This document shows positions 1-64,000 of a stretch of 64,000 nucleotides of DNA, piece after piece. The notes beneath the pieces are model-generated. The model saw only the letters and a program-made list of their open reading frames with translations. It ran no database searches and was not told the origin of the DNA. A program made the translations under genes and the position numbers. Numbering within the stretch: position 1 is the stretch's first letter; each line of letters begins with the position of its first letter. Location: positions 1-64,000 of the forward strand of contig CADCDA010000007.1 in assembly GCA_902800025.1 (NCBI GenBank), in the 5' to 3' direction. Source of the stretch: an uncultured Erysipelotrichaceae bacterium (GTDB taxonomy: Bacteria; Bacillota_I; Bacilli_A; RFN20; CAG-826).

Positions 1-71
1 GGTGGTCCGCATTTCGCCCTTGATGGGGGCGGCTAGTAATAGAGGGCTAATATCTGCCCGACTATGAAAAA
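1..71. other. G+C-rich structured stretch of unknown identity
   Basis: These bases are far richer in G+C than the surrounding DNA and contain two compact potential hairpins (CGCCC/GGGGCG near base 20 and GGGC/GCCC near base 50), followed at once by an intrinsic terminator. The likeliest reading is the 3' end of a structured RNA or leader that begins outside the window. The opening bases faintly recall a T-box antiterminator bulge (GGTGGT-CCGC), but the match is imperfect and no identity is claimed. Strand is probably plus, because the terminator reads that way. Confidence 0.3.
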
Positions 72-100
72 CCACCGGATTGTCCGGTGGATATTTATTT
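72..100 (+). terminator. Intrinsic terminator
   Basis: An 8-bp stem (CCACCGGA at 72-79, TCCGGTGG at 83-90) with a 3-base loop is followed by an A/T-rich tract. It ends whatever transcript enters from the left edge. Confidence 0.7.
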
Positions 101-121
101 ATATAAATATAACAAGTTAAT

Positions 122-160
122 GTTAACTTATTTTGAATTTTGTTAACAAAAATGTTTATT
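122..160 (+). promoter_or_regulatory. Possible promoter and GTTAAC repeats before phosphoglucomutase
   Basis: Two copies of the palindrome GTTAAC (122-127 and 142-147) lie 20 bases apart. A weak promoter can be drawn as TTGAAT (133-138), 16 bases, TTTATT (155-160). The better-looking TACAAT at 180-185 is too close to the start codon at 192 to serve a transcript with a leader. Confidence 0.3.
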
Positions 161-191
161 GGTTGTTTAGCAACAAGAATACAATAGAGAT

Positions 192-1871
192 ATGAAAAAT
201 ATTGAACAAGTTTACCAAAGATGGTTATCTCTTGCGAAAGATGACCAAGATTTAATTAAAGAATTAGAATCGATTAGAAATGATGACGCGAAAAAAGAAG
301 ATGCTTTTTATCGTGAGTTAGAATTTGGCACCGGTGGTTTAAGAGGAGTTATCGGAGCAGGCACTAACAGGATGAACATCTACGTAGTTAGAAAAGCATC
401 TCAAGGTTTAGCGAACTATATTAATAAGCATTTCTCTAGCCCAAGTATCGCTGTTAGCTATGATTCAAGAATTAAAAGCGATTTGTTTTCTATTACCGCA
501 AGTGAAGTATTTGCCGCGAATGGAATTAAAGTCTTTATATATAAAGAATTAGAGCCAACCCCATGCTTAAGCTATGCGGTAAGAGAATTGCATACTTCTG
601 CAGGTATTATGGTAACCGCATCCCATAACCCATCAAAATATAACGGATACAAAGTATATGGAAATGATGGATGCCAAATTACCACTCTTGCAGCGGAAGA
701 AATATTAAAAGAAATAAATAATGTCGATCCATTCGATGATGTAAAACATCAATCATTCGAATCTTTATTAGATAAAGGGTTAATTGAATATATTGATGAT
801 AGTCTAATGACTAAATTCATTAACCGAGTTAAAGAAGAAAGCGTTCTTTTTGGTGATGAGATTAATCGCGACGTTAAAATCATTTATTCCCCACTTCATG
901 GAACCGGTTTGAAACCAGTCACTAGAATCTTAAAAGAAGTTGGCTATAAAAATGTTATTGTCGTTAAAGAACAAGAAGAACCAGATGGTAACTTCACAAC
1001 TTGTCCATATCCAAACCCAGAAATTAAAGAAGCGATGCAAGTCGGTTTAGATTACGCAAAAAGAGAAAACGCCGATTTATTAATTGCGACTGATCCAGAT
1101 GCAGACCGTGTTGGTATTGCGGTTAAAGGAAAAGATGACTATGTCCTTATGAGTGGTAACCAAGTTGGTGTCCTCTTATTAGATTATGTTTGTTCACAAA
1201 GAACAAAACATGGCAAAATGCCTAATAACCCAGTCTATATTAAGACTATTGTGACCACTGACATGGCGAATAAAGTTGCTAAACACTATGGAATAGCCCA
1301 TAAAGATGTTTTAACAGGATTTAAGTATATCGGCGAACAAATTCTCGAACTTGAGAAAAAAGGCCAGGAAAAGTCCTATATTCTTGGCTTTGAAGAGAGC
1401 TATGGATATTTAAGTGGAAGCTACGTCAGAGATAAAGACGCAGTCGATGGTGTTTTCCTAATTGTGGAAATGTTTGCCTATTATAAAACTAGAGGTATTT
1501 CTTTATTAGAAAAAATGGAAGAACTCTATAAAGAATATGGTTACTATAGCAATTATCTCAATTCATATGAATTTGAAGGTAGTAGTGGCTTTACAAAGAT
1601 GAATAACATCATGGACCTATTCAGAAACGGCTTTAGTGATGTTGCAGGCTACAAAATCAAAGAAATTAAAGACTATGATAAAGGCATTGAAGGATTACCA
1701 AAATCAAACGTTATCAAGATGATTATGGAATCTGGAGATTCAATTGTGATTCGTCCAAGTGGCACAGAACCTAAACTAAAAGTTTATATGTCAATATGTG
1801 GTGATTCTATTGAGAAGAATAATCAAAAATATCAAGTCCTAATTAAAAAGTTTGAGGAGTACTTAAAATAA
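192..1871 (+). CDS. pgcA: Phosphoglucomutase (alpha-D-phosphohexomutase family)
   Basis: This cytoplasmic enzyme interconverts glucose 1-phosphate and glucose 6-phosphate; relatives also act on mannose phosphates. All four family loops are visible in 559 residues: the phosphoserine loop TASHNP (Ser144), the metal loop DPDADR (Asp301, 303, 305), the sugar loop GFEESYG (399-405) and the phosphate loop RPSGTEPK (521-528). The length fits the PgcA/PGM2-like branch. Its position ahead of the glycan locus fits channelling of phosphorolysis products, since GH130 enzymes release mannose 1-phosphate, but that link is inference. The start is the first ATG after a weak AGAG ribosome site. Confidence 0.93.
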   Translation: MKNIEQVYQRWLSLAKDDQDLIKELESIRNDDAKKEDAFYRELEFGTGGLRGVIGAGTNRMNIYVVRKASQGLANYINKHFSSPSIAVSYDSRIKSDLFSITASEVFAANGIKVFIYKELEPTPCLSYAVRELHTSAGIMVTASHNPSKYNGYKVYGNDGCQITTLAAEEILKEINNVDPFDDVKHQSFESLLDKGLIEYIDDSLMTKFINRVKEESVLFGDEINRDVKIIYSPLHGTGLKPVTRILKEVGYKNVIVVKEQEEPDGNFTTCPYPNPEIKEAMQVGLDYAKRENADLLIATDPDADRVGIAVKGKDDYVLMSGNQVGVLLLDYVCSQRTKHGKMPNNPVYIKTIVTTDMANKVAKHYGIAHKDVLTGFKYIGEQILELEKKGQEKSYILGFEESYGYLSGSYVRDKDAVDGVFLIVEMFAYYKTRGISLLEKMEELYKEYGYYSNYLNSYEFEGSSGFTKMNNIMDLFRNGFSDVAGYKIKEIKDYDKGIEGLPKSNVIKMIMESGDSIVIRPSGTEPKLKVYMSICGDSIEKNNQKYQVLIKKFEEYLK

Positions 1872-1873
1872 AT

Positions 1874-2497
1874 ATGGTTAGAGTGGAAAAACTTGAACAT
1901 AATGGTTTTAAATATCTTCTTTATTATCCAACTCACTATATAGAAGGGAAGAAATATCCGGTGATGTTTCATCTTCATGGTGCGGGTGGTAGAGGCATTG
2001 ATTTTGAAGGATTTGAAGGATCTCCTCTTCTTGGAATAATAAATAGAGGTGATTCTCCACTTAATGATGGTTTTTGTGTCTTCCCACAATGTAGCACTGA
2101 TACATGGTTTGATCGTTTCTCTGAATTATTAAAATTCACAAAATATATTTATAACCAACCGTATGTTGATAAAAAGAGGTTTAATGCTTCTGGAATATCG
2201 ATGGGGGGATATGGAATATATCAAGTGATGATGGTCCTTCCTAATCTATTTAATAAGGCCATTGTTTGCTGTGGAGGAGGAATGTATTGGAATGCTTATC
2301 GTATGAGCAACATTAAAATACGAATATTCCACGGTGAGAAAGACACCGCTGTATATCCAGAAGAAGCAAGAAGGATGTACGCGAGATTAAAAGAAGCAAA
2401 CACTGATGTTGTTTTAACAATTTATCCAGAATGCGATCATGATTGTTGGAACAAAACATACTCGAATTATGAGCTATTAAAGTGGTATTTTGAGTAA
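1874..2497 (+). CDS. Alpha/beta-hydrolase esterase (PHB depolymerase/prolyl oligopeptidase-like)
   Basis: A 207-residue serine hydrolase without a signal peptide, so probably cytoplasmic. The oxyanion stretch HLHGAGG (34-40), nucleophile elbow GISMGG (Ser109), Asp157 in GEKD and His189 in CDHD form a credible catalytic triad. It starts two bases after the phosphoglucomutase stop and uses a GAGGAG ribosome site inside that gene, so the two are co-transcribed. Such enzymes often deacylate imported oligosaccharides, which would suit the next locus. The substrate is not shown by the sequence. Confidence 0.8.
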   Translation: MVRVEKLEHNGFKYLLYYPTHYIEGKKYPVMFHLHGAGGRGIDFEGFEGSPLLGIINRGDSPLNDGFCVFPQCSTDTWFDRFSELLKFTKYIYNQPYVDKKRFNASGISMGGYGIYQVMMVLPNLFNKAIVCCGGGMYWNAYRMSNIKIRIFHGEKDTAVYPEEARRMYARLKEANTDVVLTIYPECDHDCWNKTYSNYELLKWYFE

Positions 2498-2502
2498 AAC
2501 AA

Positions 2503-2570
2503 GTTTACAAAATCTAGTAAACATTTAATAAACAAACGTAAAAGTTTACGAAAAATTGAGAATGTTTACT
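2503..2570 (+). promoter_or_regulatory. LacI-type operator cluster and promoter region
   Basis: The palindrome CGTAAAAGTTTACG (2537-2550) matches the general LacI-family operator GTAAACGTTTAC except at the central base. Half-sites GTTTAC occur at 2503-2508 and 2564-2569, with GTAAAC at 2517-2522. The last half-site overlaps a plausible -35 (TTTACT, 2565-2570) placed 17 bases from TATATA (2588-2593). A LacI regulator is encoded two genes downstream and is the obvious candidate ligand-controlled repressor. The lipoprotein must therefore start at 2628, not upstream. Confidence 0.55.
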
Positions 2571-2627
2571 TTTTTTGTTGACTTAATTATATATAATGGT
2601 GCGAATATAAAGGTGAGGTATTTTACT

Positions 2628-4712
2628 ATGAAAAACAAAAAGCTCATTTTGTTGACGTCATGTTTACTAGTGTTTTCAAGTTGTTCTCCTAATAACGCGC
2701 CAAAACTCCAAATGGGAGAAATAACCGCTGATGATGATGGAATCCATTGGGCAGCGGTTGAAGGAGCTTCAAAATACTCAGTTGTTGTTAATGACGGTGA
2801 GGCTGTTGAAGTAACCACACCAAAATATAGTTTTAATGAAAGTGTTGGAACATATAAACTCAAGATTTCCGCTATTTCTGCTGATTCCAGTCACCAAAAT
2901 AGCGATCCTGCTAACTTTACTTATGAAACCAAATACACTTCATTATCAAGAATTTACACTGAAGGTAATGATATTGAGTGGGACGATTATGCCGGTAAAG
3001 GTATTGAAGTCAAAAAACAAGAAGATGAGCAATTTGTTTTAGTGCAAGGTGATAGTTACACTGTCACTGAAAGTGATTTATATATTGTCCGTGCTGCTGC
3101 TGGATATAAAGATAACTTCTACTATGTTAGTAACCCAGTTGAGTCTGAAGCCAAAAAAGGAATCGTTGTTTCTGTTGGAGCAACTGAGAATTTTGTCCTT
3201 GAAGATGGTAGCGAAGCTGATGACTACGAATTAGTGGAAAACTACAGCGTTTCTAAATATGCGAGTACTAGCTGGGTGGAATCCGCTGCCGCGATTAATT
3301 TAAATACTTCTAATGAAGGATTTAGTGAAGGCAATTGTATTCAACTTCAGTACTGGCATCATGGTGTCTGGTTTAAATACACCAAGGAAATTGATTTAGA
3401 CAAGAGATATGACACCTTCTCCTTTAAAGTTAAAGGACAAGTAGCAACATATACTTCACTAACTTTTGAAATTACAGATCATATCGTCGTTTCTGGACAA
3501 GATTTAATCGGCGTTTATATTTCTTATCAAATCAATCCAGTCGTTGATCAGTGGAACTATTATACGGTTAGTTTAGATGATCCAGCTTGGACGGTTTCTT
3601 ATAACAATCAAAAATATCCTTTCTCTCAAATTAAAAGTTTGTTAGAAAATGGTGGATATCTCGTTCAATCTTTAGCAGATATGATGCCATTCTTCTCACA
3701 ATTTAGTTTTAGAGTGAATGCTACATACGATAACAATGGCACAAAAGCCTATATGTATTTTGATGATGTTGTTCTCTCTAATAGCGGTAAGTCCACTTCT
3801 AAAGAAACACCAATCAAAGTAGGCAAAACATATGCCTTTGAAAGTGCTGCATTTAACGGCAAAGGTACATTTAATGATGATGGCACCGCTATCTTAAATT
3901 TAAAAATGAAAGCAGGCGGAGATCCAGTTGAACTCCCAGTTACATATTCTATTGAAAATAGTGAGCTCAGAATGATTAGCACAACCGCCGATTATGATTT
4001 TGATGCGACATTTACTCCTGAGCACAATGGTGATGGATTCGTTATTAGTTCAGTTACTGGAGGCGCCGCTGAAGCTTTAGAAGGATTTAAAGCAGAAAAA
4101 TATTTTGTTCTTGATGATTTTGAAAGCTATTCAGAAACAGGACAAGGTTATGACAATAACCATAAAGATCCAACACAAGTTTCTGGCTTAAGAGCAGCAT
4201 ACGCTGCAGATTGGTATCACACAGGAAACGATTACGCTGTTTCCGCAATCGGAGATGCTAACTGGAAACTCATGGGTTCTACTGATTACTTAGAATTAAG
4301 TAAGACTGGTGGAATGAATGGTTCTAAAGCCATGAAATTCAAATATAGCACTGGTGGAGCAATGAGATACACGACTGCTGGTTTAATTACTGGTGAGGCT
4401 AAACCATTTACTGGAAAGACTTTCTCTTTCTTTGCTAAAGGTACATCTGACAATAACGTTAGAGTTAAAGTTAGAGTATTCTCTACCAATCAACTCACAA
4501 AGTCAAACCACACTTCCGATGAAGTTTCCGTTATGAAAGAAATCACAATTCTAAAGAATAGTGATTGGACAGAATACACAGTCGATCTTAAAGAAGGCAC
4601 AACTTATTACGGTGTTTCTTTCACCACACAAGTTGATAAAAATACAACAGCACAATACCCATTAATCGATAACATCAATGTTTATGGTTCAATCAGTCCA
4701 TGGAGTATTTAG
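2628..4712 (+). CDS. Surface lipoprotein with CBM11-like carbohydrate-binding modules
   Basis: A 694-residue exported lipoprotein. The signal peptide ends at lipobox FSSC (Cys19). The start at 2628 is chosen because AGGTGAGG lies 9 bases upstream and the promoter overlaps any earlier start. A short fibronectin-like segment follows (about 35-110). Two jelly-roll-like stretches follow; the second begins with the DDFESYSETGQGY motif that recurs in the protein at 24082. No catalytic residues are recognised. As the first gene after the LacI-type operator it probably captures the glycan at the cell surface. Family assignment is by motif similarity only. Confidence 0.75.
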   Translation: MKNKKLILLTSCLLVFSSCSPNNAPKLQMGEITADDDGIHWAAVEGASKYSVVVNDGEAVEVTTPKYSFNESVGTYKLKISAISADSSHQNSDPANFTYETKYTSLSRIYTEGNDIEWDDYAGKGIEVKKQEDEQFVLVQGDSYTVTESDLYIVRAAAGYKDNFYYVSNPVESEAKKGIVVSVGATENFVLEDGSEADDYELVENYSVSKYASTSWVESAAAINLNTSNEGFSEGNCIQLQYWHHGVWFKYTKEIDLDKRYDTFSFKVKGQVATYTSLTFEITDHIVVSGQDLIGVYISYQINPVVDQWNYYTVSLDDPAWTVSYNNQKYPFSQIKSLLENGGYLVQSLADMMPFFSQFSFRVNATYDNNGTKAYMYFDDVVLSNSGKSTSKETPIKVGKTYAFESAAFNGKGTFNDDGTAILNLKMKAGGDPVELPVTYSIENSELRMISTTADYDFDATFTPEHNGDGFVISSVTGGAAEALEGFKAEKYFVLDDFESYSETGQGYDNNHKDPTQVSGLRAAYAADWYHTGNDYAVSAIGDANWKLMGSTDYLELSKTGGMNGSKAMKFKYSTGGAMRYTTAGLITGEAKPFTGKTFSFFAKGTSDNNVRVKVRVFSTNQLTKSNHTSDEVSVMKEITILKNSDWTEYTVDLKEGTTYYGVSFTTQVDKNTTAQYPLIDNINVYGSISPWSI

Positions 4713-4722
4713 GAAATAAATT

Positions 4723-5739
4723 ATGGCAAAGTCCGCTAGATTAGAAGATATCGCTAGAGAATGTGGTGTCACTAAAGGTTTGGTGTCTAGAGCTTTGGCA
4801 GGCAAATACAATGTTGGTGATGAAAAAAGAAGCATCATCATGCAAAAGGCTGTCGAGCTCGGATATGACTTCAATCGGTTAAGAAGTAAAACAAACAAGA
4901 AAACATCTGTTGTTATTATTGTTTCTTCAACGATTTTAGTGAAAGAAGATTATTGGCAACCGATCATTAAAAATATGTACGCCACTCTTAACAGGTCTTC
5001 CATTAAAATGGAATACTTCGTTTTCGATAGCGACAATATCGACATCGAACAAGTTCGCTCGTTAAAAGACAATCCTTGTATTGCCTTTGTCGTTCTTCAT
5101 AAGAATCCAGACGCAATCTTTAGGGAAATACGTAAGTTTAATAAACCAATTATTGAAGTTGATCCAAAGTATATCCATTCTACTGGAGTCACTCAAATCA
5201 AATATTCTAACTACACTTCTATATATGAAGCGACCAAAATCTTAATCGATTATGGTCATAGAAACATTTGCTTCTATGGAAGTGATATGCACGCTTTCAG
5301 TTTTAGAGAAAGACATGAAGGTTTTAGAGCGTGTGTTTATGACAATAACAAACTCGGTGTTAAAGGTTATGAAGTTATCTTTGATAACAGTGACCTTCAA
5401 TATAGCAACAACAAGATGTTAACAGACACCTTGAATAAGAATCCTCAAATTACCGCGATTGTGTGTGCGAATGATATTTGCGCACTCAACGCCTATAAAG
5501 TAATTGCCAAGATGGGAAAGAACATACCTGATGATTATTCAGTTATCGGATTTGATAACATCAGTAATGGTAGATACGCTGTCCCAACATTATCGACATT
5601 TAATGTTCCTAGAGAACAAATCGGAGATGAAATCGGTTTATACATCATTAGGCTTACTCAAGAAAACAAGCCTCAATATTCCGAATTCACAATTAGATGT
5701 GATTTCATAGAAAGGGATTCAATTAGAAAGTTGAATTAG
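4723..5739 (+). CDS. LacI-family transcriptional regulator
   Basis: Residues 5-30 form the LacI helix-turn-helix (RLEDIARECGVTKGLVSRAL), and the hinge and periplasmic-binding-protein-like sensor domain follow to residue 338, the normal family length. It begins 11 bases after the lipoprotein and is in one operon with the sugar phosphorylase and transporter, so it probably senses a sugar from the imported glycan. The operator cluster at 2503-2570 is its likely site and makes the circuit autoregulatory. Similar half-sites before the gene at 24082 may extend the regulon. Confidence 0.92.
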   Translation: MAKSARLEDIARECGVTKGLVSRALAGKYNVGDEKRSIIMQKAVELGYDFNRLRSKTNKKTSVVIIVSSTILVKEDYWQPIIKNMYATLNRSSIKMEYFVFDSDNIDIEQVRSLKDNPCIAFVVLHKNPDAIFREIRKFNKPIIEVDPKYIHSTGVTQIKYSNYTSIYEATKILIDYGHRNICFYGSDMHAFSFRERHEGFRACVYDNNKLGVKGYEVIFDNSDLQYSNNKMLTDTLNKNPQITAIVCANDICALNAYKVIAKMGKNIPDDYSVIGFDNISNGRYAVPTLSTFNVPREQIGDEIGLYIIRLTQENKPQYSEFTIRCDFIERDSIRKLN

Positions 5740-5746
5740 TAGTGTT

Positions 5747-6730
5747 ATGAGTAAAGTAGTTAACGGAATGGCTATTCCAAATATGCCATGGGAAGAATGC
5801 CCAAAAGGATTTGACGGACCAATTTGGAGATATTCCAAAAACCCAGTCATCAAACGTCGCCCTCATAAAGAAATATCGCGTGCTTTTAATAGTGCGATCG
5901 TTCCTTTTAATGGCGAATTTATCGGCGTCTTTAGAGGCGACAACCTCGATGATATTCCTCACCTTTATGTCGGACATTCAAAAGATGGTGTCAATATTGA
6001 AATCGGTGAACAAATCCATTTCGTTGATGAAAATGATAATCCTATTGCAGATACAATGTATCAATATGATCCACGTGTTATTCCTTTAGAAGGAGAATAT
6101 TACATCGTTTGGTGTGATGAATTATGTGGACCAACTATCGCGATTGCGAAAACTAAAGATTTTAAGAAATTTGTGAAATTTGATAATCCGTTCTTACCAT
6201 ATAACAGAAACGGTGTTCTTTTCCCAAGAAAAGTCAATGATAACTATGTTATGTTATCTCGTCCAAGTGACTCTGGTCACACTGCCTTTGGAGATATCTT
6301 CCTCTCTAAATCCAAAGATATGGTTCATTGGGGAGAGCACCGTGTCGTCGCTCAAAAAGGATATGAGTGGTGGTGCGCTTTAAAGATTGGCGCTGGACCA
6401 GTCCCAATTGAATTAGATGATGGATGGTTACTATTTATACATGGCGTTAATCGCACATGCAATGGATACGTGTACTCGATTGGTGGTATAATCTTAGAGA
6501 AGGATGATCCATCTAAAGTTAAGGCAAGATGCAAACAATTCTTGCTCACACCAGAAATGGACTATGAAACAACAGGCTTTGTTCCTAACGTCATTTTCCC
6601 AACATGCGCGCTTGTAGATGCCCCTACTGGTAGAATCGCACTTTATTATGGAAGCGCTGATACTTACACTAGTGTCGCCTTTACCACAGTTGATCGAGTA
6701 GTTGATTACATCATGAAAAACGGAAGGTAA
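5747..6730 (+). CDS. GH130 family beta-mannoside phosphorylase-like enzyme
   Basis: A 327-residue cytoplasmic five-bladed beta-propeller of glycoside hydrolase family 130. Conserved features include the early arginine-rich strand, the SRAFNSAIVPFNGEF block and the YDPRV motif, whose Asp108 corresponds to the family's proton-donating aspartate. GH130 members phosphorolyse beta-1,4- or beta-1,2-mannosides to mannose 1-phosphate, or in some cases hydrolyse them. The sequence alone does not settle the linkage. Here Tyr replaces the usual Glu before the DPR motif. It lies 8 bases after the regulator and 9 bases before the permease gene. Confidence 0.85.
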   Translation: MSKVVNGMAIPNMPWEECPKGFDGPIWRYSKNPVIKRRPHKEISRAFNSAIVPFNGEFIGVFRGDNLDDIPHLYVGHSKDGVNIEIGEQIHFVDENDNPIADTMYQYDPRVIPLEGEYYIVWCDELCGPTIAIAKTKDFKKFVKFDNPFLPYNRNGVLFPRKVNDNYVMLSRPSDSGHTAFGDIFLSKSKDMVHWGEHRVVAQKGYEWWCALKIGAGPVPIELDDGWLLFIHGVNRTCNGYVYSIGGIILEKDDPSKVKARCKQFLLTPEMDYETTGFVPNVIFPTCALVDAPTGRIALYYGSADTYTSVAFTTVDRVVDYIMKNGR

Positions 6731-6739
6731 TTCGTTGTA

Positions 6740-7705
6740 ATGGAAAAAGTTTTAATCAAAGATCGACAAAGCTTTAAATATTCATTAAAGAAGAAAATCA
6801 GTTCTTCTCGCTTTTTGATTTTCATGATTATTCCAGCGATTATTTATTACGCTGTTTTCTGTTATGCACCAATGTATGGTGTTCTACTTTCCTTTACATA
6901 CTACACATATGATGGAGGTATTACCGGTTCCATTCTTAATAACTGGGTTGGGTTTGATAACTTCGTCTTTATTTTCAAATTCCCAGCTTTTAAACAGGCA
7001 GTACTTAATACATTACTTATCGGTTCTTTAAAGATTATTATCGCTTTCTTGGGCGCAGTTACTGTCGCCTTACTCATTAATGAGTTAAGAATGAGGTTCT
7101 TTAAGAAATTCGTTCAAATCACTGTGACATTCCCACACTTCTTATCATGGGTTGTTGTCGCAAGTTTGTTTTTATTACTTTTTGATCGAACTGGCGTTAT
7201 TAGCCATTTAATAGTGGCGATGGGTGGAAAAGAATTAAAAGTGTTCTCCGATGGAAAACAATTCATTGGATTATTGCTCGCTAGCGATGTTTGGAAAGAA
7301 GCTGGATGGGGTTCAATTATTTATATTGCTACTATGGCGGGTATTTCTACTGACTTATATGAAGCTGCGGATATCGATGGTGCTTCACGTTTACAAAAGA
7401 TTTGGCATATCACTCTTCCAGGAATTAAATCAACCGCAATCCTCTTACTTATCATGTCTGTTGGTGGTGTTCTTTCTGCCGGATTTGATCAAATCTACAA
7501 TATGACATCTCAATTAAATAACAGGTTAGTTATCAATTCAGTACAAATCATTGACACTCTTATTTATTCGTCAACCATTGCTTCTGAATCGTTAAATGAA
7601 GGCGTTACCACAGCGATTGGTTTATTTAAATCACTCGTTGGTTTCGTTTTAGTTATAGTGACCGATAGAATTGCAAAATTATGCGGAGAAAGGGGAATTA
7701 TTTAG
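6740..7705 (+). CDS. Sugar ABC transporter permease (LplB type)
   Basis: A 321-residue inner-membrane protein with about six transmembrane helices. The cytoplasmic EAA loop EAADIDGASRLQKIWHITLPGI contacts the ATPase. The N-terminal RFLIFMIIPAIIYYAVFCYAPMYG block is typical of LplB-type polysaccharide and oligosaccharide permeases. It pairs with the next permease and the solute-binding lipoprotein. The GGAAGG ribosome site lies in the end of the preceding GH130 gene. Confidence 0.93.
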   Translation: MEKVLIKDRQSFKYSLKKKISSSRFLIFMIIPAIIYYAVFCYAPMYGVLLSFTYYTYDGGITGSILNNWVGFDNFVFIFKFPAFKQAVLNTLLIGSLKIIIAFLGAVTVALLINELRMRFFKKFVQITVTFPHFLSWVVVASLFLLLFDRTGVISHLIVAMGGKELKVFSDGKQFIGLLLASDVWKEAGWGSIIYIATMAGISTDLYEAADIDGASRLQKIWHITLPGIKSTAILLLIMSVGGVLSAGFDQIYNMTSQLNNRLVINSVQIIDTLIYSSTIASESLNEGVTTAIGLFKSLVGFVLVIVTDRIAKLCGERGII

Positions 7706-7707
7706 TT

Positions 7708-8616
7708 ATGAAATCTAATAAACTTAAAAGACTTCCTCTTTTGACTAGAGATAAACCAGGACCATCAAACCGTTTTGGTGGATTTGATGTCGTCTTATTT
7801 ATTATCTTACTGGTGTACGCTCTCCTCATTATTTTCCCATTCTATTATTTGTTTGTTGTTTCAATTACACCTTTAGATATTTATTCTGAAACACCATTCT
7901 TAATTTGGACTCCAGTGATTTCTTTTGAATCATATGAACTCGTCTTTACCAACAAGCATATTTGGAATGGTTTAGGAATTACATCCATCCTCTTATTTGG
8001 TGGTACAGCGTATCAATTATTCTTCACAGTTATTACTGGATACGCGCTTAGTAGAAAAGGATGGTTTGGACAAAACTTTGTTATGAATATGATTATCGTT
8101 ACCATGTTCTTTGGTGGCGGCCTTATTCCTTACTATGTCTTAATTAGAACCTTAGGAATGATTGATACTATTTGGGTCATGATTATTCCTGGTGCGATTG
8201 ATACTTTCAATATGTTATTAATGCGTAACTACTTCGCTTCTTTACCAAAAGAACTCGAAGAAAGCGCACGAATCGATGGAGCGAATGATATTCAAATCTT
8301 TGTGAAAATCTTCCTTCCATTATCTTTGCCAATGCTTGCGACGATCGGATTATTCTTCGCAGTTGGTAACTGGAATTCTTGGTATAACGGTATGTTATTT
8401 AACCATAGCCAAGAATTAAAAACATTACAGCAAGTCTTACAACAGATCACCGCTAATACGAATAGTATGATTCCTAATCCGAATCCACAAAAGATTAACT
8501 CTGATAGTCTTAAGACTGCTGCTATTTTCTTCACGATTATTCCGATGATGTGCTTTTATCCATTCTTACAAAGATATTTCGTAAAAGGCATCGTTGTTGG
8601 TGCAATTAAAGGTTAG
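7708..8616 (+). CDS. Sugar ABC transporter permease (YtcP/CUT1 type)
   Basis: A 302-residue permease with six predicted helices and the EAA-like loop EESARIDGANDIQIFVKIFLPLSLP. It forms the second membrane subunit of the importer. An in-frame ATG at 7681 would overlap the previous gene by 25 bases, but the AAGGGG ribosome site sits before the ATG at 7708, two bases after the upstream stop, so that start is preferred. It is followed after 11 bases by the solute-binding protein. Confidence 0.92.
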   Translation: MKSNKLKRLPLLTRDKPGPSNRFGGFDVVLFIILLVYALLIIFPFYYLFVVSITPLDIYSETPFLIWTPVISFESYELVFTNKHIWNGLGITSILLFGGTAYQLFFTVITGYALSRKGWFGQNFVMNMIIVTMFFGGGLIPYYVLIRTLGMIDTIWVMIIPGAIDTFNMLLMRNYFASLPKELEESARIDGANDIQIFVKIFLPLSLPMLATIGLFFAVGNWNSWYNGMLFNHSQELKTLQQVLQQITANTNSMIPNPNPQKINSDSLKTAAIFFTIIPMMCFYPFLQRYFVKGIVVGAIKG

Positions 8617-8627
8617 GAGGACCAATT

Positions 8628-10217
8628 ATGCGCAAACATATTTTATTATTTGGAACTTTAGGACTTGCTATTTCTGCATTTTCTTTAACAGGCTGTGGAA
8701 AGAAAGGTAAGTCTGATACTTACGACAAAGATGGTAACCTTATCATTAACTTAAGAAACTTGTATTTCAGTGATTACACCGGTGGTGGTGAGTATTTGAA
8801 GAGATTAGAAAAGAAATTCCAAGTCTCTTTAACTTTTGAAAACTACCAAGATGAAAACTGGCAAGCTCAAGTTACCTCACAAATTAAAGGTGGAGATCTT
8901 CCAGACGTTTTCCATTCTAATGTTACAAACTATAACTTTGTTAATACTTATAAGAAATGGGCGAAAGAAAACGTTACTAAAGCTCTTCCAGAAGACTTGT
9001 CAAAATGGCCACATCTTAAACATGTTTTGGATAACACCACAAACATCGATGCGTTAAAAGTTAACGGAAGATTATATGGTATCCCAATCGCCAAGAACAC
9101 AAGTGACTTCTCAATTAAGTTCTCTCAATTTACTTACTTATATAGAAGAGACTGGGCAAAGAAGTGGGGAGTTTATCAAGAAAATGATGAATATACCTGG
9201 CCACAATTTGAAGCTCTTTTAGACAAATTTGTTCAAAACTTAGACGTAAATAAGAATCAATACGCTTTAGGCGATGTTGAATGGGGCTTCCCAAGCATTA
9301 CTAATTTCTATAAAGATGTCCCACACTGCTATGCATATGATAGCGTGCAAGATAAGTACGTCTGTAACTACACAACTGATGAATATATTAGCGGATTAAT
9401 GGCGTCAAAAGAATTTAGTGATAAAGGACGTTATTATCCATCTCAAAACACCCTTAATACTGGTGACATGAGAAAAGAATTTATTCAAGGTAGAATTGGT
9501 GTTTTCTATGAAAACATTTCCTACGCAAACTATTGGGCAATTAGAGAAGGCATCAAAGATAGATTTAAAGGTAATATTACAACCGAAGATCTCGATGATT
9601 GCACCGCGATTATGAAAGTTAGAGGACCAGATGGCAAATACGCGATTGAAGGTATTGATAACTGGTATTCCATGACTTTATTTGATAAGAAAATTTCTGA
9701 CACTAAATTAGAAAAAGTTTTAGATATCTTAGATTGGTTACTTGATGAAGAAGGAACCAAACTAGCGGTTTACGGTATTGAAGGATACGACTATTTAGAA
9801 GATCCAGTTACTCATGAAATCGAACTCATCCCAGAGAGCTGGTATGACTCAAATGGTAACCCAATCGATAAGAAAAACGGCGCTAACTATGTTAGATATT
9901 TAGTGACATTAGGTAATGATACATTAAGTATCAACCCATCCACTGATTGGCATATTTCTAATTACTTAGATGATTGGGAAGCAGAAATGAAAGAAGCTTA
10001 TGCGAATAACGAATTACGCATTTTCAAAGAAAGAGACGAAGTTATGTGGCTTGATACCTCATTAAAATCCCTTTATAGCGAAACAATGAGAGATGGTGCG
10101 AACACTGCCGCAATGCAATACACATATGGGGCAATTGACCTTGATACATTTAAAGCAAGCTTTGGATATCCATGGGGTGATGTCCTTAGTGAAATTAACT
10201 CTGCCTTAGGTAAATAA
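8628..10217 (+). CDS. Extracellular solute-binding lipoprotein of the sugar ABC importer
   Basis: A 529-residue lipoprotein with lipobox LTGC (Cys23) and the bilobal fold of family 1 solute-binding proteins (LplA type). The block GGDLPDVFHSN (about 83-93) is characteristic. The gene sits directly after both permeases with a GGAGG ribosome site. It should present oligosaccharide to the permeases. Ligand is inferred from the adjacent GH130 and esterase genes and is not readable from the sequence. Confidence 0.92.
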   Translation: MRKHILLFGTLGLAISAFSLTGCGKKGKSDTYDKDGNLIINLRNLYFSDYTGGGEYLKRLEKKFQVSLTFENYQDENWQAQVTSQIKGGDLPDVFHSNVTNYNFVNTYKKWAKENVTKALPEDLSKWPHLKHVLDNTTNIDALKVNGRLYGIPIAKNTSDFSIKFSQFTYLYRRDWAKKWGVYQENDEYTWPQFEALLDKFVQNLDVNKNQYALGDVEWGFPSITNFYKDVPHCYAYDSVQDKYVCNYTTDEYISGLMASKEFSDKGRYYPSQNTLNTGDMRKEFIQGRIGVFYENISYANYWAIREGIKDRFKGNITTEDLDDCTAIMKVRGPDGKYAIEGIDNWYSMTLFDKKISDTKLEKVLDILDWLLDEEGTKLAVYGIEGYDYLEDPVTHEIELIPESWYDSNGNPIDKKNGANYVRYLVTLGNDTLSINPSTDWHISNYLDDWEAEMKEAYANNELRIFKERDEVMWLDTSLKSLYSETMRDGANTAAMQYTYGAIDLDTFKASFGYPWGDVLSEINSALGK

Positions 10218-10229
10218 AAGGAGAAAACA

Positions 10230-11780
10230 ATGAAGAGAAGTAGATTCAAAGGATTATTATTTGGACTCGTCGCTATGACTTCTCTTTTATCATGCCAAGG
10301 GCAACCTGTTGACGATTCAGAACCTTCTGTTCCAATCGATCAAATAGATAAAGGCAACATCGCTTTTACAAGTGACGATATCATTAACTCTAGTTTTGGT
10401 GGTTTAGGTGTTGAATGGGGTGCCTATGAAAACACTGATAAGTTGATTGAAAATGGTTGGGAAAAAATCATCGACCATATGGATCATTTAGGACCAGCAA
10501 GAATTAGATTGATGATTAACTATGACTGGTTCTGCCAAAACTTTGATGATAAGGGAGACGATGATAAGACCAACGATACTTGGACTTATAATTTTTCCAA
10601 TAAATACGCTACCAATATGTTTGATATTCTCGATTATTGCCAAGTCCATGGTATCGATGTCGCATATGGTTGCTGGAACGTTATTGGTGACCTCAAAAAT
10701 GATGTTTGGAACATGATGGAAGAAGTCACTAGTGATATTAGATGGGCGAGAATATCCGCGGATGTTTTGGATTATTTAGTCCATCAAAAAGGTTATTCAT
10801 GCATTAAGTGGTTTGTTAGTTCGAATGAACCAAACTGGTTAGGATATGAAGGATCTTCTAAGAACTTTAAAAACACTTATGAAAAGTGGGAACAAGGCAT
10901 TAAAAACGTCAGAAAGGCCTTGGATGATATTGGTTTAACAAATATTGGTATTATTGGTGGCGACACAACAGGATACGCCGGAACCGACGAATATTTTACT
11001 AATATCGCGAACAACATTCCTGATTTAGTGGCGGATTATGGTGCTCACTTATATTTATCTAACTATGATGTTGACCGTGGAAACATGCTCACCGAAGTTA
11101 GAGGAATGGTTAAGAAAATTAAAAAACTCGATTCAGAAGCCGGAAAAAGTCGTCCATTTGAAATCTGGGAAGCTGGATTCCTTGATGGTAAAACCATTTT
11201 AGATAGTCAAACAGCGATTACTGCTTGTTCTTATGGAGTTAGAATGACTGACTACACAATTCAATGCTTAGCCGCTGGACTTGATGGAGTAGTTTATTGG
11301 GACTTTGATGATGCGATGCATTTTATGTACACCAATAATGGTGCAGTTCCAAAAGAATGGGGCATGTTCTCTTCTTTAGCAGAAGCAAGTGCCGCTAAAC
11401 AAGAATTAAGACCTTGGTATCATAGTTCTTCATTACTATGCCACTTAATCAAAAAAGGAAATAAGATTTATTCTCCACTTCAAAATAACACTGAGTTAGA
11501 TGATACATTTAGATGTATCGGAACAGTTAATCCTGATGGAACACAAGGTGGTTTTGTAGCGATTAACGCTGCATATAGAAAAACCACCAAGACTTTCTAT
11601 ATGGATGATACTGTAAGCGGAGATAAACTTTACATTTATATCTTTAACGAAAATAGTTATCGATTAGATGAAGAAGGATATATCACTCCTAACTATGTTA
11701 TCGATGGTTCATTAAATAAAAAGATTACATTAGAATTTGCACCAAGCACCGCGATCTTTGTGTCGAATACGAGGTTATAA
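10230..11780 (+). CDS. Lipoprotein glycoside hydrolase, clan GH-A-like
   Basis: A 516-residue cell-surface lipoprotein (lipobox LLSC, Cys22) with a TIM-barrel-like body and a C-terminal beta domain from about residue 410. The SSNEPN motif gives a likely acid/base Glu200, and EIWEAGF gives a likely nucleophile Glu314, in the spacing usual for clan GH-A. The FGGLGVEWGAYE opening resembles clan members, but I cannot name the family. With the GH130 enzymes it may cut a beta-mannan-type chain outside the cell, which is inference. It is 12 bases after the binding protein. Confidence 0.7.
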   Translation: MKRSRFKGLLFGLVAMTSLLSCQGQPVDDSEPSVPIDQIDKGNIAFTSDDIINSSFGGLGVEWGAYENTDKLIENGWEKIIDHMDHLGPARIRLMINYDWFCQNFDDKGDDDKTNDTWTYNFSNKYATNMFDILDYCQVHGIDVAYGCWNVIGDLKNDVWNMMEEVTSDIRWARISADVLDYLVHQKGYSCIKWFVSSNEPNWLGYEGSSKNFKNTYEKWEQGIKNVRKALDDIGLTNIGIIGGDTTGYAGTDEYFTNIANNIPDLVADYGAHLYLSNYDVDRGNMLTEVRGMVKKIKKLDSEAGKSRPFEIWEAGFLDGKTILDSQTAITACSYGVRMTDYTIQCLAAGLDGVVYWDFDDAMHFMYTNNGAVPKEWGMFSSLAEASAAKQELRPWYHSSSLLCHLIKKGNKIYSPLQNNTELDDTFRCIGTVNPDGTQGGFVAINAAYRKTTKTFYMDDTVSGDKLYIYIFNENSYRLDEEGYITPNYVIDGSLNKKITLEFAPSTAIFVSNTRL

Positions 11781-11782
11781 AG

Positions 11783-14437
11783 ATGAAGAAGTTAAGTAGA
11801 TTTGTCTTAATAGCCGCTTTGTTCGGCATGGTGTCATGTGGAGCGAATATCTTACGCGCTGATGCAAGAAAAGAAATTGATTTCTCGACATTAGAGAGTA
11901 ATGACTTTACTCCAACTACAAATAAAGCCACTCTTGGTACATTTGATCTTATTTCTCCTATGAATGGTGCAATTGGAGAAAAGTTTGTTGAATTCACCTG
12001 GGGAGCGTGTGAAAACGCTGACACATATATGCTAGAAGTTTGTTCTAGTGACTTATTTATCAGTGATATCTCTGGTATTGATTATTATTCAAAGAATAAT
12101 ATTACAACAACAACATTTAAAGTTAATGCCTCCTTTACTCTTGAAAGCGTTTATTATTGGAGAGTATTTGCTTTTAACGATGGTGAAGAAAAAAGATTAT
12201 CAACTTCAACATTTACTTTCCAAATTAAATCTAAAGATGTTGATGAAGTTGAATTCCCAGTTGGTAATGCGGACGATTGGAGACTCCACTCCGATGGTAG
12301 TGTCGCTAATATTTCAATTGATGAATCTAATTTCTTTGATAATGACAAAGAATCAGTGGTCGTTGAATTTAACGCGGAAGATTTAGCAAAAGGACCAAGT
12401 TGGGTTATTGTGACAAAGTCTGTTGAAAAGAATACTTATGGAACAGACGCTTTCTATCTCAATTTATATTATGCTGGTCAACAAGATGCAGTACTTTTCT
12501 TGCGTGTTCTTGACCGCGATAGTGAGTATTGGCATATTAAAGTCCAAATCGCCAATAACGCAAAACAAACCTTAATTTTAAGATTTGATGAATTTACATT
12601 AAGAACCAAAGACGTTGATATACACAATGAAAAGTTTGATTATGACCGAATCAAAGATTTTGAAATTGTCTTTGAAGACGTGCGTGGAGATGGACTCCTC
12701 ATGCTTTCGGATATCAAAACAGTCAAATTTGAAAACTATAAGTCTTATTTCGTTGATAAGCTTGATTTTACAAGTTATCCAGATAGCGATTGGACTTATG
12801 AAAAATATGAATTTGATCTCACTAAGACTGAAAACGAATTAACAATTAACTTCTACGATAGTAATGAAGACGGAAAAACCGCTTTTTCAGGATATGGCTT
12901 TGCAAAAGTCAACCTCAATCGTCGTTTTGTTAGTGGCGATTCCGTAAAGGTTTCAGTAAAAGCCTCTGGTGGTTCTTATAAGAACATCATCATCCGTGTC
13001 TATGAAGAAGACACTGATAGATGGTCATATACAATTCCACTTAAATCTATTGAACAGGATAAATATACGACATTCGTTATTCCATATAAAGCCTTCGCTA
13101 AGAGTGCGATCCAAGGTGATGGAAAACGTCAATTCTCCTATATTCTTAATTTACAATTTGGTCTAGAAGGTGCTTCAAGTCCTACCGCTGGAAGTATCTC
13201 CTTTAAAGACTTTGAAATTGTTAATTTAGAAGATTACAAAGAAGAAGGCGACATTAAAAAGGTTCAAGAAGACGGTTTAATTGAAGACTTTAACGAATAT
13301 AAATATACATGTGATATGTATTACTATTGGAATTGTAGCGAACAAAACAAAGACGAGTACATGACTATTAGTGGCGAAGAAAAAGTTGGAAAAGGTAACG
13401 CTTATTCTGGTCGCTTTGAATATAAAGCTGATATGGCGGATGCAATATATACCTTACCTCTTAAGTGTGAATATGAAGGATTCACTTCTCTTGACTTCCT
13501 TATGAAGGATGCTTCTATTAAATCAACTAATGAAAAATTCAGTTATTTAGAAAATGTCAATCCTGACATCTTTATTAATTTGAACATGTCTAATGGAAAA
13601 ATCTATCAATATATCATGGTGGCCGTTAAGAGTTCATGGTATCAATATGAAATCCCATTTGAAAAATTCTATTTAGCAAACGGAACTGAAACTGGTAAGC
13701 CAGAGATTGATACAACAAAGATTGAATCCATTAATTTCTCGATTAAGTACTATTACTTTGATTTTTATGGAAAACCATCTCCAACTTATATGGATGACAA
13801 CATCGTTTATATGGATAATCTATCTTTTGGTCATGCGACTAATGAAAGTGAGACCTTAGTCGAAGAAATTATCCACACTGATGAAAACGGCATTGCTATG
13901 GTTGAAAACTTTGAGAATTATGATAACACCCAAGATATGGAATATTATTGGTACGATGGAAGAACATATTCATATCAATATAAAGAATTATCTGATGATG
14001 TTTCTTCTGTTGGAGGAAAACATTCTGGCAAGCTCAAATTCTTAGCGAAAAATGAATCTCCATCTTATTACATGTCTCCAAAAATCGGTGATGACGTTAC
14101 TTCTCGTGGTATCAAAGTATCATTTAAGTGTGACGTTAGTGCGACAGTTTATGTTAACTTCTATATCAAAGTTGGCACAACTGATATGCAATACCGTGCA
14201 ACATTAAATAATGTTGAGCTTGCTTGGACAGAATATAAAATCGGTTTAGCAAACTTCACTGATGTGAATAAAGGTTCTAGACTATTCACTTATCGAGACA
14301 TCCCAAGTATTTACCGTATTTCTATCGGTGTTACTTATAGCAACGGTGAAAAAGATAAAGAAGAGTTCTTATATGTCGATAACATTGCGTTTGATAATTC
14401 AATCACTAACGCAATGATGACAAGAACCGCTCTTTAA
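11783..14437 (+). CDS. Large surface lipoprotein with repeated CBM11-like modules
   Basis: An 884-residue lipoprotein (lipobox MVSC, Cys19) that starts two bases after the hydrolase stop. An N-terminal fibronectin-type-III-like domain (about 50-150) is followed by four beta-sandwich units. The last two open with LIEDFNEYKYTCDMYYYW and MVENFENYDNTQDMEYYW, the signature of CBM11-like modules also seen at 2628 and 24082. There are no obvious catalytic residues. It probably binds the polymeric substrate next to the surface hydrolase. Confidence 0.72.
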   Translation: MKKLSRFVLIAALFGMVSCGANILRADARKEIDFSTLESNDFTPTTNKATLGTFDLISPMNGAIGEKFVEFTWGACENADTYMLEVCSSDLFISDISGIDYYSKNNITTTTFKVNASFTLESVYYWRVFAFNDGEEKRLSTSTFTFQIKSKDVDEVEFPVGNADDWRLHSDGSVANISIDESNFFDNDKESVVVEFNAEDLAKGPSWVIVTKSVEKNTYGTDAFYLNLYYAGQQDAVLFLRVLDRDSEYWHIKVQIANNAKQTLILRFDEFTLRTKDVDIHNEKFDYDRIKDFEIVFEDVRGDGLLMLSDIKTVKFENYKSYFVDKLDFTSYPDSDWTYEKYEFDLTKTENELTINFYDSNEDGKTAFSGYGFAKVNLNRRFVSGDSVKVSVKASGGSYKNIIIRVYEEDTDRWSYTIPLKSIEQDKYTTFVIPYKAFAKSAIQGDGKRQFSYILNLQFGLEGASSPTAGSISFKDFEIVNLEDYKEEGDIKKVQEDGLIEDFNEYKYTCDMYYYWNCSEQNKDEYMTISGEEKVGKGNAYSGRFEYKADMADAIYTLPLKCEYEGFTSLDFLMKDASIKSTNEKFSYLENVNPDIFINLNMSNGKIYQYIMVAVKSSWYQYEIPFEKFYLANGTETGKPEIDTTKIESINFSIKYYYFDFYGKPSPTYMDDNIVYMDNLSFGHATNESETLVEEIIHTDENGIAMVENFENYDNTQDMEYYWYDGRTYSYQYKELSDDVSSVGGKHSGKLKFLAKNESPSYYMSPKIGDDVTSRGIKVSFKCDVSATVYVNFYIKVGTTDMQYRATLNNVELAWTEYKIGLANFTDVNKGSRLFTYRDIPSIYRISIGVTYSNGEKDKEEFLYVDNIAFDNSITNAMMTRTAL

Positions 14438-14454
14438 TATAGGAGGATGCAAAA

Positions 14455-15471
14455 ATGAAATTGAATAAATATGCACATAATCCAATATTAACGAGAAACC
14501 CAAAGAACTCATGGGAAGAACTATGCGTTTTAAACCCTGCTGTTATTTATAACGATGAAGATCAAACCTTCTATATGCTCTATAGAGCAGCAGGAAATGA
14601 CGCTCAGCATTATATCTATTTAGGTTTAGCGACCTCAAAAGACGGTATTAACTTTGTTCGTCAAAGTGATAAACCACTTATCGCTCCTGATTATAACGGA
14701 GCTGATGGTGGAGGAATCGAAGATCCACGTTTAGTGAAAATCGACGATTATTATTTCTTAACATATGCTTCTCGTCCATTTGCCCCAGGGCAATATTGGA
14801 GAGAAGATAAAAAATATTTTGGCTTCCAACCAAAAGCGGGACCAAAAGTCCTCATTTATAACGACACAGAAACTCATCTAGCGGTTTCTAAAGATTTAAG
14901 AAACTGGAAGAAACTTGGAAGAATCACAGACTCTCGTCACGATGATCGAGATGTCATTATTTTCCCTGAAAGAGTTAATGGACAATATGTAAAAATTTCC
15001 CGTGCGATGGATAAATGTGGTAAGGGATATAAAAATCCTAACCCAGCAATGTGGATTTCTTTCTCAAACGACCTATTAGAATGGCCACGAGAGGAAGAAT
15101 TACTCTACGAAGGTAAAGAAGATTGGGAAGATGCGAAAGTCGGCGGTAGCTGCCCTCCTATTAAAACTAAAGAAGGATGGTTATTTATCTACCACGGTGT
15201 CTCCTCAAAAGATAAGAACTATCGCGTTGGAGCGATGTTACTTGATTTAAACGATCCTAGGAAGATTATTGCGAAGACTAAAAACTTCATCATGGAACCA
15301 GAATTCAAATTTGAAACAGATGGTTTTTATGCGGGCTGTGTCTTCCCAACTGGAATCGTTGAAGTTAAAGATGAACTTTATATCTATTATGGAGCGGGCG
15401 ATCAATGCATCTGCTTAGCGACTGTTAATAAAGAAGAGCTCATCAAAGATTTGTTAGGAGGTAAAAAGTAA
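14455..15471 (+). CDS. Second GH130 family phosphorylase/mannosidase-like enzyme
   Basis: A 338-residue cytoplasmic beta-propeller. The GGGIEDPRL block contains the EDPR motif with catalytic Asp90, and the KYAHNPILTR opening is the classical GH130 start. It differs clearly from the GH130 protein at 5747 (EDPR against YDPR), so the two probably act on different linkages or chain lengths. It has a strong GGAGG ribosome site, and its stop overlaps the next start by one base (TAATG), indicating translational coupling. Confidence 0.87.
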   Translation: MKLNKYAHNPILTRNPKNSWEELCVLNPAVIYNDEDQTFYMLYRAAGNDAQHYIYLGLATSKDGINFVRQSDKPLIAPDYNGADGGGIEDPRLVKIDDYYFLTYASRPFAPGQYWREDKKYFGFQPKAGPKVLIYNDTETHLAVSKDLRNWKKLGRITDSRHDDRDVIIFPERVNGQYVKISRAMDKCGKGYKNPNPAMWISFSNDLLEWPREEELLYEGKEDWEDAKVGGSCPPIKTKEGWLFIYHGVSSKDKNYRVGAMLLDLNDPRKIIAKTKNFIMEPEFKFETDGFYAGCVFPTGIVEVKDELYIYYGAGDQCICLATVNKEELIKDLLGGKK

Positions 15472-16760
15472 TGAAAACAAGAAAATTATTATTACTTCTC
15501 CCAATGTTAGGAATGCTTTTTGCATGTAACTCTCCTATTAAAGCAAAACCAGGAAGAGATTATGGTGATGATGGTTTATACGCCCTTTATATGTATAACT
15601 ATCCACGTACCGAAACGACTTCCCCAAGCGGATTAGAGGAAAAGGGAGAAAACCTTCTTTACGTCAAACAAGAAATCACAATTGGAGAAAAACTCGTTGC
15701 TCCAGAAAACCCAACTCGTGAATATTATAGTTTCAGCGGTTGGTATAAAGAAAAGGGCTGTGAAAATGAATGGAATTTTAACACCGATATTCCATATTCA
15801 TCAGTTATACTCTATGCGAAGTGGTCTGCAAGTGGTCAAGGTGGTGAAGGAGGATATGTAGAACCAGAATATGTCTATCCAGAAACCATTATCACCGACG
15901 CGAATTATCGCGTTACTGGTATTTTGAATAAGCCTGTTGAAAATAACACTGTCGCTCTTGCTACTGGTGCGTTAAATAGACTAAAGAATTCACCTAATGA
16001 TGTGAAATTCGCTATTAACTACGAAAGAAAAGAAGGCGTTTCTTTAGAGGTTGCAACTTTTGATGAAGCAAAAATGAAGATTCATTTAGAAGTTAGTAGT
16101 GGTGAAACGTTTGATATTCAAGTGACAGACAATAGTGAGTCTTTAGATGTTAGTGAGGCTAACCCAACATTTGAAACTAAAGCCAAAAATTACGAAGCAA
16201 AAGGTGCCACTATTGAAAACTACCACATTATGTTTGCGGGATCTTCTTCTATGGAGTTCTGGGAAACATCATATGAAGATATGCTTCCAATTATTACAAG
16301 CAATCACGGTATCGGTGGTACAACTGTTAATCAATGGACTGAAAAATTATTTGAAAGATTAGTCTTACCATATTCTCCAAAAGCCGTTGTTTATTATGTC
16401 GGAGTTAACGACATCATTAATAGTGGTATTGACGGCGAAACAACTGCTAGCAATTTAGCGGCCTTATTTGATAAGACTCATGAATATTTACCACATTCTC
16501 AAATATTCTATGTTTTAATTAATAAACTCCCAGGATTTATGCAACATCAAGATAAGTTTGATATCGCAAATAATGGGGCAATTGAATATAGTAAAACCCA
16601 TTCATACCTCACATGCATTGATGCAGGTGCTGGCTTATTAAAAGAAAACGGCAACCCTCATGCAGCGTATTTTAGAGTTGATGGTTTACATATGTCACAT
16701 TATGGTTACATCATTTGGGGTGGCGCGATTAGAAAAGCAATTATAGATTGGCTTGGTTAG
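15471..16760 (+). CDS. Lipoprotein with InlB-type repeat and SGNH esterase domain
   Basis: A 429-residue lipoprotein (lipobox LFAC, Cys19). Residues 63-118 form one Listeria-Bacteroides (InlB B-type) repeat ending in the usual LYAKW. After a Gly-rich linker comes an unassigned beta region, then an SGNH hydrolase from about 250: Ser259 in AGSSS, Gly282, Asn313 in GVND, and Asp404/His407 in DGLH. SGNH enzymes of glycan loci often remove acetyl groups, so an acetylmannan-type esterase is a reasonable inference. It is translationally coupled to the second GH130 gene. Confidence 0.82.
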   Translation: MKTRKLLLLLPMLGMLFACNSPIKAKPGRDYGDDGLYALYMYNYPRTETTSPSGLEEKGENLLYVKQEITIGEKLVAPENPTREYYSFSGWYKEKGCENEWNFNTDIPYSSVILYAKWSASGQGGEGGYVEPEYVYPETIITDANYRVTGILNKPVENNTVALATGALNRLKNSPNDVKFAINYERKEGVSLEVATFDEAKMKIHLEVSSGETFDIQVTDNSESLDVSEANPTFETKAKNYEAKGATIENYHIMFAGSSSMEFWETSYEDMLPIITSNHGIGGTTVNQWTEKLFERLVLPYSPKAVVYYVGVNDIINSGIDGETTASNLAALFDKTHEYLPHSQIFYVLINKLPGFMQHQDKFDIANNGAIEYSKTHSYLTCIDAGAGLLKENGNPHAAYFRVDGLHMSHYGYIIWGGAIRKAIIDWLG

Positions 16761-16762
16761 TG

Positions 16763-17263
16763 ATGACTTCATTAGTGGATATCGAGAAAGGAAAGAAAAC
16801 TAGCAAGAGACGCTTTATCATTCATATTATCTTAGTCTCTATTTTATCTATTCTCGTTATCGGAGGATCAATTGCTTCCTTGCTACTTTCTAGATTAGAT
16901 TATACTTGGAATTTGATTCTTAATATCGTTGTTGATGCTTTATATATCATCTTCATGGTCTTCTATTTCATCAACATCTTCCCAATCGTGTTTCATTATT
17001 ATTCACTATTTAAGAATATCAATGAGATTGCGATTGAAAAAAGAAGACACTTAACTTATGTAAGAGAAATCGATAGTCGAACATTCTCTAATGTCGTCTA
17101 CCGTGTCTTACAATTCTCCTATAAAGAAGGAGAGAATGAATTTATCGATAATTTATACGTTCTAGATAACGATTATCAGTTCGTAGAAAACAAAGCTTAT
17201 AAATTAGCGACTTATCGAAACATCATCATTAGAAGCGAGGAAATTAGCGATGCAAGTATTTAA
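16763..17263 (+). CDS. Membrane protein of unknown function in the glycan operon
   Basis: A 166-residue protein with two hydrophobic helices (about 20-45 and 55-80) and a polar C-terminal half. The ATG at 16763 is two bases after the preceding stop and is preferred to the ATG at 16748, which overlaps it. The end overlaps the next gene by 14 bases. No family is recognised. The tight packing with the next two genes suggests a small membrane complex serving the importer or surface enzymes. Confidence 0.7.
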   Translation: MTSLVDIEKGKKTSKRRFIIHIILVSILSILVIGGSIASLLLSRLDYTWNLILNIVVDALYIIFMVFYFINIFPIVFHYYSLFKNINEIAIEKRRHLTYVREIDSRTFSNVVYRVLQFSYKEGENEFIDNLYVLDNDYQFVENKAYKLATYRNIIIRSEEISDASI

Positions 17264-17879
17264 TAAAAGCATGGCTAAGAAAAGCCTCGTTCATACTTGG
17301 TATATTTATCCAATCTTAGTGGCTATTTCCTCTATACTTTGGATATGGGGTTTCTCAGCCTTCCACCAACCAACCAAACATCAAAGGCTCACATTGTTCT
17401 TTGCCACTGAGATAAAAGACAGTTCTTTCCTACAAAGCATTAAGAATGATCATTACGATAGAGAGAAACTAAGAGAAGTAGAAGCGTTCTTCTCTTTACC
17501 AGATGTCCCTGGATATGAGACTAAACTTCAACTTTATCTCACTGATAGTGATTTCCTCGTTCTTGATGATAAGACATTAGAGAAATACCAATTAGTCGCT
17601 CATCAAATCTTCGTTCCATTTGACGAAGAAACGAAAAACAACTATTTGTTTCCTGAAAACACATATTTCTCTTATGACAGTAAAGATTATGGTGTTCTTA
17701 TTAAAAAGAAAGGCGAAGAGTCCTATTTCTCTAGCTATATGACATTTGATGAAACAAGAGATTATTATTTAGCCTTATCTGTTAGCAGTACGAATTTAGG
17801 AAAGATGCTTAACAAGAATAACGAATACTACGATAATGCATTAACATTTATGCATTACCTAGTGGAGAAAAGTTTATGA
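17250..17879 (+). CDS. Membrane-anchored extracellular protein of unknown function
   Basis: A 209-residue protein with one N-terminal anchor helix (about 18-36) and a polar outer domain. The family is not recognised. It overlaps the genes on both sides (14 and 4 bases), so it is translated as part of a coupled trio. It ends in TGA, one of the stops showing that the standard code applies. Confidence 0.68.
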   Translation: MQVFNKSMAKKSLVHTWYIYPILVAISSILWIWGFSAFHQPTKHQRLTLFFATEIKDSSFLQSIKNDHYDREKLREVEAFFSLPDVPGYETKLQLYLTDSDFLVLDDKTLEKYQLVAHQIFVPFDEETKNNYLFPENTYFSYDSKDYGVLIKKKGEESYFSSYMTFDETRDYYLALSVSSTNLGKMLNKNNEYYDNALTFMHYLVEKSL

Positions 17880-18718
17880 GAAAAGAAAAAGTCAGAGAAA
17901 CTGATTACGAATCAAGCGAAAGGCCAGATACGAGATTAAAACAATTCTTTGATATCTTCCGTCATCGTTTTGTTGAAATCCTTAAACTTTCCCTACTTCA
18001 AGCGATATTCAATATGCCTCTTATCGCTTCGTTAGTACTTTTCCATCAATTAGTGAAGAGTTCGACAACGATTAACGCACTAATGACAGTGTTTCTGATT
18101 CAAGGAGGAAGTTTCTTAATCAGCATGCCATCGGTGTTTGTGGGATTAACGGGAGTGTTCTGTTGCTTTAAAAAGATCATCCATGCGGAAGGCGAATATG
18201 CTTCTTCATCATTCTTTATCGGAATGAGGGAGGAATGGAAAAGAGGACTTCTAGTAGGAATGATTGTTGGATTAAGTTTAGCGGTTGCAGTTATTGGATA
18301 TTTTTTCTTCCAATATTATGTTCCAGCTTATAACACAACAATTGCGGGACTAGGAATTGCTATAGTAGTTATTCAAGCGATCATGGTCTTGATGGTCGCG
18401 TATTACTCAATTGGTCAAATTGTGTTTTATACAAACGAATTAAGATTTGTCTTCAAGAACTCATTTATCTTCACATTAATGAGATTTCCACAAAACTTAT
18501 TATTCTTAATTATTCATCCAGGTATATATGTTGTCTTATTCGTTATTATGGATATCACGATGTATGTCGGAGTTATTCTATTAATCTTCTTTGTTGGAAT
18601 AGGACATCTCATCTGGAGCTTAAATTCAATCAGTGCATTTGATAAATATATTAACAAAGAAAATCACAAAGAAATCTACCTAAAAGGTTTATCTACTTAT
18701 GAACAAGAGGAGGAATAA
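17876..18718 (+). CDS. Polytopic membrane protein, YesL/DUF624-like
   Basis: A 280-residue protein with about five to six transmembrane helices and a cytoplasmic N-terminus. The arrangement and the position beside a CUT1 sugar importer resemble YesL (DUF624) proteins, whose role is unknown. The similarity is by architecture and context, and the protein is longer than the usual 200-220 residues. It starts 4 bases inside the previous gene and ends 3 bases before the transport ATPase. Confidence 0.65.
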   Translation: MRKEKVRETDYESSERPDTRLKQFFDIFRHRFVEILKLSLLQAIFNMPLIASLVLFHQLVKSSTTINALMTVFLIQGGSFLISMPSVFVGLTGVFCCFKKIIHAEGEYASSSFFIGMREEWKRGLLVGMIVGLSLAVAVIGYFFFQYYVPAYNTTIAGLGIAIVVIQAIMVLMVAYYSIGQIVFYTNELRFVFKNSFIFTLMRFPQNLLFLIIHPGIYVVLFVIMDITMYVGVILLIFFVGIGHLIWSLNSISAFDKYINKENHKEIYLKGLSTYEQEEE

Positions 18719-18721
18719 ATT

Positions 18722-20620
18722 ATGGCAGGATTAAAACTCAAACACATTTACAAAGTTTATAGTGGTGGAGTGAGAGCAGTTAACGATTTTAATCTCGATA
18801 TTAAAGACAAATCGTTCGTTGTTTTAGTCGGTCCTTCTGGATGCGGCAAATCCACAACTTTAAGAATGGTTGCTGGACTAGAAAATATTACTTCTGGCCA
18901 ACTCTATATCGATAACAACTTAGTGAATGATGTTGAAAGTAAGAATAGAGACATTGCAATGGTGTTCCAAAGCTATGCGTTATATCCTCATATGACTGTT
19001 TATCAAAATATGGGATTCTCTTTAAAACTTCGTCATGAAAAACCAGCGATTATTAAAGAGAAAGTTTTAAAGGCTGCTGAAATCCTTGAAATCTCTGATT
19101 TACTCGATCGTAAACCAAAAGAACTCTCTGGTGGTCAACGTCAAAGAGTCGCTCTTGGAAGAGCAATCGTTCGTGAACCAAACGTCTTCCTTCTCGATGA
19201 ACCTTTATCAAACCTAGACGCCAAACTTCGTGTTCAAATGAGAACTGAAATTACGAAGTTACACGAAAAATTACAAACGACCTTTATTTATGTTACCCAC
19301 GATCAAACAGAAGCGATGACAATGGGTGACACAATTGTCGTTATGAATAAAGGATTTATTCAACAAGCAGACGCTCCTGTAACATTATTTGAAGATCCAA
19401 CTAACTTATTCGTTGCAACCTTCTTAGGTTCACCTCAAATGAATATCATTGAGTGTGACCTAGTTAAAGAAGGCGATAAATATGGTGTTAAGCTTGAAGG
19501 TGTTGATTCAAACATCGTCTGGCTTAAGAAAAATACCGGAAGACAAATTGAAAATAGTGGTCTAGATTTTGAAAAGAAATATCTCTTTGGTATTAGACCA
19601 GACCACGTTAAAGTTGTTGAAAAAGGTATTCCTGCTCATGTTGAAGCAGTGGAACAGCTCGGTGATGAAACAATTATTTATGCGACAATTGAAAACCATA
19701 AACAACATATTGTTGTTAAGGCTCCATTAACTATCAATATCAATTCTCAAGACGATATTCACTTAGAATTCTTAAAAGAAAGAGTCTATCTCTTTGATAA
19801 AGATAGTGAGTATTCCTTGATTGGTATGCCTTCTTTCAATAAGATTCCTTGCTCCTTAAAAGACAACAAGATTGTCGTTGGAAGTCAAGAAGTTGAATTA
19901 GATGAAGAATATGTATCTCATATCCTTGATCGAGCGTTCAATGAACCAATCTTTATGGCGATTAAACCAGAGCATATCGAATTAGAAGGAAATGAGTCTA
20001 ATCGTGAACTCAAAGCGAAAGTGGAGTTTATTGAAGAGAGAACAAACTATAACATCGTTTATGTTTCTTTAGAAGGTGTAAATCAATACCTTACTTTCCG
20101 TGCTTCTAAAGAAAGAAAATATAACGAAGGAGATAAAGTGTCTGTTTATCTTCCACTTGATAAGACTTATATCTTTGATAAAGACGATGATTCATTATAT
20201 TGCCGTGAAGTCGCTTACAAGAACACCGCTAAGGCGGCTGTAAGTCATGATAAAGATGGTAATGTAGTTATTAGTATTCAAGGCGGAGAAAAGCTCGTTT
20301 ATTCTAAAGAAGAACTTCCAGATGTCGAAGACGGCAATTATGAGTTCGTTTTAAAACAAGATGGATGCCAAGTCGTCTTTAACAAGAAAGTCGCTAAGAA
20401 GATGAAAGAGAAGCCTTTAACTATAGTTAATAAAGGCAAATACCTCACTGTTTCTTGTTATGATGAAGAACCACAACACAAAACTAACACGGTATTCGCT
20501 AAGATTAATGGCTTTAATGAATATGTGACATTCGTAGTGGAAAACAATTTCTCTGTTTACAAGATGCCAAAATTCAAGATTCAAGTTCCTGCAAATGGAT
20601 TTGAACTCAATAAGAAATGA
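18722..20620 (+). CDS. Sugar ABC transporter ATPase with enlarged C-terminal region
   Basis: The N-terminal part is a standard MsmK/UgpC-type ATPase: Walker A GPSGCGKST (37-45), signature LSGGQ (135-139), Walker B VFLLDE (155-160) and switch His193. A regulatory OB/TOBE-like region follows, with GIRPDHVKVVEKG. The protein then continues to 632 residues where relatives stop near 370. The added part contains a second TOBE-like copy (AIKPEHIELEGNE) and a third beta-rich segment. As the last gene of the locus it energises the importer. Whether it serves other importers cannot be told. Confidence 0.9.
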   Translation: MAGLKLKHIYKVYSGGVRAVNDFNLDIKDKSFVVLVGPSGCGKSTTLRMVAGLENITSGQLYIDNNLVNDVESKNRDIAMVFQSYALYPHMTVYQNMGFSLKLRHEKPAIIKEKVLKAAEILEISDLLDRKPKELSGGQRQRVALGRAIVREPNVFLLDEPLSNLDAKLRVQMRTEITKLHEKLQTTFIYVTHDQTEAMTMGDTIVVMNKGFIQQADAPVTLFEDPTNLFVATFLGSPQMNIIECDLVKEGDKYGVKLEGVDSNIVWLKKNTGRQIENSGLDFEKKYLFGIRPDHVKVVEKGIPAHVEAVEQLGDETIIYATIENHKQHIVVKAPLTININSQDDIHLEFLKERVYLFDKDSEYSLIGMPSFNKIPCSLKDNKIVVGSQEVELDEEYVSHILDRAFNEPIFMAIKPEHIELEGNESNRELKAKVEFIEERTNYNIVYVSLEGVNQYLTFRASKERKYNEGDKVSVYLPLDKTYIFDKDDDSLYCREVAYKNTAKAAVSHDKDGNVVISIQGGEKLVYSKEELPDVEDGNYEFVLKQDGCQVVFNKKVAKKMKEKPLTIVNKGKYLTVSCYDEEPQHKTNTVFAKINGFNEYVTFVVENNFSVYKMPKFKIQVPANGFELNKK

Positions 20621-20635
20621 GTATTGTTATGAAAT

Positions 20636-20664
20636 AACCGCTCAGAAGACTGGGCGGTTTTTTT
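20636..20664 (+). terminator. Terminator of the glycan operon
   Basis: A 10-bp stem with one G-T pair (AACCGCTCAG at 20636-20645, CTGGGCGGTT at 20650-20659), a 4-base loop and a run of T. It lies 16 bases after the ATPase stop and separates it from the convergent gene at 20670. Confidence 0.88.
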
Positions 20665-20669
20665 AATTT

Positions 20670-23600
20670 CTAATAAATTGATAAATGTCCTAAATAGAGA
20701 TATGTAGTTTCACTGCTACTAGTCTCAAAGAACAAGGAGATATTATATAGATTTGTCATATTAGCGGTTATTCCAACATAAACCCATTCATTTGAATTGA
20801 TGGAATTTCTTTCATATAACATTTCATAGCTTTGAGGATAGGCATGATCTCCTTCAGTGGTGGATGGCTGAGTGTAGCCGTACACTCTGAATTTTGTATA
20901 GACGCTGCCATTAGGGTTATATAGCCATAAAGAGATACCTTTACAGCTGATACCAGTTCCAGTGCCTAAATCATGTCTTAGAGTGAACCTAGTTTGTCGA
21001 TATGAATTATTTGCGATACGCATACCCATAGAATGTTCGTTTTCTAATAAATATGTATCGTTTGATGTAGTCCAGTCTGACGAACCTACATTAGCGGTCC
21101 AAGATCCAGACATATACCATCTTTGCCACACTGCTGTGCTTTCTGCATTAGAAGAATAATTACAACGGTCAAAATATATTTCTTGGCACTCTATTTCACC
21201 ATTATTTGATAATAACGATGAGAAATTACCATTAATGGCGATATTTGAGATTCTTCCTTCTTCTGGATATATATTTCCTTGAATGATTCCTGGATAGTAT
21301 CCATAAATGTCACTAGTGGTTGTGATTTGGATTGAATTATTATCTTCGTTATATGAATAAGAAGATGTAGTAAGGTTGATTCCATTTATTTTTACGCTTA
21401 CTTTATTAACGCTATCTCCGTGCAAGGTCACCAAGATATTAGCACTTGATGTTCCAAACGCCTCTATACCATTGGCATTGAACTCTAATATTCCATTAGC
21501 AGACATTGTAACTGTGCTTTCTTCTGGTTCGATATAAATATCTTCACTTGTTGGAACATATATACGTAGAGCATTCATATAATTGATCGCATTTTGATTA
21601 ACAGATTCTGTTATTGTTTTAGAAACGTTAAAAGTTCTTCTACTTAATCCTTCCCAGAAAGAATTGCCTATTTTTGTTATTTGTGATGAGACATTACCTG
21701 GACGAGTATTTGTTCCATATTCTTTCCAGCAATCACTTCTCCATTGATATCCAGAGTCAATGACGATAAGGGTGTTTTTTGGCAAGTCATTGTTTTTTGA
21801 ATAGAAAGGAATAGAACAGACAAATCTTTTAGCGGTGCTATCGACGTAACTATTAGTCAAATCAGAATAGGAATCGCATTTATAAAAACCATAAATTGGG
21901 TTGAGTTCAATTCTTTGATAACTATCAATATTGTAATTGCTACCCGCTAAAAGGGATTTATCTTGTAAATATTTATCGTTTATACCTTTGACTTTGACGT
22001 TAGATTGATATTCGTTAGGAACAAAAATATGGAAGGCGTTAAATACTTGATCGTATTGTCCCACTAGTGATGATTTTCCAGATTTAAATATATTGAAAGC
22101 GCGATAGAGGTATCCATTCCAGAAATTGTTATCGATTTCAATGACGTTTTGATATGTTTCATCTGGTCTACTATATTGAGTAGAGTCATTAATCCACGCT
22201 TCTGGCCTAATTCCAAATCCTTCATCAACGAACACTAAAGAACCAACAGGTAAAGTGGTGGATGTGAATCTTTCGGTAGTTACATATCTATTAGAGGTGT
22301 CTTTTACATGTCCTTGGCGGATATTGTAATTTGCTCCATCGGTGGAATTCCAATATGAACAACCCACTAACCCAGTATCAATTTCAACATAGTTAGTTAA
22401 GTCATATTTTGATGCTTCTTTAGTTGTGTAGACACTGTTAGTTATTGATAGTGGTGATTTATAAGCGTTTTGAACTGATTCAATAACAACATTTCTGTAA
22501 GAATTATTTGCTTCATTAGGAATAAATTGGCAAGGACTCATATTTAAGTCGATGTCAAAGAGGTTACTAATATAATTAACAGACAAAAGATATCTTCCAT
22601 GAACAAGAGACATGTGTTTTCCGTCTAAAGAGAAAGTATCTTTCATATATGACGTTCTCATATTTTGAACAGCGGTTCCCGCTGGAATCATTTGATTAAA
22701 TATTCCTAGTGGTTCAACTTCTTGTTCATAACAATCGATAATCGCGTCATACATTGCGAGTTGATCATTGTTAAAAAACGCAAAATAATCATAGTAGTCT
22801 TGATAGTCGTGATCATACGCCCATGTTTGATACCACACGAGCTTTGGACTATTGGGTATTCTATCTTTTACTTCGTCAACAAAGTTAGTGAGGTTTGAAT
22901 ATGAATCATGTCTACCAACTTGTGCAGACGCTTGTTGAAAAGAAATAACGTCCCAAGTTCTATAGTTAATAATTTCGTTTAGTGTTTTATTGTCACGATA
23001 ATCCCATATATTTCCATTCATGCTACGCATTGAATACGAGTTTTTATCTTGGATTAGATTGTTATAGTGCATATTAATCGTGCAACTTGCTATATAGGAG
23101 TTATAGATTTCAATGTTGATTCCATAGGAAGAGGCCACTCTTTGAGCGTAATAGACTGTATCATCCGCAAAAGAGTTACCAATCATTAATATCTTAAGGT
23201 TTTGTAAAGGATATGAAGAGGTGGCACAAGTATATTCAATTACTAAGTTATTGATATTTACTGTATCGTTTGAATTATTTTTAATATAAAAATATGTAGG
23301 TCTATCATCTAATTCATAAGTGACATTAGCTTCTAGTGTCTTTTCATGAGAATAAATGATTTGTTCGTTATTGATTGTATATCCATAGTGTAGCGAAAGA
23401 GTGTTACTCTCTCCACTTTCATATCTTATAGATTTAATCCCATTTAATTTGTTTTTGTATATATCGTTTGTGAGAGGGTTATAAAAATATCCTCCAGGTA
23501 GAACAGATTGCCATCCATCGTTATAAACAACTACATTTGAAGAATTAATAGTCAATTCATTATTATTGGTTGTCCTAATAGTAGATGATTCCTCGCTATA

Positions 23601-23771
23601 AGTTCCTGTATGACTAGAGATTTTATTAAACGAAGAAAACACCAAGGAATAAGGATTAACTTCGTTAGCGACCATTCTTAAAGAATCTAGTGAAGATGAA
23701 AATACCGCTGTTAAAACTGCAGAAGTAGAGAAAATCGCTGCCACAAACGGAACAATATATTTAGTTTTCAT
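20670..23771 (-). CDS. Large secreted protein with DUF4886 (SGNH-like) domain
   Basis: A 1033-residue secreted protein with an N-terminal signal peptide and no lipobox. An N-terminal beta module (to about 185) precedes a DUF4886 domain (about 190-400) with ILMIGNSFADD (Ser200), FQQASAQ, WYQTWAY and SLDGKH (Asp383, His386), a plausible SGNH catalytic set. Two homologous segments follow, both containing a GSLVFVDEG/NTLIVIDSG strand and an NNFWNG/NSFWEG strand, then a C-terminal CBM11-like module. The ATG at 23771 is preferred over an upstream TTG; neither has a good ribosome site. DUF4886 enzymes are little studied, so an esterase role is inference. Confidence 0.8.
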   Translation of the reverse strand: MKTKYIVPFVAAIFSTSAVLTAVFSSSLDSLRMVANEVNPYSLVFSSFNKISSHTGTYSEESSTIRTTNNNELTINSSNVVVYNDGWQSVLPGGYFYNPLTNDIYKNKLNGIKSIRYESGESNTLSLHYGYTINNEQIIYSHEKTLEANVTYELDDRPTYFYIKNNSNDTVNINNLVIEYTCATSSYPLQNLKILMIGNSFADDTVYYAQRVASSYGINIEIYNSYIASCTINMHYNNLIQDKNSYSMRSMNGNIWDYRDNKTLNEIINYRTWDVISFQQASAQVGRHDSYSNLTNFVDEVKDRIPNSPKLVWYQTWAYDHDYQDYYDYFAFFNNDQLAMYDAIIDCYEQEVEPLGIFNQMIPAGTAVQNMRTSYMKDTFSLDGKHMSLVHGRYLLSVNYISNLFDIDLNMSPCQFIPNEANNSYRNVVIESVQNAYKSPLSITNSVYTTKEASKYDLTNYVEIDTGLVGCSYWNSTDGANYNIRQGHVKDTSNRYVTTERFTSTTLPVGSLVFVDEGFGIRPEAWINDSTQYSRPDETYQNVIEIDNNFWNGYLYRAFNIFKSGKSSLVGQYDQVFNAFHIFVPNEYQSNVKVKGINDKYLQDKSLLAGSNYNIDSYQRIELNPIYGFYKCDSYSDLTNSYVDSTAKRFVCSIPFYSKNNDLPKNTLIVIDSGYQWRSDCWKEYGTNTRPGNVSSQITKIGNSFWEGLSRRTFNVSKTITESVNQNAINYMNALRIYVPTSEDIYIEPEESTVTMSANGILEFNANGIEAFGTSSANILVTLHGDSVNKVSVKINGINLTTSSYSYNEDNNSIQITTTSDIYGYYPGIIQGNIYPEEGRISNIAINGNFSSLLSNNGEIECQEIYFDRCNYSSNAESTAVWQRWYMSGSWTANVGSSDWTTSNDTYLLENEHSMGMRIANNSYRQTRFTLRHDLGTGTGISCKGISLWLYNPNGSVYTKFRVYGYTQPSTTEGDHAYPQSYEMLYERNSINSNEWVYVGITANMTNLYNISLFFETSSSETTYLYLGHLSIY

Positions 23772-24081
23772 AATATTATTAAGATACAAAAAGGGCTCTT
23801 TTTCAAGAATTCAATTGATTTGTTCTCAAGCTTGTTTAGCGTAGTTTATTATTGCGTTTTTTATTACGCTGTATAGTAAAAATCATTAAAATCAGCCAAG
23901 AATAATAGCGATAAAACATTTAGATTTGTTTACTATTTGCGTCATTTGTTTACTGATTGTTTACTAAAATTGGCCGTTGTTGACTAAATATAGAGTAGTT
24001 TTTCCTATTTTATAGGTAAAATGAAATTAACAAAGAACTTTTATTGTTTTTGAGAAAACTTTTTTAAGTGGAGGTCATTTT
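23772..24081. promoter_or_regulatory. Divergent regulatory gap between two secreted-protein genes
   Basis: This 310-base gap contains no gene. Three direct copies of TGTTTACT lie at 23927-23934, 23947-23954 and 23958-23965, spaced 20 and 11 bases, roughly two and one helical turns. They are followed by TTGACT at 23980-23985, although no good -10 stands 17 bases on. Inverted GCGT/ACGC elements lie at 23854-23869, closer to the minus-strand gene. The motif matches the half-site of the operator cluster at 2503-2570, so common control with the glycan locus is plausible. Confidence 0.5.
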
Positions 24082-26376
24082 ATGAAACAAAAGAAAGTAT
24101 TCTTGGCTCTCTCAACGTTTGCTTTGGCAATTGCTGGTTTTGGTGCTGCTGTTCTCAACCATGCTAATTCCAAAGATTTGTTAAAAACAAGAGCAGACCT
24201 GACTTACACATTGAATGTCGATGGTACTTCATTTGCTGGATCAGGTTTAACAACAACATACCAACAAAATGTTGTTCATGATTTTGGTGAAAATAGGCCG
24301 GTTTTGAATTATTTCTTAGCCAAATTAGACAACGACAATAACTTGGTTTTGGCCCCAGCAGGTAGATTATTTAACTATAAACAATCTGCAACATACAAAG
24401 GCCGTATCACGAACATGATATCCTTAACCATTAATTATTCTGGTGGAGCATTATATGTTCAAGAAGGAATTGGTGGAAGTGAAACACAATATGGCAAGAA
24501 AGTAGCTGTTACTTCTGGTACACCAGTTGAATTTGCTTCTCAACCAAACTTTATAATGGTTTCCAATTCCAGAGCGGAAACAACCATTACAAGCATGAGT
24601 ATTTTATATTCATGTAGTGAAGCTGGATACACAATTAATAGACTCGGCGAAAAATACAATGGTAAAGCCGCCGATGGAAACGTTTATACAATTATTAGAA
24701 GTGGAAACAACGTTTCTGTTAATGATGGTGCTATGACTGGAACAATCGCAGTTGATGAAAACGGCAATTTTACAATGACATTAGCGAGTGGCGCTGTTAT
24801 TTATTCTGGAAAAATTTCAAGCGATTATCACACCCTTACATTTACTGATAAGAGTGGTGCTGGTGCAGGGTCCGCTCCTACAATTACTGAAATGAATAGA
24901 GTTTATATCATGGATGATTTTGAAAGCTATTCACAAAGAGGAACAGGCTATACCGCAGAACAAACGTCTGCATTTATCGCAAGTGATTTAAGAGCTGCAT
25001 ATTATGTTGACGCAGGTTCCGGTAGTGGTGCTACTTGGGTAAGTGGTTCTGGTTTTAAAATTCCAAGTACATCAAACTACTTAAATATTAGTACATCTGG
25101 TACTTGCCCTGTTCATGGTGGAAACCAAGCAATGCTTCTTCAAGGTCAAAAAGCCGGATGGGTCAGAGCGTGGTCTAGCGAAGTCTTTAACCAAAATCAA
25201 CACTATAATTTTGGAAGAGGAAACAAATTATCCTTCTGGGTTCATAGCGCTAGAAACAACCCTAATGGAACTGGAATTAACGCAAGCAATGTTACAATTA
25301 GAGCGCAAGTTTATTATCAAAACTTTGTTTTAACAGATAGCACAAGAAATTCCACCGCATATGGTACTGGAACAAAAGATTTCACAATCAACACAGATAC
25401 TGGCTGGAACGAATGCATCATTAATCTTGATCCAACAAAAACGGTTTACGCAATTAATATTATGATTAATAATTCTGGCATATCCTCTGATTACGTCTTT
25501 ATGCCAATCGATGATATTACTATTTATACCGAACCTGTTTATGAACCAACAAAGAAATATGATGAAACCGCAACACAGTTCACAAAATCTTATCATGGAT
25601 CAGTTGTGATGTCCGTTTTGGGGCAAAGCAAAACCTTTACAGTTAAAGTAGGCTTGGGCGCAAACGGATACGTCTATGCTTATGCTGGAGAAGACATGGA
25701 ACCAACAGACTATGTTATTAATGGCAGCCAAATTACAATTCATACATCTGGTTCATATAGTGGAAAGACATTTGGTGATTGGGTTGGTACTTTAAGTAAT
25801 AACAACAATACAATCACAATTAACAAAGGTGACATTTCTGGTTCAATTACAGAGTATATATCAAGTAGTTCAATCACGCTGACTGCAGATACAGCGTTTA
25901 TCACCGGTAGTGAAAACATTGCTACATTAAGAAGTTATGTCACTAGACAAACCGGATCCGAATGGACAGACTATGTTGCTGAAGATAAGTTTACTTTCAC
26001 AGATGATTATTATATGGAAGGAAGCAACGCTTTAAGAGTCAAACCACAAAGCGATGTCAGACAAAGACTTATCGTCAATCCAACTGTTGCTGAAAGCATG
26101 GGCGCTTCATTTGATTCCGTTGCCTTCTGGTTCTATGCGCCAGCAGGAGTGGATTACTACATCTCAATCTACACTTATAAAGATTACACACCATCTTCAG
26201 CAACTGGAAGATATGCACAACAATGGGAAGCAACTTACGACGGATCAGCAGAACAAGCTGGATGGCACTACATCAATATGGGCTTGAATTCCGCTAATGG
26301 ATACGGAAAGAACTTCAGTATTTTCATTGGTGCTAATGCTAACCCAACAATCCTTGACTACGTTACATATTTCTAA
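24082..26376 (+). CDS. Secreted surface protein with CBM11-like modules
   Basis: A 764-residue protein with a signal peptide (hydrophobic core about 6-25) and no lipobox. An N-terminal beta module ends in the strand MSILYSC, like related strands in the proteins at 20670 and 37472. A CBM11-like unit starts at IMDDFESYSQRGTGY, close to the motif in the lipoprotein at 2628. A small beta domain (KSYHGSVVMSV) and a second CBM11-like unit end the protein. No catalytic site is seen. The ribosome site GGAGG precedes the ATG. It probably binds glycan at the cell surface; anchoring is unclear because no sorting motif is present. Confidence 0.75.
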   Translation: MKQKKVFLALSTFALAIAGFGAAVLNHANSKDLLKTRADLTYTLNVDGTSFAGSGLTTTYQQNVVHDFGENRPVLNYFLAKLDNDNNLVLAPAGRLFNYKQSATYKGRITNMISLTINYSGGALYVQEGIGGSETQYGKKVAVTSGTPVEFASQPNFIMVSNSRAETTITSMSILYSCSEAGYTINRLGEKYNGKAADGNVYTIIRSGNNVSVNDGAMTGTIAVDENGNFTMTLASGAVIYSGKISSDYHTLTFTDKSGAGAGSAPTITEMNRVYIMDDFESYSQRGTGYTAEQTSAFIASDLRAAYYVDAGSGSGATWVSGSGFKIPSTSNYLNISTSGTCPVHGGNQAMLLQGQKAGWVRAWSSEVFNQNQHYNFGRGNKLSFWVHSARNNPNGTGINASNVTIRAQVYYQNFVLTDSTRNSTAYGTGTKDFTINTDTGWNECIINLDPTKTVYAINIMINNSGISSDYVFMPIDDITIYTEPVYEPTKKYDETATQFTKSYHGSVVMSVLGQSKTFTVKVGLGANGYVYAYAGEDMEPTDYVINGSQITIHTSGSYSGKTFGDWVGTLSNNNNTITINKGDISGSITEYISSSSITLTADTAFITGSENIATLRSYVTRQTGSEWTDYVAEDKFTFTDDYYMEGSNALRVKPQSDVRQRLIVNPTVAESMGASFDSVAFWFYAPAGVDYYISIYTYKDYTPSSATGRYAQQWEATYDGSAEQAGWHYINMGLNSANGYGKNFSIFIGANANPTILDYVTYF

Positions 26377-26433
26377 TATCTAGTAGACAAACATAAAAAC
26401 AAGGCGGTATATCTTAAAGAACCTAAAAACACA

Positions 26434-26468
26434 AAGACCTACTTGCGTAAAGCGGTAGGTCTTTTCTT
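26434..26468 (+). terminator. Terminator, short copy of a repeated element
   Basis: A 9-bp stem (AAGACCTAC at 26434-26442, GTAGGTCTT at 26455-26463) with a 12-base loop and a T-rich tail. The two halves of this element recur at 28166-28268, where 66 bases are inserted in the loop. Confidence 0.85.
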
Positions 26469-26512
26469 TTGGGCTCTTTAAAAATTTGTGTTGTTTATTA
26501 TAATAAAAATTC

Positions 26513-26541
26513 TTGAAAATAGGGGATATATACCATATAAT
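26513..26541 (+). promoter_or_regulatory. Strong sigma-A-type promoter
   Basis: TTGAAA (26513-26518), a 17-base spacer and perfect TATAAT (26536-26541). A second TATAAT overlaps its last base. Transcription should start about 14 bases before the ATG at 26562, leaving a very short leader. Confidence 0.7.
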
Positions 26542-26561
26542 ATAATTAGGAATAAGTTAGT

Positions 26562-27017
26562 ATGAAAAAGGCAATTAAACTAATTCTTAAAGAAAAAACA
26601 ACATTTGATCTTTATTTTTTGGATGGCGCCGTGAAGAGGTATGACATTTTATCTCTTGCTGATAAATTTCCACAACTCAACGCATTGAAAGACAGAGATT
26701 TGTTTTTAAAGGGAAGTCTTATAGGGTGGTCTGGAGTCCAGTGGAATGATGATTTAGACATTTCATCAGAAACTGTGTATGAATGTGGCATTAATGTTAC
26801 CAATGAATACGATGATGTTGAAAACGTTGTTATTGGATACAAAATCAAACAACGGAGAATTGGGATGAAATTATCCCAAGAAGAACTAGCTGATAAAGTT
26901 GGCATTGATCAGTCAGATTTGTCAAAAATTGAAAAGGGGATTGCCAACCCATCAGTGAAAATGCTTGCTAGAATTGTTAGTGGATTATCCGCTAAAATTT
27001 CTATCAATATCGAATAA
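26562..27017 (+). CDS. DUF2442-like domain fused to XRE helix-turn-helix
   Basis: A 151-residue protein. Residues 5-80 resemble DUF2442 (a small domain often paired with a DUF4160 partner in toxin-antitoxin-like loci), and residues 92-150 form an XRE/Cro helix-turn-helix (LSQEELADKVGIDQSDLSKIEKG). It probably binds DNA and may control itself and the next gene. No DUF4160 partner is nearby. The AGGA ribosome site is 10 bases before the start. Confidence 0.78.
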   Translation: MKKAIKLILKEKTTFDLYFLDGAVKRYDILSLADKFPQLNALKDRDLFLKGSLIGWSGVQWNDDLDISSETVYECGINVTNEYDDVENVVIGYKIKQRRIGMKLSQEELADKVGIDQSDLSKIEKGIANPSVKMLARIVSGLSAKISINIE

Positions 27018-27037
27018 TTATTAAGGAGAGAAAAACC

Positions 27038-28141
27038 ATGATTAGAGGAATTTTGTTCACATTATTTATTATTTTAACTATCATTTCTGTTGCCTTGTTG
27101 GGAATCCAACTTTATAAAGTTTATAAAAGAGGAGAAAAGAAGAGTAAAACAGGTGTTTTTGCAGCAGTGTCGGTTGCTTTGTTGACATTAACAATTATGA
27201 TTCCTGGAAGCTTCCATCAAGTTAACACTGGCACTATTGCGGTTGTCAGACATTTAGGAAAAATTGAAAAGATTAGACAACCTGGTACATATTTTGATTT
27301 CTATATGACTAATTCATATGAAATTTACGACACAAAGGTTCAACAAGATAAGATTGTGACATCTGCGTATTCCAAAGATGGACAAACAATGGAATTAGAA
27401 GTTTTCTTACAATATCAAATTCAAACAGAGAACGTTCTTAAAATTGCTACCGAATATGGCAATTTAGAAGCATTACAAGCACGTATTGAAACAGTCACTA
27501 TTGAAAAGACCAAAGCAGTTATGAGCAGTGCCGAAGCGATGACAATCATTCAAAATCGTTCTACATATAGTACAAATGTTTCTTCTAACGTTAGAGAAGG
27601 GATCAGCGAAGACTATTATGTCAATGTCAAAGACGTCGTTCTAACTAACATCGATTTTACTAACGAATTTGAAAAAGCAGTTGAAGACAAAGTTATTGCT
27701 GAGCAAGAAAAACAAGCCGCAATTACAAGAGCAGAAGCAGAACTTGAAGTAGCAAAACTTGAAGCCCAAAAGAAGATTGAAGAAGCTCGTGGTGATGCTG
27801 AAGCACAAAAAATCTTAGCGCAAGCAAGCGCTGAAGCTGCAACTTATAAAATCATTGAGTTAGCGAGAGTCATTGGGTATAACGTTTCTGAAACATATTT
27901 ATATTCTGTTGATGGAGTTGAAACCGAGTTCAATACAAAACAAGCAGAAACAGAAACCACGATTTATTTAGGGACAAAGTATGTCATTGATACAATAAGT
28001 GGTCCAGGAATTGATCAATTTAAGACTTTGGTTGAAGATTATCTTGAATACCTTGCTTATCTAGAAAAATGGAATGGCGAGTTGCCTGATGTTGTTGCTG
28101 GCGATGACGCAATTTCTATCATTGTTCCAAATAACCCATAA
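27038..28141 (+). CDS. SPFH/Band 7 (prohibitin-like) membrane protein
   Basis: A 367-residue protein with two N-terminal hydrophobic helices (about 4-27 and 41-58), an SPFH domain (about 60-230) and a long charged helix rich in Glu, Ala and Lys (about 225-285), the usual oligomerisation coiled coil. SPFH proteins scaffold membrane microdomains and often work with membrane proteases or in stress responses. It has an AAGGAG ribosome site 20 bases after the HTH gene, so they form an operon. No NfeD or FtsH partner is adjacent. Confidence 0.88.
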   Translation: MIRGILFTLFIILTIISVALLGIQLYKVYKRGEKKSKTGVFAAVSVALLTLTIMIPGSFHQVNTGTIAVVRHLGKIEKIRQPGTYFDFYMTNSYEIYDTKVQQDKIVTSAYSKDGQTMELEVFLQYQIQTENVLKIATEYGNLEALQARIETVTIEKTKAVMSSAEAMTIIQNRSTYSTNVSSNVREGISEDYYVNVKDVVLTNIDFTNEFEKAVEDKVIAEQEKQAAITRAEAELEVAKLEAQKKIEEARGDAEAQKILAQASAEAATYKIIELARVIGYNVSETYLYSVDGVETEFNTKQAETETTIYLGTKYVIDTISGPGIDQFKTLVEDYLEYLAYLEKWNGELPDVVAGDDAISIIVPNNP

Positions 28142-28165
28142 TTATATAGGGCCTATGAATAAAAG

Positions 28166-28268
28166 CACAAAGACCTACTTGCATAGGCTTAGTAACATCT
28201 GGTGGGGACCTCAAAAAAACTACTCCCCATAGGATGTTACAATACCTTAAAGCGGTAGGTCTTTTCTT
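28166..28268 (+). terminator. Terminator, long copy with a 66-base palindromic insertion
   Basis: The outer halves, CACAAAGACCTACTTGC (28166-28182) and AAAGCGGTAGGTCTTTTCTT (28249-28268), are identical to those of the terminator at 26430-26468. In place of two loop bases there are 66 bases (28183-28248) that fold on themselves: GTAACATC (28192-28199) pairs with GATGTTAC (28233-28240), and TGGGGA (28203-28208) with TCCCCA (28224-28229). It serves the SPFH gene and may also be a small inserted element. Confidence 0.8.
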
Positions 28269-28291
28269 ATGATCGAATGTTGAAAACGACA

Positions 28292-29560
28292 TTATAAAAA
28301 CCTCTTTATTATTAACTTTGTTATATCTTTGTCTTCATATTTATATATTGAAAAAATCTTGTTTCCCATATAGTTGATCGATGTTCCTAATGAGTAACAA
28401 TCTACTGAATCAATAATCATGAATCGGTCGTGGAACAAATCGTTATATTTCAATATGAAGTTCCCACCGAATTGTTTAATAAATATATCTATTTCTTCTT
28501 CTGATAGTTTTGACTTTGAACTTCCAATTACTGTTATATCAACATCAGTGTTTTTGCTTTTCAAAAACGTTAAGAGCTTATTATCACAATAAGGATCAAT
28601 AACGATGATTGATTCTTTTGCGGTTCTGATAATCGAAGATATGAATTCGTAAGCATCATAGTATTGCCCATTGAAGAACAGTTTTTCTTTAGGAGGTTCT
28701 TCAAATACTTGTTTTTCTACGACATCCATTCTATTTTTCAAATCGGAAATATCGTTTTCTAATTGGACAAAGTTTTCAGTCGTTACTGTCACACGAGTGT
28801 TATCAATTGCATATCCTTTTAATAAGTAACGTTTAAGAACAGACGACGCCCATCTTCTAAATTCAATGGCTCTTTTGCCTGATGTTCTATATCCAACGGC
28901 AAGGATCATATCAAGGTTATAATATTCAACAACCCTAGTTACTTTTCTATCTCCCTCGATTTGAACTTGTGCATTTTTTGCACATGTTGAAACAGGAATT
29001 AATTCCCCTTCCTCATATATGTTATCAATGTGTTTAATGATGACCGTTCTATCTTTGTCAAATAGCTCTGAAATCTGATTAACATTTAACCAAACTGTGT
29101 CTTCTTCTGGCGATATTTTAACATCAAGTTTTACATTTCCATTATTATATATAATAATGTCTTGTTTGTTATCTACCACTTCTTGTTTCAAATAATCATC
29201 TAGGAATTGTTTGAGCAATAAGCCTTTATCGGATCCGATTTTATCGCCTATAGCAAGCACAATATCTAGGCAATAATAGTTAATGGTTCTTGCTATTTTT
29301 CTATTTCCTTCGAGTTGAACTTGTCCACTTTTTGAAATAGTTGGACCATTTTTTGGACAAGTTGGACATTCTTCAAAAACAGCTGATTCTATTCTTTCGA
29401 GTTCAAGCTTAATGTACCTCGTTATTGTGGAATGGCTTTTACCATATAGGATACAAATATCCTTGTTTGATAACCAAAAAGTATTATCTTCTGGTGAATA
29501 ATTGATATCTAATCCAATGTCATCAGTTTTGTATTTTAGTCTTTGTAAGTCTTTAGTCAT
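28292..29560 (-). CDS. RhuM-RhuM-PLD fusion protein (copy 1)
   Basis: A 422-residue protein of unknown role. Residues 11-125 are a diverged RhuM-like domain, 143-255 a typical RhuM domain (TVWLNVNQISELF, EYYNLDMILAVGYR, EFRRWASSVLKRYLLKGYAID), 262-290 a probable coiled coil, and 290-422 a single-motif phospholipase-D-like domain with IIVIDPY and HDRFMIID (His377, Arg379, Asp384). RhuM proteins are DNA-binding-like and linked to mobile and virulence regions. The start at 29560 follows TGAGGAGG; an upstream ATG overlaps that site. The paralogue is at 50296. Both RhuM copies contain internal inverted repeats. Confidence 0.82.
   Translation of the reverse strand: MTKDLQRLKYKTDDIGLDINYSPEDNTFWLSNKDICILYGKSHSTITRYIKLELERIESAVFEECPTCPKNGPTISKSGQVQLEGNRKIARTINYYCLDIVLAIGDKIGSDKGLLLKQFLDDYLKQEVVDNKQDIIIYNNGNVKLDVKISPEEDTVWLNVNQISELFDKDRTVIIKHIDNIYEEGELIPVSTCAKNAQVQIEGDRKVTRVVEYYNLDMILAVGYRTSGKRAIEFRRWASSVLKRYLLKGYAIDNTRVTVTTENFVQLENDISDLKNRMDVVEKQVFEEPPKEKLFFNGQYYDAYEFISSIIRTAKESIIVIDPYCDNKLLTFLKSKNTDVDITVIGSSKSKLSEEEIDIFIKQFGGNFILKYNDLFHDRFMIIDSVDCYSLGTSINYMGNKIFSIYKYEDKDITKLIIKRFL
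28964..28988. repeat. Inverted repeat inside the second RhuM domain of copy 1
   Basis: Arms AACTTGTGCA (28964-28973) and TGCACATGTT (28979-28988) pair at 9 of 10 positions across a 5-base loop. They encode the residues TCAKNAQV between the helix-turn-helix part and the YYNLD motif. Confidence 0.8.
29318..29368. repeat. Inverted and direct repeats inside the first RhuM-like domain of copy 1
   Basis: Arms AACTTGTCCA (29318-29327) and TGGACAAGTT (29354-29363) pair perfectly over a 26-base loop. TTGGAC occurs three times (29341, 29353, 29362), as if the unit had been partly duplicated. The encoded stretch is enriched in Cys and Pro. Confidence 0.75.
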
Positions 29561-29566
29561 AAAAAA

Positions 29567-29588
29567 CCTCCTCATTTAATAAAGGAGT
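29567..29588 (-). promoter_or_regulatory. Ribosome site paired with an upstream anti-Shine-Dalgarno arm
   Basis: Read on the minus strand, CTCCT (29587-29583) can pair with AGGAG of the ribosome site (29572-29568) across a 10-base loop. The same arrangement with nearly identical sequence precedes the paralogue at 50296. Confidence 0.6.
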
Positions 29589-29649
29589 CTGAAAAATTGA
29601 TTTTTTTAAAAAAATATTTTTTGAAAATTGAGTTATTAACTCTGTTAAT

Positions 29650-29674
29650 AAAAAAATTACCATTTTACTGGTAA
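29650..29674 (-). terminator. Terminator of the uridine kinase gene
   Basis: On the minus strand a 6-bp stem (TTACCA at 29657-29662 with TGGTAA at 29669-29674) is followed by seven T. It lies just beyond the kinase stop at 29684. Confidence 0.7.
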
Positions 29675-29683
29675 CTTTTCTAT

Positions 29684-30301
29684 TTATTCTTTGTCTAGCA
29701 TTAATTGAATAACTGAAGCAAGGACATCAATTGATTTAGTGCTATAACCTTCGTTATTGATAATAAGATCAGCGTAATATTGGCTAGGAGCAATGATTTC
29801 TTCAAACATTGGTTGAACAGTGGTGAAGTATTGTTCGACGATACTATCGAATGTTCTTCCTCTTTCTTTGGTATCTCTTTCAAGACGTCTCACTAATCGT
29901 CTTTCTCTAGAAGCGTTAATGAAGATTTTTAAATCTCCGATTTCTCTTAAGTCTTTGTTGACTAAAGCCATAATACCTTCGATAAGAATGATTTCTTTTG
30001 GTTCAACGATATCAACTTCTTTGCTTCTTCCGTGAATGACAAAGTCATATTTTGGTTTTTGAATTGTTTCTCCTCTTTTAAGAGCGGAGATTTGTTCTCT
30101 GATTAAAGGCCAGTCAAAGGCTTTTGGATGGTCGAAGTTAACTTTCACTCTTTCTTCCATAGGAAGGACGGAAAAGTCTTTGTAATAGTCATCTAAAGAG
30201 ATAACTGTCACTCTATTTTTATCAATTCTTTCTAAAACCTTGTTTAAGGTGTGGGTTTTTCCGCTTGCGGAACCTCCGCCGATTAGGATTACTTTGCTCA
30301 T
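29684..30301 (-). CDS. udk: Uridine kinase/phosphoribulokinase-family nucleoside kinase
   Basis: A 205-residue cytoplasmic P-loop kinase that should phosphorylate uridine and cytidine for pyrimidine salvage. The P-loop is GGGSASGKT (8-16). ISLDDYYKD, the FDHPKAFDWPL segment and the RRLVRRLERDTKERGR lid are characteristic of Udk. The length is normal. It has an AAAGGAA ribosome site and is divergent from the small zinc-ribbon gene. Confidence 0.88.
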   Translation of the reverse strand: MSKVILIGGGSASGKTHTLNKVLERIDKNRVTVISLDDYYKDFSVLPMEERVKVNFDHPKAFDWPLIREQISALKRGETIQKPKYDFVIHGRSKEVDIVEPKEIILIEGIMALVNKDLREIGDLKIFINASRERRLVRRLERDTKERGRTFDSIVEQYFTTVQPMFEEIIAPSQYYADLIINNEGYSTKSIDVLASVIQLMLDKE

Positions 30302-30329
30302 AGTGATAATATTCCTTTAGAATGATTAT

Positions 30330-30461
30330 ATGAAAAAATTAGGTAAAACAAAAAGAGTTATTTGTGTTAATTGCAAAAGACGATTTGCGGTTTCAGTAAA
30401 TGAAAACCCTCCATACTTATGCGGAGGGTGTAAGAATCATCTTAAACAAGAATCAAAATAG
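30330..30461 (+). CDS. Small zinc-ribbon protein (43 residues)
   Basis: A 43-residue reading frame encoding two CxxC pairs (CVNC at 12-15, CGGC at 32-35) in a basic background, the pattern of a four-cysteine zinc ribbon. The frame is divergent from the kinase and lies in the gap before the M13 peptidase gene. There is no clear ribosome site, so translation is less certain than the residue pattern suggests. Function is unknown; small zinc ribbons often bind nucleic acid. Confidence 0.55.
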   Translation: MKKLGKTKRVICVNCKRRFAVSVNENPPYLCGGCKNHLKQESK

Positions 30462-30478
30462 TGGGTTTCTTGCTACTT

Positions 30479-32470
30479 TTACCAAATAGCGAGTCGGTTT
30501 TCAGGAGCGAAATACATTCCATCTCCTGGTTTGATGTCATATGTTTCAATGAATTCATCAAATTGAGAAAGAGTGAGATTTGTTCTTATATATCCTAAAG
30601 GATGTTCGTCGTTATTATTTAAATTAACGAGGGCTCTTTCTTTATATTTAAACGCCCATAATCTTGCATATCTTTCAAAGAAAGTTTCATAATCAAAGTC
30701 TGGGATTTTTTTCGCTAAGGAGAGCATGACTTTGACTCCACCCATATCAGCGGTCACTTCTCCATTAACTCGATTACCTTTCATCTTGATGTTGGTTTTA
30801 ACTTCAATCTTATTGATATATGCAATCATTTTATTGAGTCGAGTGTTAAAAGCTTGTCTATCTGAATATGTCCACCAGTTGACTTGTTTTCCATCTTCAT
30901 CAAAATTACTTCCATTTGAATCAAAAGCGTGACTGATTTCATGACCGATAATACTTCCTACTGAAGCGTAGTTTTCTTCTATGCTGTTCTCTAAAGAGAA
31001 AATATCATCGGTGAGTATGCCATTATAAATAATAAATGAGTTTGAAGTTGGAAAATACGCTCCATTAACTGTGTAACATGGCCAATACCAACTAGAGTCA
31101 AACATTTCACCATTTTTATTATATAAAGTCATCTCACTATAAAGATCTAAGGCTGATGAATATTTGCTTGGATTAAAGGTTGGATAATCTTTGATTTCAT
31201 CTGGATAACAAGCATCAAAGTTCATCTTTTTAACTTTAGTAATAGCCTTTTGTTTAGTGGTTTCACTTAACCAAGTGTTGTTATATATAATCACTTTATA
31301 TTCATCGATGATTTCACTGATAAGCTCCATGACTTGGTTTTTAGTTTCAGCGTTACAGTAAACGTCATAGTACGCTCTTTCGAGGACTTTAGATGATAAT
31401 GATTCAAAAATTAACACTAGAGCTTCTTCATCACTTCTACCGTTTAAAGTTTCAAATTCAAAAGAGCTCATACTGTTTAAGAACTCGCGATATTCACTTA
31501 AACCAATTATCGGTGCGTAGTCAAACATTAATCTATTGATTAATACCTTTTTCGCATTATCTAGAGATAGATTGTTAAACGCTTCTAAATATTCTTCTGT
31601 TCCTGGAAGATAATAGACGAGTTGATTGTCGTTATATCCAAGAGTGCTCATTAAGCTTTCAATCTTATAACTTGGGAATAGTTCATCAAGATTATTCACT
31701 CGTGTAGTGCCAGCCCATGCATTTAAAGAAAAATATTTAAGTAAGCCTGCTTCGGTTGCTACATATTGATCAGTGAAACTAGTAGCGTCTTCTTCGGTAT
31801 ATCCAACATCAATAAATAGTTCTTTAATAGCGGCTCCTATTTTATTTAAAAGAGTGGTCCTTGTTCGATATGAATAGATGAGATATAAAAGACCTGTTTC
31901 AGAAAGAATACTTCCTGGAACAACAGCGGTTAAACCGTAATAGTCATAAGGAGTAAGTAAACTTGTTTCTGTTGATAAAGAATCAATAGAGTATAAATAG
32001 TTATTTATTTCATCTTTAGTGGTGTAGTTATTGATTTCATCAATTTTCGCTTTAACTTGTTCTTTGCTACCATTTAATAAGTAACTAGCAGCGTCTTTAA
32101 TATATGGTGATAAATATGAATCTGTTTCACCACTAATGAGAGTGTATAGTTGGGCGGATGTTTTACTATCTGCCTCTCCTAATAAGCCTCCATCTCTTTG
32201 CATTCCTTCTTTAACGGTAATAGTAGGAAGATATTCGTAATTCGCCGCTGCAAAGAAATCATCTTTTTCGCTTGGCTTTTCAATTCTTTCCATCATTCCT
32301 TCAACGGCGCTATTGAGCCAAGGAGAACCATAAAGTTCATCAACACTAACACCTTCTTTAACTCGATAGAAAAGATAATCTCTAGGTTCTTCTGGGGTTA
32401 CTACATTAGTAGCGCAGCCAGCGATAGTGATTATTGAAATGATAAATAGAAGGCTTCTTTTTAATTTCAT
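30479..32470 (-). CDS. M13-family (neprilysin-like) metallopeptidase lipoprotein
   Basis: A 663-residue lipoprotein (lipobox IAGC, Cys19) acting outside the membrane. The zinc site is HEISH (His510, His514) with a third ligand Glu571 in EVTADMGG; the family usually has ENIADxGG, and Asp575 is kept. The substrate-binding NGAYFP block (469-474), related to the family's NAxY motif, and the C-terminal region are also present. The ATG at 32470 is chosen because it begins the signal peptide; a TTG lies upstream. M13 enzymes degrade short peptides. Confidence 0.92.
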   Translation of the reverse strand: MKLKRSLLFIISIITIAGCATNVVTPEEPRDYLFYRVKEGVSVDELYGSPWLNSAVEGMMERIEKPSEKDDFFAAANYEYLPTITVKEGMQRDGGLLGEADSKTSAQLYTLISGETDSYLSPYIKDAASYLLNGSKEQVKAKIDEINNYTTKDEINNYLYSIDSLSTETSLLTPYDYYGLTAVVPGSILSETGLLYLIYSYRTRTTLLNKIGAAIKELFIDVGYTEEDATSFTDQYVATEAGLLKYFSLNAWAGTTRVNNLDELFPSYKIESLMSTLGYNDNQLVYYLPGTEEYLEAFNNLSLDNAKKVLINRLMFDYAPIIGLSEYREFLNSMSSFEFETLNGRSDEEALVLIFESLSSKVLERAYYDVYCNAETKNQVMELISEIIDEYKVIIYNNTWLSETTKQKAITKVKKMNFDACYPDEIKDYPTFNPSKYSSALDLYSEMTLYNKNGEMFDSSWYWPCYTVNGAYFPTSNSFIIYNGILTDDIFSLENSIEENYASVGSIIGHEISHAFDSNGSNFDEDGKQVNWWTYSDRQAFNTRLNKMIAYINKIEVKTNIKMKGNRVNGEVTADMGGVKVMLSLAKKIPDFDYETFFERYARLWAFKYKERALVNLNNNDEHPLGYIRTNLTLSQFDEFIETYDIKPGDGMYFAPENRLAIW

Positions 32471-32523
32471 AGAAATAAAGTAACACAAATTAATATGAAC
32501 TTAAAATAAAAAGACCCAAAGGT

Positions 32524-33447
32524 CTAATTATTTTTGTTCTCGTCATCTTTGTTCTGAGAAGTATCTTCTTCAGTGTCTTCTTTCTTACCGATGTATTTGG
32601 TTTCGTTATAGAAGTTAACGATGATTGAGGTGATAACTGCGACGACAATGATGCCGTAGAAACCAAGAATAACTGATAAGATTCTTCCAATTACTGAGAC
32701 AGAAGCAACATCACCGAAACCGATAGTGGTCACGATTGCAAAGCAATACCATAAAGCGTCACCATAACTCATCCCTTCAATTAACATAAATACAAAAGAG
32801 AAAGAAATGATTAATGAGAATAAACCAAGGACAACTTCAAGAGCGTATGTTTTTCTAATAATCGCTGAAAGTTGGGCGAGTTGAATTTTAGCGAGAGCTT
32901 CAATAATAACAAAACCGATACAGTTAGAGGCAATGAGCAGCATTCCAATTGATTCATATAGGAGCATTTGAGCGCCTAATGCATATGTGACGAGAATTAA
33001 CACTATGGAAATGATAAAAAATAAAACAGAAACAACGATATTTCTTTTCTTGCGATTACCAATGATTGATAAGACTTGACCAACTGCGATCATTGCAAAG
33101 TATGTACCCATTAAAAATTGATGGGCAAAGAAGTTTAATCCAAATATCGCCATAAAGATAGTGATAAGGAAGGAGACTGAGGAATAGAAAATATATTTAA
33201 ATCTTTTCGGAGATTTTCTTAGTTTATATATCGTCAAAGAATAAATAATAAATAACATCGCAAAAGCTAATGAACCATAAAGACGAAGGTTTGTTAATAA
33301 TCCTTCAGGCTCTATGATTGCAATAAACGAATAGCTCACTGTTAATAAAGACATCACGAGAGCGGCAGTAGAAAAAACGGACATCAAGATACTTAAAAAT
33401 GTACTGTTGTCTATAAGTTTTTTGCCTTTTTCTTTTAATTTGCTCAT
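32524..33447 (-). CDS. Potassium-channel-family membrane protein
   Basis: A 307-residue membrane protein with about eight hydrophobic segments. The last pair enclose a pore loop with filter TIGFGD (241-246), the variant of TVGYGD found in many prokaryotic K+ channels. A charged tail follows. A GAGGAA ribosome site is present and its start overlaps the stop of the upstream transferase gene by 4 bases. There is no RCK domain, so gating is unknown. Confidence 0.85.
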   Translation of the reverse strand: MSKLKEKGKKLIDNSTFLSILMSVFSTAALVMSLLTVSYSFIAIIEPEGLLTNLRLYGSLAFAMLFIIYSLTIYKLRKSPKRFKYIFYSSVSFLITIFMAIFGLNFFAHQFLMGTYFAMIAVGQVLSIIGNRKKRNIVVSVLFFIISIVLILVTYALGAQMLLYESIGMLLIASNCIGFVIIEALAKIQLAQLSAIIRKTYALEVVLGLFSLIISFSFVFMLIEGMSYGDALWYCFAIVTTIGFGDVASVSVIGRILSVILGFYGIIVVAVITSIIVNFYNETKYIGKKEDTEEDTSQNKDDENKNN

Positions 33448-34037
33448 GCTATTTCCTCGATTTCTATTTTAAATGGAAGGTCACCTTCTATACTAACAGA
33501 AAGTGAATAACTATCATATATCATTGTTTGTGAGTAGTATTCTTTCCCCTCGTATATTTTTTTACCGTTTAGTGGACTTCCTACACATTTGCGGATATCT
33601 CCGATGCCTTTTGAGTTACATTTTAATAGGCTTTCTTTCGCACTCCAAAGCATAAAAAGAGTGTTGATATCATCTACTTGCTCTTCTTCTAATAAGACGT
33701 ATTTAATCGTCGAGATATGCTTTTCATCAATCTCTTCAATATCGATTCCAATTTCTCTAGTTGGGTGGGTGACGATTACAACATATTTACCTGAATGCGA
33801 GATATTAAAATATGGGCCACCTTCGATATAAGGTTTTTTGCTTTCTTTGTATTTGATTTCTGGGTTATTCAAATATTTATAAATGAGGTATCCAGCTCCT
33901 AAGGAACGGAGTTGATCTTCTTCGAATTTAAAAGCACGAGCTTTTTCAATTCTTTCCTTTGAAACACAAGAAAGAATAGTGGCTTCATGTTTTTTTATGT
34001 AATCAATATTGATTATATGAACTGTAATGTTTTCCAT
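33444..34037 (-). CDS. 4'-Phosphopantetheinyl transferase (Sfp/AcpT type)
   Basis: A 197-residue enzyme that transfers 4'-phosphopantetheine from CoA to carrier proteins. The magnesium site GIDIEEID (Asp99, Glu101) and the WSAKESLLK motif (Trp131, Lys134, Glu135, Lys139) are intact. NISHSGKYVV (78-87) matches the CoA-binding part. No polyketide or peptide synthetase is in view; it may modify the acyl carrier protein of fatty acid synthesis. Confidence 0.9.
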   Translation of the reverse strand: MENITVHIINIDYIKKHEATILSCVSKERIEKARAFKFEEDQLRSLGAGYLIYKYLNNPEIKYKESKKPYIEGGPYFNISHSGKYVVIVTHPTREIGIDIEEIDEKHISTIKYVLLEEEQVDDINTLFMLWSAKESLLKCNSKGIGDIRKCVGSPLNGKKIYEGKEYYSQTMIYDSYSLSVSIEGDLPFKIEIEEIA

Positions 34038-34150
34038 CTATTTATTGATTATACTATTCATTTTTGGTGGCGAGAAAGAATAAAAACATAGTATTATATA
34101 ACTTAGTTTTAATAAACTACCGTCTATAAGCCTTTGAAAGGAAAGATTTT

Positions 34151-35242
34151 ATGAAAGTATTTATTGTTGGTGGTACTGGCCTTCTTGGCTCAGAAGCAGC
34201 GAGAATCTTCATTGAAAGAGGACACAAAGTTTCTGCAGTCGCTCTTCCTCCTACTCCAGTTGGAGCTCCAATTCCAAAAGAAATGGAACTTAGATTTTGT
34301 GATATCAACAAAAAGAGTGATGAAGAAGTCGAAAAGATGCTCAAAGGATGTGATGCATTTATATTTGCTTCTGGAATTGATGAAAGAGTGGAATGTCCTG
34401 CTCCAGTTTATCAGTGGTATGACAAATATAACATTAAGCCAGTTGATAGATTATTAGCAATCGCTAAAAAAGTCGGAGTTAAAAAGGCTGTCGTTTGTGG
34501 TAGCTATTTCTCTATGCTCCATAAACCAGAATTTGGCTATGATAAAAAACTTCCAAAAGGATTATTTGAAAAGAACCCATATATTAGAGCGAGAGTGAAA
34601 CAAGAAGAAACAGTGGAAAAGTATTGTGATGATAATTTCTCCGCTGCGGTTCTTGAACTTCCATATATTTTTAAAACCCAACCAGGTAGAAAACCAGTCT
34701 GGACCATTTTAATTGAACAAACCGCTTCTATGGATAAACTTTCATTTACGATGTATCCAAGTGGTGGAACAGCGATGTTAACGGTGAGACAAGTTGGTGA
34801 AGCTATTGTTGGAGCTGCGGAAAAACTCGGTGAAGAATTCAAGGGCTTTAATGCTTGGCCAATAGCGATGTATAACATGACTTGGAAAGAGTTCTTAAGC
34901 GTTGTTTATGATGCGCGTGGTATGGGAAAAGACAGAAAGATCGTCTCTGTTCCAGCTTGGATGATGAAACTCGGAATGAATGGAGTCATCAAAGAATATA
35001 AAGAGAGAGGTATTGAATCTGGTTTAGATCCTAAATATCTTCCTTATGTTATGAATCTCAACCTCTTCATTGATAACAAATATGCGAAAGCATTAGGCGT
35101 TCAAGAAGATGATATTGATGCGGCAATCTTTGATTCTATCAAAGTATCTGTCGCTTCTTATAAAGGCGAAGTTGAACTCGTTGGCATGAAGGGTGAACTA
35201 ACTCCTGAAGAAGAAGAGAAATATAAAGACGTTTTGAAGTAA
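34151..35242 (+). CDS. NAD-dependent epimerase/dehydratase-like oxidoreductase
   Basis: A 363-residue extended short-chain dehydrogenase. The nucleotide loop GGTGLLG (residues 6-12) opens a Rossmann fold; a VCGSYFSML strand follows where relatives carry the catalytic Ser. The YxxxK pair is not obvious, so it may be an atypical NAD-binding protein. It has an AAAGGA ribosome site. Its stop overlaps the next start by one base, linking it functionally to the ferredoxin protein. Confidence 0.8.
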   Translation: MKVFIVGGTGLLGSEAARIFIERGHKVSAVALPPTPVGAPIPKEMELRFCDINKKSDEEVEKMLKGCDAFIFASGIDERVECPAPVYQWYDKYNIKPVDRLLAIAKKVGVKKAVVCGSYFSMLHKPEFGYDKKLPKGLFEKNPYIRARVKQEETVEKYCDDNFSAAVLELPYIFKTQPGRKPVWTILIEQTASMDKLSFTMYPSGGTAMLTVRQVGEAIVGAAEKLGEEFKGFNAWPIAMYNMTWKEFLSVVYDARGMGKDRKIVSVPAWMMKLGMNGVIKEYKERGIESGLDPKYLPYVMNLNLFIDNKYAKALGVQEDDIDAAIFDSIKVSVASYKGEVELVGMKGELTPEEEEKYKDVLK

Positions 35243-36168
35243 TGAAAATATTATTAATTTCCTTTAGCGGCACAAGTCACACGACAATGTGTGGTGATTA
35301 CATCAAAAAGCATTTTGAAGAACTAGGTCATCAAGTTGATCATTATTCAATTAAACATGATGTACCTTTTACTTATGACATCAATGCTTATGATTTGATT
35401 GGATTTGGTTATCCAATCCACGCTTTTAATGCGCCTGCTGCGTTTGTGAAGTTTATAAAGAAACTTCCAAAACTCAAAGAAAAGAAAAGATATTTTATCT
35501 TTAAAGTTAGTGGCGAACCATTTGCTCCAAATAATGCGAGTAGTTATCATTCCTACCTCAAATTAAAAAGAAGAAACTTTGTTTTATTTTCTGAAAAGCA
35601 TTTCTTAATGCCATATAACATTATCTTTAGATATAGAGATAGTCTTGCTAAACAAATGTATCTATATCTTGATGCTTTAACGAAAGCGTATGTCCTTGAA
35701 CTTCTTAATGAAGAAAAACCAGAAAAGTTATGGTATGCTCCTTGGCATGTCGTATGGTCATTCTTATTAAGAATTGAATGGGTAGCGCCGTTTTTCAATT
35801 CTCCATTTGTGAAAATCAAAAAAGATCGATGTGTTAATTGCCATAAATGTATCAAAGAATGCCCAGTAGGAGCGATGTTTATTAATAAAAAAGGCAAGAT
35901 TAGAATCAAAGCCACTAAGTGTGCGATGTGTATGCGCTGTACGATGTATTGTCCAACCGATGCGATTACTTATGGCTTTATGAATCCTTGGAAAGTCAAT
36001 AAACCATTCCTCTTTGAAAAGATTAAAAAAGACAAAGATATTCCTGCGGAATTTGTTAATAAGGATACGAAAGGATATTTCAAACTCTTCAACAAGTATT
36101 TTAATAAACAAAAAGCTTTGCTTGAGAAGTACAATATCCCAAATCCAATTGAAGAATATTACAAATAA
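35242..36168 (+). CDS. EFR1-type flavodoxin-ferredoxin fusion protein
   Basis: A 308-residue electron carrier. The N-terminal 150 residues are flavodoxin-like (LLISFSGTSHT phosphate loop, GYPIHAFNAP). Two 4Fe-4S clusters follow: CVNCHKCIKECP and CAMCMRCTMYCP, each with the CxxCxxCxxxCP spacing. The architecture is that of EFR1-family proteins of anaerobes. It is translationally coupled to the preceding oxidoreductase and may supply or accept its electrons. Confidence 0.9.
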   Translation: MKILLISFSGTSHTTMCGDYIKKHFEELGHQVDHYSIKHDVPFTYDINAYDLIGFGYPIHAFNAPAAFVKFIKKLPKLKEKKRYFIFKVSGEPFAPNNASSYHSYLKLKRRNFVLFSEKHFLMPYNIIFRYRDSLAKQMYLYLDALTKAYVLELLNEEKPEKLWYAPWHVVWSFLLRIEWVAPFFNSPFVKIKKDRCVNCHKCIKECPVGAMFINKKGKIRIKATKCAMCMRCTMYCPTDAITYGFMNPWKVNKPFLFEKIKKDKDIPAEFVNKDTKGYFKLFNKYFNKQKALLEKYNIPNPIEEYYK

Positions 36169-36177
36169 CAACTAAAG

Positions 36178-36201
36178 ACGTCACCAGTTAGTGGCGTTTT
36201 T
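36178..36201 (+). terminator. Terminator after the EFR1 gene
   Basis: Stem ACGTCAC (36178-36184) with GTGGCGT (36191-36197), one T-G pair, followed by a T run. Confidence 0.75.
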
Positions 36202-36222
36202 ATCACAAATTAATTAAAACTC

Positions 36223-36285
36223 GTACTACAGTACAAAAATGTATTGTTTTGATTGTGTTGCTCTCGTCTCCCTTTTTTGTATAAT
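36223..36285 (+). promoter_or_regulatory. Promoter with two upstream palindromes
   Basis: TTGCTC (36258-36263), 16 bases and TATAAT (36280-36285) give a credible promoter 22 bases before the ATG at 36307. Just upstream lie GTACT-AC-AGTAC (36223-36234) and TACA-AAAA-TGTA (36232-36243), possible operator sites for an unidentified regulator. Confidence 0.5.
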
Positions 36286-36306
36286 TATAGGCACGGGGTA
36301 ACGAAC

Positions 36307-37278
36307 ATGAAGAAATATATCGAATCAATTATTGTTGCAGTTGTGGTTCTCACTCTTGCAGCTCTTGGCCTAGTATTTGGATCATTCAATTTAACTCAAA
36401 ATCAATTAGATACATTACTAATTTTAGGAATTATCTGTGGAGGAAGCGCACTCTATTGCTTTGTCGTTGGTGAACTCACTAGAAACAATTCCCAAATGGA
36501 TAAGTTGTGGTCAATTTTACCAATCGCTTATTCTTGGGTTATTGCGGCAAAAGGCAATATGAACCCACGCTTAGTGATTTTCGCTCTTATTGTCACATTA
36601 TGGGGAGTAAGATTAACTTATAACTTCGCAAGAAAAGGTGCTTATAGCATTAAGTTTTGGACTGGAGAAGAAGATTATCGCTGGCAGGTCTTAAGACAAA
36701 ACAAACATCTTAGTAATAGATTTGCTTGGGCGATGTTTGATTTATTCTTTATCTCCATTTATCAAAACGCTTTAGTTCTTGCGATTTGTTTACCTGCTCT
36801 TGCGTGTATGGAAAGCAATGCACCTCTAGGCGCGTTTGATTATGTCGCTTTTGCGGGAGCCTTTGAATTCTTATTATTAGAAGCAATCGCTGACGAGCAA
36901 CAAATGGCTTTTCACACCACAAAAAGAAAACTCTTAAGTGAAGGAAAGAAATTAGAAGAACTTCCAGAACCATTCAATAAAGGCTTTAACACAACTGGTT
37001 TATGGGGTTATTGCCGTCACCCTAATTATTTAGGTGAACAAGGTATGTGGCTACTCCTTTATTTGGTCACTATTGGAGCGGGTGTTACTACTTATGGAAT
37101 ATTCCATTGGTCAATGGTGGGACCATTATTCCTTATCTTCCTCTTCTTAGGTAGTTCCGCTTTCCAAGAAGGTGTATCAAGTGGTAAGTATCCTGAATAT
37201 AAACTCTATTTAGCGCATGTTATGAAGTATTTACCTCTTTGGAAATATCGACCAGAAAAATATAAAGAAGAGAAATAA
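36307..37278 (+). CDS. DUF1295-family membrane protein (steroid reductase-like)
   Basis: A 323-residue membrane protein with about seven helices. The motif GYCRHPNYLGEQGMW and the C-terminal YKLYLAHVMKYLPLWK are those of DUF1295/isoprenylcysteine-methyltransferase-like proteins, some of which act as NADPH-dependent reductases on lipids. The start at 36307 follows a GGGG ribosome site and the promoter; an earlier in-frame ATG overlaps the promoter. Substrate unknown. Confidence 0.85.
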   Translation: MKKYIESIIVAVVVLTLAALGLVFGSFNLTQNQLDTLLILGIICGGSALYCFVVGELTRNNSQMDKLWSILPIAYSWVIAAKGNMNPRLVIFALIVTLWGVRLTYNFARKGAYSIKFWTGEEDYRWQVLRQNKHLSNRFAWAMFDLFFISIYQNALVLAICLPALACMESNAPLGAFDYVAFAGAFEFLLLEAIADEQQMAFHTTKRKLLSEGKKLEELPEPFNKGFNTTGLWGYCRHPNYLGEQGMWLLLYLVTIGAGVTTYGIFHWSMVGPLFLIFLFLGSSAFQEGVSSGKYPEYKLYLAHVMKYLPLWKYRPEKYKEEK

Positions 37279-37284
37279 CATAAT

Positions 37285-37312
37285 AGACTTCGCATTTTGT
37301 GAAGTCTTTTTA
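37285..37312 (+). terminator. Terminator after the DUF1295 gene
   Basis: Stem AGACTTC (37285-37291) with GAAGTCT (37301-37307) followed by T-rich sequence. Confidence 0.8.
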
Positions 37313-37374
37313 TTTATTGTTTTTTGCGCTGTGTTAAAACAGATATTTAAATTGATTTGATTCATTCTTGATAA

Positions 37375-37456
37375 TGTTTACATCATTTGTTTTGACAAAA
37401 GAACGATAAAAGGTTTATCCTTTTTTCATAATTTTATTTACATACCAAAAGGTATG
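37375..37456 (+). promoter_or_regulatory. Regulatory region before the secreted Big_2 protein
   Basis: A TGTTTACA site (37375-37382) resembles the GTTTAC half-sites at 2503 and 23927. It is followed by a perfect -35, TTGACA (37392-37397), with only a weak -10 (TTTATC, 37414-37419), as is usual where an activator is needed. A CATACC-AAAA-GGTATG hairpin (37441-37456) ends just before the AAAGGAA ribosome site. Confidence 0.4.
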
Positions 37457-37471
37457 GGAAAGGAAAAAAAT

Positions 37472-39544
37472 ATGAAAAAACAAAAGGTTGCTCTATTAGT
37501 TGCAGCTACGTCATTACTTACTATCGGCGTCGTTGGTCTTGCTGCAATGAATAGAAAATCTAACATTTCATCATTGTCAACATTTGCTGATAACGCAAGA
37601 TCATTTACTCTTGATTTAAGTACAGCGCACACATTTGAAAATGACATTGCTTACGAAAACGCTATTAATGAAAACGCTGGTAACTATGAAGTTTCATTCA
37701 AGTTAACAAGAGCAGATGATGATAACATGGGTATCTATAGTGAGAAAACAAGATTCCTTGTTGGCGATTCAGTTGAAAACGTTGAAGAACTTAGTGGTAT
37801 TACTGGTATTACCGTTTCTGGAGGAAATGGTTATTATCAATTCTTTGCGGGCTACACAAAAGACGCAATGTACGACTTAATGGAATTCTTTGATGTCGAA
37901 TCTAATGGAGGTTCTCGTATTTTCTCAGGACTTCCAATGTTTAACTACTTTAGATTAGTGGGCAACAAAACTTCGCAATACCCTGCTGATATTGCATCCA
38001 TTACATTCACTTATTCTCACGAAGGAACAAATACATGTTCTTATGGTGAGGCAAGCGATATTACTGATTTTACAGTTCAAAAAGGAACATTCTTAAAATC
38101 CACGCACACTCTTGTTGTCGGTGGAACAAATGGTGAAAGTTTAACTCTCGACGAAGAAGCTTTCTCATTTATTGGATTTGACTATAGCGAAGGTCACGTC
38201 GCATACGCGAACGCTGGCGGACACGTTATTGGCGTTAAATTTGATAATAATGGGAACGCTCATGTTAAACACTACGATAAGTATGGTGCATTAAATGGTG
38301 ACTATTCTGCACCAAAAGAAGCAACAGCCTTAACGGTCTTAGTTGGTGGAAACCCAGTCAAAGAAACTACAGCTGGAGATAGACTTATCGTTAAACCAAA
38401 CAGCACATTAACATTCAGTGCTTCTACTGATAGATATCCAACTGAATCAGTTAACGCAGTTCTTAACGATGAAACATATCGAGCACCAACCGGTGATGTT
38501 TTTGCGGGAACATACACATTTAGTTCTTATGTCGTTGCAGATGATTCAGGATCTTCTTCTAGCTTGGTGGTTAATATTGTTAGCTTAGTTGTTTCTAAAG
38601 TCGATGACGATTATTTCGTTACTTATTCAGATGCAAAAGGAGCAGAATCTGACATTGATTATGCTGGATATAACTTAAATAATGCACCAGCAGAGATTAA
38701 TGGAAGTGGAGATTTGACTATCGCTTTGGCTAATTATGATGACGATGGAGTTGATGTTGAATTAACAATTGATGAAAGTCACATTGTAACAATTGCTGCT
38801 ACAGATTATGAATATTTTTGCTTTGGTAGTGCACAAGCCGAGTTTGCTCCTGCTAGCGGAGATGCTGGTTTCCCAGCGTGTGGTACATTCTCTAACAACG
38901 TCTTTACCGCTGCTACAGCAGGCGCAGAAGCCAACATCGTATTTACCGCTGCTGAAAGCGGATTAACAAAGACTGTTTACATTAAGGTTTCTATCCCAGC
39001 TACTGTTACACTCAATAAAAACGCAACATCTTTAGAAGTTGGTGATACAGAACAGCTCGTTGCTACCGTCAATAACGATGCTACTTTTAAAGACTTAGCA
39101 TGGACTACAAGTAACAACAAAGTTGTTACAGTCAGCGAATCAGGTTTACTTACCGCTGTTGGTGCTGGTTCAGCAACAGTTACTGTTACAACAGTTGATG
39201 GTAACAAAGCACAAATCTCTGTTACCGTTACAGCACCTGCAGCCTCAGGAATTGACGGAACATACGAGAATGATGATGCATTCTATTATGGACAAATGAC
39301 CATTACTATTGATGGAGACACCGCTCAAATCGTTATGGATGATTGTTCTATTAATGAATTCTTCACAGTCACCGACAATGGCGATGGCACATATACATTA
39401 AGCGGAACTTTTGACGGCGCTTATGATATTGAATTCTCAGCAACTCTCGATGGCTCTGATGATTTAGAATTAACTTTAACCGCCGATGATAATTATTACT
39501 TTGGTGGTCAAGTCGGTGAATCTTGCACCTTAGAAAGACAATAA
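37472..39544 (+). CDS. Secreted protein with a C-terminal Big_2 Ig-like domain
   Basis: A 690-residue protein with a signal peptide (hydrophobic core about 5-22) and no lipobox. The N-terminal part contains an FNYFRLVGN strand and a following TFTYSH strand like those of the secreted proteins at 20670 and 24082. A Big_2 domain (LNKNATSLEVGDTEQLVATV through ISVTV) and a short C-terminal beta domain end it. The start at 37472 follows AAAGGAA; the earlier ATG at 37454 sits in the hairpin. It probably has an adhesive or binding role. Confidence 0.75.
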   Translation: MKKQKVALLVAATSLLTIGVVGLAAMNRKSNISSLSTFADNARSFTLDLSTAHTFENDIAYENAINENAGNYEVSFKLTRADDDNMGIYSEKTRFLVGDSVENVEELSGITGITVSGGNGYYQFFAGYTKDAMYDLMEFFDVESNGGSRIFSGLPMFNYFRLVGNKTSQYPADIASITFTYSHEGTNTCSYGEASDITDFTVQKGTFLKSTHTLVVGGTNGESLTLDEEAFSFIGFDYSEGHVAYANAGGHVIGVKFDNNGNAHVKHYDKYGALNGDYSAPKEATALTVLVGGNPVKETTAGDRLIVKPNSTLTFSASTDRYPTESVNAVLNDETYRAPTGDVFAGTYTFSSYVVADDSGSSSSLVVNIVSLVVSKVDDDYFVTYSDAKGAESDIDYAGYNLNNAPAEINGSGDLTIALANYDDDGVDVELTIDESHIVTIAATDYEYFCFGSAQAEFAPASGDAGFPACGTFSNNVFTAATAGAEANIVFTAAESGLTKTVYIKVSIPATVTLNKNATSLEVGDTEQLVATVNNDATFKDLAWTTSNNKVVTVSESGLLTAVGAGSATVTVTTVDGNKAQISVTVTAPAASGIDGTYENDDAFYYGQMTITIDGDTAQIVMDDCSINEFFTVTDNGDGTYTLSGTFDGAYDIEFSATLDGSDDLELTLTADDNYYFGGQVGESCTLERQ

Positions 39545-39579
39545 TTAACAAACATTTTTAAAGCATTTAGGAGGCAACA

Positions 39580-40713
39580 ATGAAAAGGATATTTAAGTTA
39601 TTATTAACAACACTCATTCCTTTCGTGTTGCCTTCTTGTGCTTCTAATCCAAATAGCGATAATGGTAACCAAATTGTAATAAACCAAGTTTATAAGACTA
39701 ATTATTGGGACGACACAATTATAGATTTAATGAAATATTCTATTGGTGATCAATATGTGAATATCCCAGAGTTTATTACTACACGCTATGAAGGTTTTGC
39801 CTCACAAATCGTGAAAGACAACGTCACCATTACCTACACAAACATTAAATGCTTTGGAGTCTCTAGCCAATCAGCTAATAGACTTTATGCTGAGAAGATG
39901 GAAGAAAAAGAATTCTATGTTCTTACTGATCTTCTCTATGGATATCGATTTGTCGATTATTCAAAAGATTTATTTCTTAATTATGGAATGATGAAAGATG
40001 AAACCACTAATGAGACGTTCTTTAATTTACAAATGTCAGTTAGAGAAACAAGAGAATTAGAGTGGGCTTCTTCTTTTATTCAAGAATATATGGAAGTGGA
40101 TGTTCCTAGCTGTGAAGCAGAAGCATATAACTTCGCATATGATGATTATTATGAGAGAATCATCGTTAACGCTTTATTTGTTAATGATGGCGCTCTTAAT
40201 ACATATAAAAATAAATTAATCTCCAATCATTATGTACTTACTGGTACTGACGAAGGGTATGGTGGATTCCAATTAGTTGATCCAACTGGATACGTGACAG
40301 TAACAATCTACGATATGGTTGGTGAATATGAGTGCAAGGCCCTATATATTCAAATAGATAATAGTTGGCCAACACTTGAAATAGGGGCTTTCTTAGGTGT
40401 TTATCTCCCTAAATTACAATCAGAATCTGCAGTTTATGGAGGATGGAATTATTATGATCCAGACCAAACTGATGGAGATACGAGCGATTATGTGTTGCTC
40501 ATCTTTTATGATTATGCCTCTAACGCTGATTATGACAATTATCTTACTCAATTAGTGAACGCTGGATTTAGTAGTGGCACAACAACTAATAACGACGGAA
40601 TTTTAATTACTCCATTAACCGCTACTCATCCAAACGGAAAAAGCTTAGAGTTAAGTTTACAATATCAAATATCAACAAACACAATATGCCTAGCGGTATA
40701 CCAAGCTAAATAA
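39580..40713 (+). CDS. Lipoprotein of unknown function
   Basis: A 377-residue lipoprotein (lipobox LPSC, Cys20) with a strong AGGAGG ribosome site and no terminator before it, so it belongs to the transcript of the gene at 37472. The C-terminal half (WPTLEIGAFLGVYLP onwards) resembles units in the lipoprotein at 43053, with a repeated pattern of a Pro-containing helix start followed by an acidic beta hairpin. No catalytic motif is recognised. Confidence 0.68.
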   Translation: MKRIFKLLLTTLIPFVLPSCASNPNSDNGNQIVINQVYKTNYWDDTIIDLMKYSIGDQYVNIPEFITTRYEGFASQIVKDNVTITYTNIKCFGVSSQSANRLYAEKMEEKEFYVLTDLLYGYRFVDYSKDLFLNYGMMKDETTNETFFNLQMSVRETRELEWASSFIQEYMEVDVPSCEAEAYNFAYDDYYERIIVNALFVNDGALNTYKNKLISNHYVLTGTDEGYGGFQLVDPTGYVTVTIYDMVGEYECKALYIQIDNSWPTLEIGAFLGVYLPKLQSESAVYGGWNYYDPDQTDGDTSDYVLLIFYDYASNADYDNYLTQLVNAGFSSGTTTNNDGILITPLTATHPNGKSLELSLQYQISTNTICLAVYQAK

Positions 40714-40740
40714 AATAGTTTTTATGAGGTTTATATAACT

Positions 40741-43050
40741 ATGAAAAACAAAATTCTTTATATCTTACCGATTGCCTTATTAATGAGTCTTGCCTCATGT
40801 AACCAACCGGCTTCTAGTCCAAGCGATCCTGTTGATCCTCCAATTATCCATGGTGGAACTTTTGAAGAAGCACTAAAAAAAGACTATAAAAACATGACTG
40901 TCTCTTATGCTTTGAATTCCCCTCTTTTTGGAGAAGAATACGGCTATGAATATTATTTTGGCAATCATGACTTTGTTGCTGTTTATGACGGCAATACCGC
41001 CGAGATGTATGGAAACGAATTCGCATGGATGTTCTACTCCTTCTATAAAGGAGAAAGCTATGCTTATTGGAAACAAACAAATAGTTATGTTACAAGCGGT
41101 TGGGTTTCAACCGGTTCAAAAGGAATTAAGGTTGGAATCGACTATGCTTATTTCTATATGCCATATTTCCTTAATGCGATTACTAAAGACGATGTCGAAA
41201 GTGTCGTTGGCACTTATGTCGTCAAAGAAGAATCAATTGATAAGGTTTTAGATGGCCTTAAATTTACATTTATCACCAACGACATCACTTACATTGATAT
41301 TCAACTCAATAGTGATGGTTATATCTCTAAAATTAGAGGTTTTGATGATCCTAATGATGATGAAGTTGGTTTCCAAGTTCAATTAGGTAACTTTGGCACA
41401 ACCATTTCACCATTAAGTGAATCCGCTCTTCCTCCAGAAATAAGTGAAGAAACAATTAAGACTTACGAAGAGATGATTGGTCATGAAGAAGAGCCAGACA
41501 TCTATCTTGATTCAATTGATATACATATCAATGATGATGTGAAAAGTGATGATACATATGACATCATCTTAGATCCAGATGAAACAATCGACTTATCATT
41601 CACATACACCCCTGATAACGCGAATAAGAAAGAAGTCACCTGGATTTCTACTGATGAAGAAGTAGCGTCCTTATCAAAATTCTTACCTCAACAAAGTGGA
41701 CATAAGTTCTTAACTGGTTTAAGTGAAGGTGAGACTGAAGTCTACATCACCCATATTAACGAGAAGAAAGAAGTTGTTTCTTCTAAACATTTAAAAGTAA
41801 AGGTCAATCATCCTCAAGAAATTATTGTTGATGAGAAAGATGTTTATAGCTTCGTTATTAATAGTGGAGAAGAAACTATTGAAGATCATTACGATATCAA
41901 TGCCTCTAACAAGATTAATAATGGAGCGCCTTTCACCATTTCTTCTTACTTAGCAGATGTTAGAAGTTCTAATAATGGTGATGGCAAATTCGCTGAAGAC
42001 ACCAATATTTTATGCGCAGATATGGGAACAAGCGCTCATATGCATGATAGTGAGTACAACAAAGAAGGAACAGAAATCTTGTTTGATTTTGATAACCAAC
42101 AAGTTAATTCCATCTCCTTCATATATGGTTTAATCTTCTCTTCACACAAGACTAACTTAGATAAGACCGGGAAGATCTTTATTAAAACTAGTAACGATGG
42201 CGAAACTTGGGAAAGCATTGAAGTCACTGACGAAATTAAAGAAGAAATTAGTAAATCCACAAGCAGTGGCATGACACCAAAAATCTTATCTCAAGAATTT
42301 GAACCAGCATCAATGGTTAAACTCGTATTTACAACTGGATATATGGTTGGATTTACTTTCTGGCTTGGCTTATCTGATTTCACCTTTGGTGCTAATGAAG
42401 AATGTCATAATTTCAACGATCCTGATCCAGTTCCAGTTGAATCAATTACAGTTACTGGATTTAGAAACAAGCTTAAAGTAGGTAATTCAATGAAATTAAA
42501 AGCAGAAGTTTTACCTGCTAATGCGACAAACAAGAACGTTAAATGGGCTTCTTCTGATCCAGAAGTCGTAAGAATAGATTCTAAGAGTGGTATCGCTACT
42601 GCTTTAAAAGAAGGCACTGTGACTATTACTGCGACAAGCGTTTCTAATAAGAACGTCGTTTCAAATGCGTTTGAATTAACTGCGTATTCTCAAGAAACGA
42701 TTGAAGATCCAGATAACCTCTTAATTGGAAAAGAATTCAATGCCTCTAACATCGTTAGTGGCACAACCACATTCGATGTTAACTTTAAGATTAATAGTTC
42801 AACTAGTGCGACATTAACTTTAGTTACCAAAATCAATATCGGTGGTTCTGAGCAAGAATTCAAAACTGAAAAGAGTTTCTCTTTTGATACATTCAACGCC
42901 GATTTAGAAAGATATGAATTCATGTCTAGCGATAACGATTTTGCTTACTTCAAGTTATTAAGTAACGAATCAATCGAATTCACCTATTTAGATGTCGATG
43001 GCAACTACATTTTAGGTAGCAGTTCTAATGGTATTGTTTTAACAAAATAA
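40741..43050 (+). CDS. Lipoprotein with two Big_2-type Ig-like domains
   Basis: A 769-residue lipoprotein (lipobox LASC, Cys20). An N-terminal domain of about 235 residues is followed by a Big_2-like unit (DSIDIHINDDV to HLKVKVNHP), a discoidin-like region (DNQQVNSISFIYGL, SNDGETWESIEV), a typical Big_2 domain (SITVTGFRNKLKVGNSMKLKAEV) and a small C-terminal beta domain. The same C-terminal plan ends several surface proteins here. It is likely to be displayed on the cell and to bind glycans or host surfaces. Confidence 0.75.
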   Translation: MKNKILYILPIALLMSLASCNQPASSPSDPVDPPIIHGGTFEEALKKDYKNMTVSYALNSPLFGEEYGYEYYFGNHDFVAVYDGNTAEMYGNEFAWMFYSFYKGESYAYWKQTNSYVTSGWVSTGSKGIKVGIDYAYFYMPYFLNAITKDDVESVVGTYVVKEESIDKVLDGLKFTFITNDITYIDIQLNSDGYISKIRGFDDPNDDEVGFQVQLGNFGTTISPLSESALPPEISEETIKTYEEMIGHEEEPDIYLDSIDIHINDDVKSDDTYDIILDPDETIDLSFTYTPDNANKKEVTWISTDEEVASLSKFLPQQSGHKFLTGLSEGETEVYITHINEKKEVVSSKHLKVKVNHPQEIIVDEKDVYSFVINSGEETIEDHYDINASNKINNGAPFTISSYLADVRSSNNGDGKFAEDTNILCADMGTSAHMHDSEYNKEGTEILFDFDNQQVNSISFIYGLIFSSHKTNLDKTGKIFIKTSNDGETWESIEVTDEIKEEISKSTSSGMTPKILSQEFEPASMVKLVFTTGYMVGFTFWLGLSDFTFGANEECHNFNDPDPVPVESITVTGFRNKLKVGNSMKLKAEVLPANATNKNVKWASSDPEVVRIDSKSGIATALKEGTVTITATSVSNKNVVSNAFELTAYSQETIEDPDNLLIGKEFNASNIVSGTTTFDVNFKINSSTSATLTLVTKINIGGSEQEFKTEKSFSFDTFNADLERYEFMSSDNDFAYFKLLSNESIEFTYLDVDGNYILGSSSNGIVLTK

Positions 43051-43052
43051 TT

Positions 43053-43934
43053 ATGAAAAAGAATTTAAAATATCTTCTACTAATTCCTGTTCTATTGTTC
43101 TCGTCTTGTAACACCACTAACAGTGAAGTTGCGAACTCAAAATGGGGAACAGAAGCTGCTCAAGCGTGTTATAACACAATTGGAACAGTCATTCCTTATT
43201 TAGAGAGCGATGGCTTTGAATACGAAGTCACAACAGACGGCTATGGCGATCCAGCGATTTGGTTTTACTTGTACTACGATACCCAAGAAATTGCGGATCA
43301 AAAACTCATTGAATATGCCTACGCTGCATACGAGCAAAGGCAATATCGCTGTGAAGTAAAGATGCAGTGGTATCAAATCCCTGAAGAGTATTCCTATATC
43401 GAAGTCCAAACTTTATTCGCGGACAAAATATTAAACGAATATAATGCCGTTGAGATTCAAGGCATCGCTTCTCAAAAAGCGTATAAAGGCACTCTTAAAG
43501 GATGCTTAGGATTATTCTGTTTCAATTATTTTCCAAATATTGATAAAACAAAATTTCCAAATAACGCTGTTAATCATTTATTAGGAGAAACAATTCCAGA
43601 ACTTGTAGGAAATGACTTAGAATATGATTTCTCATTCTATGTTGATGATGATGGATATCATTGTCTAACCATTGCAGTAACTGGTAAAGGAAGTTCTTAC
43701 ATGTTAGAAGAAGAATATTTAAAAACTCTTCTATCTAATGGCTACACCATTTATCCATATAACAGCTACACTGAAGAAGCTGGCTCTGCGATAAAAAAGG
43801 CTAGTGATTATCAAGGGTATGAAGACGGAATGTATTATTACGCTTATCCAAATAGTAATAGTCATGTAATTGTCTTCTATTATTCGCTTTATTATTCAGC
43901 CTTTATCATTGATATCGCGAACTTAAACAAATAA
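43053..43934 (+). CDS. Lipoprotein related to the one at 39580
   Basis: A 293-residue lipoprotein (lipobox FSSC, Cys19) made of two or more alpha-beta units of about 80 residues. One opens NAVNHLLGETIPEL and resembles the C-terminal half of the lipoprotein at 39580. The start is only two bases after the preceding stop. Function unknown. It is the last gene of the four-gene surface operon. Confidence 0.68.
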   Translation: MKKNLKYLLLIPVLLFSSCNTTNSEVANSKWGTEAAQACYNTIGTVIPYLESDGFEYEVTTDGYGDPAIWFYLYYDTQEIADQKLIEYAYAAYEQRQYRCEVKMQWYQIPEEYSYIEVQTLFADKILNEYNAVEIQGIASQKAYKGTLKGCLGLFCFNYFPNIDKTKFPNNAVNHLLGETIPELVGNDLEYDFSFYVDDDGYHCLTIAVTGKGSSYMLEEEYLKTLLSNGYTIYPYNSYTEEAGSAIKKASDYQGYEDGMYYYAYPNSNSHVIVFYYSLYYSAFIIDIANLNK

Positions 43935-43939
43935 GAATT

Positions 43940-43964
43940 GGCTCCTAAGACAGGAGCCTTTTTA
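43940..43964 (+). terminator. Terminator of the surface-protein operon
   Basis: Stem GGCTCCT (43940-43946) with AGGAGCC (43952-43958) and a T run. Confidence 0.88.
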
Positions 43965-43972
43965 TTACATCA

Positions 43973-44001
43973 TTAACACACATATCTTATTGTGCTACAA
44001 T
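43973..44001 (+). promoter_or_regulatory. Promoter of the ZIP transporter gene
   Basis: TTAACA (43973-43978), a 17-base spacer ending in TGC and TACAAT (43996-44001), i.e. an extended -10 promoter 27 bases before the ATG. Confidence 0.6.
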
Positions 44002-44028
44002 ACTAACTGCTTTTAGGACGACATCAAT

Positions 44029-44826
44029 ATGCCAGATTATGTATATGCAATTATAGGAATATCACTAATATTCATCTGTACCACTTTAGGTTCGTTATTA
44101 GTTTTTCTTTTAAAGAAAGACAAGGAATATAAAAAGTTAAATAGAATCTTTGTTGGCTTTGCAGCAGGCATTATGCTTTCTGCTTCTTTCTTTGGCCTTA
44201 TCAAGCCAGCGATTGAAAGCGAAGTGACATATATGCCGACATGGGCAATTGTCGGTATTTCTATTGTCGCTGGATCATTATTCTTATGGGGAATCGATAA
44301 ATTAGTTCCACACTTCCACATCAACGAAAATAAAGACGAAGGTTTACCGAGTAGAGGCTTGTCTAAAGAAAGCAAGATGTTCCTCGCTGTTACGATTCAT
44401 AATATCCCAGAAGGTTTAGCTGTTGGAATTGCCTTTGGTGTTGCTCTTTCTCAAGTAGGAAGTTATGCGCTTTTATTGAGTGCCTTGTTCCTAGCAGTTG
44501 GCACAGGTATACAAAATATCCCAGAAGGCGCTGCTGTTGCTTTACCTATTAAAACCGAAACTGGAGGTTCATCTTTTAAAGCGTTCCTCTTTGGTATGTT
44601 TTCTGGAATCGTTGAGCCAATTGCGGCAGTAATTGGTTTATTCCTTGCAATGCAAATTCAAGCGATTATGCCTTGGGCTTTAGCCTTTGCAGCAGGATGT
44701 ATGATTTATGTTGTTGGTGAAGAAATGATTCCTGAAATGAAGGGTGAAGGACACGACCACTTGGGTGTTTGGTCATTCATCATTGGATTCGTTGTCATGA
44801 TGGCGTTAGATTGCATCCAATTTTAA
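44029..44826 (+). CDS. ZIP-family divalent metal transporter
   Basis: A 265-residue membrane protein with eight predicted helices. The two metal-binding helices carry HNIPEGLAVG and QNIPEGAAVA, the hallmarks of ZupT/GufA-type ZIP proteins that import zinc and other divalent ions. A His-containing loop (HFHINENKDE) lies before the first motif. It is transcribed alone from its own promoter. Confidence 0.92.
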   Translation: MPDYVYAIIGISLIFICTTLGSLLVFLLKKDKEYKKLNRIFVGFAAGIMLSASFFGLIKPAIESEVTYMPTWAIVGISIVAGSLFLWGIDKLVPHFHINENKDEGLPSRGLSKESKMFLAVTIHNIPEGLAVGIAFGVALSQVGSYALLLSALFLAVGTGIQNIPEGAAVALPIKTETGGSSFKAFLFGMFSGIVEPIAAVIGLFLAMQIQAIMPWALAFAAGCMIYVVGEEMIPEMKGEGHDHLGVWSFIIGFVVMMALDCIQF

Positions 44827-44838
44827 TTAATTTTTTTG

Positions 44839-44866
44839 TTACATAGAAAACATTATTTGCTAAAAT
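44839..44866 (+). promoter_or_regulatory. Promoter of the HD-GYP gene
   Basis: TTACAT (44839-44844), 16 bases ending in TGC, and TAAAAT (44861-44866): an extended -10 like that of the preceding gene. There is no clear ribosome site before the ATG at 44884. Confidence 0.45.
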
Positions 44867-44883
44867 AAAAAATACAATTAATT

Positions 44884-46257
44884 ATGGGACTTAGTTATAA
44901 CATCTCATACACGATTACGTCGATTGTTATCTGCGCTGTTTTGTTATTCATTGTTTCAGTCATGTACTCTTCAACGAATATCGTCAGCAAAAGGTATAAG
45001 TATTTTCTTATTTCTGCAATCGTCATGTTTGTATTTAATATTTGTACAGTACTAACGATTGATTTTGCAGATCGTATTCCTGTTGATTTTAATATCTTCT
45101 TAAACGGAATGTATTTCTTAGCCTCAACAGTAGTGGCGCTTCTTTTCTTATATTACTGTATGTCTGTTGCTTTAGTTGACACTTCAAAAGAAAAAAGAAG
45201 AGTGTTCGCTATTGTTAATCTTGGCTTATTAGTTATATTTGTAATTAGCTTAATTGTTAACCACTTCTTAGGATTTTACTTTAATTTCTTTAGTGGAAAA
45301 TACACCCATGGTGACGCCTATTATTTTGTTGATGTGGTGTTTATCATTTATGTTATTGAATCTTTGGTGTTATTTATCATCAAAAGAAAGAAATTTAATA
45401 ATCGCCAAAAAGCAGCGACTATTTTATTCTATGTTTCTTTCTTTGCGATGTTCATCTTACAACTCGTTGTTTTCCCAAATATCCTATTAAGCGATTTCGG
45501 AACTGCTTTAGGAGCTTTACTCGTCTTCTTCTCTGTTGAAACACCTGACTATGTTAATCTTGTTAAGACATTAGATGAACTCAATGAACTTAAAGCATCT
45601 TTAGAGATTCAAGTCACAGAGAGAACTAAAGAGTTAGATAAAGAAAAAGAATCATATGAAGAGTTAACTCTAGAAACCCTTTCCTCTTTAGCGGTCTTAG
45701 TCGATGCTAAAGACCATTACACGAATGGTCACTCGTTTAGAGTGGCAGCTTATGCGAAAGGCATGGCAAAGATGATGGATCGTTCATTAATCGATCCAGA
45801 GCAATTATATTTTGCGGGATTAATCCACGATGTTGGTAAAGTCGGTATAAGTGAATCTATTCTTACTAAACCTGGAAAACTCACTGAAAAGGAATTTGAA
45901 ACTATTAAATCTCATTCCGCAGTTGGAGGAGAAATTCTTAAAGGCATTAAACAATTTAAGATTTTCCAAGAAGTCGCTAGAAGCCATCATGAAAGATATG
46001 ACGGTAAAGGTTATCCAGACAAATTAAAAGGAGAGGATATTCCTCTTCCAGCTAGAATAGTGACTATCTGCGATACCTTTGATGCGATGACTAGCGATAG
46101 AGTCTACCATAAAGCGTTAAAAGATGATGTCGCAATTAAAGAATTACTTGATAATAAAGGCACTCAATTCGATCCAGAATTAGTGGACCTCTTCGTCAAG
46201 TTATACAATTCATTCCCAGATTCAATTAGTAACCATATTGATGAATTAAAAGCGTAA
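44884..46257 (+). CDS. Membrane HD-GYP protein, probable c-di-GMP phosphodiesterase
   Basis: A 457-residue protein. Seven hydrophobic helices (about 10-215) form a membrane sensor, a coiled coil (226-262) follows, and the HD-GYP domain fills 262-457. The catalytic HDVGKVGI (315-322) and HHERYDGKGYP (368-378, the GYP region) are intact, so hydrolysis of cyclic di-GMP or a related cyclic dinucleotide is expected. A membrane GGDEF cyclase is encoded at 53681, making a complete make-and-break pair within the window. Confidence 0.9.
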   Translation: MGLSYNISYTITSIVICAVLLFIVSVMYSSTNIVSKRYKYFLISAIVMFVFNICTVLTIDFADRIPVDFNIFLNGMYFLASTVVALLFLYYCMSVALVDTSKEKRRVFAIVNLGLLVIFVISLIVNHFLGFYFNFFSGKYTHGDAYYFVDVVFIIYVIESLVLFIIKRKKFNNRQKAATILFYVSFFAMFILQLVVFPNILLSDFGTALGALLVFFSVETPDYVNLVKTLDELNELKASLEIQVTERTKELDKEKESYEELTLETLSSLAVLVDAKDHYTNGHSFRVAAYAKGMAKMMDRSLIDPEQLYFAGLIHDVGKVGISESILTKPGKLTEKEFETIKSHSAVGGEILKGIKQFKIFQEVARSHHERYDGKGYPDKLKGEDIPLPARIVTICDTFDAMTSDRVYHKALKDDVAIKELLDNKGTQFDPELVDLFVKLYNSFPDSISNHIDELKA

Positions 46258-46262
46258 GAAAG

Positions 46263-46292
46263 CCAACGAATTATTTATAGTCGTTGGTTTTT
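46263..46292 (+). terminator. Terminator after the HD-GYP gene
   Basis: Stem CCAACGA (46263-46269) with TCGTTGG (46281-46287), then a T run. Confidence 0.82.
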
Positions 46293-46321
46293 ATATATTC
46301 AAAGAATATTATTTTTTGTGT

Positions 46322-46353
46322 TTCTATCAATATATTTTCTATCGTGATAGAAT
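46322..46353 (+). promoter_or_regulatory. Operator-like palindrome over an extended -10
   Basis: TTCTATC-GT-GATAGAA (46337-46352) is a perfect 7-bp inverted repeat, and another TTTCTATC half-site lies at 46321-46328. The right arm overlaps an extended -10 (TGATAGAAT, 46345-46353). A repressor binding here would block the aconitase X operon; no regulator gene is adjacent. Confidence 0.5.
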
Positions 46354-46381
46354 ATATATGTTAACGAAAGGAAATTCCTAT

Positions 46382-47677
46382 ATGTATGAACCAAAAATGG
46401 AATTAACCTTGGAACAACGAGAAATCCTTGAAGGAAAGCAAGGAGAAGTCATGGCCAAAATCATGGAAACAGTAGTGATGTTTGGTGATATTTTTGGCGC
46501 TCCAAGATTAGTGAAAGTAACACACGATGATGGTCATTTAGTGACCTCTTTTGGCATCAAGTTATTGAAACCTCTATTTTCGACGATGGATCAAATCATC
46601 GGAGAGGGTATTACCACAAAAGGACACTTTACTGTTGATCCTCGTCCAATTGATTATCAAAACGTTAAATGTAATTTATTAGAGAAACTCGTTTTCTCAA
46701 AAATTATGTACGCGAAACAAGAGATGTATGAGGAACAATTAAGAAAAGTTGGTCTAAAAGATAGTAACGCTTTCTCTTGTGCGTCTTATTTACCTGAAAT
46801 CGGTAATGTTCCTAAAGAAGGAGATATCCTTTCTTGGGCTGAAAGTAGTGCGGTTGTTTTTGCTAATTCAGTATTAGGAGCAAGATGCAATCGTAATTCA
46901 GGAATGATTGAACTATTTGGCTCTATCTTAGGATATGTTCCTGAATTCGGCTTTTTAACCGATGAAGGAAGAAAAGCAAAATGGAAAGTCATTATTAAAT
47001 GTAAAGAAATCCCAGAAGCACAAATCTTGGGTTCTGCAATTGGTATGAAAGTTATGGAAGATGTTCCATATGTCATCGGTTTAGATAAACTAATCGGTAA
47101 CGAATTAGATGAAAAGACTATTGGATATCTTAAAGACTTTGGCGCCGCCACAGCCTCTAATGGTGCGGTTGGACTATATCATATTGATGGATTAACTCCA
47201 GAAGCAAAGAAATATGGAGAAAAACTCATCCTTAAAGATGCAAAAGAATACATTATTGATGATGAAGAAATCGAAAGAGTGTATCGTTCTTATCCAATTA
47301 TGTGGAAGAAACCAGAAAAGAAAGGAAATCTCGTCTTTATCGGTTGTCCACATTTGACATTTGAGCAACTCAATCGTTGGACAGATAGAATTGTTAACGG
47401 ATTAAAAGAAACAGGAAAGAAGAAAGTTGTTGTAAGAACTATTATGACAACCGCTCCTGATATCGCTGATAAGTTTAAGAAAACACCGAAATATCAAGAA
47501 TTAATGGCGACCGGTGTCAAACTAACAACGATTTGTCCTTTGATGTACACTAATAACCCATTAACTAAATCGAGAAGAATATATACTAGCTCAAATAAGT
47601 TAAGAACTTATTCCTGCGCTAGATACGCAAAAGACCAAGAAATATTAGACTTTGTCGTCGGAAAGGCGGGTAAGTAA
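46382..47677 (+). CDS. Aconitase X large (catalytic) subunit
   Basis: A 431-residue protein of the AcnX family (DUF521), the large subunit of an iron-sulfur dehydratase. Known members are cis-3-hydroxy-L-proline dehydratase in bacteria and phosphomevalonate dehydratase in archaea. Conserved blocks are ASYLPE, WAESSAVVFANSVLGARCNRN, LYHIDGLTPEA, FIGCPHL and the Cys-rich C-terminus (ICPLMYT, SCARYAKD). The ATG at 46382 is chosen because AAAGG lies 10 bases upstream; the earlier ATGs at 46316-46358 overlap the operator. The small subunit follows directly. Confidence 0.9.
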   Translation: MYEPKMELTLEQREILEGKQGEVMAKIMETVVMFGDIFGAPRLVKVTHDDGHLVTSFGIKLLKPLFSTMDQIIGEGITTKGHFTVDPRPIDYQNVKCNLLEKLVFSKIMYAKQEMYEEQLRKVGLKDSNAFSCASYLPEIGNVPKEGDILSWAESSAVVFANSVLGARCNRNSGMIELFGSILGYVPEFGFLTDEGRKAKWKVIIKCKEIPEAQILGSAIGMKVMEDVPYVIGLDKLIGNELDEKTIGYLKDFGAATASNGAVGLYHIDGLTPEAKKYGEKLILKDAKEYIIDDEEIERVYRSYPIMWKKPEKKGNLVFIGCPHLTFEQLNRWTDRIVNGLKETGKKKVVVRTIMTTAPDIADKFKKTPKYQELMATGVKLTTICPLMYTNNPLTKSRRIYTSSNKLRTYSCARYAKDQEILDFVVGKAGK

Positions 47678-47678
47678 G

Positions 47679-48122
47679 ATGAAAACTTATAAAGGACGTG
47701 TTATTGCTGGAGGAACCTTTAAAGGTGAAGCCGCAGTATCTCATCAAGGATTTAACACTTTAGCGTCATTCCAAAAAAGCGCACTCAAAAACGCAAAAGA
47801 AGTCTATGTTTCTGATCAAAACAACAAAGATTTATTTGGCGTTAATATTACTGGCAAAGCTTTATGCTTACCAATTACTATCGGAAGCACTACTGGTGGA
47901 CTTGTTATTCAAACAGTATGTCAAATGGGTATTGCCCCAGCGTGTTTCTTATTTTCAGAATCAATCGATTCTTTAGCGGCTTCAGGTATCGTTTTAGCGA
48001 AGATTTGGGAGAATTCCCCAGTTATCGCAATCGATCGACTTGGGCAAGAGTTCTTAGATAACACTAAGACTGGCGATAAGATTGAAGTTAAAGAAGATGG
48101 AACAGTTATAGTGGGAGAATAA
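47679..48122 (+). CDS. Aconitase X small (swivel) subunit
   Basis: A 147-residue DUF126 protein forming the swivel domain that completes the AcnX active site. The KGRVIAGGTFKGEAAVS opening, the PITIGSTTGG loop and GIAPACFLFSE are typical. The ATG is two bases after the large subunit stop, so production is matched. In many archaea the two subunits are likewise separate, while some bacteria have them fused. Confidence 0.9.
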   Translation: MKTYKGRVIAGGTFKGEAAVSHQGFNTLASFQKSALKNAKEVYVSDQNNKDLFGVNITGKALCLPITIGSTTGGLVIQTVCQMGIAPACFLFSESIDSLAASGIVLAKIWENSPVIAIDRLGQEFLDNTKTGDKIEVKEDGTVIVGE

Positions 48123-48125
48123 CAT

Positions 48126-50177
48126 ATGAGAAAAGAATTAGAGCCATTATTAACCCCTTGGAAAATTGGTAATGTTGAAATTAAAAATAGAATCGTTTTG
48201 ACTTCCATGGGTGGTACTGACCTATTTGGTTGGATGGAAATGAACCACTTTGATAAAGATGGTGCAAGATTCATTTTAGAAGTCGCTAAAAATAACTGCG
48301 GTCTTCTTCTTCCTGGTTGTCAACCAGTGTATAACCCAATGTTCGGACAATGGTTATATAAGAACACGAAGATGTTTGAAGATTTAAAAAATTGGATGCC
48401 TGAATTCCATAAGACAGGAGCAAAATTATTCATTCAATTAACAGCGGGCTTTGGTAGAAGCTTCACTGTTAGTGAAATGATGGAAAAACTCTATAACAAT
48501 AAGATTCTTAGAGTACTTTCTAAACCAGTCATGGATTTAGATAAGATTACTGCTTCTGCTTCGCCTTCTCCAAATAGATGGTCAGATAAGTTACCATCTA
48601 GAGAAATGACAAAAGAAGAAATCGAATTCTTTATTCAAGCATTCGCTAAAAGCGCAAAGCTATGCAAAGATGCAGGTGTTGACGGTGTTGAAGTCCACGC
48701 TGTTCATGAAGGATACCTTCTTGACCAATTCACATTAAAATATGTCAATAAGAGAACTGATGAATATGGTGGATCATTAGAAAACAGATATCGCTTTGCG
48801 ATTGAAATCGTTAAAGCCATCAAAAAAGAGTGTGGAGACGATTTTCCAGTCTCATTAAGATATTCTGTCGTCTCAAAGACAAAAGGCTTCAGAGAAGGCG
48901 CTTTACCTGGTGAAAAATACGAAGAAGTCGGTCGTGACTTTGATGAATCAATTAAAGCGGCAAAATTATTACAAGAAGCGGGATACGACATGCTTAACTG
49001 TGATAATGGAACTTATGATGCATGGTATTGGGCTCATCCTCCAATTTATATGCCTGAAAACTGTAATCTTGAATTAGTTGAAAAGTTAAAACCTTATGTT
49101 GATATTCCCGTTGTCGCTGCTGGAAGAATGACTCTTGAAGCAGGGGCTAAGAGTGTTGAACAAGGAAAACTTGATGGTGTTGGTTTTGCACGTAACTTCT
49201 TAGCGGACCCAGAATGGTTCACTAAAGTGTTAAACGATGAAGAGCAAGAAATTAGACCATGTATTCTTTGCCATAATGGTTGTTTCAATATGTGTCATTA
49301 TAAGGGAGTGCCAAACGATCAAGATTTAAGCGATTCATTACATCTATCTAGATGTGCAGTTAACGCGGAAATGATGCAGTGGAATAAACACTATATCGAA
49401 AAAACTAGTAATCCAAAGACCGTCCACATCGTTGGTGGTGGTATTGGAGGCATGGAAGCTGCTCGTGTCCTTAAATTAAGAGGACATAATCCTATCATCT
49501 ATGAAAAGAGTGATGTTTTAGGAGGAACATTTATTCCTGCTAGTAACGAATCCTATAAAGGAAAATTAAGACAATTACTTACTTGGTATCGTTATCAAAT
49601 GGATAAACTTCAAATTGAAGTTAGATATAACACTGAAGTTAAGGACATTAAAGAGTTCAATGGTGAACCAGTTATTATCGCAACAGGTAGTAAAGCCAGA
49701 ATCTTAAATGTTCCTGGAAAAGAAAAGATGATTGAAGCTTGCGATTATCTTAACGGTAAAGAAGTTGGTAAAACTGTCGCTGTTATCGGTGGTGGTCTTA
49801 CAGGCTCAGAAATCGCATATGAACTCGAATTACAAGGTAAGAAACCGCTTATAATCGAAATGAAAGACGATTTAATTGCCCAAAAAGGAGTCTGTCTTGC
49901 TAACTCTTCTTACTTAAGAGAATACTTCGCTTATAAGAAAGTTCCAGTGTACTTAAGCACTAAACTAAAAGAAGTTAAGGACGGATCAATTATCGTCACT
50001 AACGAAAAAGGTGAAGACATCGAACTTCAATGTGACTCTGTTATCTCTTCTGTTGGATACATTTCAACTCCACTCGTGGAAAAAGGAAAAAACACTTATT
50101 TAGTTGGTGACTGCTTACAAGTCGGCAACCTTAGAAGTGTTATCTGGAGAGCGTACGAAGTCGCCATGAAGATCTAA
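48126..50177 (+). CDS. FMN/FAD/Fe-S enoate reductase (2,4-dienoyl-CoA reductase-like)
   Basis: A 683-residue three-part flavoenzyme of the old-yellow-enzyme class. An FMN TIM barrel (1-375) carries VEVHAVHEGYLLDQF and NKRTDEYGGSLENR. A 4Fe-4S site follows with Cys379, Cys382, Cys386 and Cys410 the likely ligands; Cys390 is nearby. An FAD domain starts at VGGGIGG (436-442) and an NAD(P) domain at IGGGLTG (554-560). Relatives reduce activated C=C bonds. It starts 3 bases after the AcnX small subunit, so it probably reduces the product of that dehydratase or a downstream unsaturated acid. That pairing is inference. Confidence 0.88.
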   Translation: MRKELEPLLTPWKIGNVEIKNRIVLTSMGGTDLFGWMEMNHFDKDGARFILEVAKNNCGLLLPGCQPVYNPMFGQWLYKNTKMFEDLKNWMPEFHKTGAKLFIQLTAGFGRSFTVSEMMEKLYNNKILRVLSKPVMDLDKITASASPSPNRWSDKLPSREMTKEEIEFFIQAFAKSAKLCKDAGVDGVEVHAVHEGYLLDQFTLKYVNKRTDEYGGSLENRYRFAIEIVKAIKKECGDDFPVSLRYSVVSKTKGFREGALPGEKYEEVGRDFDESIKAAKLLQEAGYDMLNCDNGTYDAWYWAHPPIYMPENCNLELVEKLKPYVDIPVVAAGRMTLEAGAKSVEQGKLDGVGFARNFLADPEWFTKVLNDEEQEIRPCILCHNGCFNMCHYKGVPNDQDLSDSLHLSRCAVNAEMMQWNKHYIEKTSNPKTVHIVGGGIGGMEAARVLKLRGHNPIIYEKSDVLGGTFIPASNESYKGKLRQLLTWYRYQMDKLQIEVRYNTEVKDIKEFNGEPVIIATGSKARILNVPGKEKMIEACDYLNGKEVGKTVAVIGGGLTGSEIAYELELQGKKPLIIEMKDDLIAQKGVCLANSSYLREYFAYKKVPVYLSTKLKEVKDGSIIVTNEKGEDIELQCDSVISSVGYISTPLVEKGKNTYLVGDCLQVGNLRSVIWRAYEVAMKI

Positions 50178-50192
50178 TAATCTTCTAAAGTT

Positions 50193-50217
50193 AACCACCC
50201 TCTGGGTGGTTTTCTTT
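50193..50217 (+). terminator. Terminator of the aconitase X operon
   Basis: Perfect 8-bp stem AACCACCC (50193-50200) with GGGTGGTT (50204-50211), 3-base loop, T-rich tail. Confidence 0.88.
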
Positions 50218-50267
50218 TATATATGAAAAAAGTTTAAGAATTTTATTAAAAATTTCGATCTTTTTGA

Positions 50268-50287
50268 CTCCTTTAATAAATAGGAGG
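50268..50287 (+). promoter_or_regulatory. Ribosome site paired with an upstream anti-Shine-Dalgarno arm
   Basis: CTCCT (50268-50272) can pair with AGGAG of the ribosome site (50282-50286) across 9 bases. The GACTCCTTTA-TAAAT-GGAGG layout matches the leader of the paralogue at 29560. Confidence 0.6.
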
Positions 50288-50295
50288 ACTTTTTT

Positions 50296-51561
50296 ATGAC
50301 CCAAACAATAAAATACAAAACAGAAGATATCGAACTAGACATCAATTACTCACCTGAAGATAAAACAGTGTGGTTAACCCAAAAACAAATTGCGACGTTA
50401 TTTGGTAAAGCGCGTTCCGCTATAATTTGGCATATCAAAAACATAATAACAGAGACTACCGATTCTGATGTTGAAACCATCAACACTACACCCCATCGAA
50501 GCGTTGACAAAATTGACACTTCCCCCCTTAGATGTGTCAAAAAACTTGACATACCTACCAATAAAATGATTAAGCATTATGACCTAGAAACAGTGCTTGA
50601 AATAGGTCGTAGAATAGGTTCTGATAGAGGCTTATTACTTAAGAATTTCGTTGATGATTATTTAAACCAAGAAGTAGTAGATAATAAGCAGGATATTATT
50701 ATGTATAATAATGGTAATATCAAATTAGATGTCAAAATATCTCCAGATGAAGACACTGTATGGCTTAATCAAGCTCAGATTGCAGAGCTATTTGAAACAG
50801 CAAGACAAAACATAACAATGCATATTAATAACATTTACGAAATAGGCGAATTAGAAATGACGTCAACTTGTAAGGATTTCTTACTAGTTCAACTTGAAGG
50901 AGGCCGAAAAGTTAATAGAAAAATTGCATATTATAACCTCGATATGATCATTTCATTAGGCTATAGAGTCAACACTTCTCGAGGTATCGAATTTAGAAGA
51001 TGGGCCACTAATGTATTAAAGAGATATTTATATAATGGATATGTAATTGATGAAGAACGAATTGCAATAACCAAAAGTGTAACTAATTTAGAAAGCGAAG
51101 TTGAAAGAATTAAAGAGCAAATAAAAGACATCAAAGAAAAGACATTCACTGAGCCAATAAAAGAGAAATTATTTCGTAACGGAGAGTTTTTTGATTCGAG
51201 AGAACTGCTTTCTTCTATTGTTGAGAACGCAAAAGAATCAATAGTTATTATCGACCCTTATTTTGATATTGTTAGTTTGTCGTATTTAAAAAACGTTTCG
51301 AAGTCAGTGCATATAAAAGTTGTTCGTTCTTTACGAGGCCATTTAAGCAAAGAAGATTTAAGAGCTTTTAGAAGACAGTATCGTGATATCTATGTGACAT
51401 TTGATGAGACGTTTCACGATAGATTTATCATAATAGATAAAAGAGATTGCTACTTACTTGGAACATCAACTAATGGATTGGGGAAAAGAACATCTGCTAT
51501 TATTCAGATTACAAACGAAAGAATCATCAATGATTTACTCGATATATTAAAAACTAAATAA
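50296..51561 (+). CDS. RhuM-RhuM-PLD fusion protein (copy 2)
   Basis: A 421-residue paralogue of the protein at 28292 with the same order: diverged RhuM-like domain (10-125), typical RhuM domain (143-255; TVWLNQAQIAELF, YYNLDMIISLGYR, EFRRWATNVLKRYLYNGY), coiled coil (260-285) and single-motif PLD-like domain (IVIIDPYFD, HDRFIIID with His374). Similarity is strongest in the stretch QEVVDNKQDII and the PLD part and weakest in the segments that contain inverted repeats. Role unknown; a DNA-binding nuclease or regulator of mobile-element origin is the best guess. The end overlaps the convergent gene by 8 bases. Confidence 0.82.
   Translation: MTQTIKYKTEDIELDINYSPEDKTVWLTQKQIATLFGKARSAIIWHIKNIITETTDSDVETINTTPHRSVDKIDTSPLRCVKKLDIPTNKMIKHYDLETVLEIGRRIGSDRGLLLKNFVDDYLNQEVVDNKQDIIMYNNGNIKLDVKISPDEDTVWLNQAQIAELFETARQNITMHINNIYEIGELEMTSTCKDFLLVQLEGGRKVNRKIAYYNLDMIISLGYRVNTSRGIEFRRWATNVLKRYLYNGYVIDEERIAITKSVTNLESEVERIKEQIKDIKEKTFTEPIKEKLFRNGEFFDSRELLSSIVENAKESIVIIDPYFDIVSLSYLKNVSKSVHIKVVRSLRGHLSKEDLRAFRRQYRDIYVTFDETFHDRFIIIDKRDCYLLGTSTNGLGKRTSAIIQITNERIINDLLDILKTK
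50504..50551. repeat. Inverted and direct repeats inside the first RhuM-like domain of copy 2
   Basis: TGTCAA (50535-50540) pairs with TTGACA (50546-50551) over a 5-base loop. Further TTGACA copies lie at 50504-50509 and 50513-50518. The position in the protein matches the repeat region of copy 1's first domain. Confidence 0.7.
50865..50889. repeat. Inverted repeat inside the second RhuM domain of copy 2
   Basis: Arms AACTTGTAAG (50865-50874) and CTTACTAGTT (50880-50889) pair at 9 of 10 positions with a 5-base loop. The layout and position equal those of the repeat at 28964-28988, but the inner three bases differ on both arms and still pair. Confidence 0.8.
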
Positions 51562-52222
51562 CTCCACAAGGGATAAGTACGATTAATAAAACTGCGACTA
51601 AAGCCCATTCAGAAATTAAGAATATCTTTCTTACTTTTGGTTTCATGTCAGGGACATAGTTACTAGCGAGGAAGAATGGAATATAAGTGGTAATAAATAC
51701 AGGAAGGACACCCCACCAAGGATAAACCCAAATAAATGAGCCGTTTGATGTTCCTGCTAAGAACGATTCAAATAATGCGAATAGCAAAGCCATTGATAGA
51801 CATCCAACTAAGCGGCATGGGATACCTTTAAATTTGCCAAAGGCAAACCATCTTTTTGTGCGATCTTTCGGTAGCATTTTAAAAGATATAATACCCGCTA
51901 AAGAGAACATCATTGATAATTCCCAAGAAACACCAATTAATAGAATAAAGGTGGTGGAATTATTTGATACTGACCAAAGTGGATAACCTGTGGCCTTTCC
52001 GATAATTGCGTTCATGATTTCATATAACCAGTGAACACCATATAAAGCTAAACCAGCAAAAACGGTTTCCCAGTTCTTTTTATGAATTTCTGACCAGTAA
52101 ACATAAAAGACGACCGCGAGGATGAAGATGAATGTCCAGTTGAAGTTTTCTGTGCTTCTAACTTTGATTGCATCAACAAGGTCTTTTGCGGCTTGTGAAC
52201 CGTCACCCCAAAACTTAAACAT
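51554..52222 (-). CDS. Polytopic membrane protein of unknown function
   Basis: A 222-residue protein with about six transmembrane helices and no recognised family. A strong GGAGG ribosome site precedes the ATG. It is divergent from a TetR-type regulator and shares its operator region, so it is the likely target of that regulator. Its leader of roughly 130 bases contains an intrinsic terminator hairpin (52304-52327), which suggests attenuation. Confidence 0.72.
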   Translation of the reverse strand: MFKFWGDGSQAAKDLVDAIKVRSTENFNWTFIFILAVVFYVYWSEIHKKNWETVFAGLALYGVHWLYEIMNAIIGKATGYPLWSVSNNSTTFILLIGVSWELSMMFSLAGIISFKMLPKDRTKRWFAFGKFKGIPCRLVGCLSMALLFALFESFLAGTSNGSFIWVYPWWGVLPVFITTYIPFFLASNYVPDMKPKVRKIFLISEWALVAVLLIVLIPCGVI

Positions 52223-52290
52223 TTTAACGCCTCCAAATTGTTAAAAATATTGTAGCTATGAATTTTTCTTCTTTTTCATTGTAATCTTTT

Positions 52291-52327
52291 TAGAATAAAA
52301 AAACCATCTCATCATGGAAAGAGATGG
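52291..52327 (-). terminator. Terminator hairpin inside a leader
   Basis: On the minus strand a 7-bp stem (CCATCTC with GAGATGG, 52304-52310 and 52321-52327) is followed by seven T. It lies between a minus-strand -10 (TATAAT, 52369-52364) and the gene at 51554-52222, so it would stop transcription early unless antagonised. Confidence 0.65.
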
Positions 52328-52356
52328 CCGTAGAGTGAGAAGATTTTTCTTCTTTA

Positions 52357-52401
52357 TGCTATTATTATACCGACACATGTCGAAATGAAAAACCGACACA
52401 T
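52357..52401. promoter_or_regulatory. Divergent promoters and TetR-type operator
   Basis: The inverted repeat CGACA-CA-TGTCG (52371-52382) and a second half-site CGACACAT (52394-52401) lie between the two genes. An extended -10 reads right (TGCTATTAT, 52357-52365) and a perfect TATAAT reads left (52369-52364). The regulator at 52419 should bind here. Confidence 0.55.
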
Positions 52402-52418
52402 TTAAGAAAGAGTCGAAT

Positions 52419-52928
52419 ATGAAGAAAGAATTGTTAGATAGCAAGAAGAAAATTAAGAACGCATATATTTCTATGCTGGAGAAGAAAGAAAATCCAAACG
52501 TTAGAGAAATGTGCAGAATCGCTGGAGTTAATAAGAGTACTTTCTACTATTATTACCCATACCTAGAAATGTTAGAAAAGGAATTATATAAAGAAGAAGC
52601 TCAAGCGTTATTTCAAAGAATAGCAAAAGGGATAGATTTTGATAACATCCCAAATAATATTATGGAAGTGGTTTATAGCCATTTAGATAACATTTCTGGA
52701 AAAAATAGATTATTGTTTTACTACAACAAAACCCTTTCGCTTGATGTTTTGATTGAAACAGCGATCGAGGCTTCAAGAAAGCGAAATAACGATATTTATA
52801 ATGAGATGATCTTGGTAGTGTTCCTTAGAGGAGGTTTATCACTATTACTAGATCCTGCTTATAGCAAGAAAGATAAAAGTGTGGTCTTAGAAAGAATCAT
52901 TCGTTCATATAACAAAAGAATCGTATAA
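52419..52928 (+). CDS. TetR/AcrR-family transcriptional regulator
   Basis: A 169-residue regulator. Residues 8-56 form the TetR helix-turn-helix (PNVREMCRIAGVNKSTFYYYYP), and the rest is a helical ligand domain shorter than the 190-residue average. It is divergent from the membrane protein at 51554 and flanked by a palindromic operator, the standard arrangement for control of an exporter-like target. Confidence 0.88.
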   Translation: MKKELLDSKKKIKNAYISMLEKKENPNVREMCRIAGVNKSTFYYYYPYLEMLEKELYKEEAQALFQRIAKGIDFDNIPNNIMEVVYSHLDNISGKNRLLFYYNKTLSLDVLIETAIEASRKRNNDIYNEMILVVFLRGGLSLLLDPAYSKKDKSVVLERIIRSYNKRIV

Positions 52929-52931
52929 AAA

Positions 52932-52956
52932 ATACTCCTATTTAGGAGTATATTTT
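52932..52956. terminator. Bidirectional terminator
   Basis: A perfect 9-bp stem (ATACTCCTA at 52932-52940, TAGGAGTAT at 52943-52951) between convergent genes, with A-rich and T-rich flanks. It overlaps the last codons of the gene at 52938. Confidence 0.7.
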
Positions 52957-53582
52957 GTTTGATAACCATCATTTTCTTTTGGACGAAGATTATTTGGGAA
53001 CGCCATATCGGTTTTGATATCTTGGACAATTTTTTGAATCTTGCTCAAATAGAAGTATGGGTTTTCAATATCCTCAAGAACTGCTCTTTGGTTGGTGCTT
53101 TGAATACTCAAGTCACCAACTTTGAATAATCGATCAAATATCCCTACCTTTACTGTAACAGCGGCAATCTCTGAATAGTAGAAGACTTTGAAGTCGATAC
53201 CTATTAAGCCATTTCTAAGAATGATTCTCTTATTGGTGAGGTAGTATTGTAGATTTTTATAATCCATTGTTCTTTTAACAATTCCCCAAATGTACATCCA
53301 TACAGGAATTAGATGAATCGCAAAGAAGAAGACGACAAATAAGACTGCAAAGGATAGTTCAAAGAAGCCAGATCTCGACATCATGATAATAATGAAGGTG
53401 TCGATTCCACCCCATAGAAGTGCGATTGGAAGGCCCCTAAATATCGCTTCTAGAATATAGACTTTTTTGTTAGGAGTTAAGGAAACAAGAATTTCCTCAT
53501 CTTCTTCTAAGATGTCTTCAACTTTGTTTTTCTTCATTGTGTCGAGGTCAGTTGAGAAATAATTTTTATCAATTTGTGCCAT
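52938..53582 (-). CDS. Membrane protein with bacterial PH domain
   Basis: A 214-residue protein with two transmembrane helices (about 45-100) followed by a bPH_2-type pleckstrin-homology domain (YYLTNKRIILRNGLIGIDFKVFYYSEIAAVTV). The N-terminal EDEEILVSLTP segment is usual in this family. The role of such proteins is unknown. A GAGG-type ribosome site is present. Confidence 0.82.
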   Translation of the reverse strand: MAQIDKNYFSTDLDTMKKNKVEDILEEDEEILVSLTPNKKVYILEAIFRGLPIALLWGGIDTFIIIMMSRSGFFELSFAVLFVVFFFAIHLIPVWMYIWGIVKRTMDYKNLQYYLTNKRIILRNGLIGIDFKVFYYSEIAAVTVKVGIFDRLFKVGDLSIQSTNQRAVLEDIENPYFYLSKIQKIVQDIKTDMAFPNNLRPKENDGYQTKYTPK

Positions 53583-53641
53583 AATAAATTACCTCTAACA
53601 ATTATATATTTTTTGTATTATTTTCATAGTGTTTTATAAAA

Positions 53642-53673
53642 AAATAAAAGCCATAATCAATCGGTTATGGCTT
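53642..53673 (-). terminator. Terminator of the GGDEF gene
   Basis: On the minus strand a perfect 9-bp stem (AAGCCATAA, TTATGGCTT at 53648-53656 and 53665-53673) is followed by a T-rich run. Confidence 0.85.
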
Positions 53674-53680
53674 ATTTTAA

Positions 53681-54712
53681 TTAAATAACTGTTTTGTTCT
53701 TACCGGAATTCTTACCGGAATACATCTTTTTATCAGCGGCTTCGACCCATTTCTCTAAGCTCGTTCCTTCGATGTAGTTAACCACACCAATGGTGATTGT
53801 GATATTGATCTTAACTTTTTCAAATTCAAATGTTTCTTTTTCAACGTTCTTTCTAAGAACTTCTAATCTATCAAAGAATGAGTGTTGCTCATCATCTGAT
53901 AAGACAACAACGAATTCTTCTCCACCATAACGACAGACAAATGAATCATTTAAGACTGTGGTGGCAATTTCCGCTACTCTTTTTAAGACATAGTCTCCAG
54001 CTACATGGCCATAAGTGTCATTGATGTTTTTAAAGTCATCGATATCAAATAAGGCTAAAGCCATTGAAGATTTATCTTCTTCTAAATCAAAGAAGTCATA
54101 TAAACCATAACGGTTACTGATTTGAGTTAATTCATCGGTTCTTGATTCATTCATAATCTTCTTTTCAAGAGATAAAGCATATTTTAAGAAGACAACAAGA
54201 TAAGCAACGATAAATCCGAATACCACAAATGCGTGAGTGGAGAATAGTGTTAATTCTAACCATTTTTCTATCGCATAATATGGAGCGTTATATTCGGTAA
54301 CAAAGAATAAAGTTAAATAGATAGCTAAGGATAGACCAGCCCAAACGATTGATCCTCTAATATCTTTAGTCTTTGAAAAATAAGATGTAAAGAATGAAAC
54401 AATACATAATCCGATTAAATAGAAGTGGAAACCAGTAGAAAAGCCAAGCATTACGGTTGTTACCGCAATAAAAGCGAAGAACTCATTTCCACAACATAAA
54501 GCGTATATGTAGTATTTCTTATTTTTAATAAGTAAGTAAAATAACAAATAAATTAAGATAACTGCTGCATCAACATAAATGAGGATAGTAAGTTTTGAAA
54601 CGATAAAAAGAATGAGATAAAAAATATGTAATATTAAATAAACCGTATTCGCGGTATAACAAGTTTTATCAATTGTTTTGTAATGACGTTTTTTATCAGT
54701 GGCAACCGACAT
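53681..54712 (-). CDS. Membrane diguanylate cyclase (GGDEF)
   Basis: A 343-residue protein with six hydrophobic helices (about 20-180) and a GGDEF domain (about 190-343). The active-site loop is GGEEF (263-267), preceded by the metal Asp in FDIDDFKNIND. The inhibitory I-site RxxD is absent: the corresponding residues are VLND. It should make cyclic di-GMP without tight product inhibition. The HD-GYP protein at 44884 is its likely opponent. Confidence 0.9.
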   Translation of the reverse strand: MSVATDKKRHYKTIDKTCYTANTVYLILHIFYLILFIVSKLTILIYVDAAVILIYLLFYLLIKNKKYYIYALCCGNEFFAFIAVTTVMLGFSTGFHFYLIGLCIVSFFTSYFSKTKDIRGSIVWAGLSLAIYLTLFFVTEYNAPYYAIEKWLELTLFSTHAFVVFGFIVAYLVVFLKYALSLEKKIMNESRTDELTQISNRYGLYDFFDLEEDKSSMALALFDIDDFKNINDTYGHVAGDYVLKRVAEIATTVLNDSFVCRYGGEEFVVVLSDDEQHSFFDRLEVLRKNVEKETFEFEKVKINITITIGVVNYIEGTSLEKWVEAADKKMYSGKNSGKNKTVI

Positions 54713-54776
54713 TTTGATGGCCTTATAATATATTATACTATTGAAATTTGATAACTATTCAAGAATGTTTTTCTAA

Positions 54777-55661
54777 TTAAAAGAAGAATAACACCATACC
54801 CGCTGCAGCGATAGCTAGCTGAATAAGGTCTTGTAGTTTTGGTTTTTTACGATAAACAATCGACCCAATAATAAGTGAAAAGACAATTGTTCCAGCGTTT
54901 GATAAAGGGAATAAGATTGAAGCTGGAATCGTATCCGCAAACATATATTGCATGAACATTCCAAATCCATTAAGGACTCCATATAGAAGTGCGAATAAGA
55001 TTCCTTGAGCGTTAAATAATGGTTTAACCTTGTCTACTCTTTTAATTGAAGTGAATAATAAAGACAAAAGCGAAATCACAAATATCCATGAGTATACATA
55101 AAACATATATTCTCTGATGGATAATCCTTGATTAGAGACGATATGAATCTTATTGACTGTTCCAAAGAAACCGTTAGCGGCAAATACTAGCGCGCATATG
55201 AGCCAGAATAGCCATCTGGTTTTTCCACCCTCTTTTCTTTCAAAAATGATTGGAATAAATAAACAAAGGAAAATCAAAATTAAACCAATAATATGGAGTA
55301 TCTTAATTTCTTCGTGGAAATAAGTGATTCCAAATATATAAGCGATAGACATTCCGCCTGCGACATTAAAAAGAGAATATATTTCCACTCTTCCCATTGA
55401 TAGGGCCTTAATCCCTGCAAATTGAAGAATCATTTGTATCACCGCGGCCGTTAAAGATAAAAGCAATGTATAAACTGAAAAGCCAACATAAAAGCCATTT
55501 AAGGATACAAAAATAAAAGCAACAGTAAATGAGAAAAGTAAGCAAAAGAACAAAATACTTCTGAATGTTTTCTTGTTTTTGTCTTGATAGGCGTTTAAGG
55601 CAATGAATTGCCCACCGAACAAGACTGTTGATAACATGATTAATGCATAACCCATAGGCAA
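54777..55661 (-). CDS. DMT-superfamily (EamA-like) transporter
   Basis: A 294-residue membrane protein of ten hydrophobic helices in two homologous halves, the drug/metabolite transporter plan. Markers are ALSMGRVEIYSLFNVAGG at the end of the first half and IPASILFPLSNAGTIVFSLIIG in the second. Substrate unknown. An in-frame ATG two codons later is an equally possible start. Confidence 0.8.
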   Translation of the reverse strand: MPMGYALIMLSTVLFGGQFIALNAYQDKNKKTFRSILFFCLLFSFTVAFIFVSLNGFYVGFSVYTLLLSLTAAVIQMILQFAGIKALSMGRVEIYSLFNVAGGMSIAYIFGITYFHEEIKILHIIGLILIFLCLFIPIIFERKEGGKTRWLFWLICALVFAANGFFGTVNKIHIVSNQGLSIREYMFYVYSWIFVISLLSLLFTSIKRVDKVKPLFNAQGILFALLYGVLNGFGMFMQYMFADTIPASILFPLSNAGTIVFSLIIGSIVYRKKPKLQDLIQLAIAAAGMVLFFF

Positions 55662-55853
55662 TATTATATTTCAATTAAATAGTTATTGAATATTATTTGT
55701 TTTCTTACCAATGCTTATCAGCTAGTTTTATAGTGGTCTCTCCATTCTTTTGCAAAAACATTTTATTAATTTTTCTTGCGTTAGTTGTTGGTTTTGTTTC
55801 TGTAATTGTTTTCTGTTTAACACAATTATAAACTATATTAAAATTGAGATAAG

Positions 55854-56642
55854 ATGGAAGAAATCATTCATTTTTTGCAAGGAGAAATGGAAGTTCCTGG
55901 AGTCATTTCTTGGTTCCATCTTTTTATGCTTATTCCAATCATTGGCTTAACTTTCGCTATCTCTTTCCTTTTTAAAAACTCGAGTGAAAAAGTATATAAA
56001 AGAATCATTTTTATTTTTTGGGTTATTTTGATTGTTTTGGAAATATTCAAACAAATCATTAAAGCATTCCATTATGGTAGCCCATCATATTGGGAATATA
56101 GCGTGAGGGATTTCCCATTTTCAATTTGCTCAATGATTTATTATTTTGTCCCGATTATTTTGTTTGTTAATAAAGAAAAGCATCCAAAAATAGTGGACGC
56201 TGCAATTGGATATATGTGCCTAATTTCTTTGACTATGGGCATTATCGTTTGTATTTATACAGACATGGTGATGTCGAGATTAATCTTTATTAATGTTCAA
56301 TCCTTGATCCACCATGGCACTCAAGTTATTTTGGGAGTCTATATTTACGTGTGGAATAGAAATAATATAACGATCAAAACGGTATATAGGACCCTTATCG
56401 CTTTTGCTATTACTGCTGTGATAGCGATTATCATCAATGTGAGTTTTTATCCTCACTTTATTAATATGTTTTTCATTAACCCAACAAGAATTACTAATTT
56501 ACCAATCGGTAATATAGTTCAAGAAAAGGCAGGATATCCTGTCTATCTGATATTATTCTTAATCTTAATTGCTTTAGTGACTTTCTTGACTTATTTTGTA
56601 GAAACTTCTATCAACAAATTAATTATAAAAAAGAAACAATAG
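55854..56642 (+). CDS. YwaF-like integral membrane protein
   Basis: A 262-residue protein with seven predicted helices. DFPFSICSMIYY and the His-rich helix start SLIHHGTQVILGVYIY match the YwaF (TIGR02206)/TMEM164-like family, whose function in bacteria is unknown. The ribosome site is weak (GAGATAAG). It has its own terminator. Confidence 0.75.
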   Translation: MEEIIHFLQGEMEVPGVISWFHLFMLIPIIGLTFAISFLFKNSSEKVYKRIIFIFWVILIVLEIFKQIIKAFHYGSPSYWEYSVRDFPFSICSMIYYFVPIILFVNKEKHPKIVDAAIGYMCLISLTMGIIVCIYTDMVMSRLIFINVQSLIHHGTQVILGVYIYVWNRNNITIKTVYRTLIAFAITAVIAIIINVSFYPHFINMFFINPTRITNLPIGNIVQEKAGYPVYLILFLILIALVTFLTYFVETSINKLIIKKKQ

Positions 56643-56670
56643 ATTGAATATTATATGGCTTTATTTTTAG

Positions 56671-56695
56671 ATGAATCTTATGATTCATTTTTTAT
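56671..56695 (+). terminator. Terminator after the YwaF-like gene
   Basis: Stem ATGAATC (56671-56677) with GATTCAT (56682-56688) followed by a T run; it reaches into the end of the convergent gene. Confidence 0.78.
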
Positions 56696-57194
56696 ATATT
56701 ACTGACACATGAGTTATCCCATTCACTTCATCAGGGTACTCACGTTCAAAACTCATCCCTATTGATTCAGCGGTTTTAATAGACGCTAGATTTGTATACT
56801 TACAGTAAGAATATAAAGCAGGATAATCAGTATTCATAAATGCCCAATCCATCACGGCTTTCGCTGCTTCTTTTGCGTAGCCTTTACGCTGATGGTCACG
56901 ACGGATATGATATCCTATCTCCGGAAGCATTTTGCCATCTATATTTTGTAGCGTCAGTCCACAGTCGCCTATCATTTCACCAGTCTTCTTAAGGCAGACA
57001 GCCCATAATCCGAAACCATTCTCTTTATATCGGTCCATGTTTCGTTTTATCCATTCCCTAACTTTCTTTTCATCAAAGATATATGGATAATGCTGCATGA
57101 TTTCTGCATCTGAAAGGACTAGATAGAGGGCATCAAAGTCATCCTCATTCATCTGGCGTAAGAATAGTCTCTCAGTTTCTATAATTACATTCAT
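56685..57194 (-). CDS. GNAT-family N-acetyltransferase (RimJ/RimL-like)
   Basis: A 169-residue acetyltransferase. The TERLFLRQMNEDDFDAL opening and the acetyl-CoA loop RRDHQRKGYAKEA (about 118-130; family motif Q/RxxGxG/A) are typical of RimJ/RimL-type enzymes that acetylate proteins or small amines. Substrate unknown. Confidence 0.88.
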   Translation of the reverse strand: MNVIIETERLFLRQMNEDDFDALYLVLSDAEIMQHYPYIFDEKKVREWIKRNMDRYKENGFGLWAVCLKKTGEMIGDCGLTLQNIDGKMLPEIGYHIRRDHQRKGYAKEAAKAVMDWAFMNTDYPALYSYCKYTNLASIKTAESIGMSFEREYPDEVNGITHVSVIYKK

Positions 57195-57295
57195 ATTTGT
57201 GTTTCCATAAAGAGTAGAAGCATTTATACAAGATTGTCCATAAAGATTATATCGCGAATAGCTTGTTCTGCGAGCCGGCGAAACGATCTTTTTTG

Positions 57296-57958
57296 CTATA
57301 TAATTTCTATGACATTATTATATAAGCAAGTCTTTTTATCTGATATGTTTCTATCAAAATGGTAATGACCAAAAAACCAATGTTTATAATCCACAACTTT
57401 GTCTATAAACATCAATTGGTCTGTGCAAATATCCCTTCTGAAACCAAATACTTTTAAAACAGTGCTCGTATCACAACAATGAGTTATAACATAATCAACT
57501 TTGTTATTAATCTTCTCTAAATTATTTAATGCATTATCGATGTCGTGGTACGTTATTTCTTCCTCAGGCCACCAAGAAACATAAGCGGTTCTATACATTT
57601 TGTCGATAGAAACAGCACCGCCAACACATAAAAAGGTTTTACCGTTTAATGTCATTATTTCGCCACGCAATACATGAAAAATATGTTTATCGATTTGATG
57701 CATTAACGCACCTTTATATTCCACTATAGGCATATTGTTCAGCATTTCAAAATTTTCATGATTCCCATCAACAAAAATAATTGTGCACCCAATGTCGTTA
57801 TATAAGTTTAAGAAATGTTGAAACTCTTGAGGCGACCAACATATTCCAGCATCGCAACATATAATTAGAAAATCACCATAAGAAAGATTCTTCTCTTTTA
57901 ACGTGAGAAGTTTCTTATAATCAATATCTCCATGTGTATCACCTGTTATGTATATCAT
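57296..57958 (-). CDS. Calcineurin-like metallophosphoesterase
   Basis: A 220-residue enzyme with the complete set of metal-binding blocks: GDTHGD (6-11), an Asp in CCDAG, GNHEN, ITHCCD and GHYHFD. Size and motifs fit the small single-domain calcineurin-like phosphoesterases. The substrate cannot be inferred. It ends close to a stretch with an ORF6N remnant upstream. Confidence 0.88.
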   Translation of the reverse strand: MIYITGDTHGDIDYKKLLTLKEKNLSYGDFLIICCDAGICWSPQEFQHFLNLYNDIGCTIIFVDGNHENFEMLNNMPIVEYKGALMHQIDKHIFHVLRGEIMTLNGKTFLCVGGAVSIDKMYRTAYVSWWPEEEITYHDIDNALNNLEKINNKVDYVITHCCDTSTVLKVFGFRRDICTDQLMFIDKVVDYKHWFFGHYHFDRNISDKKTCLYNNVIEII

Positions 57959-58021
57959 ACTTAGAAAACAAAACTAATCTTTTTAATTACTTTGTCATTA
58001 AATCTCCTTTTAAAACTGTCA

Positions 58022-58190
58022 TCAAATATATATGCCCTGTTCAGTAAAGGCGTATGGAAGCTTTCTAGTTCCTCCCCATCTTGATATCACATTTTGTGAC
58101 ATCATGATTGTTTTTAGTTCGTCTTTGGTAATTCGGAACATAAAATCGTCTGGGGCAGCTCGTCTATTTTTTGATAAAACATTTTAGACA
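58022..58190 (-). pseudogene. Truncated ORF6N-domain gene remnant
   Basis: On the minus strand one frame reads APDDFMFRITKDELKTIMMS, then QNVISRWGG, then RKLPYAFTEQGIYI and a TGA at 58024-58022. This is the core of an ORF6N domain (consensus RFPxDFMF, SQ, WGG, LPYAFTEQG). A stop lies in the same frame just upstream, and an overlapping frame gives KIDELPQ, as if frameshifted. Domain start and the C-terminal part are missing, so it is a dead fragment. It contains its own inverted repeat at 58083-58103. Confidence 0.65.
58083..58103. repeat. Inverted repeat inside the ORF6N remnant
   Basis: Arms GATATCACA (58083-58091) and TGTGACATC (58095-58103) pair at 8 of 9 positions over 3 bases, at the SQNVIS codons. 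It resembles in style the internal palindromes of the RhuM genes. Upstream (58180-58220) three degenerate TTGTCCAAAA units follow one another on the minus strand. Confidence 0.6.
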
Positions 58191-58228
58191 ATTTTGGATA
58201 AATCGTTTTGGACAACGACATTAGATAA

Positions 58229-59575
58229 TTACATTTGGCCTTTAATAGACAACGCACAAATTGTTTCGACATGAAAGCTTCTAGGAAACATGTCAACTGG
58301 CTGAATAGTGGTTATGTTATAGTCTTTAACCAAATATTCAAGATCTCTTGCAAGAGTTGAAACATCACAAGAAATATAGATAATTCTACTTGGTTTTATT
58401 TTCAATAAAGCATTTAAAAATTCTGGTGTACTTCCTTTTCTTGGTGGATCCATAATTACAACATCAAATTTAGGAAGTCTTTTATTGATATAAAGAGTAC
58501 AGTCGTCTTCGATAATGTCGATATTATTAATATTATTAAGCTTTGCGTTGTTTCTACCATTAATAACTGCACTTTTAACCAGTTCTACACTTGTGACGTG
58601 TTTTACATGTGGCGCCGCTAATAGACCGATAGTGCATACTCCTGCATAAGCATCTAAAACAGTGTCCTTTTTACTTAGATTTGCGTATTCTAGGGCACTT
58701 CCGTAGAGTTTTTGAACTTGAATTGGATTAACTTGGAAGAAGCTTTTTGACGAAATATTAAATTTTAATCCAAGTATTTCGTCAGTGATAAAACCTTTTC
58801 CATAAAGAGTTTTTTCATTTTCTCCTAAGATGACATTTGTATCTCTTTTATTAACATTAAATATAATGGTGGAAATTTGAGGACAACGATTCACTAATTC
58901 TTTAATAAAATTATTTCTTCCTGGGAAAGTATCAACATTAGAAACAAAGACCACCATGATTTCACTAGTGGAAATACTTGTTCTAATAAGAACGTGACGG
59001 ATGATTCCAGTACGATAGTCTTCATTATATGGATCGATATGGAACTCTTCCATTAAGGAAGCAATTTCTTTTAGGATAGGTCCGGCTTTCTTATCTTCAA
59101 TATTACATTCTTTTATAGGAATAATTTTATGGGTGTTTGATTTATAAAAACCATAAATGACATGTTTGTTTTCTTTTCCAAAAGGAACTTGGATCTTGTT
59201 TCTATAATGTGATGGGTCATCCATACCTATAACGTCATTAACTTTAATGTTTTCTAAATGCCCGATTCTTTTAAGAGTTTCTTCAACCTTGTGTTTCTTA
59301 TATCTGAGTTCATATTCATAAGATGCATTTTGAAATACGCATCCTCCACATGCGGTGGAAACAGGACAAAGGGGTTGAATTCTATCTGGAGATTTGGTTA
59401 TTAGTTTAACTATTTTCCCATATGCGACGCCCTTTCTAGCGTATGTGACCTCGATTTCAGCTTCTTCTCCTAAAAGTAAAGCATCTACAAAGATGACTCC
59501 GTAGACTGTTTTAATAACTCCCTTTCCTTCGGAAGATATATCAACACATTTACCTCTAATAATATTATTTTTCAT
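58229..59575 (-). CDS. rlmD: RlmD/TrmA-type RNA (uracil-5-)-methyltransferase
   Basis: A 448-residue enzyme that methylates C5 of a uracil in 23S rRNA (RlmD/RlmC type). It has an N-terminal TRAM-like domain, an iron-sulfur site (Cys70, Cys76, Cys79 in CPVSTACGGC and a later Cys), the SAM loop LDAYAGVCTIGL, the DPPRKG motif and the nucleophile in YISCDVSTLARDL. The ATG at 59575 is preferred over one three codons earlier because GGTGA precedes it. Which uracil it modifies is not readable here. Confidence 0.9.
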   Translation of the reverse strand: MKNNIIRGKCVDISSEGKGVIKTVYGVIFVDALLLGEEAEIEVTYARKGVAYGKIVKLITKSPDRIQPLCPVSTACGGCVFQNASYEYELRYKKHKVEETLKRIGHLENIKVNDVIGMDDPSHYRNKIQVPFGKENKHVIYGFYKSNTHKIIPIKECNIEDKKAGPILKEIASLMEEFHIDPYNEDYRTGIIRHVLIRTSISTSEIMVVFVSNVDTFPGRNNFIKELVNRCPQISTIIFNVNKRDTNVILGENEKTLYGKGFITDEILGLKFNISSKSFFQVNPIQVQKLYGSALEYANLSKKDTVLDAYAGVCTIGLLAAPHVKHVTSVELVKSAVINGRNNAKLNNINNIDIIEDDCTLYINKRLPKFDVVIMDPPRKGSTPEFLNALLKIKPSRIIYISCDVSTLARDLEYLVKDYNITTIQPVDMFPRSFHVETICALSIKGQM

Positions 59576-59580
59576 CGTCA

Positions 59581-59634
59581 CCATTATAGTAAAAATATAA
59601 TGGTTTTTCCATTATCAAAGATAGATGATATAAT
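59581..59634 (+). promoter_or_regulatory. Promoter with CCATTAT/ATAATGG repeats
   Basis: CCATTAT occurs at 59581-59587 and 59609-59615, and ATAATGG at 59597-59603, giving alternative hairpins between divergent genes. An extended -10 (TGATATAAT, 59626-59634) lies 25 bases before the lipoprotein start at 59660. Confidence 0.45.
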
Positions 59635-59659
59635 CATATAGTTGAGGAAGAATAATTTT

Positions 59660-60529
59660 ATGAAAAAATATTTATTACCATTAGTGTTTATCGCATCACT
59701 ATTAATGGGATGTGCGAACAACCAAACTCCATCCGAACCAGCAGGCAAAGATGAATTGGTGTCTATTTCTGTTACAGGATTCCCAAAAGTCGATTACACA
59801 GAAGGTGACTGTTTCGATCCGACAGGACTTAAAATTACTACAATCAGTAAAAAAGAGGTTCAAACAGTTGTTGACTATGCAGGAAACGAATCTAGTTTCA
59901 CATTTAATCCAAGTTTAACCACTGCGTTAACCACCGACGACACAAAAGTCACAATTACTTATTCAAGCTTAACAACTGAAATCATGATTGCGGTTCAAGA
60001 ATCAACCACACCTCCAGAAGGAACATTTACTTTCACGGTTGATTTCAGTAAAGCAGAATTAACAAATACATCGTCATCTAATTTCCAAGATAAATTCTTG
60101 CCAAACTTTGACTATGAAGACGCAAATCTTGTTTCTAATTTAACCACTGCTGGCTATGCACAAATCAACACCAATAAACAAGTCACAGAAGAAAAAGAAT
60201 GGAATGAACAAGCTCTTATGATTGGTAACGCAAGCGGAAAAGGCGAATTCAATTTCACGTTCACCAAGAAACTTGTTTCTGTTAGCTTTGTTGCAAGAGC
60301 CCATATGAAACTTTATAAGAGCGGTTCTAACTATGGTATCAGCGCAGATGCTGGATCAAAACTAATTGTCAATGGTGAAGAGTGGTCATTTGCTACTCCA
60401 ACTAAAGAAGCTCACGAAACAGTCGAAAGAGAATTCGATATCGATAGTAGTAGTCTCACCATTAAAACATTAGATGACTCCGCTAAAAGAGTGTGGGTCT
60501 TCTCCGCTGAATTTGTTTTTGAAGCATAA
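59660..60529 (+). CDS. Lipoprotein with Ig-like (Big_3-type) domain
   Basis: A 289-residue lipoprotein (lipobox LMGC, Cys18). Residues 33-115 form a Big_3-type Ig-like domain (LVSISVTGFPKVDYTEGDCFDPTGLKI). A C-terminal beta domain has no recognised family. The start at 59660 follows GAGGAAG; an upstream TTG is too close to that site. Its stop overlaps the next start (TAATG), coupling it to the O-antigen-ligase-like gene. Confidence 0.72.
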   Translation: MKKYLLPLVFIASLLMGCANNQTPSEPAGKDELVSISVTGFPKVDYTEGDCFDPTGLKITTISKKEVQTVVDYAGNESSFTFNPSLTTALTTDDTKVTITYSSLTTEIMIAVQESTTPPEGTFTFTVDFSKAELTNTSSSNFQDKFLPNFDYEDANLVSNLTTAGYAQINTNKQVTEEKEWNEQALMIGNASGKGEFNFTFTKKLVSVSFVARAHMKLYKSGSNYGISADAGSKLIVNGEEWSFATPTKEAHETVEREFDIDSSSLTIKTLDDSAKRVWVFSAEFVFEA

Positions 60530-61947
60530 TGAAAAAAAATATTGATTCATTACAACTAAGATTAAGTGATTTATTCCTTGCTATAGGATTCCTTTGCTGG
60601 GCAATATTTCTTATTTTTGGTCAACTCTTTATGCAGTTCCAAAACCCTAACGATGTTGCTTTACCATTGTGGGCGGCCATTCTATGCTTTATCGTCATGG
60701 TGGGATCTTGGGGATATTATCTTTATCTTGAACTTTATGTCCGTAAAGTACCATTTAATAAAATAATTGCGATAGCGTTTATTGGCTTAGCCTTGCTAAA
60801 TGTCATTGCAATATTTGTTCAGCCATCAGAAAGCGTTGAGATTGTGAATGTTCGTTGGGATCCAATACACCCAGAACTAGTAAACACTCAAGGGACTGCG
60901 TTATTAAGAGTTTCTGACACTCATAAGTTTATCTTCATTGCTGAAATTATCGGCGTTGCTACATTCATTTATATTGCTTTCTTTGTATTCTCAAAGAGAA
61001 TAACAAACACTAAGTTTATTGAATACTTAGGATTCTTATTATTCATCCTCATTGGAGTGATGATTATTTATAGTTATATTGCTGAGCATGCTTCATATGC
61101 AGCGATATTTAATTTCCTTTTAGGAAAAGATAAAGAAAGAACCTTCAGCGATATTTCAAATAATTTCGCTGTTAAATCATTCGTTATTCATAAAAACGCT
61201 TTTGGAATGATCTGTATGCTCGGTATTGTTTTCTGTTTTATCAATCAAAGCATTAAACAAAGAAAATGGTTATATCCATTAGCTGGTTATTTCTTTATTA
61301 GTATGTTATTCAGTTTCTGTAAAACTGGAATTCTTATTACCGCGATTATAGCGTTTATCTATTTAATTTATAGATTAATAGTGACTTATAAAGCCCACCC
61401 AAAGAGAAACAAAATAACATTTATTGTTATTGGTTCAATCGTCTTCTTGGGTTTAATCTTCGTTGGCGTTCCTTATATCACTAAAGGAAAAATCTTAGGA
61501 AAAGTCTACGAACTTATTAAATCATTCTCTGGAGATGGTCTAACTCTTAAAACTAGAAGTTATATTTGGGATAACACCTTCCAATTACTACGCAATGGAT
61601 GGTGGCTTATTGGTCGTGGCTTTGGAAGCGTCAATTTACAGTTATGGCCACTTAATGTTATCTCCCATAATGAAGACTTATTCCCAACTCATTCTGGTTT
61701 CTTAAATATGCTTGGAGAAGGTGGAATCCTAACTTTATTAGGCTATGTTGCATTCCTTATTTATTCAGGCTATGTGATCGTTAAAAGCTATAAGAAATCC
61801 CCTGAATTCGTCTTTGCGGTTGGTTTAGGCGCTTTATGTTTCTTCCTATATCAATTTATTGAAACTATTCAGTATCTCTTATATGTCTTCCTTTTCCCAA
61901 TCTTTGTGGTTTATTTCCAAAATGAAACCGCAGCAAATAAAGAATAG
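60529..61947 (+). CDS. O-antigen ligase/polymerase-like membrane protein
   Basis: A 472-residue protein with about 11-12 transmembrane helices and one large outer loop (about 300-410) containing GRGFGSVN and FPTHSGFLNMLGEGG, the pattern of the Wzy/WaaL O-antigen ligase superfamily. In Gram-positive bacteria such proteins polymerise capsule or attach glycans to surface carriers. The coupled lipoprotein could be its partner, but no other glycan-assembly genes are adjacent. Confidence 0.82.
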   Translation: MKKNIDSLQLRLSDLFLAIGFLCWAIFLIFGQLFMQFQNPNDVALPLWAAILCFIVMVGSWGYYLYLELYVRKVPFNKIIAIAFIGLALLNVIAIFVQPSESVEIVNVRWDPIHPELVNTQGTALLRVSDTHKFIFIAEIIGVATFIYIAFFVFSKRITNTKFIEYLGFLLFILIGVMIIYSYIAEHASYAAIFNFLLGKDKERTFSDISNNFAVKSFVIHKNAFGMICMLGIVFCFINQSIKQRKWLYPLAGYFFISMLFSFCKTGILITAIIAFIYLIYRLIVTYKAHPKRNKITFIVIGSIVFLGLIFVGVPYITKGKILGKVYELIKSFSGDGLTLKTRSYIWDNTFQLLRNGWWLIGRGFGSVNLQLWPLNVISHNEDLFPTHSGFLNMLGEGGILTLLGYVAFLIYSGYVIVKSYKKSPEFVFAVGLGALCFFLYQFIETIQYLLYVFLFPIFVVYFQNETAANKE

Positions 61948-61980
61948 GAATTATTTTGTTCATTAAACCTAATTATAAAA

Positions 61981-62011
61981 AAATCTCGATTTAAATCGAG
62001 ATTTTTTTATT
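61981..62011. terminator. Bidirectional terminator
   Basis: A perfect palindrome with 12-bp arms (AAATCTCGATTT at 61981-61992 and its complement at 61993-62004), flanked by A-rich and T-rich runs, between the convergent genes at 60529 and 62007. Confidence 0.85.
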
Positions 62012-63599
62012 TACTTCCACCCATTAATTCACTGATGAATGGAACTTCAATTGTGGCGTCTAATCTTGGGAAGAGAGGCTCACCTTTATTGACTTGGTGG
62101 TTATCAAGAAGTTTCTTATTTGAGATATTCTCATATTTAGCTTCTTCTTGAGTTAAACCTAATTGTTCAAATGCTTTATCAGAAGCAGTGACTAGCACTG
62201 GATGATAAAGTCTACTAGCGACATAGATAGCATAAGCGAGATGATTCATCACACTAGCGAGTTTATCAACTTGCTCTGGGTCTTTTGCTAATACCCAAGG
62301 CATTGTTTCATCAATATATTTGTTCGCGCGATTAACGAGCTCGTTTACATATGTAATGGCTTCGGTGATTCTTAAATCATCCATCGCGTTTTCATAATTC
62401 GAAATTGTTGTGTTGATAACAGCTTCTAAACTTCCGTCAAATTCACTGACTTGACCTTTATATTCTGGAATTTTTCCTCCAAAGTATTTGCTCATCATTC
62501 CGATGGTTCTATTTAAGAGGTTTCCATATGAATTAGCGAGGTCAGCGTTAATTCTTTCAACGAATTGTTCTGGTGAGAAACTACCATCACTACCGAAGTT
62601 AACTTCTCTAGTTAGATAGTATCTAACTGCGTCTACTCCATATTTTTCTACAAGTGGATATGGATCAACAACATTGCCTTTTGATTTAGACATTTTAGAG
62701 TCTCTCATCATAAGTAATCCGTGAACGAATTCTCTATCTGGCTTTCTAACTCCTAATGCTTCTAGGAACATTGGCCAATAAATCGCATGGAAACGCGTAA
62801 TATCAGCGCCTAAGATGTGAATGATTTCGGTATCTTCATCTTCCCAGAATTTCTTATATAAGTCTTCTTTATCACTACCATATCCTAAAGCGGAGATGTA
62901 GTTAGTTAAGGCATCAAGCCAAACATAGACAACGTGTTTTGGATTTTCTCTAACTGGAATGCCCCAAGAGAATGAAGTTCTACTAACGCATAAATCTTCA
63001 AGGCCTGGTTTAATGAAAGTGTTAATCATTTCATTCTTGCGGCTTTCAGGAATTAAGAATTTTGGATTGTTGTCATAGAACTTTAGTAATGAATCCAAAT
63101 ATTTATTAGTTTTAAAGAAATAAGCTTCTTCTTCAGCTTTTTCTACTGGACGACCACAGTCAGGACAGATGTGTTCTTTACCAACTTGTGTGTCGGTCCA
63201 GAACGCTTCACAGTACTTGCAATACCATCCTTCATATTTTCCTAGATAAATATCGCCTTGGTTAAGCATCTTAGTGAATGCATCTTGAACAACTTTGATG
63301 TGACGATCTTGAGTGGTTCTAATAAAATCATCATTTGTGATCTTAAGTAAATCCCAAAGCTTATAGAATCCTTCGACAATATTGTCGACGAACGCTTGAG
63401 GGGTGACACCCGCAGCTTCAGCGTTCTTTTGAATCTTTAAGCCGTGTTCGTCTGCACCTGTAAGGAAATAGCATTCATAGCCTCTTTCTCTTTTAGAACG
63501 TGCAAAAACATCGGTCAAAGTTGTGCAATAAGCATGACCAATATGAAGCTTAGCGCTTGGATAATAAATTGGTGTAGTAATGTAAAATCTCTTTTTCAT
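62007..63599 (-). CDS. metG: Methionyl-tRNA synthetase
   Basis: A 530-residue class I synthetase that charges tRNA-Met. The HIGH site (19-22, LHIGHAY), the zinc-binding CKYC (127-130) and CPDC (145-148) and KMSKS (302-306) are intact. It stops after the anticodon domain, lacking the C-terminal dimerisation (tRNA-binding) domain of some relatives. The ATG at 63599 starts the conserved KKRFYITTPIYYPSA block; an earlier start has no support. No ribosome site is apparent. Confidence 0.97.
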   Translation of the reverse strand: MKKRFYITTPIYYPSAKLHIGHAYCTTLTDVFARSKRERGYECYFLTGADEHGLKIQKNAEAAGVTPQAFVDNIVEGFYKLWDLLKITNDDFIRTTQDRHIKVVQDAFTKMLNQGDIYLGKYEGWYCKYCEAFWTDTQVGKEHICPDCGRPVEKAEEEAYFFKTNKYLDSLLKFYDNNPKFLIPESRKNEMINTFIKPGLEDLCVSRTSFSWGIPVRENPKHVVYVWLDALTNYISALGYGSDKEDLYKKFWEDEDTEIIHILGADITRFHAIYWPMFLEALGVRKPDREFVHGLLMMRDSKMSKSKGNVVDPYPLVEKYGVDAVRYYLTREVNFGSDGSFSPEQFVERINADLANSYGNLLNRTIGMMSKYFGGKIPEYKGQVSEFDGSLEAVINTTISNYENAMDDLRITEAITYVNELVNRANKYIDETMPWVLAKDPEQVDKLASVMNHLAYAIYVASRLYHPVLVTASDKAFEQLGLTQEEAKYENISNKKLLDNHQVNKGEPLFPRLDATIEVPFISELMGGSK

Positions 63600-63610
63600 A
63601 ATGACTATAA

Positions 63611-63631
63611 AATAAACCGGCAAAGCCGGTT
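63611..63631 (-). terminator. Terminator between rpmE and metG
   Basis: A perfect 7-bp stem (AACCGGC, GCCGGTT at 63615-63621 and 63625-63631) with a 3-base loop, followed on the minus strand by a T-rich run. It may only partly stop readthrough into metG, as there is no clear metG promoter. Confidence 0.75.
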
Positions 63632-63637
63632 ATTTTC

Positions 63638-63841
63638 TTATTTAAGTCCGTATTTACGGTTGAATCTATCAACTCTACCGTCGGCTTGGACGTATCTTTG
63701 TTTGCCGGTGTAGAATGGGTGGCAGTTACTGCATGTATCAACTTTAATTTCTTTAGCGGTTGAACCTGTTTCAAAGGTTGCTCCACAAGAGACACATGTA
63801 ACTGTGCAACGATAGTATTTTGGATGAATGTTTTCTTTCAT
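63638..63841 (-). CDS. rpmE: Ribosomal protein L31 (zinc form)
   Basis: A 67-residue protein of the large ribosomal subunit. The KENIHPKYY opening, CVSC (16-19) and CSNC (37-40) zinc pairs, and the [25 protein letters not shown] ending are all canonical. The start at 63841 follows AGGAG; a longer frame upstream is not coding. The intact cysteines make this the zinc-binding C+ form. Confidence 0.96.
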
Positions 63842-63987
63842 TTCCGATTTCTCCTTCCGCCTAGAACCGTATTGTCGTTCTAAGAAAGTTTGCTGAATAA
63901 CTTTAACACACTTATTCAATTATCTTCAATTAAAAAATTCATTTTTTGATTAAAGGTAATTATAGATCCTCTTCTTAAGTGGATTAA
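63842..63987 (-). promoter_or_regulatory. rpmE promoter and leader
   Basis: On the minus strand TTAATC (63987-63982), 17 bases and TATAAT (63964-63959) give a possible promoter, which would leave a leader of about 110 bases. The leader contains an inverted repeat TAGAAC/GTTCTA (63862-63867, 63877-63882) just before the ribosome site. L31 leaders are known in several phyla; membership of one is inference. Confidence 0.4.
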
Positions 63988-64000
63988 TATACATTAAATA

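Follow-up and report, generated by a model that had tools for sequence, protein, structure and literature searches.

Genes of the RhuM family carry, within the codons of their own DNA-binding domain, a palindrome whose arms differ from gene to gene but are kept as a pair, and the inner bases of these arms follow the recognition-helix residues of the protein that the same gene encodes. Both the conservation at the DNA level and the helix code hold across the family. The best overall explanation, to which we assign a probability of roughly 0.7, is that a winged helix-turn-helix RhuM dimer binds this intragenic palindrome and represses its own gene as a roadblock to elongation. Judged from the sequence comparisons, it is very likely that the protein binds its own gene directly.

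Results

Two rhuM genes carry a palindrome at homologous codons

The window, by which we mean the whole 64-kb stretch of DNA that was analysed, contains two rhuM genes with the following features.

50296..51561, + strand: rhuM gene, 421 aa, with two tandem RhuM domains and a C-terminal PLD-like domain
51163..51558, + strand: its C-terminal PLD-like region, with an HDR...D variant of the HKD motif
50803..50844, + strand: codons of its predicted recognition helix, residues 170-183 (AlphaFold model, pLDDT 91-96 in the region; mutual information)
50865..50889, + strand: intragenic palindrome AACTTGTAAG-GATTT-CTTACTAGTT, putative binding site of the gene's own product, with family-wide covariation
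50869..50898, + strand: codons of the predicted first wing strand, residues 192-201 (AlphaFold model), overlapping the palindrome
50529..50557, + strand: degenerate inverted repeat TAGATGTGTCAA-AAAAC-TTGACATACCTA in the first RhuM domain, with a 5-nt spacer, 83% complementary
28292..29575, - strand: paralogous rhuM gene, 427 aa, of the same architecture and 49% identity
28964..28988, - strand: intragenic palindrome of the paralogue, AACATGTGCA-AAAAA-TGCACAAGTT on the coding strand
29009..29050, - strand: codons of the paralogue's predicted recognition helix (DKDR-TVIIKH), by alignment with the model of the 50296 gene
29318..29363, - strand: first-domain palindrome with perfect 10-bp arms, AACTTGTCCA / TGGACAAGTT, 26 nt apart

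The palindromes at 50865 and 28964 lie in the second RhuM domain, have 10-base arms around a 5-base centre, and occupy homologous stretches of nine codons, STCKDFLLV in the 50296 gene and STCAKNAQV in the paralogue. In the former the palindrome runs from the last base of codon 190 through codon 198. The initial annotation had described them as lying at the same codons of both paralogues; this placement holds, but one arm pair is mismatched in each, leaving 9 of 10 paired. Six palindromes in the window, these two rhuM sites among them, have a 5-base spacer and reach 9/10 pairs or better. A single palindrome of such quality is unremarkable, and what exceeds chance is the family-wide pattern. In the host genome, matches to the AAG-type site of the 50296 gene with 0-1 mismatch occur only in that gene and in one rhuM paralogue, which is located on another contig and encodes a 57% identical protein; the GCA-type site, within two mismatches, is found only in the 28292 gene. 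The centre of the first-domain palindrome at 29318 exceeds the usual 5 nt by 21 nt (two helical turns, seven codons) and was apparently made by tandem duplication.

Both window genes pass the curated cut-off for PF13310 (Virulence_RhuM), with 101.5 and 103.5 bits against 33.7. They cover only profile positions 1-94 and 1-88 of the full 252-position domain, its C-terminal half being replaced by the PLD-like region; full-length members occur among their relatives, and the window genes are therefore partial-domain members. In the profile search the 50296 gene matched PF13310 in two stretches (5.9e-29), the NCBIfam model VPA1262_N (7.7e-16) and, weakly, PLDc_2 (0.01). The window proteins also match the PADLOC candidate defence model PDC-S05 (E = 1.8e-94 and 5.2e-95), and matches to PDC-S05 and PDC-S23 are shared by the window rhuM proteins and three further loci (L158, L206, and L268). 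Across the family the C-termini vary (PLD-like, Fic, and others), and the genes are located on satellite phages, phages, and plasmids and in type I restriction-modification (R-M) operons. On a Methylocystis plasmid, for instance, a rhuM gene is flanked by hsdM and an hsdS gene.

The arms are conserved as a pair across the family

We examined two independent sets of homologues. The order-level set comprised 143 RhuM domains from the host's order, with 102 distinct segments. The global set comprised about 150 RhuM domains, drawn from 80 viral contigs and from 80 genome contigs that span many phyla, with a Methanosarcinales archaeon among them. Both sets are subsets, the global one with 80 of 587 genome matches taken; where 154 global domains are counted, the window gene is one of them, as reference. 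The viral homologues were found with an alignment as query, whereas the single window protein as query matched no viral sequence.

The site is kept in 130 of the 143 order-level and 149 of the 154 global domains; the other 13 and 5, respectively, have no clean site in the standard register. All five inner pairs are matched in 110 and 133 domains. In the first domains of tandem RhuM proteins the site is often degenerate. When codons were shuffled synonymously within each gene, which preserves its protein and codon usage, observed pairing was 8.46 against 6.28 of 10 in the order-level set (z = 20) and 9.35 against 6.55 in the global set (z = 27). For the tabulated sites the register was picked by maximum pairing, a mild bias toward the hypothesis. 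Every other offset in a sliding control along the domain stayed within |z| 7. Pairing among homologues is thus far above the codon-shuffled null, not merely at the level of codon-matched random sequence.

The signal can also be read from third codon positions. At the three strongly constrained arm positions, pairs that join two wobble bases were matched in 83/84, 80/84, and 82/84 genes of the first set and in 111/111, 109/111, and 104/111 of the second, against 24-43 expected from codon usage in both sets. These counts were taken from standard-register genes with at least 3 of the 5 inner pairs, a mild pre-selection, but the answer is the same without it: over all 102 distinct order-level segments, 7.73 of 10 bases were paired against 5.61 for codon-matched sequences encoding the same peptide (SD of the mean 0.10).

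The two sets together contain 39 distinct inner half-sites, so that what is conserved is the match between the arms, not their sequence. This extends to the whole family the compensating arm change that had first been noticed between the two window paralogues. Each half-site consists of 3 outer bp, 2 loosely constrained bp, and 5 inner bp, and the two flank a 5-bp AT-rich centre. AT-rich centres are common in operators. The Salmonella rhuM gene, from which the family takes its name, has a 10/10 site that is consistent with the helix code described below. The median distance from the first possible start codon to the site is 206 nt.

Outside the genes, the flanks of 127 global loci showed no excess of site copies at 0 mismatches, and the 250 bp upstream contained 0 copies at 0-1 mismatch. 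Without an upstream copy, classic promoter autoregulation is not indicated, and the proposed target is the gene body. One locus, L208, has a second copy of a RhuM site, AACTATTGCA-AATTT-TGCAACAGTT, about 2466 nt after the rhuM start and directly upstream of another RhuM gene of different specificity. This copy is probably a gene remnant and possibly a regulatory link.

Arm bases follow the recognition helix

In the AlphaFold model of the 50296-gene protein, which has high confidence in this region, helix 159-166, a turn, and helix 170-183 are followed by strands 192-201 and 204-213. According to this model, the RhuM DNA-binding fold is a winged helix-turn-helix in which residue 170 is the first of the predicted recognition helix and the codons of the palindrome specify the first wing strand. 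The helix codons and the site codons fall within about 90 bp. A PDB sequence search with the RhuM domain gave no match, and hence no solved relative by sequence; Foldseek with the whole low-pTM model returned nothing at E < 0.001 and only weak resemblances to TrmBL2 and PLD.

The inner five base pairs change together with recognition-helix residues 168-175 of the protein that the gene encodes. By mutual information across 276 domains, the six positions most informative about them were 175, 171, 169, 172, 168, and 170, all of which belong to the recognition-helix region (residues are numbered as in the window protein encoded at 50296..51561, bases from the palindrome centre). Two positions read almost as a table. 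At residue 170, Arg goes with G at base 5 in 103 of 104 domains, Lys with T in 78/81, Gln with A in 18/18, Val with T in 22/24, and Ser with C in 6/6; at residue 175, Arg goes with C at base 2 (69/69), Glu with G (56/56), Leu with A (41/41), and Met with A (27/27). Whole half-sites behave likewise: GTGCA is found with RDR-[ST]V-I-SRH proteins, TTGCA with RDK proteins, and ATGCA with an RDQ protein, while GTCGG and TTCGG accompany TSR..EH and TSK..EH proteins, respectively. The same residue-base rule is repeated in several arm backgrounds (GCA, AAG, CGG, and TCC). For the window genes, R170 of the 50296 gene predicts G at base 5 and its M175 predicts AAG, and in the 28292 paralogue the helix R predicts G and K predicts GCA.

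Shared ancestry does not account for this association. When the remainder of the domain was used to build a tree, parsimony required at least 57 changes of base 5, and the tree-aware mutual information was 1.33 bits, compared with 0.12 +/- 0.03 for bases simulated independently on the same tree. Phylogenetically independent Lys/Arg pairs had T/G in 18 of 21 cases. When one set was used for training and the other for testing, residue 170 predicted base 5 in 92-93%, whereas the closest relative, as judged from the remainder of the domain, predicted it in 33-38%. Silent codons obey the code as well: Ala193 is encoded by GCG in 7/7 genes that have Arg172 and by GCA in nearly all the rest, and Lys193 by AAG or AAA depending on residue 175. 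The suggestion that the palindrome is a self-binding site whose specificity drifts alongside the protein is, as far as sequence comparison goes, strongly supported by this covariation.

In the global set, the outer triplet (AAC/GTT or AGT/ACT) tracks the loop type after the first wing strand (EGxRxVxR or DGK) and residue 201, which may reflect a second, wing-mediated contact or simple linkage. We also considered orthogonality of paralogues within a genome and rejected it: identical sites occurred in 6 of 51 pairs, or 11.8% against 10.6% expected, showing no avoidance.

A proposed roadblock within the gene

We propose that the RhuM winged helix-turn-helix, acting as a dimer to judge from the symmetry of the DNA alone, would bind the palindrome inside its own coding gene, at a site that is formed by the codons of the first wing strand, a short way downstream of those of the recognition helix. 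Arms and helix co-evolve, so that specificity could drift while the match is kept. By analogy with known regulators, the bound dimer probably halts RNA polymerase some 200 nt into the gene, which would provide promoter-independent negative feedback on a mobile, effector-carrying gene (with its PLD-like, Fic, or other C-terminus) and on downstream genes of the operon; this step is appreciably less certain than binding itself. Such a design would need no promoter of its own and would survive transfer, and it would suit genes of phages, satellite phages, plasmids, and type I R-M operons. On the Methylocystis plasmid, a block in rhuM would also limit the downstream gene. The closeness of helix codons and site would, in addition, hold reader and address together through recombination.

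The most serious competitor accepts self-binding and gives it another role: it could silence or exclude an incoming copy of the same rhuM, mark or partition the element in the manner of ParB at its parS sites, or target the C-terminal nuclease-like or Fic domain. The mobile locations of the family, its varied C-termini, the matches to PDC-S05 and PDC-S23, and the presence of parS-359 within parB in Bacillus subtilis (PMC4442127) all fit such a role. We nonetheless regard it as unlikely, since paralogues in one genome do not avoid shared sites and the flanks of the 127 global loci did not yield a second class of target site.

Other sources of the pairing

The remaining alternatives dispense with self-binding. 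The helix and the wing could co-evolve at the protein level, with the palindrome a by-product of the genetic code, or helix and wing codons could be transferred jointly by recombination. Thr and Val are swapped at the two ends of the wing segment, which points in this direction, as does the short distance between the two sets of codons. Pairing far above the synonymous-codon nulls, however, clearest at wobble-wobble pairs, and the recurrence of the residue-base rule in separate arm backgrounds leave this account very improbable. The option of a recombination site, also raised in the initial annotation, drew no support; evidence for recombination at the palindrome was neither found nor needed.

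A hairpin in the mRNA, kept by selection for translation control or stability, has the right stem-loop geometry on paper, with a 5-nt loop, and selection on RNA structure had been among the first suggestions. We now consider it most improbable. G.T and A.C mismatches occur at similar frequency (36/26 and 19/26), whereas G.U pairs would be acceptable in an RNA stem; the arm contains two pairs that are nearly unconstrained in the order-level set; the folding energy of the window segment is ordinary (z = 0.17); and an RNA stem would not track helix-turn-helix residues. An Rfam search found no family matching the window segment. With no Rfam match, no G-U tolerance, and no unusual stability, a structured RNA element was rejected, and the absence of RNA signatures indicates duplex DNA as the target.

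Template-switch correction of quasi-palindromes is an existing mechanism that equalises arms without selection and could supply symmetric changes, but it is blind to the recognition helix, and codes that link helix residues to bases and to silent codons require selection on the protein-DNA match, so as an explanation of the whole pattern it has next to no probability. Because the arms follow the helix, neither RNA structure nor a purely mutational process suffices, and binding of the duplex site by the RhuM protein is the reading we carry forward.

Relation to known regulators

Binding within a regulator's own reading frame is already known. C.Kpn2I, the controller of the Kpn2I restriction-modification system, has its site within its own reading frame; the bound protein obstructs the elongating polymerase and lowers its own mRNA (PMC6237814). 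The rhuM genes likewise have a palindromic site inside the coding region of the proposed regulator. The two differ in that C.Kpn2I is an unrelated, single type II R-M controller for which the effect was shown experimentally, whereas RhuM binding and roadblock are predictions; RhuM, in turn, is a family across bacteria, archaea, and viruses in which site and helix co-evolve and the site is encoded in the DNA-binding domain. For ParB/Spo0J of Bacillus subtilis, parS-359 is located within parB, and it is this location only that the source documents (PMC4442127). Here too the target of a DNA-binding protein lies inside its own gene, but RhuM sites are confined to rhuM genes in the host genome. LacI is autoregulated by a transcriptional roadblock at O3 (PMC3711431) and so limits its own transcript by blocking elongation, as proposed for RhuM; a control scan of LacI-family coding DNA, however, found no conserved palindrome (best z = 5.0, 3.9/10 pairs). 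In open-access PMC text we found no description of the intragenic RhuM site, although paywalled or unpublished prior work is possible, and no family-wide, self-encoded sites that co-evolve with their reader. It is this last feature that appears new with respect to the open-access literature.

Genes of the RhuM family are common but have no established molecular function, and their annotation as "virulence protein" is historical. For hundreds of sequenced RhuM proteins the palindrome supplies a predicted DNA target, legible in the gene itself, which makes the family testable, and it explains a hypervariable-looking stretch of these proteins, whose residues appear to be set largely by the DNA site. 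The family further offers a large natural set of matched helix/half-site pairs for learning DNA-recognition codes, and site and reader together form a compact, self-contained regulatory part.

Self-encoded palindromes in related mobile-element families

We extended the scan to ORF6N (loci L315-L366 and L417-L439), KilA-N (L367-L391 and L440-L489), and Bro-N domains (L399-L416 and L490-L524). Pairing of the best centre reached 8.44 of 10 against 3.84 after codon shuffling in 50 ORF6N domains (z = 22.7), 8.58 against 5.88 in 52 KilA-N domains (z = 19.7), and 8.18 against 5.59 in 38 DinD-like Bro-N domains (z = 16.1), with the best other centres at z = 7-9. Ant-type Bro-N showed no convincing palindrome (z = 4.6, from a large scan of 7 genes). 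In each of the three families with a palindrome, helix-like residues go with arm bases: at one position in ORF6N, Gln is found with A in 17/18 and Glu with G in 13/13, and in KilA-N, Arg with G in 11/11, Ala with T in 11/11, and Lys with G in 8/8, counts that come from partly related sequences and, like the association as a whole, are not tree-corrected. This extension suggests that mobile-element regulators have a general habit of encoding their own binding sites.

A broader and rather doubtful reading is that RhuM, ORF6N, KilA-N, and DinD-like Bro-N are self-addressed genes that form a system of self-repression and mutual exclusion among mobile elements, in which specificities would diversify under conflict and fused effectors would act when recognition changes. 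If so, address and reader would travel together, and resident copies of the same specificity would recognise any incoming gene of their group.

The window itself holds the remnant of an ORF6N gene.

58022-58141, - strand: ORF6N gene remnant, with a recognisable, partly decayed palindrome, ATCTTGATATCACA-TTT-TGTGACATCATGAT, at 58078-58108

Elsewhere, ORF6N genes often adjoin partial ORF6N copies, as in G304 contig 8 (177996, 178333), G013 contig 64 (68098-69029), and G298 contig 6 (18432, 18812), as if the site-bearing domain had been repeatedly duplicated or replaced.
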